Below, one piece after another: positions 1-64,000 of a DNA stretch of 64,000 nt (position 1 is the first letter of the stretch; the number at the start of each line of letters is the position of its first letter). The stretch covers positions 3,528,230 to 3,592,229 of the forward strand of contig CP085689.1 in the NCBI GenBank assembly GCA_020683205.1, written 5' to 3'. The position numbers and the translations under genes were made by a program. The DNA comes from Lentisphaerae bacterium WC36 (GTDB lineage: Bacteria > Verrucomicrobiota > Lentisphaeria > Victivallales > SZUA-371). The notes below the pieces were generated by a model. The model had not been told where the DNA came from. It saw nothing but the letters and a program-made list of their open reading frames with translations, and searched no databases.

Positions 1-945
1 GGTTCAGACATTACAAATTTATTGAATAATTATTTAATAAGTTTGAGTTTGACCGACGAGGCAGGTAGCAATAGCGATAAATTAAGCATTTCTCTTGATG
101 ATCGAGAAAATACTTTAAAGCTGCCAAAAACGGGGGCTGTTTTAGCCGTGGCATTTGGTTATGAGGAAACAGGGTTAATTCAAAAAGGCTCTTTTAATGT
201 CGATGAAGTTAAATTGAGCTGGGCACCAAATAAGATAGATATCACGGCACGAAGCGCAAATTTACGCAAGGAATTAAGAGTTAAACGTGACAAATCATTT
301 CATAACAAGAAGCTAGGCGAAATAGTCCAATTTATCGCCAAACGCCACGGCTTAACGCCTAAAGTTGACAGCGTGCTCGGTGCCGAAATTATAGAGCATA
401 TCGACCAAACCAACGAGAGCGATATTAGTTTTCTTGATCGTATAGCTGACGAACGTTCCGCAGTAGTCAAGGCACATGAAAATATGTTAATTTTCGCCCG
501 TGAAGCAACCGCAAAAAGTATCAGTAATAAACCATTGCCAACCACAAATATTGATATCAAAGACACCGCCAGTGGTTCATGTATTTTAAATGACCGTGAA
601 CGATATACCAGTGTAAAAGCATTTTTTTATAACAAACAAACTGCAAAAAAAGAAGTTGTAACAATCGGAACAGGTAACGACGTTTACGAAATGCGTTCAA
701 CGTTTGCCACAAAGGATGAAGCGCTAAAAATGGCAAATGCGAAATTAACCAAGTTAAGCCGTTTAACTGAAAAGTTGACAATTTCAATGACAGGAAATCC
801 GCAAATAACCGCCGAAAGCAACCTAAATATAACTGGACTCAAGCAAGGATTAAACGGACTCTGGACAGTAAAAAAAGCAACTCATAAGATAACTTCAAGC
901 GGCTACACATTAAGTTTAGAATTACAGCCAACCAAACCCCGTTAA
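1..945 (+). CDS. Phage late control protein D (P2 gpD-like tail protein), 5' end outside window
   Basis: Baseplate/tail-assembly protein of the P2 gpD family, part of contractile-tail phages. The reading frame is open from base 1 with no stop, and the residues before the first possible TTG start (base 22) already fit the family: DITNLLNNYLISLSLTDEAG resembles the gpD segment that precedes the 'SLTLTDNRG' motif. I therefore treat the gene as cut by the window edge rather than starting at 22. The conserved features seen are the SLSLTD block, the following 'SISLDDRE' strand, the RKELRVKRDKSFH region, and the C-terminal segment ending with GLWTVKKATHKITSSGY, which matches the gpD C-terminal domain. 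It is followed by lysis-type small genes, as at the end of a tail module. Family assignment is confident; function in this element is inferred. Confidence 0.85.
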   Translation, partial: GSDITNLLNNYLISLSLTDEAGSNSDKLSISLDDRENTLKLPKTGAVLAVAFGYEETGLIQKGSFNVDEVKLSWAPNKIDITARSANLRKELRVKRDKSFHNKKLGEIVQFIAKRHGLTPKVDSVLGAEIIEHIDQTNESDISFLDRIADERSAVVKAHENMLIFAREATAKSISNKPLPTTNIDIKDTASGSCILNDRERYTSVKAFFYNKQTAKKEVVTIGTGNDVYEMRSTFATKDEALKMANAKLTKLSRLTEKLTISMTGNPQITAESNLNITGLKQGLNGLWTVKKATHKITSSGYTLSLELQPTKPR

Positions 946-1016
946 ACTTAGGTTAACGCCTCAACCATTAAGTAGAGAAGTAAAAAAAGTAAAATTTAAA
1001 ATATAGGAATAAAAAA

Positions 1017-1184
1017 ATGAAAATACCTATTGAAGTAGTTGTTTTATTAATGGGCTTAACAGCGGGCGGTATTTGGGCTATTTGCGGAATGTTAATTGCA
1101 ATTTGGCGAGCAATCGGACGAATTGAGAAAAACTACGTCACGCATGAAGTATGCGAAAAACGCCGTGAACGTTGCGGCAGATAA
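1017..1184 (+). CDS. Small phage membrane protein, holin-like candidate (55 aa)
   Basis: A 55-residue open frame starting at ATG 1017 and ending at TAA 1182-1184. The N-terminal half is one strongly hydrophobic helix (about residues 4-30, IEVVVLLMGLTAGGIWAICG onward); the C-terminal part is charged and carries two cysteines in the pattern Y-V-T-x-E-V-C-E-x-R-R-E-R-C, a tail I associate with small prophage membrane proteins of lysis modules. An AGGAAT sequence lies about 8 bases upstream. It sits between the tail gene and a lipoprotein gene, the usual place for holin or Rz/Rz1-like genes. The holin role is inference from size, topology and position only. Confidence 0.6.
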   Translation: MKIPIEVVVLLMGLTAGGIWAICGMLIAIWRAIGRIEKNYVTHEVCEKRRERCGR

Positions 1185-1210
1185 TCAAAAAAACAAAGGA
1201 AAAATTAACC

Positions 1211-1624
1211 ATGAAAAAATTATTAACCCTAATTCTAATCTCAATCGCTTTTTTAACAATTACAGGTTGCTCAATTTCAAAAGGATTAGCTGAAAAATCC
1301 AACGTCTATAACGGTTACGGTGGAGTTTCAAAAATCACTACCGCTTTTGATCCAACGACAGGAACACCTGCACCGCAAGTTTTAAACGTAGTCGGTGAAG
1401 TTACTGCTGCAACAATCCACAACGGCGAAAATAGCAAAGACGTGATTGCCTTTTTCCAACGCTTGGACAGCTCAATTTTTAACAGCGATGCAAAAACCAA
1501 CAAAACCACGTTGATAATCGGCACAACCAATCAAGAAATCATTAAAACCGCCATTGATGCGATAAATAAAAAATTAAGCTCACAACCAACACAAACAGCA
1601 AATAATAAGGTGCAAAATGAATGA
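1211..1624 (+). CDS. Prophage-encoded lipoprotein
   Basis: Predicted lipoprotein of 137 residues. The ATG at 1211 is chosen because AAAGGA lies about 10 bases upstream and the product then begins with a normal signal peptide: MKK, hydrophobic stretch LLTLILISIAFL, and lipobox T-I-T-G-C with the lipidated Cys near residue 20. The mature part is polar with short repeats of Thr/Asn and contains no domain I recognise. The gene overlaps the next start codon (the stop TGA at 1622-1624 overlaps ATG 1617), indicating translational coupling. In a phage lysis/morphogenesis segment, an outer-membrane spanin-type role is possible but not shown. Confidence 0.65.
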   Translation: MKKLLTLILISIAFLTITGCSISKGLAEKSNVYNGYGGVSKITTAFDPTTGTPAPQVLNVVGEVTAATIHNGENSKDVIAFFQRLDSSIFNSDAKTNKTTLIIGTTNQEIIKTAIDAINKKLSSQPTQTANNKVQNE

Positions 1625-2099
1625 TATTAAAAATATTTCAATTGAGGGGCAGTTAATTCTAAAGCCCCTTTTGTGCTACGAGCCAATTTGTGTAAATTGC
1701 GCCGTTTATGAAAATAATTGCCTAAATGATTTGCACCAAATGCGAGTCCAAAAAGATATTATTTTCATTTTCAACGGCTACAAAATCACAATTTTAAAAG
1801 GGTTTCTTTTTGATGGCGCAAGCATTCCGCAAATGTTTTGGAGCACGACAGGTAGTCCATTTGATTTTCGCTTTTTAATTGCCGCCTTAATCCATGACGC
1901 ACTTTACGCAAGTGAACTATTACTACGCAAGGAAGCAGATCAAATATTCCGTCTGTTGCTTAAATTTTATAAAGTAAATATTTATACGAGAAATAAAATG
2001 TATTTAGCTGTTCGCATTGGCGGCGGTAGCGTTTGGAAAAACCATACCCCGCAATCAATTGCAGAAGCAAGACAATTTATCAAAATAGAAAAAATATAG
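1617..2099 (+). CDS. DUF1353 family phage protein
   Basis: A 160-residue protein of the DUF1353 family, found mainly in tailed phages and prophages, usually near lysis or tail genes; its biochemical role is unknown. Diagnostic segments are GFLFDGASIPQMFW (about residues 61-74), followed by a glycine/proline turn, and the A-L-I-H-D-A-L-Y block, which holds the conserved His-Asp pair. The first 40 residues hold four cysteines, C20, C25, C28 and C35, which may bind metal (inference). It overlaps the lipoprotein gene by 8 bases and its stop lies just before the methyltransferase start. Confidence 0.75.
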   Translation: MNDIKNISIEGQLILKPLLCYEPICVNCAVYENNCLNDLHQMRVQKDIIFIFNGYKITILKGFLFDGASIPQMFWSTTGSPFDFRFLIAALIHDALYASELLLRKEADQIFRLLLKFYKVNIYTRNKMYLAVRIGGGSVWKNHTPQSIAEARQFIKIEKI

Positions 2100-2107
2100 G
2101 AGAGAAT

Positions 2108-3175
2108 GTGAATTTTAGTAATTTAATAAATAAAATTGACGGGGAATATAATTATTTTTTTAGTAATAATCAACTTGTTATTAATGGTGATAGTTTGGAA
2201 TTATTACCGTTAATTGAGTCAAATAGTATTGATTTGATAATAACAGACCCGCCATACTGCGGTGTTCTTAAAAATAAATGGGATAATCAATGGGCAGATA
2301 TTAACGACTTTCAAGAATGGACGAAAAAAATAGCTGGTATTTTTGACGATAAGTTAAAAAGCAATGGCGCATTATTTTGGTTTGGAGATACAAAAAACAT
2401 AGCCTATTGCCAAATTGCATTTGATAATTATTTTACATTGCAGAATAATTTAGTATGGAATAAATCTGCAGCAGTTACCCGTAAAGGATTTGCAAAGTTT
2501 CGTAATTTTGGGGTTGTTAGTGAGAGAATCTTATTTTATGATAGAGGGATTAAAGTAAATGCTCTTAAAACAATTCATTCTAAGAAAGAATGTTTTCAAT
2601 CCATAAAAGATTATATGAGAGCTGAGCGTGATAAATTAAAAGCTAGCAAAAATATTACAACCGCCAAAGGTTTTGAACGTTTTATGTATGAGCTTACAGA
2701 CACAAAAGCAATGGTAGCACGGCATTACTTTAGCGATAATCAATATGCTTTTCCAAGTTTAAATAACTATCAAAAATTACAGTCGACAGGATTTTTCCAA
2801 CGTGATTATTACGAGTTAAAAAACGAATATGAGAATTTAAAAAAATCTTATGCTTTAATTATTAATGATATTAACAAAAAACGTCGTCCATGGAATATTG
2901 ATAGCAAAGCATTTGACGTATTAACCTTTACCGCAAACCAAAAAGCGAACCGTTTACATATTACCGAAAAACCAATTAAATTAATTGATTATTTAGTTAG
3001 TCGAACAACTCATAAAGATTCAATATTACTAGATCCATTTGCTGGTAGTTGTGTTACTTCATTAGTTGCATATCAGAATAATTTAAAAAGCATTTGTATA
3101 GAAAAAGACCCTATAAGTTACCAAAAAGCTATAAAACGGTTAAAACAATATTTAATGCAAGATTGCTTATTTTAA
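2108..3175 (+). CDS. DNA methyltransferase, beta-class (DPPY, probable N6-adenine)
   Basis: SAM-dependent DNA methyltransferase. The catalytic motif TDPPYCG lies at about residues 46-52 and the SAM-binding motif DPFAGS near residues 309-314, so the order is motif IV, then target recognition region, then motif I: the beta class. DPPY rather than SPPY favours N6-adenine over N4-cytosine. The start is placed at GTG 2108: it follows TAGGAGAG at 4-6 bases, whereas the longer open frame reaching back to 2033 runs inside the preceding gene without a ribosome site. No restriction partner is visible, so this is probably an orphan phage methylase used in anti-restriction or regulation (inference). It is the last gene before the element boundary and is followed by a strong terminator. 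Confidence 0.85.
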   Translation: MNFSNLINKIDGEYNYFFSNNQLVINGDSLELLPLIESNSIDLIITDPPYCGVLKNKWDNQWADINDFQEWTKKIAGIFDDKLKSNGALFWFGDTKNIAYCQIAFDNYFTLQNNLVWNKSAAVTRKGFAKFRNFGVVSERILFYDRGIKVNALKTIHSKKECFQSIKDYMRAERDKLKASKNITTAKGFERFMYELTDTKAMVARHYFSDNQYAFPSLNNYQKLQSTGFFQRDYYELKNEYENLKKSYALIINDINKKRRPWNIDSKAFDVLTFTANQKANRLHITEKPIKLIDYLVSRTTHKDSILLDPFAGSCVTSLVAYQNNLKSICIEKDPISYQKAIKRLKQYLMQDCLF

Positions 3176-3198
3176 ATACTTCTTATTTCTTCCTTAAA

Positions 3199-3228
3199 GG
3201 CTGGACTACAAATCCAGCCACTTTTTTA
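3199..3228 (+). terminator. Rho-independent terminator after the methyltransferase
   Basis: A perfect 7-bp stem, GGCTGGA pairing with TCCAGCC around a 7-base loop, is followed by ACTTTTTT. It lies 24 bases after the methyltransferase stop codon and closes the prophage transcript. Confidence 0.85.
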
Positions 3229-3337
3229 TAGCTTGATTAGAAATAGATTAGAAAATAATAAATTATTATTCAAGTGTTAGTGTTTTAATATGTTGATTTT
3301 AAATTACTTACAGTTATTTAGTGTTTATTTTAGTTAA

Positions 3338-3379
3338 ACACTGCCAGTGTGATGCTCTAGCCAACTGAGCTAATGCCCC
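3338..3379 (-). pseudogene. Truncated tRNA-Ala(GGC) 5' half; likely prophage attachment junction
   Basis: On the minus strand, starting at 3379, the sequence reads as the first 40 or so bases of a tRNA: acceptor strand GGGGCAT, TA, D-stem GCTC with loop AGTTGGCTA and GAGC, then anticodon arm TCACA, loop CTGGCAG (anticodon GGC, Ala), and TGT before matching ends. No T-arm, 3' acceptor strand or CCA follows; the sequence becomes AT-rich. A tRNA cut in its anticodon stem next to phage genes is the signature of tyrosine-integrase insertion. The tRNA half is on the side away from the phage genes, so the element boundary is at about 3340. The other end and the integrase are outside the window. Confidence 0.75.
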
Positions 3380-3482
3380 TTTTTGGGTTTTATAAAAGAA
3401 TTTATAAAATTATTTTCCCATTTTCTTTAGTAATTTACACTAAATATCGTCGAAGGCAAGGGTGGCGGTTAATTTTTAAAGG

Positions 3483-4448
3483 CTATTCTGTTTTTTCTAG
3501 TTGTTCCCTTAGTTCATGGATTAGTTTTTTTTGTTCATTCAAAACCTCTTGATATGATTCAAGTTGTTCTTTTGCAAATGTGGTTACCTTTGGGATTTGT
3601 TGATTATTTTTGTTAATTTCAAGGGCAGGTGTTTTAAGGATCATTAGTAGCCCTATTAATAAAATTGCACATTCAATTTTGAAACCAACAAAAGCAATGA
3701 TTTTTCCATTAAGCCCATTTAGTTTATTAAAGCATAATTGTTTGAAAGAATAGAAAATAATTGCCACGATAATTACCGCTATCAAGATTTTTGGAATTGT
3801 CACCATTGACGAAATCATTGCGACAATTAGCAGTAAAAGAGTTGTTAAACTCCAGTAAATCGGGCGAATTTTTTTAATATCTAAATCAATTATTGGACGC
3901 TGTGAAATAAAATTATTTTTTAATGTTAAATAGCCCTGTGAAGCATAATTTAAAATAAATACGACTACAAACCACCAGTAAAATCCTTTATAAAAAAGTG
4001 TAGCGACAATTAAAACTCTAAATAAATAGGTTGTGATAACAATTAAAATTGCTAACATTGAATGGCTTTTGTGAATATCATCATTTAAGTTTTTTAGGCT
4101 TTCGGGAATTTTTTTATGTGCAACAAAGAGGTTGTCCGAGTAACTCGCAATAATTGCAAAATTACGGCCTTTGGTCAAAATTTCAAGACCAATAACAAAA
4201 CTTAAAGTAAATAATAATGTTGCTCCTGAACGCGAAAATAATTCATTAAAAAATAAAGTTAGAATCAGTGCCGCCACTCCAATTACAAAACCTAAGACAG
4301 GAAAGCTAAATAAAGTAAAGGAGTTTAATTTTTGTTCATCAAAATCATTTCTTTCCGCAATTTCGTAATCATTAATAAAATCCCAATTCGGATATTCCCA
4401 GAGCATTTTCCATGCTTTGACTAATGCAATAATAAAATGTTGAATCAT
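3483..4448 (-). CDS. Divergent CobS-fold multi-spanning membrane protein
   Basis: A 321-residue integral membrane protein with about seven hydrophobic segments and a charged C-terminal coiled-coil-like tail (from about residue 285). The region from residue 49 (FPVLGFVIG) resembles the 'FPLVGLLIG' start of cobalamin-5'-phosphate synthase CobS, and the following helix spacing also fits. However, the acidic 'hLDGLADTaDG' motif of CobS is replaced at about residues 88-107 (LEILTKGRN and following) and the 'MRDSRIGT.G' motif by LNDDIHKSHSM, so the usual Mg-binding aspartates are absent. It overlaps the upstream acyltransferase gene by 4 bases (ATGA), indicating a coupled function in lipid rather than cobalamin metabolism. 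The CobS relationship is my reading of motifs; an unrelated membrane family cannot be excluded. Confidence 0.45.
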   Translation of the reverse strand: MIQHFIIALVKAWKMLWEYPNWDFINDYEIAERNDFDEQKLNSFTLFSFPVLGFVIGVAALILTLFFNELFSRSGATLLFTLSFVIGLEILTKGRNFAIIASYSDNLFVAHKKIPESLKNLNDDIHKSHSMLAILIVITTYLFRVLIVATLFYKGFYWWFVVVFILNYASQGYLTLKNNFISQRPIIDLDIKKIRPIYWSLTTLLLLIVAMISSMVTIPKILIAVIIVAIIFYSFKQLCFNKLNGLNGKIIAFVGFKIECAILLIGLLMILKTPALEINKNNQQIPKVTTFAKEQLESYQEVLNEQKKLIHELREQLEKTE

Positions 4449-5242
4449 TTGCCTTTTTCCTGTTTTTGTTCTTGATATTCGTTTAAAACTTCAAGAAAAT
4501 TTATATTTAATATTTGGTATGCTTCTTCAGCAATTTGTTTACGATTTTTTTCTTTTTCTATAGTGATGTCGTTTAATATTTTTACTTCGACGGTCATTTT
4601 TTTATACCCTAAAATGCGCCATAAATGTGGTAATAAAGTCATATCACCATACCATGCTAAGGGTTTATTGTCAACTGTATCTCTAAATAAGCATACAATA
4701 GGTAAAAGGGATGCTTTGCACTGCTTTGCAACCTCAAAAGAAGTTGTTTTGAATTTTAACAATGATGAACGATTATTGCTGGTTGTGCCTTCAGGGTAAA
4801 CAATCAACGGTATGCCATGTTGGATTGTTTTGGCAAACTCTTTAATCAGCTCTTTAGCCTTTTGCCGTGATGTTCGGTTTACCCATATAGGACGGCTCGA
4901 TTCAATATATAAACCCAAAATAGGCCATCTACGAATTTCAGCTTTAGGCGTAAACCTAATTGGAAACAGTGCAGCATGGACAATAATATCTAAGTAACTA
5001 CTATGGTTAGCAATAATTAATTTATTTGTAAAATCTTTTGGAATTTCTCCATTAACGATAATTTTCAGAGAGATAATTCTTGCAATCCCTTTTGCCCAAA
5101 AATGAGTTATTTTGGTTATCCTTTTAACTGCTCGATAATCTCCAAAACAGCAAAATAATGCCACCATAAACATAACTGTAAACCAAAATGTTAAAGCTAT
5201 AATACGGTATGTTCTTCTAATTATTCTTAAAAATAGCATCAT
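4445..5242 (-). CDS. PlsC-type 1-acyl-glycerol-3-phosphate/acyl-amino-acid O-acyltransferase
   Basis: Membrane-bound acyltransferase of the PlsC/LPLAT family (265 aa). An N-terminal hydrophobic anchor (about residues 14-33) is followed by the catalytic motif N-H-S-S-Y-L-D (79-85, the NHx4D box) and the substrate motif Y-P-E-G-T-T-S (149-155). These enzymes transfer an acyl group from acyl-ACP/CoA to a hydroxyl. It lies directly downstream of a GNAT N-acyltransferase gene, the arrangement of ornithine lipid (olsB-olsA) and glycine lipid (glsB-glsA) synthesis, so O-acylation of a lyso-amino-acid lipid is a good alternative to phosphatidic acid synthesis. No other plsC is visible in the window to settle this. 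Confidence 0.85.
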   Translation of the reverse strand: MMLFLRIIRRTYRIIALTFWFTVMFMVALFCCFGDYRAVKRITKITHFWAKGIARIISLKIIVNGEIPKDFTNKLIIANHSSYLDIIVHAALFPIRFTPKAEIRRWPILGLYIESSRPIWVNRTSRQKAKELIKEFAKTIQHGIPLIVYPEGTTSNNRSSLLKFKTTSFEVAKQCKASLLPIVCLFRDTVDNKPLAWYGDMTLLPHLWRILGYKKMTVEVKILNDITIEKEKNRKQIAEEAYQILNINFLEVLNEYQEQKQEKGK

Positions 5243-5273
5243 TTTATTGTTAGCTAGTGAACTAACTTTTTCC

Positions 5274-6092
5274 TTAATTTAAAATCATATAATGTTTACG
5301 ATAACGTAAAGGTAAATCATGGATATTCAAACAAATCAAGTAATCAATTGTGCCAAATTCATTATCAAGAGCGGGTTCACTGCAAATTTTTGCACCCAAC
5401 CTTAGGTAGCCTTTAAGCAATGGCGGCATTTTTTTACGCATTGTAGATTCTTCGCTTGCTAATTGACTTACATCATTATCGCTAGCATCAGCCAGAATGT
5501 ACTCTGATTTAGTTTTGCCATTAATTGTTGAGCTCAACAACTCTTTGTTGCAAAAATATTTGTAAAGAGCCCAGCCTAAAGTACTATTAACTTCTTCTAA
5601 GCTTACGCAGCCAAAAAGGTAATGCATTTGACTACGGCGCATTACTTCTGCAATTCCAGCCCATAATAAACTAACAACAGCTCCACTTCGATAATCTGGG
5701 TGAACACAACTTCTGCCAACCTCAATTGCTTTTGGTGCAATATGTTCTATTCCGGTTAACTCATATTCCGTAGCGCTGTAGAATCCGTAGTGCTCAATAG
5801 CACTCATTCCGAACTGCATTCGATAAGTTCCGACAAATTTATTAGTTTCCTTTTCTACAATAATTAAGTGGTGACAGACATCATCAAAACAATCTGTATC
5901 TAAACCAATTGTTTCAGAATAGTCTAAACCTTTTCCTTGTTCAAGATTAAATACTTCATATCTTAAGCGACAAGCCTTTTCGACTTCCTCGTCACTCTCT
6001 GCAAGCTTAATGATAAACTGATCTTTTTCAGCTAAAACAGAGGGTGTTTGCACTCTTTTTATCACTTCAACTAAACTCACTTGATCATCCAA
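5274..6092 (-). CDS. GNAT-fold N-acyltransferase (OlsB/GlsB-like)
   Basis: A 272-residue protein of the acyl-homoserine-lactone-synthase/OlsB branch of GNAT enzymes. Seen motifs: R-L-R-Y-E-V-F (42-48), the D..C.HLIIVE segment (about 70-80), VGTYRMQF (87-94), and E-V-G-R-S-C-V-H-P-D-Y-R (124-135), the family signature before the LLW.GI helix. OlsB transfers a 3-hydroxyacyl group from ACP to the alpha-amino group of ornithine; GlsB does the same for glycine. First gene of a three-gene minus-strand operon with a PlsC-type acyltransferase and a CobS-like protein. The substrate amino acid cannot be read from the sequence. Confidence 0.75.
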   Translation of the reverse strand: MDDQVSLVEVIKRVQTPSVLAEKDQFIIKLAESDEEVEKACRLRYEVFNLEQGKGLDYSETIGLDTDCFDDVCHHLIIVEKETNKFVGTYRMQFGMSAIEHYGFYSATEYELTGIEHIAPKAIEVGRSCVHPDYRSGAVVSLLWAGIAEVMRRSQMHYLFGCVSLEEVNSTLGWALYKYFCNKELLSSTINGKTKSEYILADASDNDVSQLASEESTMRKKMPPLLKGYLRLGAKICSEPALDNEFGTIDYLICLNIHDLPLRYRKHYMILN

Positions 6093-6275
6093 TTTTTTTG
6101 TTTATAATTTTTAGTTTAAAAACTTTGTATATTATTATTATAATTTAATTTTTTAGTTTTGCAAAATAAACCTAAAGTGTTGACGGAAAAATTTTGAAAA
6201 TAATATTTTTATTAGCCTAATAATTACTTTTTTGTAACTTTTTGAGTAAATTGAGATATTGTGTAGATAAAAAAA

Positions 6276-6352
6276 TGGCGGGAGCGACGGGACTCGAACC
6301 CGCAACAACCAGATCGACAGTCTGGGACTCTAACCAATTGAGCTACGCCCCC
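6276..6352 (-). tRNA. tRNA-Asp(GTC), copy 1
   Basis: Complete 77-base tRNA on the minus strand including encoded CCA: acceptor GGGGGCG pairs with CGCTCCC, D-arm GCTC/GAGT, anticodon arm CCAGA-CTGTCGA-TCTGG with anticodon GTC, T-arm GCGGG-TTCGAGT-CCCGT, and discriminator G73 typical of tRNA-Asp. A run of seven T follows CCA on the minus strand. Identical to the four other copies. Confidence 0.97.
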
Positions 6353-6384
6353 GCAAAAAGCGGAAATAAAATTTTAGAATAAAA

Positions 6385-6461
6385 TGGCGGGAGCGACGGG
6401 ACTCGAACCCGCAACAACCAGATCGACAGTCTGGGACTCTAACCAATTGAGCTACGCCCCC
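6385..6461 (-). tRNA. tRNA-Asp(GTC), copy 2
   Basis: Identical in sequence to copy 1, with anticodon GTC, discriminator G and encoded CCA. It is 32 bases from copy 1; that spacer recurs with one mismatch between copies 3 and 4. Confidence 0.97.
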
Positions 6462-6514
6462 ATTCTAATCTAAAACATGTGCAATTTTCAAAACCATAAA
6501 ATTAATTTAAAAAA

Positions 6515-6591
6515 TGGCGGGAGCGACGGGACTCGAACCCGCAACAACCAGATCGACAGTCTGGGACTCTAACCAATTGAGCTACGCCCCC
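6515..6591 (-). tRNA. tRNA-Asp(GTC), copy 3
   Basis: Identical in sequence to copy 1. It is separated from copy 2 by 53 AT-rich bases and forms, with copy 4, a second version of the copy 1/copy 2 pair. Confidence 0.97.
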
Positions 6592-6623
6592 GCAAAAAGC
6601 GAAAATAAAATTTTAGAATAAAA

Positions 6624-6700
6624 TGGCGGGAGCGACGGGACTCGAACCCGCAACAACCAGATCGACAGTCTGGGACTCTAACCAATTGAGCTACGCCCCC
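6624..6700 (-). tRNA. tRNA-Asp(GTC), copy 4
   Basis: Identical in sequence to copy 1. It is joined to copy 3 by a 32-base spacer that matches the copy 1/copy 2 spacer except for one base. Confidence 0.97.
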
Positions 6701-6757
6701 ATTCTATCTAAAATATATTTAATTTTAAATCAATTTTCAATCACGGTAAATAAAAAA

Positions 6758-6834
6758 TGGCGGGAGCGACGGGACTCGAACCCGCAACAACCAGATCGAC
6801 AGTCTGGGACTCTAACCAATTGAGCTACGCCCCC
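6758..6834 (-). tRNA. tRNA-Asp(GTC), copy 5 (promoter-proximal)
   Basis: Identical in sequence to copy 1. It is the first copy to be transcribed; the predicted promoter lies about 50 bases upstream (towards higher coordinates). Confidence 0.97.
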
Positions 6835-6885
6835 ATTTTTTATGAATTGCAATTCTGCAACATTAACCGTTCTTGAGGTGCTTAA

Positions 6886-6913
6886 AAAATACACCATAAT
6901 GACTGGATTGCAA
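6886..6913 (-). promoter_or_regulatory. Predicted sigma-70-type promoter of the tRNA-Asp array
   Basis: On the minus strand, TTGCAA (6913-6908) and TATTTT (6891-6886) are separated by 16 bases, placing the start near 6879, about 45 bases before the first tRNA. An AT-rich inverted repeat (ACTTAAAAAA ... TTTTTTAAGT, 6920-6947) lies just upstream. Confidence 0.5.
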
Positions 6914-6974
6914 ACAAAAAACTTAAAAAAATGGCAATTTTTTAAGTTTGTCGCATTAAATGTTGTTGCATGAT

Positions 6975-7003
6975 TTGAATTTATTGTTGAATAGAATTAT
7001 TTT
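6975..7003 (+). promoter_or_regulatory. Predicted promoter of the smr-mazG genes
   Basis: TTGAAT (6975-6980) and TATTTT (6998-7003) with a 17-base spacer, giving a start about 30 bases before the smr start codon. It points away from the tRNA-Asp promoter. Confidence 0.45.
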
Positions 7004-7038
7004 CTAGTGATTTAATCTTTATATAGGAAAAATAGATA

Positions 7039-7287
7039 GTGAAATTATTTTTTGATCGGCAAATAGATTTGCATGGATATTTTTTAGAAGATGCTATATA
7101 TGAGTTGGAAGAAATATTATTTTGTTCACATTCGGAAAGTATTTTGGTGATTCATGGTCATGGCAGTGGCGTTTTGAAAAATGGACTACGTAAATTTATT
7201 AAAAATAATGACCATGTAAAAAGTTTTGAATATGGGGAAATTTTGAATTTGCCAGGTGGTGGCGGTGTTACGGTGGTCTGGACGTGA
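7039..7287 (+). CDS. Stand-alone Smr domain protein
   Basis: An 82-residue protein consisting only of an Smr domain, the nuclease module found at the C-terminus of MutS2 and alone in small bacterial proteins. The two signature motifs are visible: D-L-H-G at residues 10-13 and H-G-H-G-S-G-V-L-K at about 40-48, followed by the glycine-rich GGGGVTVVW C-terminal strand. Starts with GTG 7039 behind a TAGGA sequence. Smr proteins bind or cut nucleic acids, with roles proposed in recombination and ribosome rescue; which applies here cannot be read. Thirty-one bases separate it from mazG. Confidence 0.85.
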   Translation: MKLFFDRQIDLHGYFLEDAIYELEEILFCSHSESILVIHGHGSGVLKNGLRKFIKNNDHVKSFEYGEILNLPGGGGVTVVWT

Positions 7288-7318
7288 ATAGTTAATAGAT
7301 AAAATATTGAGATAAAAA

Positions 7319-8131
7319 ATGAAAATAATAGATAAAAGTAAAAGTTCAATTGAACAATTAGTCGATGTTTTAAGAGCTCTTAGAGCTCCTGATGGCTGTC
7401 CTTGGGACCGTGAGCAAACTGCAATTTCATTGACTCAGTTTTTGGCGGAAGAATGCGCTGAAGCAATTGAGGCTATTAATAAAGGAGATGATGAAGAGGT
7501 TTGTGATGAATTAGGGGATGTCCTGATGAATGTTGTTTTTCAGAGTATTATTGCAGAAGAACAGGGGACATTTAATTTTTCTGATATAGCTGCAATGAGT
7601 GTTGAAAAGATGGTGCGCCGTCACCCTCATGTTTTCGGTGATGTGGTTGCGGAAGATGCCGCTACAGTTAAGAAAAACTGGGATGAGATTAAGAAAAAAG
7701 AAAAGGGTGATATAGCTGAAAGTTTTTCAATTTTAGATAATATTCCAGCGTCATTAAGTGCGTTGTTAAAGGCACGAAAGGTGCAAAGGAAAGCCGCAAA
7801 AGTAGGTTTTGATTGGAATTGTCAGCAACAAATTTTGGATAAAATTACTGAAGAATTAGTCGAGTTGAAAGAGGCGATGAGTAAAGATATTGGTCAGCGA
7901 GATGAAGAGCATATTGATGAGGAAATTGGTGATTTGTTGTTTGCAGTCGTTAATTTATCGCGCTTTAGAAAACGCGCAACTGCTGAACAATTAATGCAAA
8001 ATGCTGTGCAGAAATTTGAGAAGCGTTTTCGCTATATTGAAAGTTCATTAAAAAGTCAAGGTAAAGACTTTAGTGATAGCAATATAGTGGAAATGGAGCA
8101 ATTATGGTGTGAGGCAAAGAAAAAATTATAA
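7319..8131 (+). CDS. mazG: Nucleoside triphosphate pyrophosphohydrolase MazG
   Basis: Full-length (270 aa) two-domain MazG, which hydrolyses (d)NTPs to NMP and pyrophosphate, cleaning the nucleotide pool. The N-terminal domain shows C-P-W-D-R-E-Q-T (27-34), the metal-binding E-E-C-A-E (44-48) and D-E-L-G-D-V-L-M-N, with RRHPHVFGD thereafter. The C-terminal domain repeats the pattern (KITEELVELKEA and EEIGDLLFAVVNLSR). Downstream of smr and probably co-transcribed. Confidence 0.95.
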   Translation: MKIIDKSKSSIEQLVDVLRALRAPDGCPWDREQTAISLTQFLAEECAEAIEAINKGDDEEVCDELGDVLMNVVFQSIIAEEQGTFNFSDIAAMSVEKMVRRHPHVFGDVVAEDAATVKKNWDEIKKKEKGDIAESFSILDNIPASLSALLKARKVQRKAAKVGFDWNCQQQILDKITEELVELKEAMSKDIGQRDEEHIDEEIGDLLFAVVNLSRFRKRATAEQLMQNAVQKFEKRFRYIESSLKSQGKDFSDSNIVEMEQLWCEAKKKL

Positions 8132-8286
8132 TGATTGTATTTTCTAGAGTTGATTATGCTTGATTTTAATTATTTGAGCTGTTATATTTATGTTTGCATT
8201 TAATTTAGAGATAAATTAGCGAGTAAATAAGAAAGTTTAAGGTAGTAAATTAATTTTATAACTATAAAAACAGGATATATGATATA

Positions 8287-8664
8287 ATGATTATGAAAAG
8301 AACATTTTTGATTTTAATGATAACTTTCGCAACTTTTTTTACTTTTTCTCCTCCAAAGGCGGAAGCATTTATTGACCCAATTTCATTGTCATTACTAACT
8401 CCTGCAGCTTTGCAGGTAGCAAAAGAGTTTGCACCATATTTTATACGTGGAGCTATTGGCGCTAGTAGAGGATTGGTCTATATGTCTAGAAACTTTATTG
8501 ATATGTTTAGATTGCCGTTTGGAGCTTTGCAGGCAACTGCTGGGTTTCCGTGGGGACAATTTGGGAATGGAGTTAGAAATATGGTGCAGGGGTCACTGGC
8601 TCCTGTTAAACTCATCGCCAATATATTCTTGATGCCATTTTATGCGCTCAGTGCTTTTAGGTGA
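8287..8664 (+). CDS. Small secreted/periplasmic protein of unknown function
   Basis: A 125-residue protein with a clear signal peptide (M-K-R, hydrophobic FLILMITFATFFTF, then PPKAEA with a probable cleavage after A-E-A near residue 27). The mature part is short, hydrophobic and rich in Gly, Phe, Met and Arg, with two amphipathic or membrane-associated segments; no family is recognised. Start taken at ATG 8287 because AGGA lies 11 bases upstream; ATG 8293 would also give a good signal peptide. It lies between mazG and dciA with a 155-base untranslated gap before it. Confidence 0.6.
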   Translation: MIMKRTFLILMITFATFFTFSPPKAEAFIDPISLSLLTPAALQVAKEFAPYFIRGAIGASRGLVYMSRNFIDMFRLPFGALQATAGFPWGQFGNGVRNMVQGSLAPVKLIANIFLMPFYALSAFR

Positions 8665-8691
8665 CATAACTTCAAGAGGATATTGTGCATT

Positions 8692-9144
8692 ATGGATAAT
8701 GAGTATTATAACCGCAATAAAGTTGTTTATCGTCGTGGTAAACAACTCCATGATCCTGTAAGTGATCTGTATCGAAAGGTTTTAAATGATTGGTATGGAA
8801 CTGAGCGTTCGAGCGTTGAAATGGCTAGTCACAGTCCAAAAACAATTCATATTAAAGCTTTGCTTGAAGATGTTGCAAAGCAAGCAGTTTCATGGCAAAC
8901 TTCTTTATTAATAAAATTGCAAAATAACTGGGAAAAAATTGTTGGCAAACAAATTGCCAATATCGCTAGTCCAGTGGCAATTCGTTATCATGTTGTTTAT
9001 ATAGAAGTAACACATAGCGCATGGCTTAATGAATTAAGTGGAGAAATTAAAGATAAAATCTTACATAATGTCATTAAGGTCTGTGGTGAAAAAAACTGTG
9101 ATGATATAAAATTTGTTCCTCAAGGAAGACGTTTTAAAAATTAG
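8692..9144 (+). CDS. dciA: DUF721 protein, DciA-like replicative helicase operator
   Basis: A 150-residue protein whose C-terminal half is a DUF721/DciA domain: N-N-W-E-K-I-V-G-K-Q-I-A-N-I, then P-V-A-I-R-Y-H-V-V-Y-I-E-V-T-H-S-A-W-L-N-E-L, then the helix to KFVPQGRR. DciA loads the replicative helicase in bacteria lacking DnaC/DnaI. The N-terminal about 60 residues are polar and probably disordered. A TTG at 8683 is only 2 bases from the AGAGGA sequence, so ATG 8692 is preferred. Functional transfer from DciA is by family. Confidence 0.75.
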   Translation: MDNEYYNRNKVVYRRGKQLHDPVSDLYRKVLNDWYGTERSSVEMASHSPKTIHIKALLEDVAKQAVSWQTSLLIKLQNNWEKIVGKQIANIASPVAIRYHVVYIEVTHSAWLNELSGEIKDKILHNVIKVCGEKNCDDIKFVPQGRRFKN

Positions 9145-9175
9145 CACAAAAAGTCTTATAGATAGAAATTGACAA

Positions 9176-9532
9176 TTAGGAATCATGTTTTTCTTTAATA
9201 TCACTAAGTTTAGATTCAATGGTTCTGCTATCAAATTGTTGTTCTAAATATTTATAAACTTGTAGTCTCTTAATATCATAGATAATTACCAATAGCATCG
9301 CAATATTATAAGCGATTAAAATCTTAACGCATAAAGGCACAGCATCAATAGTTGTTAATTCTTCAGTTTTGCCCTTTATTTCATCATTTATCTCGCCTAT
9401 TTTGACATTAACATATATTGGTGCTTTATTTTTAAGTTTAATGATTCCCCATACACCAATAATATTGACAGTTACTGTTAATGTCACAGCAATAATTAAA
9501 AATAATCTTAAAAAAAACTTATTTGATTTCAT
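9176..9532 (-). CDS. Small two-helix membrane protein of unknown function
   Basis: About 118 residues with two transmembrane helices (near residues 8-32 and 66-85), an approximately 30-residue polar segment between them and a charged C-terminal tail. The start at 9532 follows GAGG at about 9 bases; a longer form from 9547 adds five residues. It overlaps the end of the upstream lipoprotein gene by 14 bases, so it is translationally coupled to it. No family recognised; a partner of the PqiC-like lipoprotein is possible. Confidence 0.55.
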   Translation of the reverse strand: MKSNKFFLRLFLIIAVTLTVTVNIIGVWGIIKLKNKAPIYVNVKIGEINDEIKGKTEELTTIDAVPLCVKILIAYNIAMLLVIIYDIKRLQVYKYLEQQFDSRTIESKLSDIKEKHDS

Positions 9533-10118
9533 TTTTAATAGCCTCATTTAAATAGTCATCAATTGAATTTTTAATATCTATTGCTAATAAATCGCTTAAC
9601 ATTGCAAATGATTTAGCAAAATACTCAGGTTGAATTTTTTCAAAGGAAACTTCGCGTTGAAAACTTTTACTAAAAACTGGGTTTAGAGGACGCTTTTTTT
9701 GAAAAATACTGTAGCGAACAACTAAATCCGCATTTTTGCTGTTAGTATTAATTGAAAAATTATCAACAACTCCTTTTATAACGAATGTTTTACAACTTTT
9801 ATTGTTTTTTGAAGAAAATTTACTCATCACATAATTTCTGATCATAAATTCTGGAGGTTGAATCCATTTATTATAATCATCAATAAGTACATGATAATTA
9901 TCCTTAGTATATACCATACGATTTTTTTCTGGTAGAAGAGAATTGAAATTTTTAACCTCAATATTATATGTAATAGGAACTTGTTTTGGTGCGGAGCCAA
10001 TAGTATAATAATTTACTTCTTGATATGGAGCGGGCTTTAAAAAGCTGCATGAAGTTGCCAAAAGCATTAAGAGTAAATTGAAAGTTAAAAACATTGGTAC
10101 AAGTAATCTTTTTTTCAT
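9519..10118 (-). CDS. PqiC/YmbA-like lipoprotein (ABC-type transport auxiliary component family)
   Basis: A 199-residue lipoprotein: signal peptide with lipobox L-A-T-S-C (Cys about residue 24). The mature domain has the pattern of DUF330/PqiC auxiliary lipoproteins: Y-Y-T-I early, an I-E-V-K-N-F strand, the segment ending in N-K-W-I-Q-P-P with the conserved Trp-x-x-P turn, then a helix and an alternating strand region (FVIKGVVDNF, ADLVVRYSIF). These lipoproteins work with MCE/ABC lipid-transport systems at the outer membrane. No MCE protein is in the window, so the partner is unknown. Similarity is recognised by pattern only. Confidence 0.5.
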   Translation of the reverse strand: MKKRLLVPMFLTFNLLLMLLATSCSFLKPAPYQEVNYYTIGSAPKQVPITYNIEVKNFNSLLPEKNRMVYTKDNYHVLIDDYNKWIQPPEFMIRNYVMSKFSSKNNKSCKTFVIKGVVDNFSINTNSKNADLVVRYSIFQKKRPLNPVFSKSFQREVSFEKIQPEYFAKSFAMLSDLLAIDIKNSIDDYLNEAIKNEIK

Positions 10119-10152
10119 AAATAATTTACTCCCTATTTATTTTAGCACTAAC

Positions 10153-11316
10153 TTATTCGTAGACCTTACGTTTTGGAATTAATAAGTACATATCTACATC
10201 TAGTTTATTTTTGTTTTTTAATAATAATCGATTTGCATTTAAAATTTTAACAGCATCTTTCTTGTTGCCATAATACTTTAAGGCGATACTTGAGAGTGAT
10301 TCACCAGCCTTTACTTTATGGAAAAAAGATTTTTTAGCAATCAAATTTTTTGCTTTTTGTTCTTTAGCGGTAGTTTCGCTTTTATTTGTTGTTAGGTTAC
10401 TTGATTCGCTTGAAGTTTCAGAATTATTATTACTATTAATCTCACTATCAGCTCCATCACTTGTTGAATTTTTCGTTGCCGAATTACTCACATTGTCTGA
10501 CTTTGGAGAATCTTGAACCATTCCGCTATCTACTTTGTCTGGTACAGCTTTTTTATCAATTAATTCAAGAAATTTTTCTAAAGTGTTTAGTTTTAGCTGT
10601 AATGCTTGATTTTTTGCTAAAGCGCTTTGATAATCGCTTCTAATTTTAAAATAACGATTTTTATATGAAATTTCTTCTTGCTGTTGAGGAGTAATATTTG
10701 TTTTTTTACCTGTTTTAAGTGTCGAGTTTGCTAATTTATCTTTAGCTTCAGAAAGTAAATTATTTAGTCGTCTAATATCAAGAATTAAAGCTTTATTTCT
10801 TTCAACAAAGCTTTTTAACGTTCTTTTCAGTCTTTGCACATATTCTTTATGAAGTTGCTCCGCAGTTTTTTCTGCTTTGTCTGGAACTTTTATTGTGCTA
10901 GTTTTTAGTAAATTTCGATTTTTAATAACAACATTTTTGCCAAATTCAAATAGTTGCAGTTTAAATAATTGTTCAATATTGTCACGCTCCGTACTTCGGG
11001 GGGTATTGTCTAGGTATACTTTGTAATGGTATAGCTCGCGAACTTTATCGTTGCCATGGTCAGTATATAATTTAGCTAATTCCAAATGAACACCGTATGC
11101 ATTCGGTTTAGTTAATAAAAAATTTTCATAAAGTTCAATTGCTGTGTCAAATTTTTTCTCTTTTTTACGTAAAGTTGCTTTACGATAAAGCGGATGGTTT
11201 TTGGGACTGCCCGAGTCGCAACTAGTGAAGACTGGAAAAACAAAAACTATAATTAATAGAGAACTAATTAATTTATAATAGCGTTTTCTTTTATTGTTAA
11301 AGTTGTTTTTCATCAT
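10153..11316 (-). CDS. Lipoprotein with TPR-like region, coiled coil and C-terminal LysM domain
   Basis: A 387-residue envelope protein. The N-terminus has a basic stretch, a hydrophobic segment and lipobox F-T-S-C (about residue 33). Residues about 42-90 form a TPR-like helix pair (F-D-T-A-I-E-L-Y-E-N-F-L, G-V-H-L-E-L-A-K-L-Y). A long charged coiled coil follows (about 150-250), then a Ser/Asn/Thr-rich linker, then a LysM domain starting near residue 333 (H-K-V-K-A-G-E-S-L-S-S-I-A-L-K-Y-Y-G) ending in Y-L-L-I-P. LysM binds peptidoglycan, so the protein probably ties the outer membrane to the wall. Same operon as the PqiC-like lipoprotein. Confidence 0.75.
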   Translation of the reverse strand: MMKNNFNNKRKRYYKLISSLLIIVFVFPVFTSCDSGSPKNHPLYRKATLRKKEKKFDTAIELYENFLLTKPNAYGVHLELAKLYTDHGNDKVRELYHYKVYLDNTPRSTERDNIEQLFKLQLFEFGKNVVIKNRNLLKTSTIKVPDKAEKTAEQLHKEYVQRLKRTLKSFVERNKALILDIRRLNNLLSEAKDKLANSTLKTGKKTNITPQQQEEISYKNRYFKIRSDYQSALAKNQALQLKLNTLEKFLELIDKKAVPDKVDSGMVQDSPKSDNVSNSATKNSTSDGADSEINSNNNSETSSESSNLTTNKSETTAKEQKAKNLIAKKSFFHKVKAGESLSSIALKYYGNKKDAVKILNANRLLLKNKNKLDVDMYLLIPKRKVYE

Positions 11317-11322
11317 CTTTTT

Positions 11323-12024
11323 TTACCTTTGAGAATTAAAATAAAACTTTTCTGGGATTGTTGACGGGAAATTTTTCAAATTTTTAATAAAATTATAGAT
11401 CTCTTTGTAATCTATTTGTTTGTCAACTGTGAACTCAGTTATTAATTTATCATAATCTAACGAAACTGCAAATGGTTTAATAATATTAAGTGTTGCTTCT
11501 AAAGTAATTGGGGTGTTTAGCCCTTTAATAATGACAGGGATTAAGGATGCTTGAATGAATGCTTGAATAAATTCTAAACTTCTTTCTTCATTCAAATCAA
11601 GCAAGCTTAGATCATCATGTGAAATATCAAGAGTTACCGCATCAATGTACGGATAAAATTCTTTAAGAAATTCAATGTCTAATTTATCATTTAATTTAAT
11701 ATAGAATACTAATTTTACATCTGTAGCAATATTTTTTCTTAGAAGAGCAATTTCTTGAAGAGAAAAGATTCCATGTAGCTCAATTGTTTTGCTCTGTGAA
11801 TTTTTAGCCAAATCAAGAACTTCATTAATATCGCTATATTCGGTTATAATAAAAGTTGGGCAAAATGCTAAACTTTTTAATGCTAGTCGTTGAGCTGTAC
11901 TTAATAGAATAAAGTCCTTTGCGCGGTTTAATTGACCTACCTTTAAGCCGATGTTATCACAACCTAATTTTATAGTTTGCAAAAGTTCTTCTTCATTTGT
12001 TATACCTGAAATATTAACCTTCAT
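11323..12024 (-). CDS. Divergent TrpF-like (phosphoribosylanthranilate isomerase family) protein
   Basis: A 233-residue predicted TIM barrel resembling TrpF: it begins K-V-N-I-S-G-I-T where TrpF has K-I-C-G-I-T, followed by a G-C-D-N-I-G-L strand, an I-E-L-H-G strand (81-85, TrpF 'QLHG') and D-A-V-T-L-D (128-133) at the position of the catalytic Asp strand. The catalytic Cys is replaced by Ser6, and the C-terminal glycine-rich phosphate-binding motifs ('LAGG', 'SSGVE') are altered to K-G-L and V-S-L-D-Y. It overlaps coaX by 11 bases and no trp genes are near. Either it is a variant isomerase or has another role. Confidence 0.55.
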   Translation of the reverse strand: MKVNISGITNEEELLQTIKLGCDNIGLKVGQLNRAKDFILLSTAQRLALKSLAFCPTFIITEYSDINEVLDLAKNSQSKTIELHGIFSLQEIALLRKNIATDVKLVFYIKLNDKLDIEFLKEFYPYIDAVTLDISHDDLSLLDLNEERSLEFIQAFIQASLIPVIIKGLNTPITLEATLNIIKPFAVSLDYDKLITEFTVDKQIDYKEIYNFIKNLKNFPSTIPEKFYFNSQR

Positions 12025-12748
12025 TATTGTTGTTCATCTCCCATGCTTTTAAAATGCCACGTAAGGTAAAAAACGTATTGCCCTCAATTAATTTTTCAAT
12101 ACGTTCAGTGAAGAATTTTTGATCTCCACCTGTTGCAAAAATTTGTATAGCACAACCATGAAATCTTGTTTCAAGGTCATTAATTAGCTCCTTAACAGTT
12201 CCAATTACTCCATTGTCAATGCCTAAACGCATCGCACTTTCCGTTGATTCCCCAAGGTCTGGAGCAGTTGTGTCATGTAAAGGAATTAATGGGAGCTGTG
12301 CTGTGTAATTATGCAAAGCTTTACGTAATAGTTTACGACCTGGAACAATTGCTCCGCCTCTAAAAATTTGATTGTTGTCAACAATTTCAAAGGTAATACA
12401 AGTGCCAAAATCAATTGATACTGCTATAGTATTTTTATTGGTATGTTCAGCCAAAATAATGGCATTCGCAAGACGGTCTGCCCCCAAATCTTTGGCATTT
12501 ACTCTGCTTAAGTCAATGTTCAAAATTTTATCGTGGGTTAACCAAAATATCTTGTTTGAAAAACTGCTCTCTTGAAGTTGTTCCTTAATTTTGGGAACAA
12601 CTGAAGCTGCTGCAATTTGTATATTTTTAGGAATAATATCTAGAGTGAAGTCTTCAGTAGGAATCTGTTTAAAATTATCAATTATGCCATTTTTACATAT
12701 GGTATATTGAATGTGTGTATTGCCAATATTTATTAAAAAAATTTTCAT
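12014..12748 (-). CDS. coaX: Type III pantothenate kinase
   Basis: CoaX (244 aa) phosphorylates pantothenate in the first step of coenzyme A synthesis. ASKHA-fold motifs: N-I-G-N-T-H at 7-12 (phosphate 1), G-A-D-R-L-A-N at 89-95 and D-F-G-T-C-I-T-F at 113-120, then G-G-A-I-V-P-G and F-A-T-G-G-D near the end. The first motif usually reads D-x-G-N-T; here the Asp is Asn7. The catalytic Asp113 region is intact. Located between manC and the TrpF-like gene on the minus strand. Confidence 0.9.
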   Translation of the reverse strand: MKIFLINIGNTHIQYTICKNGIIDNFKQIPTEDFTLDIIPKNIQIAAASVVPKIKEQLQESSFSNKIFWLTHDKILNIDLSRVNAKDLGADRLANAIILAEHTNKNTIAVSIDFGTCITFEIVDNNQIFRGGAIVPGRKLLRKALHNYTAQLPLIPLHDTTAPDLGESTESAMRLGIDNGVIGTVKELINDLETRFHGCAIQIFATGGDQKFFTERIEKLIEGNTFFTLRGILKAWEMNNNNEG

Positions 12749-12865
12749 TTTGTTTGTAAAGTATCAATGTTTTAAAAGTTATTATAAAAAAATAGCGTGT
12801 TGTAACTATCTTAGTGTTTAAAACTAATAAATATAGTAAAAAAAAACTAATAATCAATCTTTAAC

Positions 12866-13990
12866 TTAAAGAAACTTTTTCATTTTATCATTATTTGATA
12901 ATTTTTGCACTAAATCTTTGACCATTTGCGCTGAATCTTTGCTACAGACTAACGTTGCGTCATTTGTGTGGACAATAACAGTGTCCTTAATTCCTATTGC
13001 TGAAACAAGATGGTTATCATTGGATATAATAATATTGTTATTAGAATTCAATGATTCATTACAGCCTATAACATAATTGTTATCTGCATCAGGAGTTAAT
13101 TGATTTTCTAGTGAAGTCCAACTTCCAACATCATCCCAGTCAAAAGAACATTCTAAAACAATAAATTGGTCAATATTCTCCATAATTGCATAATCAATAG
13201 AAATTTTATTTAATTCTTGATAATAATCGTCAATCATGTTTAATGTACAATTTTTATCATTAACAATTAAATCAATAAATAATTTTAATTGAGGCGTAAA
13301 TTGAGCAAATTTGCCCTCTATGGTCGGCAGTGACCAAATAAAAATTCCACTATTCCAACGATAATTTTTAGATTTTATGTATTCTTCGGCTGTTTTTAAA
13401 TTGGGTTTTTCAATAAATTTGACCCCCTGAGCATAATCATTTTTGAGGTTTATTTCGCTTTTTAACCTTAATTTATTATTATGATCACAATTAATATATC
13501 CATATCCTGTGCTGGGGAATGTTGGTTTGACTCCAATTGTAACCATCTGTTTATTATTACGAGTTATTTCAATTGCATCTTTTAATGATTCCTGTAATGA
13601 TTTGTGATCATTTGTAACTTGATCTGCTGGTAAAACTACCATTACTGCATCATCGAAATTTTTAGTTCTTTTTTTTATTATTGCAGTTGCTAAAGCAATA
13701 CATGGAGCTGTATCTTTGTTGGCAATTTCGCCAATAATGTTTTCATTGGGGATATTTTTCAACAAAGATTGCATTGTTGAAACGTAGTTTTTATTGGTTA
13801 GAATTAAAATATTCTCAGATGGAATTAGTATTTCTTTGCCTAAACGGTTTACTGTTTGTTCAAGCAAAGTGCAATCGCCAACTAATTTTAAGAGTTGCTT
13901 TGGGTGTGAAATACGGCTTTGAGGCCAAAACCTTTCTCCTCGGCCTCCAGCCATAATGACTGCATAATTATTAACAATAGATTTATTCAT
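12866..13990 (-). CDS. manC: Mannose-1-phosphate guanylyltransferase
   Basis: A 374-residue nucleotidyltransferase that makes GDP-mannose from mannose-1-phosphate and GTP. The signature loop G-G-R-G-E-R-F-W-P-Q-S at about 15-25 is followed by H-P-K-Q-L-L; further family segments are V-V-L-P-A-D-Q, F-I-E-K-P-N, Y-R-W-N-S-G-I-F and F-D-W-D-D-V-G-S-W. The length corresponds to the single-domain form without a C-terminal phosphomannose isomerase domain. Its product feeds glycan or lipopolysaccharide synthesis. First gene of the block running to coaX and the lipoproteins. Confidence 0.92.
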   Translation of the reverse strand: MNKSIVNNYAVIMAGGRGERFWPQSRISHPKQLLKLVGDCTLLEQTVNRLGKEILIPSENILILTNKNYVSTMQSLLKNIPNENIIGEIANKDTAPCIALATAIIKKRTKNFDDAVMVVLPADQVTNDHKSLQESLKDAIEITRNNKQMVTIGVKPTFPSTGYGYINCDHNNKLRLKSEINLKNDYAQGVKFIEKPNLKTAEEYIKSKNYRWNSGIFIWSLPTIEGKFAQFTPQLKLFIDLIVNDKNCTLNMIDDYYQELNKISIDYAIMENIDQFIVLECSFDWDDVGSWTSLENQLTPDADNNYVIGCNESLNSNNNIIISNDNHLVSAIGIKDTVIVHTNDATLVCSKDSAQMVKDLVQKLSNNDKMKKFL

Positions 13991-14035
13991 AGAGGTGTTA
14001 AAAAATATTCCTAAAATTTATTAGGTTTAATGCTT

Positions 14036-14070
14036 AAAAAAAGCAACACTTAAATAGATTTAAGCGTTGC
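14036..14070 (-). terminator. Terminator of the pil operon
   Basis: Minus-strand hairpin: GCAACGCTTAAA pairs with TTTAAGTGTTGC (one mismatch), followed by a run of seven T. It lies 13 bases past the pilC stop codon. Confidence 0.85.
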
Positions 14071-14082
14071 CTAATAAAACTC

Positions 14083-15327
14083 TTATGATAATTTTTCAAT
14101 AATCGTGATTAGTGGTAAGAACATCGCAATAACAATACTACCGACAACGACCGCCAAGAACATAATCATAAATGGCTCAATTAATGATGTTAATGCACTT
14201 ACTGCATTGTCTACTTCCTCTTCATATACATCGGCTACCTGTTCAAGCATCTCAGGGAGCTTACCTGTTTCTTCACCTACCTCGATCATACTAACAACCA
14301 TTGGTGGGAATACTTTTGTAAGGCCAAGCGGTCCAGAGATACCTTCACCTTCTTTTACTGCGTCATGAACTTTTTGCACTGCGTCCGATACTACCACGTT
14401 TCCTGAGGTATCACGAACAATAAGCAACGCACTGAGCATTGGTACCCCTGAGCTCAAAAGTGTACTGAGCGTCCGTGAAAACTTCGCAATTGCAGAACGC
14501 GAAATAATTGCCCCAATGGCGGGTACGTTGAATTTTACCCAGTCGAGCATTTTCTTGCCGGGTTTGGTTTTATTCAAAATCATTATGCCGACAATAAAGA
14601 CGGCGATACCTATGAGTATCCCGATAAAGTTATTTTTGAGGTTATCGGAAATTCCCATAATAAATTCAGTAAATGCAGGTAATGGTGCACCCTCAAGAAG
14701 TTCTGTAAAGATTTTCTTAAACTTAGGAACAATAAAGATCATCAAACCAGCAGTAATTGCAATTGCAAAAGTTAAAACCACAATCGGATAAACCATTGCC
14801 GATTTCACCTTTTTGATAATCCTAGTAGCTTTTTCCATGAAGGTTGCTAAACGGTCAAGGATAATTTCTAATGCCCCTGATGCTTCCCCAGCTTTAATCA
14901 TATTTTGATAAAGGTCATTAAATGAACGTGGATGTTGTGCTAAAGCTTCAGAAAATGTTGAACCACCCTCAATAGAGTTAGCTGTTTCACCTAAAACTTT
15001 CTTTGCACTAACATTTTTGGTTTGACGTTCAAGAGTACGCAATGCACGAATCAGTGGCAAACCAGCAGTTAATAGAATCGCAAGCTGGCGAGTAATAATT
15101 GTTAAATCCTTATTTTTTATTTTTGCAGGACCTAGTGAAATATTAATTTCACCAGCTTTTTTACCTTGCCCCTCAGTAACTGTTTTTTTGCGTGAAGGTT
15201 TAAAGTCTGTTAAAACCAAACCTTGAGTCGCAAGCATCTCCTTGATTGCTTCTGCAGCAGGAGCATCAATGGTACCTTTGTGCTGCTTGCCGTTCTCATC
15301 AATAGCCTTGTAGTCAAATAATGGCAT
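14083..15327 (-). CDS. pilC: Type IV pilus / type II secretion inner-membrane platform protein (PilC/GspF)
   Basis: A 414-residue platform protein with two GspF domains. The N-terminus M-P-L-F-D-Y-K-A-I-D-E-N-G and the L-L-T-A-G-L-P-L-I-R-A-L segment are characteristic; the second domain repeats L-L-S-S-G-V-P-M-L-S-A-L. Three transmembrane regions are visible (about 175-200, 225-250 and the C-terminal 385-410), and the M-I-E-V-G-E-E-T-G-K-L-P-E-M-L motif is present. It anchors the assembly ATPases encoded upstream in the same operon and is the last gene before the terminator. Confidence 0.93.
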   Translation of the reverse strand: MPLFDYKAIDENGKQHKGTIDAPAAEAIKEMLATQGLVLTDFKPSRKKTVTEGQGKKAGEINISLGPAKIKNKDLTIITRQLAILLTAGLPLIRALRTLERQTKNVSAKKVLGETANSIEGGSTFSEALAQHPRSFNDLYQNMIKAGEASGALEIILDRLATFMEKATRIIKKVKSAMVYPIVVLTFAIAITAGLMIFIVPKFKKIFTELLEGAPLPAFTEFIMGISDNLKNNFIGILIGIAVFIVGIMILNKTKPGKKMLDWVKFNVPAIGAIISRSAIAKFSRTLSTLLSSGVPMLSALLIVRDTSGNVVVSDAVQKVHDAVKEGEGISGPLGLTKVFPPMVVSMIEVGEETGKLPEMLEQVADVYEEEVDNAVSALTSLIEPFMIMFLAVVVGSIVIAMFLPLITIIEKLS

Positions 15328-15369
15328 AGTTCATTCTCCTCGAATTTTAGCGTTCCATCTTCCTAAATA

Positions 15370-16437
15370 TTATCCTTGTACACCAAGCTTTTGTAACATA
15401 GCTTTAGCATTTTTAGCCTTCGTAATCAAGTCATGGTAAGAAATGATACCTTTACTGTATAATTCATACAAGTGGTCATCAAGTGTATTCATACCATATT
15501 TTGCTCCAGTTTGAAGCTCTGATTGAATCATATAAATTTTATTATCACGAATCAAGTTCATAATTGAGTCCGTTTGTACCATAATTTCAAATGCCGCAAC
15601 ACGACCAGGTTTATCTTGACGACGTAATAGTACCTGAGAAATTACTGCTTGAACTGAGCCTGCAAGCTGTGTTCTAATCTGTTCTTGCTGAGTTGTTGGA
15701 AATGCATCTACAATACGGTTAATGGTTTCAGCAGAACCAGTTGTATGCAATGTTCCAAAAACCAAGTGACCAGTTTCTGCCGCTGTTACTGCTGCTTCAA
15801 TAGTTTCAAGGTCACGCATCTCCCCCACTAGAATTACATCAGGATCCTGACGTAATGCACGTTTTAGGGCATCGGCGAAACTTACTGTGTCATTACCAAC
15901 TTCACGTTGCATAATCACACTCTTTTTATGGTTATGATAGAACTCTATTGGATCTTCAATTGTAATAATATGTGCAGGTCGCTCTTGATTAATAATATCA
16001 ATCATCGATGCAAGTGTTGTCGATTTACCTGAACCAGTAGGGCCTGTTACAAGGACAAGACCACGTGGGCGGTATAGTAAGTCTTTAACTGAAGGAGGTA
16101 ACCCGATTTGTTCCATTGTCAACAAGTCATTTGGAATCTGACGTAAAACCGCTCCAAAAACCCCTTTTTGTTTAAATGCACTTACACGAAAACGTGCTTT
16201 ATCTTCATATGCAAAACCAAAGTCGGTACTTCCAACCTCATAAATTTGTTGCAAATTTCCTTCTGATGCAATTGATTTAATTAACCTTTCTGCATCTTCT
16301 GGAGTAAGTTCAGGCAAACCAAGTGGGGTCATATCACCATGTAAACGTACTACTGGTGGAACTCCAACTTCTAAGTGAAGGTCACTCACTCCTTCATCTA
16401 CTACAAATTGTAGTAACTCATTCATTTCAACTTGCAT
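15370..16437 (-). CDS. pilT: Type IV pilus retraction ATPase PilT
   Basis: A 355-residue secretion ATPase of the PilT type: N-terminal [13 protein letters not shown], Walker [10 protein letters not shown] (132-140), Asp box T-I-E-D-P-I-E-F, Walker [17 protein letters not shown] and His box H-L-V-F-G-T-L-H-T. The length without a long N-terminal domain and the [15 protein letters not shown] segment separate PilT from PilB. It would depolymerise pili for twitching or DNA uptake. GGAGTGG precedes the start. Confidence 0.95.
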
Positions 16438-16719
16438 ATTATCTAGCCACTCCTAATTTTTCCATATCTAATTTAACTTTAATCTTTAACCACATAAATC
16501 ACAGCCTAAAAATTTTTAAATCTTATATAAACCACCATTAAACAATAAATTTAAGTGTTTTTTGATATTGTTATTAAATACTTAATATTTATATAAATAT
16601 CTTTGTTTTGTTGCTCTTTCAAGTTTTCAAAGCACTTAAATGTAATATTTTATGAAAATTAATCAAAAATTATGTTTTGCTGTAATTTAATTCACATTTA
16701 TTCTATTTTTTGACCTTTT

Positions 16720-18414
16720 TTATAGAATATAACGTGTCACCTCTTCAAGAGATGATTCACCATCTAAAATTGAACGGATACCATTTTCTTTAATTGTAAC
16801 CATTCCTTCTTGACACGCTTTTTCTTTAATAACCGATGTTGGTGCATTCGAGTTAATTAATTTAACTAATGATGGTGAAATTTCTAATAGTTCTACAACA
16901 GCCTTACGTCCTTTGTAACCAGTATTGTTACATTCTGCGCAACCTCGGCCGAAGTAGAATTGACGTTCGCCGACATCTTCACGCGTTAATTCTAAGCTTT
17001 CTAAATCTTCGTCACTTGGAACATAGCCTTCTTTACAAAATGGGCAAACACGGCGAATTAGTCGTTGAGCTAAAACTCCTACTAATGATGATGTAATCAA
17101 AAACGGTGCTACTCCCATCTCTACAAGACGTGTTACAGTACTAGATGCATCATTTGTATGTAGCGTACTAAATACAAAGTGACCTGTTAATGATGCTTGA
17201 ATTGACATTTGAGCTGTTTCAAGGTCACGTACCTCACCAATCATAATACGATCAGGGTCCTGACGCAAAAATGCTTTTAGTGCTTTTTGGAATGTCATTC
17301 CCACAGCGTGGTTTACTGGTACCTGAATAATACCTTCAATATCATACTCGACAGGGTCTTCTGCTGTTAATAATTTATCACCAATTTTATTAACTTCTTT
17401 CAAACATGAGTAAAGTGTTGTTGTTTTTCCAGAACCGGTAGGGCCTGTTACCAACAAAATACCATTAGGCATTTCAATCATTAATTTTAACTTCTCTACA
17501 ATATCAGTAGGCATCCCAAGAACGCTAAGGTCGAGATTTATAACCGAACGGTCAAGAATACGTAATACCACAGATTCTCCATAAGCCGTCGGTAGAGTTG
17601 ATACACGTAAGTCGATAGGCTTACCACGTACTTTCAATTCAATACGACCATCTTGAGGCATTTTACGTTCAGAAATATTAAGTCCACTAAGAATCTTAAT
17701 ACGTGAAATTACAGGAATTGCTAAATTTTGAGGTGGAGGAGGCATCTCATAAAGAGCCCCGTCAATACGATAACGAATCTTAAATTCTTTTTCGAATGGC
17801 TCAAAGTGGATATCACTTGCTTTATCTTTAATAGCTTGTGATAAAATAACATTCACAAACTTAACAATAGGTGTTTCATTTGCTGCATTAGCGATATCTT
17901 CAGTACTTGCATTGTCTGATTCTAATGTTGTTGGGTCAATATTAAAGTCAGAAAGCATATCAGCAATTGATTCAATGCTTTCGGGATAATATTTTTCAAT
18001 TGCTGCATCAATTTGTTCTTCGCTAGCAATCATTAGGAAAATATCGTATCCTAGAGAGAAACTCAACTCATCGGCAGTTTGATAATCTAATGGATTTTTA
18101 TATGTAACAGTTAATGTGCTACCATCAAATGCTAACGGAATGAGTCCGTAAGTTCGTGCTTGGTCTGGATCAACAAGTCCTAAAACATCTGGAGTTAGTT
18201 CAACTTGGGTCAAGTCGATAACTTCAGTTCCTAAATTTTCAGCAATTAGTTCTAAAATTTTATCATTTGAAATGATTTCATAGTTCACAAGAACTTCTGC
18301 TAAAGGTTTACCAGTACGCTCCTGTTCCTCAATAACCTCGGTCATCTGGTCTTCATCACAAATATGTTCTGAGAGAATAATATCTCTTAATGCTTGTTCT
18401 TCATTATTCAGCAT
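16720..18414 (-). CDS. pilB: Pilus/secretion assembly ATPase PilB/GspE, copy A
   Basis: A 564-residue extension ATPase: N-terminal GspE-N domain (about 1-145), then Walker A G-P-T-G-S-G-K-T-T (323-331), Asp box A-E-D-P-V-E-Y, Walker B R-Q-D-P-D-R-I-M-I-G-E-V-R-D and His box H-F-V-F-S-T-L-H-T. A four-cysteine zinc site is present (C-P-F-C ... C-A-E-C). It follows a second ATPase of the same type 63 bases upstream. Intergenic bases 16438-16719 to pilT are AT-rich with no clear feature; pilT may have its own promoter there. Confidence 0.93.
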   Translation of the reverse strand: MLNNEEQALRDIILSEHICDEDQMTEVIEEQERTGKPLAEVLVNYEIISNDKILELIAENLGTEVIDLTQVELTPDVLGLVDPDQARTYGLIPLAFDGSTLTVTYKNPLDYQTADELSFSLGYDIFLMIASEEQIDAAIEKYYPESIESIADMLSDFNIDPTTLESDNASTEDIANAANETPIVKFVNVILSQAIKDKASDIHFEPFEKEFKIRYRIDGALYEMPPPPQNLAIPVISRIKILSGLNISERKMPQDGRIELKVRGKPIDLRVSTLPTAYGESVVLRILDRSVINLDLSVLGMPTDIVEKLKLMIEMPNGILLVTGPTGSGKTTTLYSCLKEVNKIGDKLLTAEDPVEYDIEGIIQVPVNHAVGMTFQKALKAFLRQDPDRIMIGEVRDLETAQMSIQASLTGHFVFSTLHTNDASSTVTRLVEMGVAPFLITSSLVGVLAQRLIRRVCPFCKEGYVPSDEDLESLELTREDVGERQFYFGRGCAECNNTGYKGRKAVVELLEISPSLVKLINSNAPTSVIKEKACQEGMVTIKENGIRSILDGESSLEEVTRYIL

Positions 18415-18476
18415 ATTTTCACCTAGTATTATATAAATTTAATTAATTTTTTCACTTATTCTCTAATAAAGTATAT

Positions 18477-20192
18477 TTATTCTTCATCATCAGTCATTGT
18501 TACACGAATAACTTCTTCAAGAGTAGTCGTGCCAGATGCCGCTTTACGAAGTGCGTCCTCTTGCAGTGTTCTCATGCCGCCACGACGAGCTCCTTCACGA
18601 ATTTCTGCAACTGGTTTTTCGTCGAAAATAGCATCACGTGTTTCTTCTGTCATAACGAAGATTTCATAAATACCAACACGACCTTTGTAACCTGTGCCAT
18701 TGCAAATTTTACAGCCAAGCCCTTTTTTCCACGTTGTTTTCTTCGCTTCTTCAGGATCTAATGCTAAAATTGCTAATTCGCGTTCTGTTGGTTCATTATC
18801 TGCTGAACAACCACTACAAATTCTACGGCATAATCGTTGCGCCATTACAGCACGAACTGCTGTTGAAATAAGGAATGATTTCATCCCCATATCTACCAAA
18901 CGAGTTACTGCACTTGGTGCATCATTTGTATGTAATGTGCTAAATACCAAGTGACCTGTTAATGCAGCGTTAATCGCAATTTCAGCCGTAGAAAGGTCAC
19001 GAATTTCTCCAACCATGATAATATTTGGAGCCTGACGAAGCATCGCTCTTAGTGCAATTCCAAAGGTTAGACCTGTTGCATGGTCGGCTTGAACCTGATT
19101 AATACCAGAAAGCTGATACTCAATAGGGTCTTCAACGGTAATAATTTTTCTTGAAGGAGTGTTGATTGTGTTCAAAAAAGCATATAGAGATGTTGTTTTA
19201 CCAGAACCTGTAGGACCTGTTACAAGGAAAATACCATCTGGTAAATTAATAATTTTGTGAATTCGCTCAAGGTCGTCATTATAGAATCCAAGAGCGGGGA
19301 TATCAAGCTGAATACTTGATTTATCTAAAATACGCATAACGATACTTTCGCCATGAGTTGTTGGAACTGTTGAAACACGTAAGTCAATTTCAGCACCCTC
19401 TAATTTTAATTGGATACGTCCGTCTTGTGGAACACGTTTTTCACTAATATCGAGACGGGACATAATCTTTAGTCGAGATGTTAACTGTGCTTGAAGATAT
19501 TTTGGTGGAGCGTCAATTTCTTGAAGTACTCCATCGATACGGTAGCGCACTCGATAACGTTTTTCTAAAGGTTCAAGGTGAATATCGCTTGCTCCCATTT
19601 TATGGGCTTCAACTAAAATTAATGAAACTAAACGAATAATTGGCGAGTCATCATCTTCATCTTCGATTGCGCCAGTGTCCAGTTTAGTTACTCCTGCTTC
19701 GTCAATTTCATCTTCACCCATATTAGATAAAAATGAATCCATTGATTCAGTTTGAGTACCATAAAACTGGTCAATTAAATTTTTAATTTGGTCTAAAGGA
19801 GAAATTACAGCGTCGACTTCTCTAGCTAAAACATAACGTAATGTATCAAGTGTATCCATATCAGTTGGATCGTTCATTGCAACTGTTAAGATATCTTCAC
19901 TTAATGACACAGGAAAAATGTGATATTGCTTTGCGATATGAGGAGGAACTTTGCTTAAAAGTTCTTCATCTGGGCGAAACGATGTTAAATCGAATGTTTC
20001 AAGTCCATACTCTTGAGCAAGCATCGCCATCATATCTGTTTCATTGACATATTTCAAAAAAACGAGTGCATCTATAATATCAAGAGTGCCTTCACTGCTT
20101 GCAACTTTTTCCCATCCTTGATCAATTTGTTCTTGAGTAATCATTCCGTAATGAAGTAATAACTCTATAACGTATTCGCTGTTTTCAATCAC
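18477..20192 (-). CDS. Pilus/secretion assembly ATPase PilB/GspE, copy B
   Basis: A 571-residue homologue of copy A with the same order: two-helix GspE-N region, Walker A G-P-T-G-S-G-K-T-T, V-E-D-P-I-E-Y, R-Q-A-P-N-I-I-M-V-G-E-I-R-D and H-L-V-F-S-T-L-H-T, then a zinc site C-x2-C (I-C-S-G-C) with C-K-I-C. The Walker B region reads Q-A-P-N where copy A has Q-D-P-D. It has an extra acidic insert (E-D-E-D-D-D-S near residue 182) and an acidic C-terminus. GTG start follows a CAGGAGA sequence. One copy may serve pili and the other type II secretion; the sequence does not say which. Confidence 0.92.
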   Translation of the reverse strand: MIENSEYVIELLLHYGMITQEQIDQGWEKVASSEGTLDIIDALVFLKYVNETDMMAMLAQEYGLETFDLTSFRPDEELLSKVPPHIAKQYHIFPVSLSEDILTVAMNDPTDMDTLDTLRYVLAREVDAVISPLDQIKNLIDQFYGTQTESMDSFLSNMGEDEIDEAGVTKLDTGAIEDEDDDSPIIRLVSLILVEAHKMGASDIHLEPLEKRYRVRYRIDGVLQEIDAPPKYLQAQLTSRLKIMSRLDISEKRVPQDGRIQLKLEGAEIDLRVSTVPTTHGESIVMRILDKSSIQLDIPALGFYNDDLERIHKIINLPDGIFLVTGPTGSGKTTSLYAFLNTINTPSRKIITVEDPIEYQLSGINQVQADHATGLTFGIALRAMLRQAPNIIMVGEIRDLSTAEIAINAALTGHLVFSTLHTNDAPSAVTRLVDMGMKSFLISTAVRAVMAQRLCRRICSGCSADNEPTERELAILALDPEEAKKTTWKKGLGCKICNGTGYKGRVGIYEIFVMTEETRDAIFDEKPVAEIREGARRGGMRTLQEDALRKAASGTTTLEEVIRVTMTDDEE

Positions 20193-20242
20193 GTTGAATC
20201 TCCTGCAGATAATTATTTTACAACCAAAAATTAACGATTATA

Positions 20243-20271
20243 AAAATATACTTACTTTGTGAGCTTTTCAA
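20243..20271 (-). promoter_or_regulatory. Predicted promoter of the pilB-pilB-pilT-pilC block
   Basis: Minus-strand TTGAAA (20271-20266) and TATTTT (20248-20243) with a 17-base spacer, about 45 bases upstream of the copy B start codon. A TATAAT-like sequence overlaps just downstream. Confidence 0.5.
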
Positions 20272-20333
20272 GTATTATATATAACAAAAACTTTAATTAA
20301 AAAAAATAAATTAAAAAATTTTACAAAAGGTAC

Positions 20334-20363
20334 TTGAATTTAAAAAAACATAGTGCATATTAA
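20334..20363 (+). promoter_or_regulatory. Predicted promoter of the tRNA-Thr array
   Basis: TTGAAT (20334-20339) and TATTAA (20358-20363) with an 18-base spacer; the start would fall about 20 bases before the first tRNA-Thr. It is divergent from the pil promoter. Confidence 0.5.
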
Positions 20364-20388
20364 AAGCACTGAAAAAACAGTAGTACTT

Positions 20389-20463
20389 GCCGGATTAGCT
20401 CAGTGGTAGAGCAACGCACTTGTAATGCGTAGGTCGTCAGTTCAACTCTGACATCCGGCTCCA
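20389..20463 (+). tRNA. tRNA-Thr(TGT), copy 1
   Basis: Complete 75-base tRNA with encoded CCA: acceptor GCCGGAT/ATCCGGC, D-arm GCTC-GAGC, anticodon arm ACGCA-CTTGTAA-TGCGT with anticodon TGT, T-arm GTCAG-TTCAACT-CTGAC, discriminator T. Identical to the next three copies. Confidence 0.97.
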
Positions 20464-20489
20464 TTCTTTTTTAGTATTTAAATTTGATT

Positions 20490-20564
20490 GCCGGATTAGC
20501 TCAGTGGTAGAGCAACGCACTTGTAATGCGTAGGTCGTCAGTTCAACTCTGACATCCGGCTCCA
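20490..20564 (+). tRNA. tRNA-Thr(TGT), copy 2
   Basis: Identical in sequence to copy 1, after a 26-base spacer; anticodon TGT and encoded CCA are present. Confidence 0.97.
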
Positions 20565-20612
20565 TTTTTTTTACAATTTTAGACTTTCGAAATTTCATTA
20601 GAAATTCTTCGA

Positions 20613-20687
20613 GCCGGATTAGCTCAGTGGTAGAGCAACGCACTTGTAATGCGTAGGTCGTCAGTTCAACTCTGACATCCGGCTCCA
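20613..20687 (+). tRNA. tRNA-Thr(TGT), copy 3
   Basis: Identical in sequence to copy 1. With its 48-base upstream spacer it forms the first unit of a perfect 123-base tandem repeat. Confidence 0.97.
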
Positions 20688-20735
20688 TTTTTTTTACAAT
20701 TTTAGACTTTCGAAATTTCATTAGAAATTCTTCGA

Positions 20736-20810
20736 GCCGGATTAGCTCAGTGGTAGAGCAACGCACTTGTAATGCGTAGGTCGTCAGTTCAACTCTGACA
20801 TCCGGCTCCA
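20736..20810 (+). tRNA. tRNA-Thr(TGT), copy 4
   Basis: Identical in sequence to copy 1, and preceded by the same 48-base spacer as copy 3. It is the last copy; a short T run follows CCA. Confidence 0.97.
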
Positions 20811-20901
20811 TTTTTTTCTCGCTTAAACTTAATTTCATTTCTTGAAAATTACATTTATTGCTTTTATATTAAGGTCATTAACTAAAAAAAGGGAATAGAT
20901 T

Positions 20902-22026
20902 ATGAAAGAGAATCTTACTAAAGGACTTATTGGGGAAAAAACTGTAAAAGCAGAGCGATTACAGTCATTGGATGTGTTACGTGGTTTTGATATGTTTTGG
21001 ATTATTGGAGGGGATAAAATTCTGCGTGAATTTATCAAATGGAGTAATTGTCCATGGCTTAATAAAAATGTTATGCCCCATACGCATCACGAGGCATGGC
21101 ATGGTTTTAAGGCATATGACTTGATTTTTCCGCTATTCATCTTTATTACAGGAGTTACATTACCATTTGTCTTTGAAAAATTATTACAAAAAAATGAGTC
21201 AAAAACTAAAATAATTTTAAAAATTATTAGAAGATCATTATTATTGGTATTGTTGGGGTTAATTTATAATGGAATGATGCAATTTCATTTTTCAGAACTG
21301 CGAATTCCGAGTGTGCTTGGACTAATTGGCATGGCATATGGGGTAGGTGCTTTAATAGTTCTAAATTTTTCTATTAAAAGGCAATTAATAATCGCTGTAT
21401 CGATGTTGGTTGGTTTTTATTTTGTTATGTGCTTTATTCCTGGAACTGATTTAACAGCAACAAATACTGTTGCTAGTTATGTTGATAGATTTTTATTGTC
21501 CGGTCATTTATACCATAATGGCTGGGATCCAGAAGGGGTGCTTTATATTGCCCCAGCGTCGGTTTTAGTAATTTTCGGCGCTTTAACAGGTAGTTTTTTG
21601 AAAAAGAAAGATTTTACTGGCTATCGAAAGAGTGGTATTTTAGCGCTTGCTGGATTAAGCTTTATTATTATTGCATGGGCGTGGAATAAGTTGTTTCCAA
21701 TTAATAAACAGCTTTGGAGCAGCTCTTTTATTGTTTTGACAGCAGGTATTTCGGCAATGTTAATGGCTCTGTTTTACCTTGTAATTGATGTGTGGAAATT
21801 TAGGAAAATGTTTTTTCCTTTTGTGTTGATTGGCAGTAATTCCATATTTATTTATATGGCTTATAAAGCAATTAATTTTTCACATACATCAGACTTTCTT
21901 TTTTCTGGAGTGATTAATATGTTCCCAAAATCTTTTGGAGGTGTTTTAATTGCTCTATCAGTAGTGGTTACAGAAGTTTTGCTGTTATGGTTTTTATATC
22001 GCAAGAAAATTTTCTTTAAGGTGTAA
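20902..22026 (+). CDS. HGSNAT/DUF5009-like multi-spanning acetyltransferase
   Basis: A 374-residue membrane protein with about ten hydrophobic segments. The N-terminal motif R-L-Q-S-L-D-V-L-R-G-F-D-M-F-W and the segment H-H-E-A-W-H-G-F-K-A-Y-D-L-I-F-P-L-F-I-F are the signature of the heparan-alpha-glucosaminide N-acetyltransferase-like (DUF5009/YeiB-related) family; the His in W-H-G-F is at the place of the catalytic region. These proteins move acetyl groups across a membrane onto amino sugars. The bacterial substrate is unknown. Starts at ATG 20902 behind AAAGGGAA. It shares no operon with neighbours: tRNA genes precede and a convergent gene follows. Confidence 0.8.
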   Translation: MKENLTKGLIGEKTVKAERLQSLDVLRGFDMFWIIGGDKILREFIKWSNCPWLNKNVMPHTHHEAWHGFKAYDLIFPLFIFITGVTLPFVFEKLLQKNESKTKIILKIIRRSLLLVLLGLIYNGMMQFHFSELRIPSVLGLIGMAYGVGALIVLNFSIKRQLIIAVSMLVGFYFVMCFIPGTDLTATNTVASYVDRFLLSGHLYHNGWDPEGVLYIAPASVLVIFGALTGSFLKKKDFTGYRKSGILALAGLSFIIIAWAWNKLFPINKQLWSSSFIVLTAGISAMLMALFYLVIDVWKFRKMFFPFVLIGSNSIFIYMAYKAINFSHTSDFLFSGVINMFPKSFGGVLIALSVVVTEVLLLWFLYRKKIFFKV

Positions 22027-22057
22027 TTAAAATACCTTTTTTGCGGAGCATTATCTT

Positions 22058-22399
22058 TTAGCTTAATCCGCCAGATATTAAGAATAATGCTCCAATATGA
22101 AATGCGCGAATCACCACCGTTGTTAAAACTAAATCGGGCCAAAAGTCCTCATCAGAAACAATTCTAAAGATCCCTGCAAAAATTAATGTTGAAGTACAAT
22201 AGATAATCCTGAAATCATTAATTTCAAACATACTAAAGATTATCATTAGTAATGGATCAATAAATGCTGCTACAGCAGAGACCACAATAATTTGCTGAGT
22301 TGTTAAATCTAGGTTTGTTAATTTGCTAGCAATATAAATGACAAGCCAATTAACAAAAAATAATCCAATTGTAATAAAAAATAACGCTGAAAACTCCAT
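22058..22399 (-). CDS. Small four-helix membrane protein, unknown
   Basis: A 113-residue very hydrophobic protein with about four transmembrane helices (near 5-25, 38-58, 65-80, 90-110). Acidic residues cluster in the short loop D-E-D-F-W-P-D. I recognise no family. Eight bases upstream ends a decayed reading frame that looks like a related protein, so this may be one of a tandem pair. It is convergent with the acetyltransferase gene, 31 bases apart. Confidence 0.6.
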   Translation of the reverse strand: MEFSALFFITIGLFFVNWLVIYIASKLTNLDLTTQQIIVVSAVAAFIDPLLMIIFSMFEINDFRIIYCTSTLIFAGIFRIVSDEDFWPDLVLTTVVIRAFHIGALFLISGGLS

Positions 22400-22407
22400 G
22401 ATTTTAC

Positions 22408-22686
22408 CTATAAATTAAAATATTTTGCAACCGCAATGTAAACATAAAAAGGGTAATAAGCAAGAATCTAGAAACTATTGTTAATAGCACTAAATCAGAT
22501 CAAATAACGAAAAAAGACTATCATCGTAATAATTCATCCCGTAAAATCAGGAATAAAATTAAATCCAGTTACAATTGTGAATAAAATTACTATTTTTGAA
22601 ATATCTAACCGTGTGAGCCTTGTCCCCGCCCAAATAATAAAACTATTGATTACTAAATAAATTAATGTAAATTTAAGTATTTTCAA
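22408..22686 (-). pseudogene. Decayed small membrane protein gene, possible paralogue of the downstream gene
   Basis: From TTG 22686 (after AAGGGA) a 50-codon hydrophobic frame runs to TGA 22536-22534. The same frame continues as membrane-like sequence (I-I-T-M-I-V-F-F-R-Y-L-I) to a second TGA, and another frame encodes R-F-L-L-I-T-L-F-Y-V-Y-I-A-V-A-K-Y-F before TAG at 22410-22408. The order of motifs (T-R-L-T-R-L-D-I then FIPD) parallels S-K-L-T-N-L-D-L then FIDP in the gene at 22058-22399. I interpret this as a broken paralogue; a real 50-aa membrane protein is the alternative. The rest of 22687-22786 shows nothing. Confidence 0.4.
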
Positions 22687-22786
22687 TATTTCCCTTTTTA
22701 CTATTAGCTACAATTTTTATATAAGTATCAAAAGACAATTATAGATGTTTTATGATTGCCTTCTAATAAATTATACCATTAAAAAA

Positions 22787-23932
22787 TTATATTCCAGGAA
22801 CTGGAGGAGGTACTTGTCCAAAAACTGAGCTTAATTCGGCAACATTAGCTGCTGCGTCCCAGCTTGCCATACCTTCTTTCCAAACCAATGTTTCTTTGGT
22901 TAATGTGCCTTGTTGAATCATTTGTGAAATTGCAGCAAAGTCAAAAGGTCCAGTTTGTTGACCATTAACCGCTACAAAGATTTGCACTTGATTTGCACTA
23001 GGAATTGGTGGAGGTGCTACATTTGATTGCGCCATTTGGTTCTGGTTGTGTGTTTGAGTCTGTGCTTGAGCTTCATCTTGAACTAATGCACCACCAATTG
23101 CGCTTGGCATTTGCTGTCCCATCATCATTCCCATCATGCCGCCCAATGAACCTTCATTGTTTGCCGCGTCGCGTAAAGCTTGCGCCGCTTGATATTGAGA
23201 AAATTGATTTAAATTACCAATTGCGCCCATTGAAGCGCGTTCGTCCATTGCTTTTTGTACTTCTTCAGGTAATGAAATATTTTCAACGGCAAAAGATTGT
23301 AATTCAATTCCCCAACGTGTGAAATCAGGTGTTAATTTTGCTACCATAGCTTCACCCATTTCATCGTAATTAGCTGCTAACTCTAGTGCTGGAATTTTAA
23401 GTTCCCCAACACAGTCACTAAATGATGAAATCAATCTTGCGCGCAATTGCCCTTCTAGATCTTCGCAGCTGAATTCATCACGTGAACCAACAAATTTGCT
23501 AATCATTTCTTGTGAAATATTAATACGGTATGAATAATTACCACGTGCACGTAAACGCACCATGCCAAAATCACTATCACGCATAATTACTGGTGTAGCA
23601 GTGCCCCATTTGCAATCTAGTATTTCAACTGTGCTAATAAAATATACTTCTGCTTTGAATGGAGAATTAAAGCCATATTTCCAACCTTTTAAAGTTGCTA
23701 AAATTGGCATGTTTTGAGTTTCTAATTCATATGTTCCCGGTTCAAAAACATCGGCAATTTGCCCTTCATTGACAAACACTGCTTTTTGTCCAGGTCTAAC
23801 AATTAGCTTTGCGCCCATTTTAATTTCGTTTTGATAACGTGGAAAACGATGTACTAACGTTGATGAATCTTGATGTTCCCATTCGATAATATCAATAAAT
23901 TCATTTCGTAATTTTTCAGTAAACCAGCCCAT
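22787..23932 (-). CDS. SPFH-domain protein with C-terminal GYF_2 domain (YdjI-like)
   Basis: A 381-residue protein. Residues about 1-245 form the SPFH ('virion core protein'/YdjI) domain: M-G-W-F start, I-I-E-W, V-R-P-G-Q-K-A-V-F-V-N-E-G, F-E-P-G-T-Y-E-L, and R-W-G-I-E-L-Q-S-F-A-V-E-N-I-S-L-P-E-E-V. A Met/Gly-rich stretch (GGMMGMMMGQQM) and a Gln/Pro linker follow, then a GYF_2 domain of about 50 residues (N-G-Q-Q-T-G-P-F-D through T-L-V-W-K-E-G-M-A-S-W). In B. subtilis YdjI links the PspA-type envelope stress system to the membrane. No pspA is visible here. Probably membrane-associated scaffold. Confidence 0.85.
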   Translation of the reverse strand: MGWFTEKLRNEFIDIIEWEHQDSSTLVHRFPRYQNEIKMGAKLIVRPGQKAVFVNEGQIADVFEPGTYELETQNMPILATLKGWKYGFNSPFKAEVYFISTVEILDCKWGTATPVIMRDSDFGMVRLRARGNYSYRINISQEMISKFVGSRDEFSCEDLEGQLRARLISSFSDCVGELKIPALELAANYDEMGEAMVAKLTPDFTRWGIELQSFAVENISLPEEVQKAMDERASMGAIGNLNQFSQYQAAQALRDAANNEGSLGGMMGMMMGQQMPSAIGGALVQDEAQAQTQTHNQNQMAQSNVAPPPIPSANQVQIFVAVNGQQTGPFDFAAISQMIQQGTLTKETLVWKEGMASWDAAANVAELSSVFGQVPPPVPGI

Positions 23933-24042
23933 TTTTTTGTCTCCTTATTAAACGTACTTATAAAAATATTTTTTTAAGTACTTTGTAGTGTTAATTGAAC
24001 AAAGGAGCTCATCACAACTAATGAACCCCTCCATTATTATTA

Positions 24043-27033
24043 TTAATCGCGTTTCGCCCCGTGACGAAATGGGATTTGTACATAATCAAATTGGTCGTCA
24101 TACATTGGTTGCATTTCTAATTCTGGATGTAATGCGTCATCTATTGCCAAATCTTCATTACTTAAAAATTCACGCAATTGTTCCATTGAAATGTCTGCAC
24201 CCTGCATCTGTAATTGTTGAAGCATATTTTCTAAATCCAATTCTTCAGTATTTGGCGCATGACCAAAATCAACTCCAGCATCAAATGACATTCTAAACAT
24301 ATTTTCAATTACTGCATGGTGAACTTTATCCATTAATGTTTGGAATAATGCAAACGCTTCATGGCGATATTCAATCAATGGGTCTTTTTGCGCATATTGA
24401 CGTAAATTAATGCTCGAACGTAGGTGATCCATGTGATGTAAATGCTCTTGCCATAGATTATCAATTGATTCAAGAATGATATAACGACATAGCCAATCAG
24501 CTTGTTCATTGTCTTGAGAATCTTGGCGTGAGGTAAATTCATTAGTGATTTTGTCAATAATTATATTTGCTAATGACTCAAAATTTAAGCTTTTCGCATT
24601 TTCTTCTTGAGTTTCTTTTAATTCTTCAACAGTAAATGAAATCGGAAACATTGTTAAAAGTTTAGCTGCTAACTTTTCAAAATCAAAAATTTCTTCACCT
24701 TCAATTTGTGAAGCCGCAATTAATTCAATTAATTTATTAACTTCTTCGTCAACAATGCTGAAAATAAAGTTCTCTGGTGTTTCACTTAATAATGCGTCTT
24801 TACGAATGCCATAAATAATTTCACGTTGTTTATTCATAACATCGTCATATTCCAATGTACGTTTACGCATCGCAAAATGATGTTGTTCTACACGACGTTG
24901 CGCTGTTTCAATTGAGCGGTTTAACCAAGGATGTTGTAAATCTTCACCTTCTTCCATTCCAAAGCGTTCCATAATTTTAACAATTCTATCAGAACCAAAT
25001 AAACGCATTAAGTTATCCTCTAAAGATACGAAGAAGCGTGAGCAACCTGGGTCTCCTTGGCGTGAACAACGACCACGCAACTGACGATCGATACGACGTG
25101 AGTCATGACGTGCGCTACCAATAACATATAATCCACCAAGTTCACGAACTTCAGGACCTAATTTAATATCAGTACCACGTCCCGCCATATTTGTTGCAAC
25201 TGTTACAGCTCCTTTTTGACCCGCATTTGCTACAATATCAGCTTCGTGTTGGTGATTTTTTGCATTTAAAACATTATGAGGAATGTTTGAACTTTTTAGC
25301 ATACGGCTGATGATTTCAGAATCGTCAACACTAATTGTCCCAACCAAAACTGGTTGACCTTTGGCATGAAGTTCTTTAACTGTATTAACTACAGCGTTAA
25401 ATTTTTCACGGCGTGTTTTATAAATACTATCATTTAAGTCGATGCGTTGACATGGACGATTTGTTGGAATAACTGTTACATCAAGTTTGTAAATTTGATG
25501 TAATTCTGTAGCCTCAGTTTCAGCTGTACCAGTCATGCCTGCCAACTTTTCATACATTCTGAAGTAATTCTGAATAGTAATTGTCGCTAAAGTTTGTGTT
25601 TCTTTTTCTATTTTAACATTTTCTTTAGCTTCTAATGCTTGGTGCAGTCCATCACTGAAACGACGTCCTGGCATTGGACGACCCGTATGCTCATCAACAA
25701 TCACAACTTTATTGTCAGCAACAACATAGTGGAAATCTTTTTCAAATAAGCAGTAAGCCCGTAATAACTGTGAAATATTATGAATTTTTTCACTTTTATC
25801 GGAAAAAGCTCGTTGGAAATCTTCTTTTTTTTGTGCTTTTGTTAGCTCATCTAATGACTCATCATTATCAATAGAGTGAATAACTTCAAGCATATCTTCA
25901 ACAATAAATGCATTTGGATCATTCGGAGAAATTGCTGTGTGACCTTTTTCTGTTAAGTCAGCCTCATGGCGTTTTTCATCAATTACAAAAAATAGATCAC
26001 TTTGTACTTCTTGAATCATTCCTTTATTCATGTCACTACGGACAAAAGATTCTTTTTTCTCTAATTGCTTTAAAATGCTACCATCTTCAAGAATATGCAT
26101 TAATTGTTTATTTGATGGCATTCCTAATTTTACTTGGAACAATTTTAAATAGGCGTCATCAAGCTCTTCTTTAGTAGCGTTTTCATTCGTTAAAACAGAT
26201 TTCGCTTTGCTTAAAAGCTCAGAGCACAATTGACTTTGTTTACGGAATAAATCTGCAACAGGAGCAGATAATTCATGGAATTTATGAGTTGAAACCGCTA
26301 CTGGACCAGCAATAATTAATGGAGTTCTCGCTTCATCAATTAAAATACTGTCAACTTCGTCAATGATAACATAGTAGTGATCACGTTGAACCAAACGATC
26401 TTTATCATTTGCCATACCCATATCACGAAGATAATCGAAACCAAACTCACTGTTTGTTCCATAGGTAATATCACAATTGTACGCTTCTTTACGTTCAGCA
26501 GAGTCCATTGAATTTTGAATACAACCAACTGTTAAATCTAAAAAGTTATAAACAGCTCCCATCCACTCACAGTCACGGCGCGCTAGGTAGTCATTAACTG
26601 TTACTAGTTGACAGTTTTTGCCTGTTAAAGCATTTAGATATAGTGGAAATGTTGCCACCAAAGTTTTACCTTCACCAGTTGCCATTTCTGCAATATTACC
26701 ACGGTGTAACGTAACTCCACCCATGATTTGCACATCGTATGGGATCATATCCCATTCTAGTTCATGGTCGCACACAACTACACGTGCTTTATTATCGGTT
26801 AAACGACGACACGCGTTTTTAACTGTTGCAAAAGCTTCTGGTAAAAGATTATCTAAAGATTCGCCATCAGTATAACGCTTTTTAAATTCGGCTGTTTTAG
26901 CTTTTAATTCTTCATCTGATAACTTCTGATATTCAACTTCGAGTTGATTTATTTTTTGAACCAATGGACGCATTCTTTTAATATCACGTTCTGATTTCGA
27001 TCCAAAAAGTTTTTTTAATATTCCACTAATCAT
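24043..27033 (-). CDS. secA: Preprotein translocase ATPase SecA
   Basis: Full-length SecA (996 aa), motor of Sec protein export. Walker A M-A-T-G-E-G-K-T-L (about 113-121), Walker B I-I-D-E-V-D-S-I-L-I-D-E-A-R-T-P-L, N-M-A-G-R-G-T-D-I in the second motor domain, and W-Q-E-H-L-H-H-M-D-H-L-R in the helical scaffold. Two departures: a long variable-subdomain insertion (about residues 235-390), as in SecA of Bacteroidetes-like lineages, and no C-terminal Cys-rich zinc motif (C-x-C-x8-C-H/C), the protein ending P-F-R-H-G-A-K-R-D. The gene stands alone, 68 bases downstream of pyrE. Confidence 0.98.
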   Translation of the reverse strand: MISGILKKLFGSKSERDIKRMRPLVQKINQLEVEYQKLSDEELKAKTAEFKKRYTDGESLDNLLPEAFATVKNACRRLTDNKARVVVCDHELEWDMIPYDVQIMGGVTLHRGNIAEMATGEGKTLVATFPLYLNALTGKNCQLVTVNDYLARRDCEWMGAVYNFLDLTVGCIQNSMDSAERKEAYNCDITYGTNSEFGFDYLRDMGMANDKDRLVQRDHYYVIIDEVDSILIDEARTPLIIAGPVAVSTHKFHELSAPVADLFRKQSQLCSELLSKAKSVLTNENATKEELDDAYLKLFQVKLGMPSNKQLMHILEDGSILKQLEKKESFVRSDMNKGMIQEVQSDLFFVIDEKRHEADLTEKGHTAISPNDPNAFIVEDMLEVIHSIDNDESLDELTKAQKKEDFQRAFSDKSEKIHNISQLLRAYCLFEKDFHYVVADNKVVIVDEHTGRPMPGRRFSDGLHQALEAKENVKIEKETQTLATITIQNYFRMYEKLAGMTGTAETEATELHQIYKLDVTVIPTNRPCQRIDLNDSIYKTRREKFNAVVNTVKELHAKGQPVLVGTISVDDSEIISRMLKSSNIPHNVLNAKNHQHEADIVANAGQKGAVTVATNMAGRGTDIKLGPEVRELGGLYVIGSARHDSRRIDRQLRGRCSRQGDPGCSRFFVSLEDNLMRLFGSDRIVKIMERFGMEEGEDLQHPWLNRSIETAQRRVEQHHFAMRKRTLEYDDVMNKQREIIYGIRKDALLSETPENFIFSIVDEEVNKLIELIAASQIEGEEIFDFEKLAAKLLTMFPISFTVEELKETQEENAKSLNFESLANIIIDKITNEFTSRQDSQDNEQADWLCRYIILESIDNLWQEHLHHMDHLRSSINLRQYAQKDPLIEYRHEAFALFQTLMDKVHHAVIENMFRMSFDAGVDFGHAPNTEELDLENMLQQLQMQGADISMEQLREFLSNEDLAIDDALHPELEMQPMYDDQFDYVQIPFRHGAKRD

Positions 27034-27101
27034 TGAGTAAATTCTCTCCTTTGGTTATATAACAAAATTCCTTAATTATTATTTTTTGATATAACCAATT
27101 T

Positions 27102-27671
27102 TTATGATTTTGAACCTGGTTGTTCAATTTCTTTGCCTTCAGCACATAATGGGCACTCAGCTGGCTCATATGTTGCTAAATTTAGTTCTAGTAAGCTTTT
27201 ATGTTCAACATCAAATTTTGCATTGCCAGCGCTGCGGTCGACAATTACTGCCACGCCAACAACTTCACCACCGTGCTCTTTAACTAAATCAATAGTTTGT
27301 TGAACTCTACCACCACGAGTAATCACATCTTCTGCAATTAAAACTTTTTCGCCCTTCTTGATTGAAAAACCACGTTTTAAAACTAACTCGTCATTTACTT
27401 TGTCTGCAAAAATTGCTTTCGTGCCAAGAGCTTTTGCAACTTCTTGTCCAACGATAAGACCGCCAACCGCAGGAGAAATTACCGTTTCAACTTCGATATC
27501 TTTAAATTTTCTAGCTAATGCCTCACAAACAGTTGTTGCAACTTCTGGCCATTGTAATAAAATTGCCGCTTGGAAAAATTGATTGCTATGTAAACCACTA
27601 CGTAGTTTGAAATGTCCGTTTAAAAGTGCACCGCTATCTTCGAAAATTTTTAATACTTCTTCTTTCTTCAT
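27102..27671 (-). CDS. pyrE: Orotate phosphoribosyltransferase
   Basis: PyrE (189 aa) converts orotate and PRPP to OMP in pyrimidine synthesis. Motifs: G-H-F-K-L-R-S-G-L-H-S near the N-terminus, P-A-V-G-G-L-I-V-G-Q-E, and the PRPP loop V-L-I-A-E-D-V-I-T-R-G-G. The PRPP loop reads A-E-D-V-I-T-R-G where the commonest form is V-E-D-V-x-T-x-G. A C-terminal C-P-L-C pair is present. Lies between the zinc-ribbon gene and secA on the same strand. Confidence 0.93.
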   Translation of the reverse strand: MKKEEVLKIFEDSGALLNGHFKLRSGLHSNQFFQAAILLQWPEVATTVCEALARKFKDIEVETVISPAVGGLIVGQEVAKALGTKAIFADKVNDELVLKRGFSIKKGEKVLIAEDVITRGGRVQQTIDLVKEHGGEVVGVAVIVDRSAGNAKFDVEHKSLLELNLATYEPAECPLCAEGKEIEQPGSKS

Positions 27672-27718
27672 TATTTATATATTTATCCTTATTAATTATA
27701 CTTTTTGATTGTTATTTA

Positions 27719-28105
27719 TTATCTAAATGTATCAGGTGAAGATGGTGCTACCCAAACATGGAAGTCAACTTTTTTATCACCTAACTGTAAAGTTATCATT
27801 GTGTTTAATCTCGTTAAGAGTAATGCATAAGGAATTTTGACCTCTCCAGCTGGAACATTAACAGCCACATTACAATCACCAAGAATATCTTCTGCTTCAC
27901 GAATGGCTAAAACTAAATTCAACATACGCTGAAGCTTATTTCTAAGGTCATCATCAAATTCATAAGCGCTATGGCATTTGGGACAAACTGCTTGAAAATC
28001 ATTCTTTGCTACATCAATAAGATCAAACTGAATAACTTCATCACAATTATCGCTTAAACAAGTAAAATCAATTTTTGCTTTTGCATCAATTGCTTCTAAA
28101 TTCAT
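27719..28105 (-). CDS. Zinc-ribbon-like protein of unknown function
   Basis: A 128-residue protein. Residues 16-50 hold two cysteine pairs (F-T-C-L-S-D-N-C and A-V-C-P-K-C) spaced as in a zinc ribbon, followed by a helix (L-R-N-K-L-Q-R-M-L-N-L-V-L-A-I-R-E-A-E) and a C-terminal beta-rich part. No named family recognised. It is the first gene of the run to pyrE and secA and is divergent from hisA. The 195-base region before it and hisA is AT-rich and holds both promoters by position, though I see no convincing boxes. Confidence 0.6.
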   Translation of the reverse strand: MNLEAIDAKAKIDFTCLSDNCDEVIQFDLIDVAKNDFQAVCPKCHSAYEFDDDLRNKLQRMLNLVLAIREAEDILGDCNVAVNVPAGEVKIPYALLLTRLNTMITLQLGDKKVDFHVWVAPSSPDTFR

Positions 28106-28300
28106 TATAAAATCTCCAAATTATAGAGTGTTATTTTTATTTTATTCGTAAAAAAACGAAAAACTCAAATAATATAGTTTGCAATTTCCTATTATTAAAG
28201 CATTTTTTAATAAATAAAATAGATTATTTATATTTTAAAGCAAAAATAATTCGAAAAAAAGTTAAAAATCTGCAATATAGTAAAAATTAAGGAAAATACC

Positions 28301-29065
28301 ATGCACTTTCGACCATGTATCGATTTACATGATGGGCACGTTAAACAAATTGTTGGCGGAACATTATCAGACTCTGGAGCAACTGAAAATTTTATTTCAG
28401 ATAAAGATTCGGCATACTACGCAGAGTTGTACCAAAAAGACAACTTAACGGGAGGTCACATTATAAAATTAGGTGCAAATAATGATGAAGCTGCATTGAT
28501 GGCACTAAAAGCGTATCCATATGGTATGCAAATTGGAGGTGGCATAACGGCAGAAAATGCTAAGTTTTGGTTAGATAATGGCGCAGAAAAAGTAATTTTA
28601 ACTTCGTATATATTTTCTGATGCTAAACTGAATATTAAACGATTAGATAAAATTGTTGAAATCGTTTCTAAAGAAAAATTGGTTTTAGACTTAAGTTGCC
28701 GTAAAAAAGGTGATCAATATTATATTGTAACAGATCGTTGGCAAAAATTTACCAATATGGAGGTTAATGCAAAAACACTAGAATTCTTAGCAGGGTATTG
28801 TAGCGAATTTTTGATACATGCGGTTGATGTTGAAGGTTTACAAAGTGGTGTGGATAAAGAGTTAATTGCTCTAATGGGCAAGTTTTCGCCAATTTATAGT
28901 GTTTATGCAGGCGGAATTTCATCAATGGATGATATTAAATTGATTATGGAATATGGCAACGAAAATGTTGGTTATACTGTTGGCAGTGCGTTGGATATTT
29001 TTGGTGGAAAATTATTGAAGTATAATGAAGTTGTGGAATATGATAAACAATTTTCAAATGAGTAA
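28301..29065 (+). CDS. hisA: Eukaryotic-type HisA (ProFAR isomerase)
   Basis: A 254-residue TIM-barrel enzyme of histidine synthesis, but of the type known from yeast HIS6 rather than the usual bacterial HisA. Shared segments with HIS6 include C-I-D-L-H-D-G-H-V-K-Q-I-V-G-G-T-L at the start, Y-Y-A-E-L-Y, H-I-I-K-L-G-A-N-N-D-E-A-A, V-L-D-L-S-C-R-K-K, E-F-L-I-H-A-V-D-V-E-G-L and S-A-L-D-I-F-G-G. The catalytic Asp in C-I-D and the second Asp in H-A-V-D-V are kept. No other his gene is nearby; the gene stands before hrpA with a 14-base gap. Confidence 0.88.
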   Translation: MHFRPCIDLHDGHVKQIVGGTLSDSGATENFISDKDSAYYAELYQKDNLTGGHIIKLGANNDEAALMALKAYPYGMQIGGGITAENAKFWLDNGAEKVILTSYIFSDAKLNIKRLDKIVEIVSKEKLVLDLSCRKKGDQYYIVTDRWQKFTNMEVNAKTLEFLAGYCSEFLIHAVDVEGLQSGVDKELIALMGKFSPIYSVYAGGISSMDDIKLIMEYGNENVGYTVGSALDIFGGKLLKYNEVVEYDKQFSNE

Positions 29066-29079
29066 ATCGTAGGGCTGTT

Positions 29080-32000
29080 TTGGATAATAAAAAGAATAGT
29101 AAGAAAGATAATAACATAAAAGATTTTAAAACGAGAATTTTTAAACAATTAGCAGAATCTGAAGATCAACTACGGTTAATTGATTATGTTAAATTAACAA
29201 AATATCAGCAAAAAATTATCGCAAGGCAACGTCGTAAACAGCCAATCGATAAAATGTTATTGCGTCTCAAAAAGAGCGTTGAGTTGGGCGTAAAACGTTC
29301 CTTAAAGGAGGTTGCTAAAAATTTAGAAAAAAATGTTAGTTATCCAGAAAATTTACCAGTTTCAGAACGTCATCAAGAATTAACAGAATTAATTTTAAAT
29401 AATCAAGTTATTATTGTCTGTGGAGCAACCGGTAGCGGTAAAACGACTCAGTTGCCAAAAATTGCACTAGATGCGTTGCGTGGTCGAAAAGGGTTTATTG
29501 GTTGTACTCAGCCACGCCGTTTAGCCGCGAATTCAGTTTGTAACCGAGTTGCAAGTGAATTAAAAGTTTCGGTAGGAAATGAAGTTGGTTATAAAGTTAG
29601 GTTCGATAATAGTTGTAACGATAAAACAGTTGTGAAATTTATGACTGATGGGGTTTTGTTAGCAGAATCAACTAATGACCATAAATTATTGCAGTATGAT
29701 ACGTTAATTATTGATGAAGCACACGAGCGTAGTTTAAATATAGATTTTATTTTGGGTTATTTAAAAAATCTATTACCTGAGCGACCTGATTTAAAAATTA
29801 TTATTAGTTCAGCGACGTTGGATGCTGAAAATTTTTCGCAATTTTTTGATAATGCTCCAATTGTTGAAGTTGAGGGGCGAACATATCCAGTTGAGCGATT
29901 TTTCATGGAGCCAAAAGAAGATGAAGAATTAAGTAATCACGTTTATCGTGCAGTGAAGTTTATCAGCGATATTGATAAAGAGGGTGATATTTTAGTATTT
30001 TTACCAGGCGAACGTGAAATTCGTGAAGTTGCTGAACATTTGACTGGGCGTTTAATTAAAAATAGTAGTGAAATATTACCATTATTTGCCCGAATGGGAC
30101 TAGCCGAACAACAACGAATTTTTTCCACAAATAATCAACGCAGAAGAATTATTTTAGCAACAAATGTTGCTGAAACATCATTAACAATTCCTGGTATTCA
30201 TTATGTTATTGATTCGGGATTAGTTCGTATGAGTCGCTACAATCCACGAACGAATATTCAAGAATTGAAAATAGAACAAATTTCACAGGCCAGTGCCAAA
30301 CAACGTATGGGACGTTGCGGACGTATTGCAGAAGGAGTTTGTGTTGCGTTATATGATGAGGAAGTTTTCAACGATAGTAGTGAATTTACCGATCCTGAAA
30401 TTTTACGAACATCATTAGCTGGAGTTATTTTGCAAATGGCAACGTTACGTTTGCCGTCTTTAGAAGAATTTCCGTTATTAGATCGCCCAGAAAATGGTTT
30501 AATCCGTGATGGTTATAAATTATTGACAACTTTAAATGCCCTCGATTATGAATTTCGTTTAACAGGGGAGGGCGAACGAATTGCCAAATTTAACATTGAT
30601 GTGCACATTGCAGCAATGATTAGCTATGCTGAAAAAGTTGGCTGTTTAAGTGAAATTTTAGTTTTAAGTTCATTTTTAAGTATTCAAGATGTTCGGGAAC
30701 GCCCAATTGATAAACAGCAACAAGCAGATACAGCACACAGTCAATGGTTAGATCCAAATTCAGATTTTATCACAATTTTAAATTTATGGAATTTTATTCG
30801 CCAAACTGAAGCTGAATCACAAAATAATCGTTTATCATGGTCGAAATTAAGAAAAATTTGTCGCACTAATTTCTTAAATTTTAATCGCATGCGTGAATGG
30901 CAAAATTTATGGAATGAATTATCCTCTACGGTGCGTGATCTAAAGTGGAATTTACCTAAAAATTATAACAAAGAAATTGAAGATGTTAATTATGATTTAG
31001 TACACAAGTCGTTGTTGAGTGGATTGCCGACAAACGTTGGGAAATATGACATGGAAAATGGTTGCTATAGCGGAGTGAAAAACCGTAAATATCACATTTT
31101 TCCAGGTTCGGGTTTATACAGCGGTAACAAAAATAGCGGTAAAAAAGATGTGCCGTCGACTCCTGAATGGATTTGTTCTTTTGAATTGGTTGAAACTAGT
31201 AGGCTATTTGCTCGAACTGTTGCTAAAATTAAACCAGAATGGTTAGAGGAATTATTCCCTCAGTTATGCCGAAAAAATTATCGTAATGCCTATTGGAGTG
31301 AAAAACGCGGGTTTGTTTATGCATTGCAGAGCGTTAATTTTGGAGCATTAAAGATTATTGATGGGCGCCGTATTCATTATGGAAATATTGACCCTAAAGA
31401 TGCCCGTGAAATTTTTATTCGTGATGGGCTAGTAACTGGAAATATATTTACACATGCTATGTGGTTAAAAATTCATCGCAAAATGTTAAAACATATCGAG
31501 TTATTGGAAACTAAAATTCGTCGTCCAGCTGGATTGTTAGATACTGAAGCAATTTTTGACCATTTTGATGCTATTATTCCTGAAAAGGTGAACTCAAAGA
31601 AGTCACTGGAGAAATGGCTGAAAAAATCGAAAGAGAAAATTGCTATACAGTGGCAGGATGCCGTCATCGAACAAATGGAACCAATTGATTTCAATGAATA
31701 TCCAAACACTGTTGAGTTAAACAGTCATAAATTTAGATTAAATTATCAATTTGCTCCAGGCGAAGATAATGATGGAATTACTGTTTACGGTACAACTGAC
31801 CAGATTTCATTGTTGCCACCATACTTTGTTGAGTGGAATATTGAGCCTTATCGTGTTGAAAAGGTTGCGTTATTAATTAAATCATTATCAAAACCGCAAA
31901 GACGTTTGTGCAACCCTGCTCAAGATAATGCTGAAATTTTTTGTGAAGCGGTTAAAAATGGTGAAATTGATATAGAGCAACCATTAGCGAATGCTTTAGC

Positions 32001-33114
32001 AGATTTTCTTCAAGAACATTGCAATTGTCCAACTATGCCGCGTGATTTTGATTTTGACCGTTTGCCGCATTATTTGACAGTTAATGTTGGAATTTTAAAT
32101 GCAAATGGAAAAATTGTGAACATGGTTCATGGTTATCCGCAAGGTATTACTTATAAAAGTGTCATTAGTTTGAAAAATGTAAAAACAAATGATGCTAAAA
32201 ATAATTCATCTTCAAAACAAGATGATGATTATTATTTAACTGCGGGATATTTTACTGAATGGCCTGAGAATTTAACATTGCCTGATACAGTTTATTTAGC
32301 GGATCAAGATATTAACGCATACGTTTGTTTAGGGTGCGTTGATGATAGTAACAATGAAGTTGAGGTTAAATTATTAAAAGATTTTGATGAAGCTTTTGAA
32401 GAACACCGTCAGGCATTGATTAGGCTATTTACAAATTTGAATGCACAACAACTGAGAATGTATCAGAAAAAGTTGCCAATCAGTAAAAATACTGAATTAG
32501 AGCTTTATCATGTTGACCCAGTTAAATGTTATGTGAATGATATTATTAATGAATCAATTATTGAATCGGTAACCAATAATGGAGAAGTTCTAATTCGTGA
32601 TTTTAAAAAATGGGATGAACGTCATCAAATCGGTTTAGGAAATTTGTATGGCGTGTTAAGTGCTAATTGTCAATTTTTAGAATCAATTATGGAGCAAAAA
32701 GAGCATGTTGACTCATTGTTTATGGAATTGTATGAGGATGGTAGCTATGATTTTGCAACTGAAGATATTCTTAAGCAATTAGAGTTTTTGTTTCGATATA
32801 ATTTTATTACAGCAAATGAATTATTTTGCGAATATCCTCGTTATTTGCAAGCGTTGCAGATTCGTCTCGAACGACTTAAAAATTTCCCTGCTAAAGATGA
32901 GGATAAGACCGAACGAGCTAACTTAAGTTTCTTTGTGGAACGATTAAGCTTAGCGCTTGAGGCTGTTTCAAAATTTGAGGATAATTTTGAATTAAGAAGA
33001 TTTGCGATGTTGCTTGAAGAATATCGCATTGCAACTTTTGCCCCTGAAATAGGACTAAGAGAAAAAGTTTCACAGAAAAAACTCAATAAACTTTGGGATG
33101 ATATTCGTTTATAG
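29080..33114 (+). CDS. hrpA: ATP-dependent RNA helicase HrpA (DEAH box)
   Basis: A 1344-residue DEAH helicase of the long bacterial HrpA type. Walker A G-A-T-G-S-G-K-T-T (115-123), DEAH box (212-215), motif III S-A-T-L-D-A-E-N-F, and motif VI Q-R-M-G-R-C-G-R-I. The helicase-associated HA2 and OB domains follow, then the large DUF3418 C-terminal region (about 600-1344). HrpA unwinds RNA and rescues stalled ribosomes in E. coli. TTG start at 29080 follows AGGG. It ends 15 bases from the convergent MATE gene, with no terminator in between. Confidence 0.95.
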   Translation: MDNKKNSKKDNNIKDFKTRIFKQLAESEDQLRLIDYVKLTKYQQKIIARQRRKQPIDKMLLRLKKSVELGVKRSLKEVAKNLEKNVSYPENLPVSERHQELTELILNNQVIIVCGATGSGKTTQLPKIALDALRGRKGFIGCTQPRRLAANSVCNRVASELKVSVGNEVGYKVRFDNSCNDKTVVKFMTDGVLLAESTNDHKLLQYDTLIIDEAHERSLNIDFILGYLKNLLPERPDLKIIISSATLDAENFSQFFDNAPIVEVEGRTYPVERFFMEPKEDEELSNHVYRAVKFISDIDKEGDILVFLPGEREIREVAEHLTGRLIKNSSEILPLFARMGLAEQQRIFSTNNQRRRIILATNVAETSLTIPGIHYVIDSGLVRMSRYNPRTNIQELKIEQISQASAKQRMGRCGRIAEGVCVALYDEEVFNDSSEFTDPEILRTSLAGVILQMATLRLPSLEEFPLLDRPENGLIRDGYKLLTTLNALDYEFRLTGEGERIAKFNIDVHIAAMISYAEKVGCLSEILVLSSFLSIQDVRERPIDKQQQADTAHSQWLDPNSDFITILNLWNFIRQTEAESQNNRLSWSKLRKICRTNFLNFNRMREWQNLWNELSSTVRDLKWNLPKNYNKEIEDVNYDLVHKSLLSGLPTNVGKYDMENGCYSGVKNRKYHIFPGSGLYSGNKNSGKKDVPSTPEWICSFELVETSRLFARTVAKIKPEWLEELFPQLCRKNYRNAYWSEKRGFVYALQSVNFGALKIIDGRRIHYGNIDPKDAREIFIRDGLVTGNIFTHAMWLKIHRKMLKHIELLETKIRRPAGLLDTEAIFDHFDAIIPEKVNSKKSLEKWLKKSKEKIAIQWQDAVIEQMEPIDFNEYPNTVELNSHKFRLNYQFAPGEDNDGITVYGTTDQISLLPPYFVEWNIEPYRVEKVALLIKSLSKPQRRLCNPAQDNAEIFCEAVKNGEIDIEQPLANALADFLQEHCNCPTMPRDFDFDRLPHYLTVNVGILNANGKIVNMVHGYPQGITYKSVISLKNVKTNDAKNNSSSKQDDDYYLTAGYFTEWPENLTLPDTVYLADQDINAYVCLGCVDDSNNEVEVKLLKDFDEAFEEHRQALIRLFTNLNAQQLRMYQKKLPISKNTELELYHVDPVKCYVNDIINESIIESVTNNGEVLIRDFKKWDERHQIGLGNLYGVLSANCQFLESIMEQKEHVDSLFMELYEDGSYDFATEDILKQLEFLFRYNFITANELFCEYPRYLQALQIRLERLKNFPAKDEDKTERANLSFFVERLSLALEAVSKFEDNFELRRFAMLLEEYRIATFAPEIGLREKVSQKKLNKLWDDIRL

Positions 33115-33128
33115 GATACTTATTTTCA

Positions 33129-34553
33129 CTAAACAATGCTGTCAAATTGTGAATTTGGCTGAACATAGTCATTCATTTCACTGATTTTTACGTGTTCTTT
33201 GTTTAGAATGTATTTTTTGATTTTGAAGAAGAAAAATACAGCCACAATTGCAGCAACTATATCAGATAATGCGATGGAAAACCAGACACTATTTTCAATT
33301 GGAATATTTAAATTGTATGTTTTTATGATAAGCGGAAATAGTAACACGAAGGTTAAAAATAGCCCTACTTGACGGAATATTGAAAAATAAAGTGCTGGTT
33401 TAGCATTACCTAAAGCTTGGTAAACTGTTGTTAAGATAATATGCAACGCTGCAAAAGGTACTCCTAAACAGAGTATTTTCATGCCATCTATGCATGAGTC
33501 AAGTAAATGTTTATCTTTTAACATTGTTAACGAAAATGGTTCAGCAAAAATATAAATTAATGATAAGGCAACTATCCCTACACTAATTCCCCAAACCATA
33601 CTATCGCGAATTGCGATTAATATTCTTTTATACTCTTTAGCTCCAAAATTTACCCCAACAATTGGTTGAAGCCCTTGAGCTATACCAATAATGGGTAGTA
33701 CAGCAAATAGAAATGCTTTTGAAATAATACCATATACAGCAATATTATCTTCATTAGTATAATAGCGCAAAATATTATTAATGACTGAGAGATTGAAACT
33801 TCCCGCAATATTCATAAAAAATACAGATGCTCCAAGTGCGACTATTCTTAAAAAAATTTTCTTTTCAACAATCCACATCTTTAAATCAACTGAAATAAGA
33901 GTTTGTTTTGAATGATAATAGTATAGTTGGTAAACTAAAGTAATAACTTTTGATAAGGTTGTTGCAATAGCCGCTCCAGCAATGCCCCATTTAAAAACAA
34001 CAATGAATAGCCAATCAAGGAAAATGTTACTTAGCACTCCTGACACGACTCCAATCATTGAATCTTTTGTATTACCTTCAGCCCTTAAAATATTGTTGCC
34101 GACAATGCAAAGTGGGAAAATAATGGTGCCAGGTAACATCCAATATAAATATGTTCGGGAATCGTGTAAAACAGTTTTGGTTGCTCCCATCAAATAGAGT
34201 AGTGGATCAGCAAAAATATAACCAATTGCTGTCATTACAACGCCTAGAATTAAGCTTAAACAAAAAGCATTGCCAGCTATTAAATTTGCTCTTTTATAAT
34301 CTTTATCACCCACGGCATGAGAAAAGATTGATGATGCTCCTACTGCAATCATAATTGCAAATGAAAAAGATGTGATATTCAAAGGTAGCACAACTGTGCA
34401 CGCTGTAATACCACTTTTTCCCACGTATTGACCCAAAAATATTGTATCTACTAAACTAAATAATGCCGTTGCTAACATCGCAATAACTGCTGGTGTCGAC
34501 ATTTTTAATAATAGTAAATTAATATTTTCAGCTGTTAGTTTGTGTTGACTCAT
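33129..34553 (-). CDS. MATE family multidrug efflux transporter
   Basis: A 474-residue membrane protein with twelve predicted helices and the internal duplication of MATE exporters. The N-terminal region has the P-A-V-I-A-M-L segment followed by F-S-L-V-D-T-I-F-L-G-Q-Y-V-G, the standard first-helix signature; the middle includes G-I-A-Q-G-L-Q-P-I-V-G-V-N-F-G-A, its equivalent in the second half. MATE proteins expel cationic drugs or metabolites using Na+ or H+ gradients. Substrate not predictable. Gene alone on the minus strand. Confidence 0.93.
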   Translation of the reverse strand: MSQHKLTAENINLLLLKMSTPAVIAMLATALFSLVDTIFLGQYVGKSGITACTVVLPLNITSFSFAIMIAVGASSIFSHAVGDKDYKRANLIAGNAFCLSLILGVVMTAIGYIFADPLLYLMGATKTVLHDSRTYLYWMLPGTIIFPLCIVGNNILRAEGNTKDSMIGVVSGVLSNIFLDWLFIVVFKWGIAGAAIATTLSKVITLVYQLYYYHSKQTLISVDLKMWIVEKKIFLRIVALGASVFFMNIAGSFNLSVINNILRYYTNEDNIAVYGIISKAFLFAVLPIIGIAQGLQPIVGVNFGAKEYKRILIAIRDSMVWGISVGIVALSLIYIFAEPFSLTMLKDKHLLDSCIDGMKILCLGVPFAALHIILTTVYQALGNAKPALYFSIFRQVGLFLTFVLLFPLIIKTYNLNIPIENSVWFSIALSDIVAAIVAVFFFFKIKKYILNKEHVKISEMNDYVQPNSQFDSIV

Positions 34554-34633
34554 AATCTCTTGTAATCTCTAAAAAAATATTTCCTAAGTTTCAATATAAT
34601 TTAATATAATTATCCTGCAAGGAATTTAGGAAA

Positions 34634-34673
34634 TAAAAAAACATATTTCAGTAAAATCCCGAAATATGTTTTT
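34634..34673 (-). terminator. Terminator after nagA
   Basis: Minus-strand stem AAAAACATATTTC with GAAATATGTTTTT around an 11-base loop, ending in a T-rich run. It follows the nagA stop codon. Confidence 0.75.
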
Positions 34674-34695
34674 CAATATGTAGTTAGCAATGAAA

Positions 34696-35850
34696 TTAAA
34701 TCTTTTGTTTTCCGTTAACAAAGGCTTTAATAACATTGAACTCTTTATCTAATATAACAATATCAGCAATATAATTTGCTTCAATTTTTCCTAAATTTTC
34801 AAGCTTTAATTCACGAGCTTGATTTAGTGATGTTGTCTTTACTAGTTCTTTTAAAGGAAGGTTTGTAATTTCATAGACATTTTTAAGTGCTTTATTCATG
34901 TGTAATGTACTACCTGCCAATGCTCCGTTTGATTTTAAACGTGCTGCACCATCTTTAATTACAACTTCAAGTCCGCCAATTGATGCTTCACCATCTTCAA
35001 GTCCGCTTGCTTCCATTGCATCAGTGATTAATTGAATAAAATTAGGAGTCTTAATTTTGAATGCTAATTGAATCATTGGGTCGCTTAAATGAATACGGTC
35101 GCAAATCATTTCAATTGTCACATCATCATGTAAAAATCCAGCACCAACTAAGCCAATGTCACGGTGATGAAGTGCTGTCATTTGGTTGCAAAAATGACTT
35201 AAATTATTTAAACCTTGCTCGTGTGCTTCAGAAAACTGTGTATAAGTTGCTAAACTATGAACGCATGATGGGCAAATTCCTGCTTTTTTTAGTTGGCTAA
35301 CAAATTCAGTTCCGCCTTCAGTTTCAATTGCAAATGAAACTTTTAGAACCTTAGCAATTTTATTCAAACGTTCCACTTCTTCAATGCTTGGCTCACGAAC
35401 AAAATCAGGATTTTGAGCACCAAGTTGTTTGCAATTTAAATATGGACCTTCAAGGTGAACTCCAGGAATTTTTGCGCCTGGCAATTCTTCTTTTGCCATA
35501 TATTTAGCAACTTCAGTTAAACTTTTAGTTAAAATATCCTCAGGTAAAGTCAAGGTTGTCGCTAAAACACTTGTCACACCCTCAGTTAATTTATCAACAG
35601 CGATTGTCGTAATACCATCAACATCAGTGCTCGTAAAGTCGTGACCGCTACGTCCATGGCAATGAATATCAATGAAGCCTGGCATAACATAGTTATTTTC
35701 TGCATTAATTACTCTATCTGCTGAATTCAAATCAATACTATCAATGTTTGTATAAACTTGTGAAATCTTATTATCAATAATTTCAACGACAGCATTTTCC
35801 ATTTCAATATTTGGAGATATTACATGGCAATTTGTTACAAATGTTTTCAT
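34696..35850 (-). CDS. nagA: N-acetylglucosamine-6-phosphate deacetylase
   Basis: A 384-residue amidohydrolase that removes acetate from GlcNAc-6-phosphate. Metal and catalytic motifs: D-I-H-C-H-G (H-x-H), H-L-E-G-P-Y with the metal Glu, S-H-F-C-N-Q-M-T-A-L-H-H-R, and the catalytic Asp in L-I-T-D-A-M-E-A-S-G. The more usual T-H-L-F-N-A-M block is altered to S-H-F-C-N-Q-M. The gene follows a ROK-like kinase gene 29 bases upstream, suggesting a phosphorylate-then-deacetylate route for GlcNAc salvage. No nagB is seen. Confidence 0.93.
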   Translation of the reverse strand: MKTFVTNCHVISPNIEMENAVVEIIDNKISQVYTNIDSIDLNSADRVINAENNYVMPGFIDIHCHGRSGHDFTSTDVDGITTIAVDKLTEGVTSVLATTLTLPEDILTKSLTEVAKYMAKEELPGAKIPGVHLEGPYLNCKQLGAQNPDFVREPSIEEVERLNKIAKVLKVSFAIETEGGTEFVSQLKKAGICPSCVHSLATYTQFSEAHEQGLNNLSHFCNQMTALHHRDIGLVGAGFLHDDVTIEMICDRIHLSDPMIQLAFKIKTPNFIQLITDAMEASGLEDGEASIGGLEVVIKDGAARLKSNGALAGSTLHMNKALKNVYEITNLPLKELVKTTSLNQARELKLENLGKIEANYIADIVILDKEFNVIKAFVNGKQKI

Positions 35851-35879
35851 TATCTTTTTCCTAAAATTTTACCATTACA

Positions 35880-37295
35880 TTAAGCTTGTAAACTTGGTAA
35901 TGTTGCTGCGATCACAGCTTGACCATGGCGCTTAAATTGCTCATCTGGAGTTCTGAAATGAATATTTTTTGCTAATTCAGGGAATTCAATTTTCAGTACA
36001 TCTTCAGCAATATCTAAAATCATGTTACCACCCGCTCCACTAGTTACTCGACCTAAAATCAGAAGGTTTTTGATTTCATAAAATTCTGCGTAATGAGCAA
36101 TTGTGTAGGCAAAATAAACACCAATTGTTTGATAAATTTTTACCGCACGCTCATCTTTTTGTTCCATTAGTTTTTGTACTTCAACTAAACGTTCAGGGAA
36201 TGGCATTTCTTGAGGAAAATCAATTCCCGCAGCTGGGGCAATACGAGCAACACATTGTTGTGAAAAATATTGAACTCCACAACCAATATCGCCACTCCAT
36301 TCATCGATTGGGTTATTTTCATCACGATAATCAACAGGTGCAAATGCTAATTCATTTAACCAGTCCGTAATATTACCTTCGCCATTAACATAGCCAACTG
36401 CTTCACTTGTTCCCATGGACATACCTAAAACGGCTGTGTCATCTAGTGAAATTGCACCAGCTAGAGCTGTTACATCACCATCGTTTGCTACAATAAATGG
36501 CACATTGTTATATTCGGCAGCACACGAATCAAAAATATTCACAACTTTATCTTTGAAATCTTGCTCACTAACACCTCGGAAAAGTGACGCAATTCTCACT
36601 TGATTATCAACATAAACTCCTGCCGCGCTTCCGCCAATAGCATCAACACGTGGCAATTTTTCAGCAGCACGTTTTAATGAATCTAAAATGCCTGCTAAAT
36701 GCCATTCGGGATCTTGTTCAAAGTATGGAGACCATTCAACTTCTTCAGAGTGAACAACTTCTCCATCAATAGTCGCAGCGCATTTACGGTCAGAACCACC
36801 TAAGTCAAAGCCAATTCTGCAACCATCAGTGTTACCACCTAGTTTAATTGAAATCTCTTCGCTTTGAGGAGAATCTGCTAAACTTGAAGCTGTAACGGTG
36901 AAAGGTTTACCATAAATTTTTTCACCCATGATTTCAAAATCAAAAGCACGCGCTCCAGTCGGAGAGTAGATATCTTTAATAGCCATTGCAATGTCGTCGG
37001 CTCCAGAAATCACAACTTCATAGCCACCTTTAGCCCATAGTAAAAATTTTATCAAACGCTCAATGTATTTTACATTGACTTCCTTGTATTGCTCTTCATT
37101 TGGGAATACTGCGGTTTCGAAAACGGAAACTGTACCACGAGGTCTTTTTAAGCTAATTTTTATAGCTCGGGCATTTTTGTTTTCTAATACTAGACGACGA
37201 TATTCTTTGTTCCATAATACAGCAGGGGTGAACTCTGGATCTAGAACTGGTTTTATTTTGATCAAATCTTGAACATTAATATTTAAACTGCTCAT
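35880..37295 (-). CDS. ROK-family sugar kinase-like protein with extended N-terminus
   Basis: A 471-residue protein whose central and C-terminal parts are a ROK kinase fold: phosphate-1 motif I-G-F-D-L-G-G-S-D-R-K, V-A-N-D-G-D-V-T-A-L-A-G-A with the catalytic Asp, and the second phosphate segment G-M-S-M-G-T-S-E. The first about 175 residues are an extra domain with no family I can name, and the zinc motif (C-x-C-G-x2-G-C-x-E) of typical ROK kinases is absent. The start at 37295 (MSSLNINV) follows GGAG at 11 bases; a longer form from 37355 has a basic leader and looks unlikely. Probably provides GlcNAc-6-phosphate or a related sugar phosphate for NagA (inference). Confidence 0.75.
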   Translation of the reverse strand: MSSLNINVQDLIKIKPVLDPEFTPAVLWNKEYRRLVLENKNARAIKISLKRPRGTVSVFETAVFPNEEQYKEVNVKYIERLIKFLLWAKGGYEVVISGADDIAMAIKDIYSPTGARAFDFEIMGEKIYGKPFTVTASSLADSPQSEEISIKLGGNTDGCRIGFDLGGSDRKCAATIDGEVVHSEEVEWSPYFEQDPEWHLAGILDSLKRAAEKLPRVDAIGGSAAGVYVDNQVRIASLFRGVSEQDFKDKVVNIFDSCAAEYNNVPFIVANDGDVTALAGAISLDDTAVLGMSMGTSEAVGYVNGEGNITDWLNELAFAPVDYRDENNPIDEWSGDIGCGVQYFSQQCVARIAPAAGIDFPQEMPFPERLVEVQKLMEQKDERAVKIYQTIGVYFAYTIAHYAEFYEIKNLLILGRVTSGAGGNMILDIAEDVLKIEFPELAKNIHFRTPDEQFKRHGQAVIAATLPSLQA

Positions 37296-37498
37296 TGTTG
37301 CTATGGCTCCTAAACTATTTTGCTTTTTAAAACAATATTTAAAACTTTTTAACACATCATGTAAAAAATAGCATAAAATGGAGGTAATGTCAAGTAAAAT
37401 AAACTAAAAATACGTTATTATGGAATAATTCTACAATAAAAGTGTTGATATTACGCAATTATTAATTGTAAAAAAGTGTAAAGGGTGAAATTAAAGCG

Positions 37499-38338
37499 TT
37501 AATTTCTGAACCAACTAGCAGGGTCGAGGTTATAAAATTTTTGGAAAACATTATATATTTGTGGGTGTTGTTTTTCTAATAATAGGGGCATATCAAAGAA
37601 TGCTTCCGAACATACTGCATAGAATTCTGCGGCATTCACGCTTCCATATTGGTCAATAACATCGTATTTATGAAATGACTTTAATCTGAAATTTGCAAAT
37701 TCTTCTCGAAAAATTTGCTCCCATTCATTTAGTTTAGCTCTATTAAAAATGGCGGGGATGCCATCTGTAGGACCATTTTCAGCATCAAGTTGATGAGTGA
37801 ATTCATGAATTATTACATTAGATGCAGTGTTTAAATTTTGGCTATCATTTAAGCACACGTCCCATGCTAAGACAATTGTGCCTGCAGAAAATGATTCGCC
37901 AGCCACAACATGTTCGGATTCAGATAAAACATTTTCACTAGCTGCTGTTAAGTTATTATTTTTATAAACGCCAGGATATAAAATAATAGTTTGTAAATAG
38001 GGATATAAGTCATTTTCACTATTGACAATTGGTAGGCATGCATTCGCTGCAATGATGATTTTATGGAGAACATCTATTTTAAGTCCTCCACAGCCTTCAA
38101 AATTTTTTTCATGGATAAAAAAAGAAATTTTTTTATGAAGCTTTTCCTTGATATCTTTGGGTAAATATTGGTAAATTGCAAAGTTTTTAAAAAGAAAAAT
38201 TTTCCATTTTTCTGGAAAGATGCAGTTTGCTAATTTTTTCCTCAATAGTGATTTTTTCATCATCAAGAAAATAATTAAAGATAAAATTAGGACAGCAAAG
38301 ACGCTGAATATTATTATGAGTAAAATATCGTGGTTCAT
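37499..38338 (-). CDS. mtfA: MtfA-like (M90) zinc-dependent peptidase
   Basis: A 279-residue protein with an N-terminal transmembrane helix (about 5-26) and an M90 peptidase domain: active site H-E-F-T-H-Q-L-D at 178-185, and the downstream Y-A-V-C-S-E-A-F-F segment with the third metal ligand Glu. In E. coli soluble MtfA binds Mlc and influences glucose phosphotransferase regulation; here the protein is membrane-anchored, as in many other phyla. The 140 bases upstream of 37499 to the ROK gene are AT-rich without visible features. Confidence 0.88.
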   Translation of the reverse strand: MNHDILLIIIFSVFAVLILSLIIFLMMKKSLLRKKLANCIFPEKWKIFLFKNFAIYQYLPKDIKEKLHKKISFFIHEKNFEGCGGLKIDVLHKIIIAANACLPIVNSENDLYPYLQTIILYPGVYKNNNLTAASENVLSESEHVVAGESFSAGTIVLAWDVCLNDSQNLNTASNVIIHEFTHQLDAENGPTDGIPAIFNRAKLNEWEQIFREEFANFRLKSFHKYDVIDQYGSVNAAEFYAVCSEAFFDMPLLLEKQHPQIYNVFQKFYNLDPASWFRN

Positions 38339-38419
38339 GAGTTTAATGCTGTCCTAAAAATATTTATGATCATTAGCTACTAGTAATTTTAAGTCTCTAA
38401 CAACAATATGTATGTTTTT

Positions 38420-38770
38420 TTAGGAATTTGCAACTAATGTTAAGCGATTTTGCTCTTGTTTTTTGAATTTTAAGAATCTGCTACATTGTAGTTTACGATC
38501 ATAACCAAGCATAGTTCCTAAGATGAAATCTTCTTCAGGAGTGTATTCGTTAAGAAATTTTTTATTAATCTCTTTGACAACCGCAACACATTCAGGAGCA
38601 CCAAAAAAAACATTAATTTTGCTGCTATTAATTTGTTCAATGTGGTATGCTATTTTGTTGCGTTCAAGTTTTGCTTTTATTTGTTCTTGATAATCAATTG
38701 GTGCTGTATGTAAAATTAAATTACGTAATCCTTTTTGATATTCATATATATGATGGATAAAAACTTTCAT
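38420..38770 (-). CDS. DUF2023 family protein
   Basis: A 116-residue protein of the DUF2023 family, recognised from H-H-I-Y-E-Y-Q-K-G-L-R-N-L-I-L-H-T near the N-terminus. Members are often encoded next to flavodoxin; here flavodoxin lies 105 bases upstream on the same strand. The C-terminal half has F-F-G-A-P-E-C and F-I-L-G-T-M-L-G-Y-D blocks. Function unknown, though the pairing suggests a role with flavodoxin or iron limitation. Confidence 0.85.
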   Translation of the reverse strand: MKVFIHHIYEYQKGLRNLILHTAPIDYQEQIKAKLERNKIAYHIEQINSSKINVFFGAPECVAVVKEINKKFLNEYTPEEDFILGTMLGYDRKLQCSRFLKFKKQEQNRLTLVANS

Positions 38771-38811
38771 GGTTAAATTCCTTATTTTTTTTTGACCACT
38801 TTGTTAAATAT

Positions 38812-38828
38812 GGGGGGCAGTGCCCCCC
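38812..38828. other. GC-rich perfect palindrome between flavodoxin and DUF2023 genes
   Basis: Six G, CAGTG, six C: a 17-base perfect inverted repeat in otherwise AT-rich sequence. It would form a strong hairpin in the flavodoxin transcript on the minus strand but is not followed there by a T run (ATATTT), so it is not a classical terminator; it could be an mRNA 3'-end stabiliser or attenuator. Confidence 0.5.
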
Positions 38829-38875
38829 TTTATTGTCCGAAAAATTAACTCAGGTCAAAAAGTTAAATTTATTAT

Positions 38876-39388
38876 TTATTTTATTTCTTGTATAATTTGG
38901 TTTGTCCATTGCTCAATTCGCTCGTCAGTTAATTCAGCTTGATTTTCTTCATCTAAAGCTAATCCAACAAAGTTTGTATCATCAAGCAAGGCTACAGAAT
39001 CGTCAAACTCATAGTTGGCTGTACTCCATTTTCCAACTAGTGTTGCGCCAGAATCTTTTACGTCATTGTAAAGAATTCCTAATGCATCAATAAATGTATC
39101 TGAAAATCCATGTTGATCTCCAGTGCCAAAAAAGGCAATATATTTGCGGTCTAAATTCAAATCTTTAAGAAAATTAATATTAAACCAGTCATCTTGTAGT
39201 TCACCAAGACCCCAAGTTGATGAGCCAAATAAAATTAAATCAAAATTTGCAAAATCATCTTGTGAAATTACTTCTGTTGCATTCAGCAATTTGGTTTCAA
39301 TATTTTTGTTATTTAAAGATGTTGAAATTTTTTCTGCCGCTGTTGCCGTGTTACTTGTTGTTGAACCAAAAATTATTAATGCTTTCAT
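38876..39388 (-). CDS. fldA: Flavodoxin (long-chain)
   Basis: A 170-residue FMN protein for low-potential electron transfer. The phosphate-binding loop I-F-G-S-T-T-S-N-T-A is at residues 5-14; the isoalloxazine-binding loops S-S-T-W-G-L-G-E-L-Q-D-D-W and F-G-T-G-D-Q-H-G-F follow, and the long-chain insertion is present (D-D-S-V-A-L region). Flavodoxin replaces ferredoxin when iron is short and supports radical-SAM enzymes. Followed by the DUF2023 gene. Confidence 0.95.
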   Translation of the reverse strand: MKALIIFGSTTSNTATAAEKISTSLNNKNIETKLLNATEVISQDDFANFDLILFGSSTWGLGELQDDWFNINFLKDLNLDRKYIAFFGTGDQHGFSDTFIDALGILYNDVKDSGATLVGKWSTANYEFDDSVALLDDTNFVGLALDEENQAELTDERIEQWTNQIIQEIK

Positions 39389-39498
39389 GAATTATCTGTC
39401 CTTTAGTTAGGGGTTCCTAATTTGATTGTATTATAACTTATGCTATCCTAATTAAAAAATCAAGTCTGATTTCAAAAAAAGTTATTTTTTTTTACAAA

Positions 39499-39526
39499 TT
39501 GTAAATGAACAAGAACGAATTATATT
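39499..39526 (+). promoter_or_regulatory. Predicted promoter upstream of proA
   Basis: TTGTAA (39499-39504) and TATATT (39521-39526) with a 16-base spacer; transcription would start near 39533, about 45 bases before the proA ATG. Confidence 0.5.
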
Positions 39527-39577
39527 AAATGTGAAATTTTTATTAATAATATAATTATATATATGGAGATAAACAGA

Positions 39578-40846
39578 ATGACTGTATCAATTGAAGAAAT
39601 TAAAAGCGAACTATATAAGATGGGTGAAAAGGCTGTTAAGGCAGCGCAAAGTTTAGCGGCAATGACAACGGATCAAAAAAATATCTGTTTAGAAAAAATG
39701 GCTGATGCGCTAGAAGCTAATGCTCAAGAAATTAAAGAACAAAATGCTTTAGATCTAGCTGCAGGTAAAGAGAATGGTCTGAGTGATGCAATGCTTGACC
39801 GCTTAAAATTGGACGATGAGCGAATTAAAGGTATGGCAATAGGTTTGCGTGAAGCTTCCGAATTACCAGATCCAGTTGGTACTGTTTTAAGTGAAACAGA
39901 ACGTCCTAATGGCTTGGTAATTAAAAAGGTTTCAGTGCCAATTGGTGTTATTGGAATTATCTATGAATCACGTCCTAATGTGACAGCAGATGCTGCTGGT
40001 TTATGTTTAAAAGCGGGCAATGCTGTTATTTTACGCGGTGGTTCTGAAGCGATTCACTCAAACTTAGTTATTGCTAAATATCTAAATGAGGCAGGAGTTG
40101 CTGCAGGATTGCCAGACGGTGCAGTGCAATTATTGCCATGGACAGACCGCCAAGCGGTTGGCGTGATGGTAAAAATGGATGAATATATTAATTTAATTAT
40201 CCCTCGTGGTGGTGAGCGTTTGATTAAAGCTGTTGCTGAACAATCTACAATTCCAGTTATTAAACACTATAAAGGTTTATGTCATTTATATGTTGATGCA
40301 TCTGCTGACAAAGACATGGCGATTGCAACAATTATTAACTCAAAGTGTCAGCGTCCAGGCGTATGTAATGCAATTGAAACATTATTAATTCATAAAGATG
40401 CGGCAAAAGTATTTGGTAAAAATATTGCTGAAGAATTAATCAAAAATGGTGTCGAAATTCGTTGTGATGAATTATTTAAAGAGTATTGCCCAAAGGCTAC
40501 AATTGCAACTGAAGATGATTATAATGAAGAGTACCTAGATTTAATTATTTCAGTTAGAGTTGTAGATTCAGTTGAAGAAGCGATTGAGCATATCAATAAG
40601 TATGGATCAATGCATAGCGAGTCAATTATTTCAAATGACGCAGTTAGTGCTGAAAAATTCTTGAACTTAGTCGATGCGTCAACAGTTTATCATAATAGTT
40701 CAACACGTTTCACTGATGGTGGTGAATTCGGTTTTGGTGCAGAAATAGGCATTAGTACTGATAAACTTCACGCACGTGGACCAATGGGGTTAGTTGAATT
40801 AACAACTTACAAATACAAAGTTTACGGAACAGGGCAAATTCGTTAA
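39578..40846 (+). CDS. proA: Gamma-glutamyl phosphate reductase
   Basis: ProA (422 aa) makes glutamate-5-semialdehyde in proline synthesis. The start at ATG 39578 is chosen because GGAG lies 9 bases upstream; the in-frame ATG 39563 overlaps that ribosome site. Family motifs: I-G-V-I-G-I-I-Y-E-S-R-P-N-V-T, N-A-V-I-L-R-G-G-S-E-A, the catalytic cysteine in K-C-Q-R-P-G-V-C-N-A (second Cys), and F-G-F-G-A-E-I-G-I-S-T-D-K-L-H-A-R-G-P-M near the C-terminus. No proB is adjacent; the biotin-type genes follow. Confidence 0.96.
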   Translation: MTVSIEEIKSELYKMGEKAVKAAQSLAAMTTDQKNICLEKMADALEANAQEIKEQNALDLAAGKENGLSDAMLDRLKLDDERIKGMAIGLREASELPDPVGTVLSETERPNGLVIKKVSVPIGVIGIIYESRPNVTADAAGLCLKAGNAVILRGGSEAIHSNLVIAKYLNEAGVAAGLPDGAVQLLPWTDRQAVGVMVKMDEYINLIIPRGGERLIKAVAEQSTIPVIKHYKGLCHLYVDASADKDMAIATIINSKCQRPGVCNAIETLLIHKDAAKVFGKNIAEELIKNGVEIRCDELFKEYCPKATIATEDDYNEEYLDLIISVRVVDSVEEAIEHINKYGSMHSESIISNDAVSAEKFLNLVDASTVYHNSSTRFTDGGEFGFGAEIGISTDKLHARGPMGLVELTTYKYKVYGTGQIR

Positions 40847-40862
40847 ATTAGAGAAGGTTGAA

Positions 40863-41609
40863 TTGTTTACAATGTCAAAAAAAAGTTATCGAAAAATTTT
40901 TATCCCAGGTTGGGCTATTGAAACAAAACATTATCAAAAAATTGTTGATAGTGTTGAAATTTTAAAAGAGTGTGAAGTTGCTAGTTTTGGATATTTTAAA
41001 GAGCAAATTGCTAAGCGGCAATTTAAGCTTGATCTTAACAATCCTGCTCAGCAAATAAATGATTATGTTGACAATGACAGCACTATTGTTTTTTGTCATT
41101 CATTAGGCTCAATTTATACACTTCAAGCGGCATTGTTGAATGAAAATATTAAAGCTGTAATTGTTTTTTCAGGCTTTGCAAAGTTTGCTGAAGATGTTAA
41201 ATGCTGGGAGTTTGGACAAAATGTTCGGGCTTTACGAGCTATGAAAATGATGTTACGTAAAAACGCAAAAGGTTTAATTGAAAATTTTTACAAAAATTGT
41301 GCGACTCCAAAGTCAAATAATTTTGTAATTCCAGAAAATTTTGATAAAAAATTGTTACAAGAGGGTTTAGAACAGCTAATTGAACTTGACATTCGTGAAA
41401 ATTTAACTAAAATAAGGGTGCCTGTAATTTTTATTCATGGCGATGAAGATCAAATTTGTCGTTGTGAAGTGGCGCGTGATTCGCAAAAAATAATAGATAA
41501 TTCAGTTAATAGCGAATTTCATTCTATTTCAGGAACAGGGCACAATTTATTGTTTGATAGCATTGAAAAATGGCAAAAAATTGTGCAAGATTTTGTAGAA
41601 AAAATATAA
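40863..41609 (+). CDS. BioH/BioG-like alpha/beta hydrolase
   Basis: A 248-residue alpha/beta hydrolase with nucleophile motif C-H-S-L-G-S (Ser80; the first Gly of G-x-S-x-G is Cys), Asp in H-G-D-E-D-Q and His in G-T-G-H-N. The N-terminal I-P-G-W-A segment matches esterases of the pimeloyl-ACP methyl ester type. The next gene encodes a BioC-like methyltransferase, so this is probably the esterase that removes the methyl cap from pimeloyl-ACP in biotin synthesis. TTG start 40863 is 6 bases after AGAAGG; ATG 40872 is the alternative. Overall similarity to E. coli BioH is weak. Confidence 0.7.
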   Translation: MFTMSKKSYRKIFIPGWAIETKHYQKIVDSVEILKECEVASFGYFKEQIAKRQFKLDLNNPAQQINDYVDNDSTIVFCHSLGSIYTLQAALLNENIKAVIVFSGFAKFAEDVKCWEFGQNVRALRAMKMMLRKNAKGLIENFYKNCATPKSNNFVIPENFDKKLLQEGLEQLIELDIRENLTKIRVPVIFIHGDEDQICRCEVARDSQKIIDNSVNSEFHSISGTGHNLLFDSIEKWQKIVQDFVEKI

Positions 41610-41623
41610 CCATACCGAAGTTG

Positions 41624-42454
41624 ATGATAGTTGATAAGTTAGTAAACAAAAATTTTTCTGAAAATGCTGAAAATTATGATGTAGCAGGGTTGTTTCAAAA
41701 AAAAGCTGCAGCTGATTTTTTTGAGTTGCTTCAAGAAAAAAATATTTTTAAGCAAGATAAGAATTCCTCTAAAATTGATATTTTAGAAGTTGGGGCTGGT
41801 ACTGGTTTTCTTACAAAGTACTTGAGCATGTTGAATAATGTTAATAATTTGATGGTAAGTGATTTATCAGATGAAATGTTAACAGTTTGTGAAAAAAATA
41901 TTTTAACACAAATCAATGATGATTCAACGCTAAAGTTAAATTTTGCAAAATTTGATTTTAATCAACAGAATAATAATTTGCCACAATTTAATGTCGTAGC
42001 TTGTGCAATGGCACTGCAGTGGGCAAATGATTTAACTAGAAGTGTGGAATTTATAACTGAACATTTGCAAGCTGAAGCGAGTGTTTTTTGTTTTACAACC
42101 TTAACTGAGAACACTTTTGTAAAATTACAAGAAGCATTTGTAAACTGTAAATTGAGCTATTCTGGACCGAAGTTTTTAACAGTTGATAATATTAAAAATA
42201 GTTGTGAAAAATATTTTGATGATGTTGAGATTTCAATAAAAAAATATCACGTGGCGTATGATGATGTCATGAAATTTTTAAAAGGCATTCAATTAACAGG
42301 AGCGGGGAATGCTACTGTTAAAAAATTAAAGATTAAAGATTTGCGGGCGGTTGTTAAAGAATACGAAAAGCTGAATCGCGAGAACAAAAATGCTGTTGCT
42401 GATTATGAAGTAGCAACAGTGATTTGTAGAAAATTAACAAAAATAAAAGATTAG
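41624..42454 (+). CDS. BioC-like malonyl-ACP O-methyltransferase
   Basis: A 276-residue SAM-dependent methyltransferase. The start at ATG 41624 gives V-N-K-N-F-S-E-N-A-E-N-Y-D shortly after the N-terminus, the typical BioC opening; the open frame reaching further back runs inside the hydrolase gene. Motif I is L-E-V-G-A-G-T-G-F-L-T, followed by V-S-D-L-S-D-E-M-L and N-V-V-A-C-A-M-A-L-Q-W (BioC has a similar S-x-x-A-L-Q-W). BioC methylates malonyl-ACP to disguise it as a fatty acid primer. Its stop codon is directly followed by the mtaB ATG. Confidence 0.8.
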   Translation: MIVDKLVNKNFSENAENYDVAGLFQKKAAADFFELLQEKNIFKQDKNSSKIDILEVGAGTGFLTKYLSMLNNVNNLMVSDLSDEMLTVCEKNILTQINDDSTLKLNFAKFDFNQQNNNLPQFNVVACAMALQWANDLTRSVEFITEHLQAEASVFCFTTLTENTFVKLQEAFVNCKLSYSGPKFLTVDNIKNSCEKYFDDVEISIKKYHVAYDDVMKFLKGIQLTGAGNATVKKLKIKDLRAVVKEYEKLNRENKNAVADYEVATVICRKLTKIKD

Positions 42455-43816
42455 ATGAAAAATATTATTAGAAAAGTTGCTGCATTTACAATTGGTTGTC
42501 GTTTAAACCAAGCTGACACTGCATTAATTTTTGACCGTTTAGAGAAAGAAGATTTTGAGATAGTTGATACTTCATATGAAGGTGAAATTGGCATTCTAAT
42601 TATCAATTCATGTACGGTAACTTCTTCCGCTGCTGTGAAAAGCCGTAATGCAGTGCGTAAATTTCGCAAATTACATCCTGAATGTTGTATTGTTTTAACA
42701 GGATGTAGTGCCGAAGTAGATACAGAAATTTGGCAAAAAGAATTGGGTGTTAGTTTAGTTGTTCCTAACAGTGAAAAGAGGAATATTGTAGAATATTTAG
42801 ACCAGTATTTTGCCAATAAAATGCAATTTGGCGAATCATTAATTATTAGTAGAAATGAGCATATTCATGAAACAAAATGTCATGAAAATTTTCTTGAAGA
42901 GGCTTCTACAGCTAATTATTTCAAGAGTCGTGCCTTTTTAAAGGTACAAGAAGGCTGTAATAATTTTTGTAGCTACTGCATTGTACCATATGCGCGTGGA
43001 CGTGAACGTTCACGTGAATATGATGAACTGGAAGCTGATTTTAAACAACTGTTAGCTCAAGGTTATAAAGAAATTATCTTAACAGGAGTTAATGTAAGTT
43101 CATACAGTGATAGAAAAAGTGGTAAAAATTTAGTCGATTTAGTTGAGGCATTAACTGCAATTGAAGGAGATTTCAGAGTTCGTTTGAGTTCGACAGAGCC
43201 GCATAAAAATAACCGTGATTTGTTGCCAATGATGGCAAAAAATAGTAAAGTCTGTAATTTTTTACATTTATCATTGCAGCATGGCGCTGACACTATTTTA
43301 AAAGCAATGAACCGTCAATACTCAACAACGGAATATGCTGAATTTGTAGCAGAAGCACGACGCCTAATGCCAAATATTCATATTGGTACTGACGTTATTA
43401 TTGGTTTTCCGGGTGAAACAGAAGAAGATTTTGAAAAAAGTTGCCAATTTATTGAAGAAATTAATTTTGCTAATATTCATATTTTCACATATTCACCACG
43501 CAAAGGAACTCCTGCAGCAAGTTATAAAGGTCAAGTATCAAAAGATGTTGCAAAAGAACGATATAAAAAATTATCGGCGATAGCACAAAAATCGGCGAAT
43601 AAATACGTGGAATCACAAATTGGTGTAATATTGCGCGTTTTATTTGAGGAACGCTCTTCAAACAATATTGCTAGTGGTTGGAGTGATAACTATGTTAGAA
43701 TTGAAGTTCAAGATAATGACCAAAATGAAATAATTCTTGAACAACAACTTTATGACGTTAAGGTTAAAGAATTTGCAAGTGAAAACGTTATGAGAGCTGA
43801 ATTATTGAAAAAATAA
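42455..43816 (+). CDS. mtaB: tRNA threonylcarbamoyladenosine (t6A37) methylthiotransferase MtaB
   Basis: A 453-residue radical-SAM enzyme that methylthiolates t6A37 of tRNAs reading ANN codons. N-terminal UPF0004 domain with three cluster cysteines in G-C-R-L-N-Q, N-S-C-T-V-T and T-G-C-S-A-E; radical-SAM motif E-G-C-N-N-F-C-S-Y-C; then the G-T-D-V-I-I-G-F-P-G-E-T-E-E-D-F segment and a C-terminal TRAM-like region. The N-terminal G-C-R-x-N-Q form separates MtaB from MiaB and RimO. Starts immediately after the bioC-like stop codon. Confidence 0.93.
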   Translation: MKNIIRKVAAFTIGCRLNQADTALIFDRLEKEDFEIVDTSYEGEIGILIINSCTVTSSAAVKSRNAVRKFRKLHPECCIVLTGCSAEVDTEIWQKELGVSLVVPNSEKRNIVEYLDQYFANKMQFGESLIISRNEHIHETKCHENFLEEASTANYFKSRAFLKVQEGCNNFCSYCIVPYARGRERSREYDELEADFKQLLAQGYKEIILTGVNVSSYSDRKSGKNLVDLVEALTAIEGDFRVRLSSTEPHKNNRDLLPMMAKNSKVCNFLHLSLQHGADTILKAMNRQYSTTEYAEFVAEARRLMPNIHIGTDVIIGFPGETEEDFEKSCQFIEEINFANIHIFTYSPRKGTPAASYKGQVSKDVAKERYKKLSAIAQKSANKYVESQIGVILRVLFEERSSNNIASGWSDNYVRIEVQDNDQNEIILEQQLYDVKVKEFASENVMRAELLKK

Positions 43817-43913
43817 CAATATTAGCTACCATTATTTGTAAAATGCTAAATAATGTTATATCTTACACAAGAGATTGTAATAGTTTATTTTAACTGTGAA
43901 GGAGAATTATATT

Positions 43914-44525
43914 ATGGAAATGATAAATCAAGTTTTAGAAATGTTAACAACTTATAAAATTTATTGGTTGTTAGCTATTGTGGGGACAGTAGTTTTTGTT
44001 ATCCAAGCTTTTATGCTTTTTTTAGGAGGATATGGCTTCGAGCATTGTGATGCTCCAGGTGATGGTGCTATTGATTTGCATGCCGATGTTAATGGCGATG
44101 GAATTGCTGATGTTGGTGATATGGGCTTGGCTCACTTAAAGGTGTTTTCGTTCCGCTCAATTATTGCTTTTATAACATTTTTTGGATGGGGTGGGCTGAT
44201 TTTAGACTCTTCAGCTCCAGTTTGGCGTTTTGTTGTTGCTTTTGTGCTCGGTTTATTTATGATGATCTTAACAGCGTTGGTTTTTATGCTACTATTAAAG
44301 TTGCAAAATGAGGGGCAAAAAATTACTCCAGCACAAATTGTTAATGCATCAGGAGTTGTTTATTTGACTATAAAAGGAAAAAACGACCCTGGGAAAGTTA
44401 CGGTTTCATTAATGGGGGTTACTCGAGAAATAGAAGCAGTTGCAGATTGTGAAATTGAAACTGGATCAACGGTAAAAATAGTTGAATACATCGCAAAAAA
44501 TCGTTATAGAGTTGAAAAAAAATAA
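43914..44525 (+). CDS. NfeD-like membrane protein with OB-fold tail, flotillin partner
   Basis: A 203-residue protein: helix 1 (about 10-35), a soluble segment with an EF-hand/dockerin-like loop D-V-N-G-D-G-I-A-D-V-G-D, two further helices (about 78-95 and 103-127), and a C-terminal beta-rich domain of OB type (G-K-V-T-V-S-L through I-V-E-Y-I-A-K-N-R-Y-R-V-E). ATG 43914 follows AAGGAG; the longer frame adds only MKENYI. The arrangement TM-OB next to a flotillin is the YqiJ/NfeD class that works with YqiK/FloT in membrane microdomains. Calcium binding by the acidic loop is inference. Confidence 0.75.
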   Translation: MEMINQVLEMLTTYKIYWLLAIVGTVVFVIQAFMLFLGGYGFEHCDAPGDGAIDLHADVNGDGIADVGDMGLAHLKVFSFRSIIAFITFFGWGGLILDSSAPVWRFVVAFVLGLFMMILTALVFMLLLKLQNEGQKITPAQIVNASGVVYLTIKGKNDPGKVTVSLMGVTREIEAVADCEIETGSTVKIVEYIAKNRYRVEKK

Positions 44526-44584
44526 ATTTAAGAAATATATACATAAATGTATAACAAATTAATTTAAATGTAAGGAGAAAATGA

Positions 44585-46090
44585 ATGTTATTATTAGGAA
44601 TTTCAATGGCACCAGTAGTTGCTGTTGCAGTGTTAATTGCAATCGTGATTGTTATAACTTTAGCGGGTTATGCAACCTGTTACAAAAAGTGTCCATCTGA
44701 TCGAATTATGGTAATTTTTGGTAAAATTGGTGGACAGGCTGCGTCAAAATGTATTCATGGCGGGGCAAAATTTATTTGGCCAATTTTTCAAGATTATGGC
44801 TATATTTCATTACGACCAATTCAAATTGAAGTAAATTTGAATAATGCACTTTGTAAGCAAAATATTCGTATCAATGTACCATCAGTTTTCACAGTCGGGG
44901 TGTCAACAGATGAGAATATTATTGGTAATGCGGCTGAGCGTTTGTTTGGTCAAGCTCCAGATGCGATTAATGAATTAGCACGTGATATTATTTTTGGTCA
45001 GTTGCGTTTAGTTATTGCATCGATGACAATTGAAGAAATTAATGCTGATCGAGAAACATTTTTACGCAGTGTTGAACAAAATGTGGCAGCTGAACTTAAT
45101 AAGGTTGGCTTAGCATTATTAAATGTAAATATTACAGATATTACTGATGCAAGTGGTTATATCGAGGCAATTGGTAAACGTGCTGCCTCTGAAGCGATTA
45201 ATAAAGCAAAAATCGAAGTTGCTGAAGAAACTCGTAAAGGTGAAATTGGTCAAGCCGAAGCTGAGCGTGCACAACGTATTGCAGTTGCAGAAGCAGAAGC
45301 TTCAGCTGTTTCAGGAGAAGCTAATGCTGATCGTGATCGTCGTATTTCAGTTAAAAATGCAGATGCGACAGCGGTTGAAGGAGAGAACTTGGCTGGGATT
45401 GAAATTGCAAAATCTAATGCGAAGTTGAAAGAAGAGCAAGCCGATGCCTTCAGACGTGCCGAAGCTGCGCAACGTATTGCTGACGCAAAAATTGAACAAG
45501 CACATTATGAAGCAGAAAAAGTGGCACAAACAGCTCGTGCGGCGATGGTCGAAGAGCAACAAAAAGCTGAAGTAATTGTTCCAGCTGAAATTGAGAAACA
45601 ACAAATTGAAATTATGGCTGAAGCCGAAGCAGAAAAACGTCGTCGTGAAGCACGAGGTCAAGCAGATGCGATTTATGCAAAATTAGATGCAGAAGCACGA
45701 GGTAATTTGGCGGTGTTAGAGGCGAAAGGTGAAGGTTTTCGTCGTATCTATCAAGCGTGTGCAAATGATGGTGATGCAGCCGTTAAGATGTTAATGATTG
45801 AAAAATTAGAAGAAATCGTTCGTCTACAAACTGAAGCAATTCAAAATATTAAAATTGATAAAGTTACTGTTTGGGATAACGGTGGTGGTACCGATGGTAA
45901 AAAGACTGCTACTGCTAATTTTTTAAGTGGTATGATGCAAAGTTTACCGCCATTACATGATGTGGCTGGTATGGCTGGGATTGAACTACCAAATTATTTA
46001 GGTAGTGTAACAGAAAAAGAAGAAGCTATAAAAGATATGCCAACTCCTTCTTCAGTTCCTCCTATGGATGAAGAGCAGTCTGAAGCATAA
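44585..46090 (+). CDS. Flotillin-family SPFH protein (YqiK/FloT-like)
   Basis: A 501-residue flotillin: an N-terminal membrane helix (about 8-32), the SPFH domain (about 38-210, including D-R-I-M-V-I-F-G-K and G-G-A-K-F-I-W-P), then the long Ala/Glu-rich coiled coil typical of flotillins (about 215-395, with repeats of A-E-A and Q-A-E-A-E-R) and a C-terminal tail with P-P. TAAGGAG precedes the start. Paired with the NfeD-like gene 59 bases upstream; a strong terminator follows. Confidence 0.93.
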   Translation: MLLLGISMAPVVAVAVLIAIVIVITLAGYATCYKKCPSDRIMVIFGKIGGQAASKCIHGGAKFIWPIFQDYGYISLRPIQIEVNLNNALCKQNIRINVPSVFTVGVSTDENIIGNAAERLFGQAPDAINELARDIIFGQLRLVIASMTIEEINADRETFLRSVEQNVAAELNKVGLALLNVNITDITDASGYIEAIGKRAASEAINKAKIEVAEETRKGEIGQAEAERAQRIAVAEAEASAVSGEANADRDRRISVKNADATAVEGENLAGIEIAKSNAKLKEEQADAFRRAEAAQRIADAKIEQAHYEAEKVAQTARAAMVEEQQKAEVIVPAEIEKQQIEIMAEAEAEKRRREARGQADAIYAKLDAEARGNLAVLEAKGEGFRRIYQACANDGDAAVKMLMIEKLEEIVRLQTEAIQNIKIDKVTVWDNGGGTDGKKTATANFLSGMMQSLPPLHDVAGMAGIELPNYLGSVTEKEEAIKDMPTPSSVPPMDEEQSEA

Positions 46091-46125
46091 TTTATAAGAC
46101 TTTAAGCTCAATAAAATGAGCATCC

Positions 46126-46176
46126 AAAAAAACTGTATGTAAATCTTGATGATTTCATACAGTTTTTTTTATTTTT
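46126..46176 (+). terminator. Strong terminator after the flotillin gene
   Basis: AAACTGTATG and AAATC pair with GATTT and CATACAGTTT with one bulged T, followed by eight T in a row. The rest of 46177-46400 before the pseudopilin is AT-rich; a TATAAT at 46349-46354 is a possible -10 box but has no good -35. Confidence 0.85.
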
Positions 46177-46409
46177 CACATAGCTATAAGTTAACCTTAA
46201 TTCTATTTTTAAATTATAGTAAATTTTATTTTACTGTTTAGTGATTAAAATTATTAATTAGTCTTTATTATTTATTTGAGATATAATTTTTTATCAAAAA
46301 GACTATTAAAATAGCCATAATCGATATTTTTTTCCAAAATAAAATTAGTATAATTAAACATAGATAATCTTTTTATTAGTAGAGAAAAATAAAAATAAAG
46401 GTGTTTATT

Positions 46410-47330
46410 ATGAAAAAAGCAAAATTTACTTTGATCGAGCTTTTAGTTGTAGTTGCAATTATTGCAATTCTTGCTGGTATGTTAATGCCTGCACTAAGTG
46501 CTGCCCGCGAACAAGCAAAAACAACTTTCTGTTTAAACAGTAAAAAACAATGTGGTAACTATTTAGCAATGGAACAATCTGACATTGGTAAAATTTTACA
46601 CGCTGCTGGTGGTGGTGGTGCTCAAGATAACTGTTTACAATGGGTAACAGTACTAGCAGATGGTCCAATGTCTCGTCATGAAGGCGGTCAAATGAATGGT
46701 ACATGGCCTGCGGGTGGTTTGAATGGTTTAGGTTATTTTAAAATTTATGGATCTCAAGCGTCAAAAGTATTTAGATGTGAAAAAACAAAATACTTTAAAG
46801 GTAGTGACCGTGGGATGAGTAGTCCTGGTAATAATGAATATGAAGGACGTAACCGTTACACATATGCAAACAGTGAAATTGCTATGGGTATGCCAATTGG
46901 TGATGGTTTAAATAGTTCAGGAAGCTACAGTTGGACACCTTCAAGTAATTGGGACAGTAACTTCCCAACAAGTGTTGGCAAAGAAAATACTTTATATACT
47001 GACAAATGGGGTGAAGGTTCATCAACATTATTATTAGCTGACTCTGTAAGACAAGATAGTGGTAAATACTTATTCCAAAAAAGCCATAGCGCATTAGGTT
47101 CTGGTACAACTGGCACAGGAGCAATTTCAGGACCAGGTTATGTTAATATGTGTCATGGTGGTAAATCAACTGTATTATTAGGTGACTTACACGCAGAAGT
47201 ACTTGATAAAAATGGATTAGGTAGTATTTGGTACAAGAAAAATAATCTTGGTAGTACAGATGCAAGAAATGGTATTAAAATTACAAAATACCATAATGAA
47301 GCAAACGGTCTAGTTTGGACTGATCTGTAA
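46410..47330 (+). CDS. Type II secretion pseudopilin-like protein, H-X9-DG type
   Basis: A 306-residue protein with a class III prepilin signal: [23 protein letters not shown], with cleavage expected before F-T-L-I-E. ATG 46410 gives the normal short leader. The large C-terminal part is Gly/Ser-rich with few charges, and ends near [14 protein letters not shown]: this is the H-x9-D-G signature of 'processing-associated' prepilins, with Leu in place of the Gly. Such proteins occur in large paralogous numbers in Lentisphaerae and Planctomycetes. Monocistronic, with its own terminator. Confidence 0.88.
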
Positions 47331-47370
47331 GAAGATTTATATTTAAAAATATAAATTTATATAAAATTAA

Positions 47371-47400
47371 AATGCCAAAAATAATTTTTGGCATTTTTTT
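47371..47400 (+). terminator. Terminator after the pseudopilin gene
   Basis: ATGCCAAAAA pairs perfectly with TTTTTGGCAT around TAA, followed by a T run. Confidence 0.85.
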
Positions 47401-47426
47401 ATTAAATTTGGAAAGATAGTGATAGT

Positions 47427-47912
47427 TTAACCATTAATTTTACTTTTTGCCAATTCAATAAATTGCGATAATTCTTCTTCATTAGAAAATGCACGTTTTG
47501 GGATGATTGTAATTTGATATTTATTTTGGTATAAAAGAATAAAACCTTGATCATTAATAACTTTTTTGAAAAAATCCCATTTTAAATTTGATTCAAGTTT
47601 AGGTGTCTTCACTAGGATATTTTCATCATGAAAAATCATGGTAACATTTTCAAAACATTCAAGGTTTGTAGTAAAAAATTTTTTTAAATAAAAGTAAGAG
47701 ACAATTGAAACTGCCAGTAGAAAAATAGAAAATGGAATAAGGTAAAAGATTATGCTTTTGCCAATAACGAACCTTAAAACAACACCAGTAATAATTGCAA
47801 GATAAAAAGGAAGTTTGGATTTTAAGAATGTTTTGTGTACTTTTTGATGAAGTTTATAGGCCTTCACAAATTCTTTTTTCGTTAAACTGTAATTTATATG
47901 TATTGGTTTCAT
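47427..47912 (-). CDS. YcxB-like membrane protein
   Basis: About 161 residues. Two close transmembrane helices (about 33-75) are followed by a C-terminal domain with L-K-W-D-F-F-K-K-V, F-I-L-L-Y-Q-N and I-I-P-K-R-A-F, the pattern of the YcxB-like domain. ATG 47912 (MKPIHINY) is preferred over a codon five residues earlier because it matches the family's short N-terminus. Function unknown. It is downstream of the rdgC-like gene, whose terminator lies just upstream. Confidence 0.7.
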   Translation of the reverse strand: MKPIHINYSLTKKEFVKAYKLHQKVHKTFLKSKLPFYLAIITGVVLRFVIGKSIIFYLIPFSIFLLAVSIVSYFYLKKFFTTNLECFENVTMIFHDENILVKTPKLESNLKWDFFKKVINDQGFILLYQNKYQITIIPKRAFSNEEELSQFIELAKSKING

Positions 47913-47925
47913 AAAAAAAATCCTC

Positions 47926-47956
47926 AAAACAAAAGAGCAGTTGGTGTTACTGCTCT
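47926..47956 (-). terminator. Terminator after the RdgC-like gene
   Basis: Minus-strand AGAGCAG pairs with CTGCTCT, followed by TTTGTTTT. It separates the RdgC-like gene from the YcxB-like gene. Confidence 0.7.
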
Positions 47957-47997
47957 ATAAAATTTAATTAAAATGGTAGTTTTAGAATAATTTTAAA

Positions 47998-49089
47998 TTA
48001 ATATGAGTCTCGTTCATTAATCCATGTTTTAATATCTTCTTCAAGCTGTTTTAAGTCGCCTTTAGTAGCTTCAACAAATAACTTAAAGTAACCTTTTATT
48101 GCTTCAGTGAAAATGAATAGATTATTAATACGCTCTGCAAATTGACTGTGGCGTTCAAGCTCTTCGCCGTCTGGTAATGATAAACTACTGAATGTAAAAT
48201 TGTCCGCATCAAATGTTGCGCTCCAAATATCTCCACCACGTACAAATGATACTTTTGCTTTCTTTAATTTTTTACCAACATTTAATGCTGCTTTAACCTC
48301 AGCACTTTGCAGTGGGCTACCACCTTTTTTTACTACAGTTTCTGCTGAACCTTTGGCTTCTTCGCTAAATGCTAGCGTTAATGGCGCTTCAATCATTAAT
48401 TTGAATCCGCCAAATTTATCATGATTAAAACGACCGCTTTTTCTTTCGCTGTAATACCATAACCATGTTAAGAAATCACGACCTGGGACTAAATCTAATT
48501 CTCGAATTTCGTTGAAGTTTAATGGTGCTAAATCGTTTTCAGCTTGACCAAATAATTCAAACATTAACTCATTAATATTCATTGGCAATGGTTCAATGCC
48601 AGTAGTTTTCATAAATAATGCGATGAAATTATCCATTTGGGCGTTTGAAGCCGATGCTAAATATAATAAATTGGTATTCATATCAACTGCAAATTGAAGA
48701 CCAGAAAATACTGGAGGCATTTTCATTAGATGTTTTTCGATTGCTTCTTCTTTGATTTCACGACGCACTTTCTGAGGAATACGTTCTAAATTATTAGCCT
48801 GCATATAAGCTATTTCTTCGAATCTGCAAATTGAATTTAACAGGGATGCAGGAATTTTACGTTCTGCTGTGCGCATATTTAATAAGACATGACCTCCAAG
48901 CACGCTAGTTTCTTCGTCGATACGGTTTTCAATTAAACAGCGACCACTTACCCACCCGACTTGTGGTTCGTCTTTTACATGGTCTAATAGACCTGATTTA
49001 TGTGCTGAAAATAGTTCTAAATAGTCCTCAGGAAGACGCTCTGACAATTTAAAAACTCTTAGTGCAAATGTTCCATGTTCTAATGGCAT
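47998..49089 (-). CDS. RdgC-like recombination-associated protein
   Basis: A 363-residue protein that I match to the RdgC family by several spaced segments: the V-R-R-E-I-K-E-E-A helix, the F-L-T-W-L-W-Y-Y-S-E block followed by a glycine-containing turn and F-K-L-M-I-E-A-P-L-T-L-A-F, then A-E-T-V-V-K-K-G-G-S-P and A-L-N-V-G-K-K-L-K-K-A. RdgC forms a ring on DNA and restrains RecA. It is somewhat longer than E. coli RdgC (303 aa). Similarity is partial, so the name is tentative. The 49090-49358 upstream region is AT-rich without a clear feature. Confidence 0.6.
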   Translation of the reverse strand: MPLEHGTFALRVFKLSERLPEDYLELFSAHKSGLLDHVKDEPQVGWVSGRCLIENRIDEETSVLGGHVLLNMRTAERKIPASLLNSICRFEEIAYMQANNLERIPQKVRREIKEEAIEKHLMKMPPVFSGLQFAVDMNTNLLYLASASNAQMDNFIALFMKTTGIEPLPMNINELMFELFGQAENDLAPLNFNEIRELDLVPGRDFLTWLWYYSERKSGRFNHDKFGGFKLMIEAPLTLAFSEEAKGSAETVVKKGGSPLQSAEVKAALNVGKKLKKAKVSFVRGGDIWSATFDADNFTFSSLSLPDGEELERHSQFAERINNLFIFTEAIKGYFKLFVEATKGDLKQLEEDIKTWINERDSY

Positions 49090-49522
49090 AATTTCATCCT
49101 TTTTATATCTATAAATGTTATTTTAAATTTATGAATACGACCAATAAATGGTCTTTGCGATTTTGCTAGAGAATTACAATAACAGTTATTTTTTAAGATA
49201 TCAATTATGATAGCAAATTTATATGAAAAATTTCTAAATAATTAAATATACATTTGTATAATTAAGTTTTTGTGATATATTTAAATTATATCGAAGCTCA
49301 CAAAGAGCAAAAATTTTTAGTAATCAAATATACAAAAGTAAAAAAGAGGTTTAAACTTATGAATCAGGAAAAAATAGTAGAAAATTATTAGAAAAAATTA
49401 CAAATGAAAGAACTTATAATAATTTAGGAGATTGGAAAAAGAAAATAATTAAGGACGTTCTTCAAGGACTTGAAAAGAAAAATAATGAGGCGCAATTAAA
49501 GTCTATTGTATATAACTATCTT

Positions 49523-49966
49523 TTGGATTATTTTCAAAAAGAACATTTTCGAAATATGATGGAGGTAACAGATTTAGAAGAACATGCTGGTTTATTTTTG
49601 AAGTTTTGCAATATAGTAGCAGTAACAATTGGTCCTTCTTTTAAAAGTAAAGATCCTTTAAACATTAAAATAACTAAAGAAATAGTTCATAATTTTGAAA
49701 ATGAATTTAAAAAAGATTTTAATACAAATAATAAGACTTTATTGAAAGAAATAAAAGAAAAACATGAAAAGCTTAATGAATATATAAAAAAACTTGAAGA
49801 AATTGATAGTAAAATTGCAAGTTTGAGAGACGAAAAAGATGATAGAAGCAAAGAAAAAATTGAAAAAAAATATGGTAAAGTTATTAACCTAATTATTAAC
49901 AATAATGCATATAAAATAATGTTTAGTGAAACTGAATTGAAGCAAATAGCTCAAAAAACTCATTAA
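49523..49966 (+). CDS. Middle open segment of the frameshifted gene
   Basis: An open frame of about 147 codons if begun at TTG 49523, though the same frame is open back to 49352 with no ATG, and 49523 has no ribosome site; ATG 49556 is the first ATG. It is highly charged (a K/E-rich coiled coil from about residue 72 to 118). Best read as the middle of the interrupted gene 49359-50358, not as an independent gene. Confidence 0.4.
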   Translation: MDYFQKEHFRNMMEVTDLEEHAGLFLKFCNIVAVTIGPSFKSKDPLNIKITKEIVHNFENEFKKDFNTNNKTLLKEIKEKHEKLNEYIKKLEEIDSKIASLRDEKDDRSKEKIEKKYGKVINLIINNNAYKIMFSETELKQIAQKTH

Positions 49967-50016
49967 TTCATAAAATAAGCAAATTTAGCAGTTTAGTAAA
50001 AAGAGCAAGAAAAACA

Positions 50017-50358
50017 ATGGATGTTATTGACAAAGTTATCAAAGTAGCTGAGGCTGGAGATTTTATAAATACTCTTTATCAGTTGAAAAATAGTAAAAAT
50101 GATGATAATGTAAAATATTTCTTAGATGTAAAGAAAGCTTTTAATACGGCTGGAGATTATTTAGAAGGCGCATTCGGTAAAATTCCTGGAATAGGTGATT
50201 TTATTAGAATGTATAATAGAGCGTTCAAGGCGGTTGACGGAGTTTTTAAAAAGGTTGCGAATTACGTTAAAAAAATTGAGAAAGAATTAAAAGTAATGGA
50301 TAAAGCATTTGGTCGTGTGCGTAAAAGAAACATTGCTGTCGACGATTTAGCCAGATAA
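50017..50358 (+). CDS. C-terminal open segment of the frameshifted gene
   Basis: A 113-codon frame from ATG 50017; the frame is open 27 codons further upstream and reads naturally there (S-L-I-H-K-I-S-K-F-S-S-L-V-K-R). The sequence K-I-P-G-I-G-D-F-I-R-M-Y-N-R-A-F-K is an amphipathic helix-turn-helix segment; the C-terminus is basic. No domain recognised. No convincing ribosome site precedes the ATG, which argues it is translated as part of the longer gene. Confidence 0.45.
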   Translation: MDVIDKVIKVAEAGDFINTLYQLKNSKNDDNVKYFLDVKKAFNTAGDYLEGAFGKIPGIGDFIRMYNRAFKAVDGVFKKVANYVKKIEKELKVMDKAFGRVRKRNIAVDDLAR

Positions 50359-50384
50359 ATATATTTATGATATGAGATTTTAAA

Positions 50385-51311
50385 ATGAAAAAAAGATTAA
50401 TTTATATAGCAAGTATTGTTGCATTAATAGTGATTGGCTTGATAACTTATAGTTATTTTTCGAATATTGTTTTTTATGAGTATTCAATTTATAATTTAAA
50501 AAAATTAAATGACAATGAATTGCAAAATAAAAGATTTAAAGGATATAATTTAACAGTTTACGCAACTAGTAAAAAGAAATATAAACTGCTTAAATACTTA
50601 TTAAAAAGAAGGTTAACCCCATTTAATGATGGGGCTGTTGCCTTTGGGATATCTGTGAAAAGAAAAGATTATATCAGTTTAGAATTATTCTTAAAATATG
50701 CTAAAGATAATAATATTAATCCATTTGATTTCTATATAGCTTTGGGACCCTGGGATAAAAATAGTTTGGATGTTATTCAATATTTAGAGAAGCATGGTTT
50801 AGATTTTAGTAAAAGAAGTGAATTTGGGAATCAGTTAGGAGTTTTTGCTCTTCAAACTGAAGCTGATAATATTCGTGATTATGTTGCTAAAAAATGTCAT
50901 AAATTTGCCAATATTCCTATTAATCACTACTGGCTTATTGTCTATTTAGTTAACGCAAATGATAAGTCAGTAAAACTTTTGCTGGAAAACGGTGTTGAAA
51001 AAAACTTATGTACAGAGTTAGTTTATGGAAATAGTGAAAACTCAATGAAGTATATAAAAAATCAGACTGATTTATTGAAAAATAAAAAGGATCATTCAGA
51101 AGTTGAAAAATTTAAAATTAAGAATAGTTTTTTCTGTGCAATTCGTAGCAATGATATACAAAAATTGGAGTTGATTTATAGTTGCTTTCCAAAATTATTA
51201 ACTCAAAAATGTGCTTATAAAAATCAAGATGTTGCTCCATTAGTTTATGCAAAAAAATTAGACAAACAAAATGCAGCCATATTTATTGAAGAAAAACTAA
51301 AAGCAAAATGA
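50385..51311 (+). CDS. Membrane-anchored protein with degenerate ankyrin-like repeats
   Basis: A 308-residue protein: N-terminal transmembrane helix (about 4-24) placing the rest outside the cytoplasm, then helix-pair repeats resembling ankyrin: I-S-L-E-L-F-L-K-Y-A, L-D-V-I-Q-Y-L-E-K-H-G-L-D, S-V-K-L-L-L-E-N-G-V, S-M-K-Y-I-K-N-Q, and the last A-I-R-S-N-D-I-Q-K-L-E-L-I-Y. Consensus is weak, so the fold is inferred. The gene starts 26 bases after the frameshifted gene and shares its terminator. Such a pair could be an effector and a binding or immunity partner, but nothing shows this. Confidence 0.55.
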   Translation: MKKRLIYIASIVALIVIGLITYSYFSNIVFYEYSIYNLKKLNDNELQNKRFKGYNLTVYATSKKKYKLLKYLLKRRLTPFNDGAVAFGISVKRKDYISLELFLKYAKDNNINPFDFYIALGPWDKNSLDVIQYLEKHGLDFSKRSEFGNQLGVFALQTEADNIRDYVAKKCHKFANIPINHYWLIVYLVNANDKSVKLLLENGVEKNLCTELVYGNSENSMKYIKNQTDLLKNKKDHSEVEKFKIKNSFFCAIRSNDIQKLELIYSCFPKLLTQKCAYKNQDVAPLVYAKKLDKQNAAIFIEEKLKAK

Positions 51312-51364
51312 ACTAAAAAAGCTATTGGAGGGATTAAATTTATACCTAATAGCTTTTTTAGTTT
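51311..51364. terminator. Bidirectional terminator between the ankyrin-like gene and purB
   Basis: AACTAAAAAAGCTATT pairs perfectly with AATAGCTTTTTTAGTT across a 22-base loop; T runs occur on both strands. It serves the plus-strand island and the minus-strand purB. Confidence 0.8.
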
Positions 51365-51370
51365 TAATAA

Positions 51371-52804
51371 TTAAACACTAATATCTTCAGTTGTTGCCGC
51401 AGCCAACATATCGTTATATTTAGCTAATAGTGGCTTAACTTTGTTTTCTAAATACTCAGCAGCTTGTTCTGGAGCACGACCTACAAATGCTTGTGGATCA
51501 ACCAATGCGTCAATATCAACTTTAGCAAATAGTGGATCAGCTTTTAAGCGGTCTAGTAGGTCATTTTCTTTACCTTCTTCTTTAACCACACGTCCTGCAG
51601 CCATTGAATGTTCACGGATAACTTCGTGTAATTCTTGACGATCGCCACCTTCTTGAACTGCAGCCATCATAATATTTTCTGTTGCCATGAATGGTAATTC
51701 ACTATTAACACGTTTAGCAATTACATTTGGCCAAATCTGTGTTCCGTCTGCAATATTTGCAATTAATGATAAAATGACATCTGTACCTAAGAATGCTTCT
51801 GGTAATGTGATACGACGATTTGCCGAGTCATCTAATGTACGCTCAAACCATTGGTTACAATGAGTGTTTGCCGCGTTTGTTGGTAAACTCATAACGTAAC
51901 GTGCTAAAGAACAAACACGCTCACTACGCATAGGGTTTCGTTTGTAAGCCATTGCACTTGAACCAACTTGACTCTTTTCAAACGGTTCTTCAATCTCTTT
52001 TAGATTTGCTAATAAACGGATATCGCCAGCCATTTTATATGCGCTTTGTGCAATACCTGATAAAACACTCATTACATAAAAATCAACTTTGCGAGTGTAT
52101 GTTTGACCACTAACATCTACAACATTTGTGAAATCCATTTTTTCAGCAACCATTTGCTCTAATTTTTTCACTTTATCATGGTCATTATTAAATAATGCTA
52201 AAAAGCTTGCTTGAGTACCAGTTGTTCCTTTTACACTACGGAATGGTAGGCGCTCCAACTCGCTCTCTAAACGCTCGAAATCGAACATGAAATCTTGTAA
52301 ATGTAATGAAAAACGTTTACCAACAGTTGTTAATTGAGCAGGTTGGTAGTGTGTGAAGCCAAGAGTTGGCATATCTTTATAACTATCAACTAATTTGCTA
52401 ACTGCTGCGATTACTTTTAGAAGTTTGCTTTTGATAATTTTCATTGCATCACGGATTTGGATTAACTCAGTATTATCTGTAACAAAGCAACTTGTTGCAC
52501 CTAAGTGGATAATTGGCATTGCTTTTGGACATTGAGTTCCAAATGTGTGAATATGGCTCATTACATCATGACGTAATTCTGCTTCTTTAGCTCGTGCCAT
52601 ATCAAAATCAATATCATCAAGGTGGGCTGCCATTTGCGCGATTTGTTCGTCAGTAATATCTAAACCTAACTCTTGCTCTGATTCAGCTAGTGCTAACCAT
52701 AGGCGGCGCCATGTAGAATGTTTTTTTTGTGGAGACCAGCATGCGCTCATCTCTTTGCTTGCATAACGACCCGTTAAAGGGTTTTGATAACTATTATGAC
52801 TCAT
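51371..52804 (-). CDS. purB: Adenylosuccinate lyase
   Basis: A 477-residue enzyme of purine synthesis that splits adenylosuccinate and SAICAR. The start at 52804 (M-S-H-N-S-Y-Q-N-P-L) follows AAGGA; an upstream in-frame ATG adds a basic leader without support. Conserved segments: H-D-V-M-S-H-I-H, H-L-G-A-T-S-C-F-V-T-D-N-T-E, T-L-G-F-T-H-Y-Q-P-A-Q-L-T-T-V, and the fumarase/ASL signature G-S-S-A-M-A-Y-K-R-N-P-M-R-S-E (catalytic Ser loop). It resembles the eukaryote-like ASL type by T-S-C-F-V-T-D-N. Confidence 0.95.
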   Translation of the reverse strand: MSHNSYQNPLTGRYASKEMSACWSPQKKHSTWRRLWLALAESEQELGLDITDEQIAQMAAHLDDIDFDMARAKEAELRHDVMSHIHTFGTQCPKAMPIIHLGATSCFVTDNTELIQIRDAMKIIKSKLLKVIAAVSKLVDSYKDMPTLGFTHYQPAQLTTVGKRFSLHLQDFMFDFERLESELERLPFRSVKGTTGTQASFLALFNNDHDKVKKLEQMVAEKMDFTNVVDVSGQTYTRKVDFYVMSVLSGIAQSAYKMAGDIRLLANLKEIEEPFEKSQVGSSAMAYKRNPMRSERVCSLARYVMSLPTNAANTHCNQWFERTLDDSANRRITLPEAFLGTDVILSLIANIADGTQIWPNVIAKRVNSELPFMATENIMMAAVQEGGDRQELHEVIREHSMAAGRVVKEEGKENDLLDRLKADPLFAKVDIDALVDPQAFVGRAPEQAAEYLENKVKPLLAKYNDMLAAATTEDISV

Positions 52805-52945
52805 TGTATAATAATTCCTTTTATATATTAAAATCTTATTCTTATTAAATTTTGTAAAATTCAAAACACAAAATAGCTTGTAATCATATATTTATCAAGA
52901 AATAACCTTAAAATAACCTTAAATAAATTAAATAGGAAGGAGCTT

Positions 52946-53740
52946 TTAGAAAGATAAAAGATTAAAGTCATCTAGCTTAACATCAAGAATCTTGCAACAA
53001 TTTTCATAGTAGTCAAAACTACCAATGTTATCGAGGCGGTGGCTATCATTGGCTATACTTAGAATAGTTTCATATTTTAATACTGTTTTTAATAAAGGAA
53101 TATCTTGATCAAAATTATGACCTGTAGAATTTAATTCAATGGCAACATTTTTTTCTTTTGCCAATTTAACTAGGGCGTCGATTTGTGATATTGTTGGTTT
53201 AATTCCACGGTTATATAAGTAACGTAGCGGGTGTCCAAGAATTGTAATGTTATGACTTAAAAGTTGTTGAGTATTTTTCCACCATGATTCAAAAATAATT
53301 TCATCGGATGGCGTATAGCGATCAACTTCAAGCCAATGGACGGAACCGATTATTACGTCAAGCTGGTCAAAAAACTTTTCATCAACAGTGAGTTTGTCAC
53401 ACGCCATAAGTTCTACCTCAATCCCCTTGAGAATGCGAGGGTCTTTTAATTTATCAATTTTTTTTAAATGGCGAGCTAGTTTTTCATTGCCGTGATGGCG
53501 ATATACTTCAAAAAGATAGCCATTATCAGTCATGAATTCCCAGTTAAAAACAACTTCTATGGGAAAATAAACAGAAAACCCATGATTAGTAATTGCTAGT
53601 TTGTTTATTTCGGGAAGGGATGATAGCTTTTGAGAGATATTTTTTAAAGTCATTTCTGCACTGGCGCAGTATGAAAGTGTACTATGACAGTGTAAATCAT
53701 TAAGAAATTTTTTATCTAATAATTTAGTAGCTATATTCAT
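52946..53740 (-). CDS. PHP-domain phosphoesterase
   Basis: A 264-residue PHP-superfamily metal-dependent phosphoesterase. The nine-ligand site is mostly visible: D-L-H-C-H-S (15-20), I-T-N-H-G (about 50-54), G-I-E-V-E, G-S-V-H-W-L, L-G-H-P, I-E-L-N-S and A-N-D-S-H. This pattern is like YcdX and histidinol-phosphatase-type PHP proteins. Its substrate is unknown; histidinol phosphatase is one possibility since a HisA gene exists in the window, but nothing links them directly. Confidence 0.88.
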   Translation of the reverse strand: MNIATKLLDKKFLNDLHCHSTLSYCASAEMTLKNISQKLSSLPEINKLAITNHGFSVYFPIEVVFNWEFMTDNGYLFEVYRHHGNEKLARHLKKIDKLKDPRILKGIEVELMACDKLTVDEKFFDQLDVIIGSVHWLEVDRYTPSDEIIFESWWKNTQQLLSHNITILGHPLRYLYNRGIKPTISQIDALVKLAKEKNVAIELNSTGHNFDQDIPLLKTVLKYETILSIANDSHRLDNIGSFDYYENCCKILDVKLDDFNLLSF

Positions 53741-53849
53741 GATTTAAGTCCTTTGCTTAAAGTATTTTTAATACAAAAACAGCAATAATCTAAAGATAAT
53801 ATAACTATATGATAATAATAATTAAAGTAATTTTTCAAAAGAAAAATAA

Positions 53850-53884
53850 AAAAGACCAAAAAGAAAATACTTTATGGTCTTTTT
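53850..53884 (-). terminator. Terminator of rpsT
   Basis: On the minus strand AAAAAAGACCA pairs with TGGTCTTTTTT around a 13-base loop, followed by ATTTTTCTTTT. It lies about 25 bases past the rpsT stop codon. Confidence 0.85.
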
Positions 53885-53908
53885 TGTTATTTGATAGACT
53901 GAAAAAAA

Positions 53909-54172
53909 TTATTTTACAGTATTAGCTAATTGAGCTAATTGAGATTTTTTTCTGTTAGCTTTATTAGCATGAACAATATTTGTTTTTGTTCCTTTGTCTA
54001 AAAGCTTGAAACAATCTTTTAAACTTGCCGCAACTAAAGCCGCATCTTTAGCTTCAACAGCTGCACGTAATTTTTTCTCAGCAGTTTTGATAGCGCTTTT
54101 ACGAGCTTTATTTTTTACATGCTTTTTCTTACTAGTAATCAGTCTTTTTAAAGTAGATTTGTTATGTGGCAT
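53909..54172 (-). CDS. rpsT: 30S ribosomal protein S20
   Basis: An 87-residue basic protein beginning M-P-H-N-K-S-T-L-K-R-L-I-T-S-K-K, with the Lys/Arg-rich helices and H-A-N-K-A-N-R-K-K-S-Q-L-A near the C-terminus that identify S20, a primary binder of 16S rRNA. Monocistronic, with its own promoter and terminator. Confidence 0.95.
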   Translation of the reverse strand: MPHNKSTLKRLITSKKKHVKNKARKSAIKTAEKKLRAAVEAKDAALVAASLKDCFKLLDKGTKTNIVHANKANRKKSQLAQLANTVK

Positions 54173-54200
54173 AGTATTGTACCTTCTTTATTTTTTACAG

Positions 54201-54229
54201 TTATTATTTAATTTTAATTTATTACTCAA
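54201..54229 (-). promoter_or_regulatory. Predicted rpsT promoter
   Basis: On the minus strand TTGAGT (54229-54224) and TAATAA (54206-54201) with a 17-base spacer, giving a leader of about 20 bases. Confidence 0.45.
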
Positions 54230-54401
54230 AATATTAATTTGCACAAGCTTTTGAAAAACTATTGCTTTGTTGAGAGGATGATGCAACAAAGAAAAACAAT
54301 AAAAATTCTAAAAAACAATTGTACAGACTTAAAAAATGCCACTAAAATAAAAATTATCAAGTATTTTTTTGAACTTTGTTAAAAAGTTTTTTGTTATTTC
54401 C

Positions 54402-54430
54402 TTGATAGTTAGCAATATTGAGCATATATT
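54402..54430 (+). promoter_or_regulatory. Strong predicted promoter of an orphan transcript upstream of nusA
   Basis: TTGATA (54402-54407) and TATATT (54425-54430), exactly 17 bases apart, among the best promoter matches in the window. The start would be near 54437. Confidence 0.65.
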
Positions 54431-54436
54431 AAGAGC

Positions 54437-54570
54437 GTGAGAAGTTCTAAAGTGGTGGTTTTGAACAAAATTGCTTATGAATTTTTTGCAGAACTTTTAA
54501 AATACTACTACAGCATTGAGCATGTGGATTTGATAAAAGTGGGCATTTAAACCCGCTTTTTTTGTTTTTT
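54437..54570 (+). ncRNA. Candidate small RNA (or 37-codon small protein) between rpsT and nusA
   Basis: A self-contained unit of about 134 bases between the promoter at 54402-54430 and a terminator (AAGTGGG with CCCGCTT, loop CATTTAAA, then seven T). AGAAGTTCT near its start can pair with AGAACTTTT about 50 bases later. An open frame starts with GTG 54437 and runs 37 codons to a TAA within the terminator loop; it would be leaderless, and the peptide is rich in Tyr, Leu and Lys (E-F-F-A-E-L-L-K-Y-Y-Y). It does not match the conserved cores of 6S, 4.5S/SRP, 5S, tmRNA or RNase P RNA. Region 54255-54401 shows nothing else. Confidence 0.5.
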
Positions 54571-54665
54571 AGAGTGGTATTTTTTTGAAACAATGAATAT
54601 AAAATATAAATAATAGTTATAAAATAACCAGTATTTTAATTAATATTGAAAAATAGGAGATATGT

Positions 54666-55973
54666 GTGGCGATGAATAGCGAACTTTTAACGATTTTAGA
54701 ATATATTGAGCAAGAAAGAGGGATTAATCGCTCGGTGTTAATTGAGGCAGTTCAAAAAGCATTGAAGTCTGCTGCTAAAAAGGGTTTAAACGCAACAACT
54801 GATTTGGATGTGAAAATTGACGAACTTACTGGAGAAATTAAAGTAATTGCTCAGTTAGAAGTTGTAGAGTGTTTATTAGATAAGAATCAGCTAGCTGTAG
54901 AGCATGAAGAAGCAGTAAAAAAATACCCAGATTGTCAAATTGGTGATCATGTTGAGTGGGTTGTTACTCCTAAAAACTTTGGTCGTATTGCTGCACAGAC
55001 TGCTAAACAAGCAATTATGCAACAGATTCGTCAAGCTGAAAAAGAGAGCATTAAAGCTGAGTTTGAAGATAAAGTTGGCGAACTTGTTAATGGTGTAATT
55101 CGTCGCTTTGATCATGGTAACATTATTGTTGAATTGAACAAAGCTGAAGCTGTTATTGGTCGTCGTGATAAAATGCAAGCAGAACAATATATGGTTGGCG
55201 AGCGTGTGACAGCTTTATTAAAGAAAATTGACACCGAAACATCTGGACCAAGTTTAATTTTATCACGTACAAGTCCACGTTTTGTTGCAAAGCTTTTTGA
55301 ACGTGAAGTTAGTGAAATTCATGACGGAGTGGTTGAGATTAAAGGTGTTGCTCGTGAAGCTGGCTTAAGAACAAAAATTGCTGTGGATAGTGCTGATGAC
55401 CACATTGATCCAATTGGTGCTTGCGTTGGAATGCGTGGGATGCGCGTTAGAAATATTACTGACGAATTAAATGGTGAACGTGTTGATATTATTCGTTATG
55501 ATAGTGATATTGCTGAATATGTGAAAAATGCGCTACAACCAGCAGAACTAACAAGTGTTGAAGTTGACGAAGAAGAGCAAGCTTTAACAGTGTATGTAAC
55601 AAAAGAGCAGTCACGTTTGGCATTTGGTAAAAAAGCACAAAATGTCCGTTTAGCTTCAAAATTGATGGGTTGGAGCATTAATATTGAAACAATTAATGAA
55701 GAAGAGCTTTTTGAAGAGTCAATTGAAGAGCGCCGTGAGCAAATTGCTAATGAATTAGCTGAAACATTAGATCTAGATAATCATATTACTTTAGCTGCAG
55801 TTAATTCAGGCTTTTTGAGTGTTGAAGGACTTTCAGAAGCTGACGAAGAAGCGATTGAAGCAATTGAAGGGCTTGATGATGAAGATATTGATGCTTTAAA
55901 AGCTAGTTTAGCGAATGTAAATAGCAGTGAAGAAGACGCAGATATAGATTCAGATATTGCTAGTGAGGAATAG
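54666..55973 (+). CDS. nusA: Transcription termination/antitermination factor NusA
   Basis: A 435-residue NusA: N-terminal RNA polymerase-binding domain (M-N-S-E-L-L-T-I-L), S1 domain (about 130-200, G-E-L-V-N-G-V-I-R-R-F-D), two KH domains with P-I-G-A-C-V-G-M-R-G-M-R, and a short acidic C-terminal helix-hairpin-helix segment (E-G-L-S-E-A-D-E-E-A and the D/E-rich end) in place of full acidic repeats. GTG start follows TAGGAGA; ATG 54672 is the alternative. It opens the translation operon, but the usual rimP gene upstream is missing. Confidence 0.96.
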   Translation: MAMNSELLTILEYIEQERGINRSVLIEAVQKALKSAAKKGLNATTDLDVKIDELTGEIKVIAQLEVVECLLDKNQLAVEHEEAVKKYPDCQIGDHVEWVVTPKNFGRIAAQTAKQAIMQQIRQAEKESIKAEFEDKVGELVNGVIRRFDHGNIIVELNKAEAVIGRRDKMQAEQYMVGERVTALLKKIDTETSGPSLILSRTSPRFVAKLFEREVSEIHDGVVEIKGVAREAGLRTKIAVDSADDHIDPIGACVGMRGMRVRNITDELNGERVDIIRYDSDIAEYVKNALQPAELTSVEVDEEEQALTVYVTKEQSRLAFGKKAQNVRLASKLMGWSINIETINEEELFEESIEERREQIANELAETLDLDNHITLAAVNSGFLSVEGLSEADEEAIEAIEGLDDEDIDALKASLANVNSSEEDADIDSDIASEE

Positions 55974-56031
55974 AATAGCGTCTAATAAATAATTTTTAAT
56001 AATAGATGACGAACTAGAAGGTAAATTTAAA

Positions 56032-58014
56032 GTGAAAAAAGTCAAAGTAAAAAGTTTAGCAGAAAAATATAAAGTTACTGCTCAAAAAATAGTTGCGATT
56101 TTAAAAGAAGAAGGTATTGATGTTAAAACAGCTAGTAGTGTTGTTCCTGAAGCTGATATTGAATTAGTTGAAATGCACTTAGATGAGTTGTTTGGATCAA
56201 AAAAAGAACAGAAAAAATCAGAGAAGAAAGAGTGTCAAACAGTTAGTATAAAACCTCCTGTGGCAGTGCGTGCTTTAGCTGATGTAATGGATAAAAAACC
56301 AAACGAGGTTATTGCTGAATTGATGAAAGAAGGTATCTTTGCATCAATTAATCAAACAATTGAAAATGAAGTTGCTGAAAAAGTTGCGAAAAAATTTAAT
56401 TTTGAGTTAAAAATTGAAAAACGTGACAAAGAAACACATGCTGCAAATTCAAATGCTAATAATACTGATGTGGTTGCTAAATTTGTTGACCGTGAAGAAG
56501 ATCATATTCAACGTCCTCCTGTGGTAACATTTTTAGGACACGTTGATCATGGTAAAACTTCGTTACAGGATAAAGTGCGTGAAACAAGTGTGGTAAAAGG
56601 TGAAGCTGGTGGTATTACTCAGCATATTGGTGCTTCAACAATTGACTATAATAATCATAAAATTACATTTATTGATACACCTGGGCATGAAGCATTTACA
56701 CAAATGCGCGCTCGTGGAGCTCATGTCACTGATATTGCAATTTTAGTGGTAGCTGCTAATGATGGATTTATGCCACAAACAATTGAGGCAATGAATCACG
56801 CTTTAGCTGCAGAAGTTCCTGTAATTGTAGCGATTAATAAGATGGATCTACCAGAGGCTGATCCTGATAAAGTTTTATTGCATATGCAACAAAACAACTT
56901 AATGAGTGAAGATTGGGGCGGCGATGTTGGTACAGTACGTGTTTCAGCTCATACAGGGCAGGGATTAGATGAACTTTTGGATCGTATTCTTTTAGAAAGT
57001 GAAATGTTGGAATTAAATGCAAATCCAAAACGTCCTGGTGTTGCAACTGTTCTTGAAGCTCAATTAGAACAAGGTCTTGGTGCAACAAGTAATATCTTAG
57101 TGCAAGATGGTACAATTAAAGAAGGCGACGTAGTTATTTGTGGGGAGTATTTTGGCCGTGTTAAGTCAATGCTTGACGAAAATGGGAATAAAGTTTTTGA
57201 AGCTGGGCCAAGTACGCCAGTAAAACTAGTTGGCTTATCAGGTGTTCCAGAAGCTGGTACAGAAATGCATGTGGCAAGAAATGAAAAAGTTGCTCGCCAA
57301 GCTGCAGAAAAAGCTGCTTCAGAAAAGCGTCAAGAAGCATTGCGCGGTAGTTCGGTAACAAGTGCTGATGACCTGTTCAGTAAAATTAATCAAAGTAAAC
57401 AAGCAAGCTTAAAGATTATTATCAAATCAGACGTGCGTGGTTCTGGTGAAGCTATTATTGATTCATTAAACAAACTGCCTTCAGAAAAAATTAAAGTTGA
57501 TGTTGTTTCTGCTTCAGTTGGTAGTATTTCTGAAAATGATGTAATGTTAGCAGCAGCTTCTGATGCGATTATTGTTGGTTTTCACGTTCGTGTTAATAAT
57601 GGTGTTAATGCTTTAGCAAAACGTGAAGGCGTTGACATTCGTTTATATAGTATCATTTACGAATTACTTGAAGATATTACCGACGCATTGACTGGTAAAT
57701 TAGAGCCTGTTAAGCGTGAAAATAATATTGGTAAAGCTAAAATCTTAAAAATCTTCAGTGTTTCAAAAGGTCCAAAAGTTTGTGGCTGTATGGTTGAAGA
57801 AGGTTCGGTAAGAGTTGGAGCTATGGCTAAAGTTTATCGTGATGGTGGTATGATTTTTAATGGTGAAATTACTTCACTTCGTCGTTTTCAAGATGATGTT
57901 AAAGAAGTTAAAAGTGGTCTAGAATGTGGTATTCGTCTTGACAACTTTATGGATTTTGATGAAAATGATGTTATTGAAGTATACGAAATTGAACTTAAAA
58001 AGGCGACATTATAA
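56032..58014 (+). CDS. infB: Translation initiation factor IF-2
   Basis: A 660-residue IF-2 with a short N-terminal region: IF2-N-type motif at the start (V-K-S-L-A-E-K-Y), then G domain with G-H-V-D-H-G-K-T, D-T-P-G-H-E-A-F, N-K-M-D, followed by domain II, III and IV (L-K-I-I-I-K-S-D-V-R-G-S-G-E-A). IF-2 delivers fMet-tRNA to the ribosome. GTG start 56032. It follows nusA by 58 bases and precedes rbfA by 2. Confidence 0.97.
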   Translation: MKKVKVKSLAEKYKVTAQKIVAILKEEGIDVKTASSVVPEADIELVEMHLDELFGSKKEQKKSEKKECQTVSIKPPVAVRALADVMDKKPNEVIAELMKEGIFASINQTIENEVAEKVAKKFNFELKIEKRDKETHAANSNANNTDVVAKFVDREEDHIQRPPVVTFLGHVDHGKTSLQDKVRETSVVKGEAGGITQHIGASTIDYNNHKITFIDTPGHEAFTQMRARGAHVTDIAILVVAANDGFMPQTIEAMNHALAAEVPVIVAINKMDLPEADPDKVLLHMQQNNLMSEDWGGDVGTVRVSAHTGQGLDELLDRILLESEMLELNANPKRPGVATVLEAQLEQGLGATSNILVQDGTIKEGDVVICGEYFGRVKSMLDENGNKVFEAGPSTPVKLVGLSGVPEAGTEMHVARNEKVARQAAEKAASEKRQEALRGSSVTSADDLFSKINQSKQASLKIIIKSDVRGSGEAIIDSLNKLPSEKIKVDVVSASVGSISENDVMLAAASDAIIVGFHVRVNNGVNALAKREGVDIRLYSIIYELLEDITDALTGKLEPVKRENNIGKAKILKIFSVSKGPKVCGCMVEEGSVRVGAMAKVYRDGGMIFNGEITSLRRFQDDVKEVKSGLECGIRLDNFMDFDENDVIEVYEIELKKATL

Positions 58015-58016
58015 TT

Positions 58017-58373
58017 ATGGCTTCTATTGATAGAATGAGTCGAGTTAATAATTTGTTACAGCAAGCAATTGCTGAAATTCTTGAGCGAGATGTTTTGCTC
58101 AAGGATTTTGGCGTTATTGTGACGGTGAGCAAAGTTTCGACGGCTCCAAATTTACGAGGTGCGAGAGTTGGAGTTAGTTTCCTAGGTGGAAGTGATGATC
58201 AAAAGCAACGTGCCTTAAATTATTTACGAAAAAAACACGCCGTTTATCAACGTGAAATGGTAAAAAGTGTTACTTTAAAGTATACGCCAAAGTTGGAGTT
58301 TTATTATGATAAAACTGTAGCAAAAGGCGACAGTGTTTTAAGAATTTTAAAGGAAGACGATAGCAATGAATAA
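58017..58373 (+). CDS. rbfA: Ribosome-binding factor A
   Basis: A 118-residue KH-fold protein for 16S rRNA maturation. Features: R-V-N-N-L-L-Q-Q-A-I-A-E-I-L near the start, V-S-K-V-S-T-A-P-N-L-R-G-A-R-V-G-V-S (the conserved block is 'V-S-x-D-L-x-x-A-x-V-x-V'), and L-K-Y-T-P-K-L-E-F-Y-Y-D near the C-terminus (family P-x-L-x-F-x-x-D). Overlaps the next start by 8 bases. Confidence 0.93.
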   Translation: MASIDRMSRVNNLLQQAIAEILERDVLLKDFGVIVTVSKVSTAPNLRGARVGVSFLGGSDDQKQRALNYLRKKHAVYQREMVKSVTLKYTPKLEFYYDKTVAKGDSVLRILKEDDSNE

Positions 58374-59373
58374 CAAAAATAATGTGATTGAGTCGGTAGC
58401 TAAGTTTTTGCAAGAAAACAATAATTTTTTAATTGTCTGTCATGAACGTCCTGATGGTGATGCGCTTGGTTCGACTTTTGCATTATTGAATTGTTTAAGA
58501 GAAAACGGTAAGCGTGTTACGGCATATTTACCTGAAGAAATTCCAACTAATTATATCGATTTTGTGCCAGGTGATTATCGAGCGGAAATTGATTTATTAG
58601 AAATTAGTGATTTTAATAGTATTATTTGTTTGGACATTGCTGCTTCTGTGCGTACTGGGCTTGGCGGAAAATATTCATTAAAAGATGTTCCTGTACAAAA
58701 AATTAACATTGACCATCATCCTGATAATGGTTTGTTCGGTGATGTTAATTTGATTATGCCAGAGTGCGCCTCTACTTCACAAATTTTATTTAAAGTATTA
58801 GGTCAGGCTAAATTTGAAATTAGTCCAAAAACTGCAACATTGTTAATGTTAGCATTGGTTACCGATAGCGGATGTTTCCGCTTTGCTAATACTGACGAAG
58901 ACGCATTTTTAGATGCCAGCAAAATAATGAAATTAGGAGCTGATCATCAAAAAATTATTAATAATATGTTTTTTTCAAAACCTTTAAGTTATATTCACTT
59001 TGAATCTGATTTAATGTTAAACCACCTTAAAAAAGGTTGTGATGGGCGTTTTGCTTATATTAATGTGCCAAGAAGTTTAAGAGAAAAATATGGCGTTGAT
59101 ACGAAAAATTCAGAGAATTTAATTGAATGTGTGCGAGCGATTAATAATATGGATGTTGTGGCATTAATGAATAAATGCGACACTGGATACAAAGTATCTT
59201 TGCGCTCAAAAAATGCGAAATATTCGGTTGGCAGTGTAGCGCGTAAACTTGGTGGTGGAGGACATGAATTAGCTGCAGGTTGTTTTATTAAGGCTGCTAA
59301 TTTTGCTAAAGCTGAGGAAATTTTATTAGATCATATTAGCCGTTTGTTGCGTAACCCGCAGGCTTTTAAATAA
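58366..59373 (+). CDS. nrnA: DHH-family phosphoesterase, NrnA-like nanoRNase/pAp phosphatase
   Basis: A 335-residue DHH/DHHA1 protein. DHH domain motifs: H-E-R-P-D-G-D-A-L-G-S (about 24-34), C-L-D-I-A-A-S, N-I-D-H-H-P-D-N (the DHH box) and the L-V-T-D-S-G-C-F-R-F block; the DHHA1 domain ends with G-G-G-G-H-E-L-A-A-G-C. NrnA degrades short oligoribonucleotides and pAp. Its location between rbfA and truB is typical of the translation operon. Confidence 0.92.
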   Translation: MNNKNNVIESVAKFLQENNNFLIVCHERPDGDALGSTFALLNCLRENGKRVTAYLPEEIPTNYIDFVPGDYRAEIDLLEISDFNSIICLDIAASVRTGLGGKYSLKDVPVQKINIDHHPDNGLFGDVNLIMPECASTSQILFKVLGQAKFEISPKTATLLMLALVTDSGCFRFANTDEDAFLDASKIMKLGADHQKIINNMFFSKPLSYIHFESDLMLNHLKKGCDGRFAYINVPRSLREKYGVDTKNSENLIECVRAINNMDVVALMNKCDTGYKVSLRSKNAKYSVGSVARKLGGGGHELAAGCFIKAANFAKAEEILLDHISRLLRNPQAFK

Positions 59374-59407
59374 AGATACCCCCAAATATAAGGTTATAGT
59401 TAAGTTT

Positions 59408-60166
59408 ATGGGAAGAAGACGTAGAAATCAAAATCACCGTTATCCAGTTTTAGAGGAGAGCGGTATTTTATTAATTGACAAACCAACTGAATGGAGCAGT
59501 TTTGACTGCGTTAATTTTGTGCGTTCACGTTTTAATATTCCAAAGGTTGGGCATTGTGGCACATTAGATCCTGCTGCAACAGGTCTATTAGTTTTAGTAT
59601 TAAATAAGTTTACAAAAAAGAGTGCAGATTTAAGTGGCGAAGATAAAACATATGAAGCGACACTTTTAATTGGGAAAGAAAGTGATAGCTTAGACTTGGA
59701 TGGCAAAATTACTGCAGTGAATGATTATAGTGACGTAACTCAAGAAAGTTTAACGGAAGCCATTAATAGTTTTGTTGGAGAATACGAACAAATTCCACCA
59801 ATGGTTTCAGCTCTTAAAAAAGGCGGTAAAAAGTTATGCGATTTAGCACGTAAGGGCATTGAAGTTGAACGCGAAGCTCGGTTGATTTCAATTAATAACA
59901 TTGATATACATTCGATAGATATTCCAGAAGCAGAGTTTACGGTTAGTTGTTCAAAAGGAACATATATTCGTTCTTTATGTGCTGATATTGGAGCCAAACT
60001 GGGATGTGGTGGATTATTAGCGAAGTTGCGTCGTATTCAGAGTGGCAATTTTTCAATTGAAAAGGCCGTAAAGATGGATGAAATTAAGGCGATGGAACAA
60101 GCTGATTTAATTGCTAAAGTCGTTGAAGATACAAAATTTTATGGGTTAAATGATAATAATGAGTAA
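59408..60166 (+). CDS. truB: tRNA pseudouridine-55 synthase
   Basis: A 252-residue TruB that makes pseudouridine 55 in tRNA T-loops. Motifs: L-L-I-D-K-P-T-E-W-S-S-F, G-H-C-G-T-L-D-P-A-A-T-G-L-L with the catalytic Asp, the T-Y-E-A-T-L-L segment and C-S-K-G-T-Y-I-R-S-L. It ends inside the next gene (overlap of 8-17 bases depending on the start chosen). Confidence 0.95.
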   Translation: MGRRRRNQNHRYPVLEESGILLIDKPTEWSSFDCVNFVRSRFNIPKVGHCGTLDPAATGLLVLVLNKFTKKSADLSGEDKTYEATLLIGKESDSLDLDGKITAVNDYSDVTQESLTEAINSFVGEYEQIPPMVSALKKGGKKLCDLARKGIEVEREARLISINNIDIHSIDIPEAEFTVSCSKGTYIRSLCADIGAKLGCGGLLAKLRRIQSGNFSIEKAVKMDEIKAMEQADLIAKVVEDTKFYGLNDNNE

Positions 60167-61667
60167 AGTCTTAAGTATAGCTGAATATGAAGCACAGTTT
60201 TTGGCCATTTTAGCTGAAAATGGCGAATACAATATTGATAAGTTATTTGCAGAACTAGGTATTGATCAGATTGAAGATCGTGAACAGCGCGAGCAGATGG
60301 CTAACAGAATTAAAAATTATTTTTATGATGATGAACGTTTCTTTTTTGATGTTGAGAATGAATTAGTTCAGTCGCGCAAAAGTTTTTTTGATGGCAAAAG
60401 TTTTTTAATCACTCCAACTAAATTTGAAATAGAAAAGGGTGTATTGTTTGCAGGGCATCGTTTCGTGCCATTTTGCAACAGTGAAGTTTTTCCTACTGAA
60501 ATTACTTTAATTTGTGAAACTGAAGAAGTTGATTCATTTGCAATGGAATTTGCGATGAATGATATTGTGCCAAGTCATATGTTATTAGGTGCTGAGCAGA
60601 TGTTTGATTTTTTTATTGCAGAAAATGCAGAAAATGTTAAATTTGATGGCACCGCGGCAAGTGTTGAGCAAAATGTTAGCTTAACTTGTTTTGATTTTTC
60701 TGATATTTATGAAGATTATAATTTGCCGTCAATGGTACACAAGACGGTTAAAAATAAGCAAAAACCATATTTGAAAGTTATCGTTAAAGATTGGGAAAAA
60801 GGAATTTTTTCAGTTGAAAATGTTGATTATAAAAATGATTTAACAGTTGAACAAATTGAAAAATGGAATGAATACTTCGGAGAAGCGATTGAGGCGGTTT
60901 GTCGCACAGAGGGAAATTATCTTGAAATTCCTGACCAGATCTCATTAGCTTTTTTTAGAGCTAATTGTGAAGTTTTTGAAAATGTTGCGAATAGTTTTGA
61001 AAATTTTATTGAAAATACCGATTTAGTGCAAATTTCATATGATAATGGCGATACAATTTTAGTTAGTCAAAGTGAGTTTGAAGAGCATGTGTTCAGTTCC
61101 GATTCTGAAAGCAATAGCGTTAGCAGTGATGTTTTACCAGAGGGAGTAAGTGTCTCGGCAGGTGAAGTTGATAACATGGACGAATTGCTTAAAGACATAG
61201 GTTGTTTACTTAGTTGGGCTGAGATTGAAGCGTATGTGCGTAACTTTTTATATGAAGAAAACAATGATTTTGAATCATTTTTTAATTATTGTTTTGGGAC
61301 GATGGAGCTAAACTTTAGCGATGAAGCTCAACAGATGGTGTTTATGAATTATATTGAGGATATGTGGGAAGTTATTAGTTCAAGCTATGTGCGAGATTAT
61401 GAACATGAAAAATATCAAGTGCGTTCGAAAATTATTGAGATTACAGAGTTTAGGTTAGAATGGTTTGATTCGCTTGATAAGGACTTTTTAGAGGATAAAA
61501 GTAATGCTAATAAATTTGAAGAGTTAGCAAAGAATACTCTGCATATTGATTCATTGTTACAGTTGTTAAATAGCGAAAAGAGTACGCTTTCTGAGGAAGA
61601 ATTAGATGCAGCTCTTGATTCCATTGAACGTTTAGAGCATCGTCAACATGAAATAATCAATGATTAG
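60159..61667 (+). CDS. Large acidic protein of unknown function at the end of the translation operon
   Basis: About 502 residues, strongly acidic (many Glu/Asp), with no signal peptide or membrane segment. The first about 80 residues look like a helical winged-helix/HARE-type domain (I-A-E-Y-E-A-Q-F-L-A-I-L, then Y-D-D-E-R-F-F-F-D-V); next comes a G-V-L-F-A-G-H-R-F-V-P-F block of beta character; the centre has a Ser/Asp-rich linker (about 310-335), and the C-terminus is helical. No family recognised. ATG 60159 overlaps the truB stop by 8 bases (60150 is an in-frame alternative), so it is translated with truB. A terminator follows. Confidence 0.7.
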   Translation: MSKVLSIAEYEAQFLAILAENGEYNIDKLFAELGIDQIEDREQREQMANRIKNYFYDDERFFFDVENELVQSRKSFFDGKSFLITPTKFEIEKGVLFAGHRFVPFCNSEVFPTEITLICETEEVDSFAMEFAMNDIVPSHMLLGAEQMFDFFIAENAENVKFDGTAASVEQNVSLTCFDFSDIYEDYNLPSMVHKTVKNKQKPYLKVIVKDWEKGIFSVENVDYKNDLTVEQIEKWNEYFGEAIEAVCRTEGNYLEIPDQISLAFFRANCEVFENVANSFENFIENTDLVQISYDNGDTILVSQSEFEEHVFSSDSESNSVSSDVLPEGVSVSAGEVDNMDELLKDIGCLLSWAEIEAYVRNFLYEENNDFESFFNYCFGTMELNFSDEAQQMVFMNYIEDMWEVISSSYVRDYEHEKYQVRSKIIEITEFRLEWFDSLDKDFLEDKSNANKFEELAKNTLHIDSLLQLLNSEKSTLSEEELDAALDSIERLEHRQHEIIND

Positions 61668-61693
61668 CTTAGGATTAATTTCGTAATTAATAT

Positions 61694-61728
61694 AAAAAAG
61701 CAACGTCAGTAATGACTTTGCTTTTTTT
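61694..61728 (+). terminator. Terminator of the nusA operon
   Basis: AAAAAGCAA pairs with TTGCTTTTT, with an inner TCA/TGA stem and a 4-base loop, followed by T residues. It lies 26 bases after the last stop codon. Confidence 0.85.
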
Positions 61729-61753
61729 AAAGTCGAATAATTTCTGGTCTTTT

Positions 61754-62634
61754 TTAATTTTTTCTTTTATTTGGAGGTAATATTAAATTTTCTCCATTCC
61801 ATTCTAACCTATTTGATTTTGGATTGATATAGTCATTTGTAGATATTCTATCTTTTACTTTCTTATCTGCAACAAGCGAAATTTCTCTAACAAGAAAATA
61901 AGTAGTTGAAACTATTTCACCTTTTTCATTTGTTTTAGTATGCATACGAATAAAATAATCTTTTTATCCTACAAATGGTTGAGCATTACCAGTATTCATT
62001 CTTGGAGTCTTATCAGTAATTGAATTTTTATGGTCACCAATTGGAGTTTTAAGATGATATTTTTCTTAATATTAATGGGTTTGAAAAAGTTAACTTAAAG
62101 GAACCCGCTATGCCATGATATCGAGCCTGTTTTTCCAGTAAAGTTAAAAATAAGGTCAGCGACTTTGCAATCCAATCTTGTTTTATAATGTTAAAAGCAA
62201 CAGGTTGATTCAAAGCTGGAAATGTAAAGCGACTATCTACATAAAACCTCGATTGAGGATTTTGAAATTTTTACAATTTTAAATGGCAGAATTTAAAGAT
62301 GACTATCTTTAGAATTTGTTACCTCTAAAGTCGCACTATCTTCATAGTATCTAGGAACACTTGTGCTAATACTGCTTATATTTGCAAAACCTTTGAATGA
62401 AAAAGCACAAAGACCATTTTCATATGTTGTTTGATAATAACTTATATAAAATTGTTCTTCCACATGTCCTGGTTCATAGCTTTTTGATAAACTTGCCATC
62501 TATGTTAGTAACTTTCATTTGAAGCTTTGTCCCATACATATTATAAACACTTTTTTGTTTTTTGTGTTAAGCAATAAAACTCCAATTCCTCCATCAATAA
62601 AAAGTAATATTAATTTAGTTTTATTTATTGTAAA
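61754..62634 (-). pseudogene. Decayed minus-strand gene of unknown family
   Basis: Reading the minus strand downward from about 62634, protein-like pieces occur in successive frames broken by stops and shifts: L-L-F-I-D-G-G-I-G-V-L-L-L-N-T, then V-T-N-I-D-G-K-F-I-K-K, the 68-codon open segment 62499-62293, then I-L-P-F-K-I-V-K, V-D-S-R-F-T-F-P-A-L-N-Q-P, and M-N-T-G-N-A-Q-P-F-V-G followed by a stop and the 63-codon segment 61945-61754. Together they would give roughly 280 residues. I do not recognise the family. At least four disabling changes are needed to explain it. Confidence 0.6.
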
Positions 62635-62718
62635 TCACCATTTTTTTGCTGTAATTGCTTAAAATAGCAGTAAGTGTATTATAATTAAGGTGTGAACTAT
62701 TCTCGTTATATTTAATAA

Positions 62719-62752
62719 AAAACAGCAAAGTTGTAGGATAACCTTGCTGTTT
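62719..62752 (-). terminator. Hairpin with T run, minus strand
   Basis: AAACAGCAAGG pairs with CTTTGCTGTTT (one bulge/mismatch) and is followed by TTTATTAAA on the minus strand. It would end transcripts from the decayed RtcB-like gene and repeat region. Confidence 0.6.
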
Positions 62753-62860
62753 AGAGGATTGTCAAATTTCAAATTAGGAGCTCTTTACCTAATAATATAA
62801 AAAATTAAATTGAATATTTAATTATTAAAAGTGCCTTCCCCCAATATTTCCCCCAAAATA

Positions 62861-62961
62861 CCTTCCCATTTAACTTCCTTCCATTAATGCCCTTCTCATT
62901 TCGATAAAACTTCCTTTTCACTACTAGAAAACTATAAATGACCTTCCCATTTAACTTCCTT
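62861..62961 (-). repeat. Imperfect GGAAG-rich repeats with a 20-bp exact direct repeat
   Basis: The 20-mer CCTTCCCATTTAACTTCCTT occurs at 62861-62880 and 62942-62961 (81-bp period). Weaker copies of the GGAAG element lie around 62833 and between the two. On the minus strand the region is open as R-K-L-N-G-K-V repeated twice, so it could be part of a decayed coding sequence. Confidence 0.6.
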
Positions 62962-63008
62962 ACTTATATTTATTAAACGATGTTAATTTCACATTCTTAG
63001 TAAAAAAA

Positions 63009-63984
63009 TTATTTTTTTTTGAATTTTTTTTCAAAATATGTTTTTACAGTATTTCCACGCTCTAAATTATGGTGTAGTTGCCATTTTTCGTTTGTTAAAA
63101 CGTCTGTAGCTCCTTTACGATGAATCTAATGATTTTCTTTATAAGGCATTAAAATATTGTGCATTGAATCAGTTACTAATTTTGTCTCACAATGTAGCAG
63201 TTGTGCTGTTTTTTTGCTATTAACGCTCGGTTTAGTTGAGCCTATTTGCATGCTAAATTGTGTTTTTTAAGGTAATTTTTTTCCAATTTCATTATCAGTA
63301 TCAATGCCTTGACTAACAAATTGATCAGTGTATTCACGTAATACCATTGAACCTAAACTTTGTGAGCCGCAGTAAATCATCATAAACATATTTTTGCGGC
63401 TTAAATTTAATTTATCGAATAATGTATTGTCACAAACTTTCTCAATACTTTGCAGTTCCAAAAAATGATTATCACTGCCAATCGTACCAAGAGTACTTTG
63501 AAAATAGTTTTCAGGCAAATTATAATGAATTAATTCATTATTGATTTGTTTGATTATTAAACCTACTGTATAAAACTTTAATAATGCTTTGTAAGCTTTA
63601 TCAATCTTTAATTTATACGCTGTTAAATAAAGAGATTCCACAATCAATATCGTTGCCAATTAAATGTGAATAAATGGTATTTTTGTTAATAAACGGCACC
63701 AATTGGGATTCCTTTGACTGGATGTAAATCTGCATATGCAACCGCATGGGTCATATTTAGTAAATTCGCAATTTTATTAAATTGGTCAACTGCTTTACCT
63801 TTGAGCTAAACATTATTGTTGGCAATAATTTTTTTGTATTCATAAACTTGGATATTTCCTGTTTTTAAACATTATTGTTTAATCCAGCCCGTAGATTTTT
63901 GAAGAAAATTTAATTAAATTTTAATCCTACAAAGGTGGTTTTTTTTTGAAAAATTTGCTTATTGTGTGTATTTAATTTAATCAT
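63009..63984 (-). pseudogene. Decayed RtcB-family RNA ligase gene
   Basis: Starts at ATG 63984 after GGAGGT (M-I-K-L-N-T-H-N-K-Q-I-F), then is broken by several stops and shifts. RtcB signatures are spread over different frames: K-A-V-D-Q-F-N-K-I-A-N-L, H-A-V-A-Y-A-D-L-H-P-V-K-G-I-P-I-G-A-V, L-I-G-N-D-I-D-C-G-I-S-L-F, then in the open segment 63659-63267 T-I-G-S-D-N-H-F-L-E-L-Q and C-G-S-Q-S-L-G, and finally D-S-M-H-N, a TAG, and I-H-R-K-G-A-T. RtcB joins 2',3'-cyclic-phosphate and 5'-OH RNA ends. With this many lesions no function remains. Confidence 0.8.
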
Positions 63985-64000
63985 TTTTTACCTCCGTATA

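What the first reader, a model, noticed from the sequence alone, without database searches (positions are those of the whole stretch)
49359..50358. One gene broken at two separate A6 runs in the same direction
A strong ribosome site and ATG (49359) open a frame that dies after ten codons; adding a single A to the A6 run at 49369-49374 opens it to 49966, and adding a single A to the A6 run at 49953-49958 extends it to 50358. Two independent lesions of identical type at identical-length homopolymers in one 1-kb gene are not what random decay gives. The rest of the frame has no stops. Either the assembly has two homopolymer errors, or the gene is expressed by polymerase slippage on A runs, as in AT-rich genomes, or it is phase variable.
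Basis: partly seen in the sequence, partly recalled or inferred. Interest (0 to 1): 0.75.

Follow-up and report, generated by a model that had tools for sequence, protein, structure and literature searches.

The report
Accessory gene broken at two A-runs
One optional bacterial gene has lost its reading frame at two short runs of A, as have two of its three sister copies elsewhere in the same genome; this looks like ordinary loss of a dispensable (perhaps costly) gene by DNA-copying slips while its partner gene stays whole, not a programmed trick.

Summary
In detail: one ~333-codon gene (49359-50358) is interrupted twice, each time one base short at an A6 run. Intact relatives show that it is one gene: a paralogue elsewhere in the genome is a single 358-codon ORF, and four relatives in other genomes are single ORFs. 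The genome holds four paralogues and three are broken (four breaks). Every break interval contains one A6, every break is one base short, and they lie at non-homologous positions. The downstream ankyrin-type partner gene is intact in all four loci. A frameshift-aware scan of 864 kb found only about eight other frameshifts, all in accessory or mobile genes, none in core genes, so widespread homopolymer mis-assembly is unlikely. No conserved slippery position or downstream RNA structure supports programmed slippage, and A6 is short for transcriptional slippage. Best reading: young pseudogenes made by DNA-polymerase slippage in very A-rich accessory genes, inactivation being tolerated or favoured (perhaps half of an effector/immunity-like pair; two copies sit beside identical integrase genes). 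Phase variation is not excluded without population reads. Novelty is low, though the protein family matches nothing in Pfam, PHROGs, PADLOC or NCBIfam.

The parts
49248..49346 (+). conserved leader shared by all four paralogues (ATACATTTGTAYAAT, GCTCA..GAGC, TATACNAAAGTA); contains a sigma70-like TTGTAT-16-TATATT by eye
49359..49391 (+). start codon and first frame, ten codons, ending at a stop
49369..49374 (+). A6 run, break 1 (frame one base short)
49376..49966 (+). second segment of the same gene, single copy in this genome
49953..49958 (+). A6 run, break 2 (frame one base short)
49957..50358 (+). third segment: conserved C-terminal region, 50% identical to the intact paralogue
50385..51311 (+). 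intact downstream partner gene, membrane-anchored; ankyrin match weak here (below Pfam cut-off), clear in paralogous partners

Best explanation
The gene is a recent pseudogene of a small accessory family. It encoded an all-helical protein of about 330-360 residues, co-directional with a membrane or secreted ankyrin-repeat protein. DNA-polymerase slippage removed one base at each of two A-tracts (inferred A7 to A6). The same kind of mutation hit two other paralogues at other tracts. Because the upstream gene is repeatedly lost while the ankyrin partner is kept, the upstream product is probably dispensable or costly and the partner still useful, as in an effector gene lost with its immunity gene retained. 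Shown: one gene, four one-base-short breaks in three of four paralogues, intact partners. Inferred: mutation mechanism, order of events, effector/immunity roles.
For: Intact paralogue of 358 aa reads across both break regions; relatives in other genomes are single ORFs. Breaks at non-homologous places. Partner genes intact in 4 of 4 with a similar number of A/T runs: 4/42 breaks against 0/52, Fisher p = 0.037. Elsewhere frameshifts fall in an IS256-type transposase, an Rhs fragment, an integrase, a sulfatase and two hypotheticals, the classes that decay. Two paralogues lie beside identical integrase genes. Literature: indels concentrate in homonucleotide repeats (PMC3812077); long A/T tracts suffer replication indels giving pseudogenes in Buchnera (PMC5574713).
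Against: No nonsense codon or other lesion in the three broken genes, all four lesions alike: also what phase variation would give, though expected for young decay. No close orthologue or read data was available to date the lesions; dN/dS not measurable with paralogues at about 30% identity.
Confidence: 0.66

Rival explanations
1. Phase variation: the A-tracts of this family switch between lengths so that individual cells of the population express different copies.
For: Three of four paralogues off, one on; all lesions one base at an A-tract; no other damage; shared leader.
Against: Tracts of 6-7 are short for switching (general knowledge); two breaks in one gene must be corrected together; tract positions are not conserved between paralogues.
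Confidence: 0.13
2. Assembly or consensus errors at A7 runs, possibly from strain mixture over accessory elements.
For: Single-contig, 93% complete assembly, so possibly long-read; all four family breaks, and most background breaks at A/T runs, are one base short.
Against: A6, A7 and A8 runs are not depleted overall in intact ORFs (627, 230, 68 against 446, 181, 80 expected); no core-gene frameshift in 864 kb with 91% mid-gene sensitivity; partner genes clean; two 1.5-kb integrase copies agree base for base outside the segment ends.
Confidence: 0.12
3. Expression by RNA-polymerase or ribosomal slippage on the A6 runs (programmed or leaky).
For: All breaks need the same shift; transcriptional insertions prefer A/T runs (PMC5574713); low-level bypass at 3-8 base repeats is documented in a laboratory system (PMC3812077).
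Against: Sites not conserved among paralogues and in different codon phases; no downstream RNA structure (z -0.54 to 1.09); a proven case uses A11 at about 20-25% (PMC4256274); insertion frequency falls exponentially with shorter runs and no rescued pseudogene was seen in that study (PMC5574713); two events per transcript would be needed here.
Confidence: 0.06

Closest known systems
Frameshifted pseudogenes at A/T homopolymers (e.g. Buchnera, PMC5574713; Blochmannia, PMC3017870, title and abstract only)
   Same: one-base lesions at A-tracts in an AT-rich genome, rest of frame open
   Different: shorter tracts (A6), confined to accessory genes, not a reduced endosymbiont-like genome (3.66 Mb)
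tssM1 of Citrobacter rodentium, transcriptional frameshifting (PMC4256274)
   Same: gene whose frame is off at an A-tract, suspected rescue by slippage
   Different: there A11, one site, function proven; here A6, two sites, not conserved
Effector/immunity gene pairs with repeat-protein partners (general knowledge)
   Same: unknown protein next to a secreted or membrane ankyrin (here) or TPR (relatives L005, L080) protein
   Different: no secretion system, toxin domain or activity shown; no match in Pfam, PADLOC, PHROGs or NCBIfam

Membership tests
frameshifted pseudogene | intact homologues encode the whole in one frame | tested here: met
   L006 358 aa; L004, L005, L080, L081 single ORFs
frameshifted pseudogene | relaxed selection on the broken copy | not testable with these tools
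   no close orthologue: no match in the three other-genus genomes of the same family, only distant relatives elsewhere
programmed transcriptional slippage gene | slippery tract conserved in position among homologues | tested here: not met
   break positions differ among paralogues
programmed transcriptional slippage gene | heterogeneous transcripts at the tract | not testable with these tools
   no RNA data
programmed -1 ribosomal frameshift | slippery heptamer plus downstream structure | tested here: not met
   no fold beyond chance downstream of any of the four sites; codon phase of the run differs in L007 (sequence)
phase-variable contingency gene | tract length varies within the population | not testable with these tools
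   no reads available
effector/immunity pair | recognised toxin domain or secretion marker | tested here: not met
   no family above cut-off; Foldseek no match at E <= 0.001, model pLDDT 71
effector/immunity pair | adjacent partner gene conserved with it | tested here: met
   ankyrin-type gene follows in the same direction in all four loci of this genome; TPR gene on the other strand in L005 and L080

The most novel reading that the evidence does not exclude
A multi-copy contingency family: paralogous accessory genes with a common leader are switched on and off by one-base length changes in short A-tracts while their ankyrin partners stay on, so that cells of one population differ in which copy is active.
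Probability: 0.12. Interest if true: 0.55.

Novelty: new member of a known kind. Interest (0 to 1): 0.22.

Why it matters
It shows how to read a double frameshift at homopolymers: paralogues, the partner genes and a calibrated frameshift scan of the genome separate gene loss from sequencing error and from recoding. The repeated loss of one gene of a pair with the other kept points to a costly or toxic product, which is testable with the intact copy.

Tried and rejected
Two protein segments as separate genes: rejected, relatives are single ORFs. Systematic A7-to-A6 miscalls: rejected, A7/A8 runs abundant in intact ORFs. Most raw hits of the frameshift scan proved to be normal overlapping genes or near starts and were dropped by inspection. 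Relatives in genome contigs and viral contigs by conserved peptides and in phages and plasmids by tblastn: none. Fold search: no usable match. Alignment A3 was too diverse for a scan.

Full report
Setting. The window is G000:C1:3528230-3592229 of a single-contig 3.66-Mb assembly, 93% complete. No genome of the same genus is held; three genomes of other genera of the same family are. The taxon is not given by the tools; prepilin-type genes near the locus look Lentisphaerota-like (own knowledge).

Observation. The sequence is as described. An ATG at 49359 opens ten codons; the frame is lost near an A6 (49369-49374), continues one frame over to 49966, and is lost again near an A6 (49953-49958), continuing to 50358. 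Break intervals are 40 and 34 bases, with one A-run each. The gene is 74% A+T, 45% A, and has eight A-runs of six or more in 1000 bases, so A6 runs are not rare in it.

One gene, not two. The C-terminal segment finds three paralogues in the genome. L006 (1185590-1186666) is one intact ORF of 358 aa and aligns across both break regions. Relatives of the conserved part in other genomes of the order are single ORFs: L004 245 aa, L005 238 aa, L080 235 aa, L081 243 aa. A family profile matches our second segment from window 49388 on, so translation must have begun upstream, at the ATG that lies where the paralogues L006 and L008 start, just behind a shared leader.

The same thing in the paralogues. 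L007 (about 1139.2-1140.4 kb, minus strand) is split into 99 and 292 aa ORFs, L008 (about 3611.8-3612.9 kb, minus strand) into 260 and 68 aa. Both breaks are again one base short and each interval holds a single A6. The four positions are not homologous. In each locus the next gene in the same direction, an ankyrin-type gene with a signal or membrane N-terminus, is intact (308, 344, 465 and about 466 codons; the ankyrin match of the window copy itself is below cut-off).

Error or biology. I trained a phased fourth-order model on long ORFs and decoded 864 kb with a frameshift-permitting Viterbi path. Deleting one base in random A/T runs of intact genes showed a detection rate of 79/87 mid-gene and 30/63 near gene ends. 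After removing overlapping genes and ordinary starts by inspection, about eight frameshifts remain outside the family: two in an IS256-type transposase, two in an Rhs fragment, one each in an integrase, a sulfatase (next to a 4-base repeat), a signal-peptide gene and a hypothetical gene. None is in a recognisable core gene; these names are my reading of the translations. Intact ORFs of the first 464-kb sample hold 627 A6, 230 A7 and 68 A8 runs, no fewer A6 and A7 than codon shuffles give. In that sample the family has 4 breaks in 42 A/T runs of six or more; the rest about 6 in 1709 (p about 5e-5); partner genes 0 in 52 (p = 0.037). Uniform assembly error does not fit; relaxed or reversed selection on these genes does. 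One caution: the starting locus was chosen because it was broken, so the p-values describe clustering, not an a priori test.

Programmed recoding. No tract is conserved; the run starts at a different codon position in L007; downstream RNA is unstructured relative to shuffles at all four sites. A proven transcriptional case relies on A11 at 20-25% (PMC4256274), and genome-wide data show exponential decline with run length and no transcription error that restored a reading frame (PMC5574713). Low-level bypass at short repeats is documented in a laboratory system (PMC3812077), so leakiness cannot be ruled out; it would have to happen twice here.

Context. L006 and L007 each sit in a compact unit: a small helix-turn-helix gene, the shared leader, the family gene, the ankyrin gene, and a convergent tyrosine recombinase whose two copies are base-for-base identical over about 1.5 kb apart from gaps at the very ends. 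This suggests cargo of an integrating element. I saw no integrase beside our locus or L008. The 3' half of the leader also precedes a scaffold-like gene between portal and major capsid genes of a phage-derived cluster at 3594.7-3602.6 kb, which hints at shared control with phage genes; untested. No library names the protein; the predicted structure of L006 is all-helical with modest confidence and has no meaningful match.

Conclusion. The most economical account is repeated loss of a dispensable or costly gene by slippage mutations at A-tracts, with the partner retained. It is an ordinary mechanism in a so far unnamed accessory family. Phase variation is the main open alternative and needs read-level data.

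Noticed in passing
G000:C1:3596678-3596733 (L056 6678-6733): The 3' part of the family's leader (86% identity over about 55 nt) precedes a scaffold-like gene in a phage head gene cluster (portal, major capsid, internal virion protein) in which I saw no integrase or terminase (not searched for); possible shared control of phage and accessory genes.
   Followed up: partly
G000:C1:1136396-1137709 and 1187826-1189139: Two base-for-base identical tyrosine recombinase segments next to diverged cargo (family gene plus ankyrin gene); a 75-bp sequence near the integrase end recurs upstream at 1183932, perhaps an attachment site.
   Followed up: partly
window 6276-6834 and 20389-20810: Tandem arrays of five tRNA-Asp(GTC) and four tRNA-Thr(TGT) genes.
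   Followed up: no
L013 1300-2900 (G000:C1 about 1126.3-1127.9 kb): IS256-type transposase broken twice, one base short each time (near an A8 and an A4), the same style of lesion as in the finding.
   Followed up: partly
L005, L081 and L080: In other genomes relatives of the family lie beside small unidentified genes that recall phage tail genes (my impression; no Pfam or PHROGs match for those tested) and, in L005 and L080, a convergent TPR gene.
   Followed up: partly
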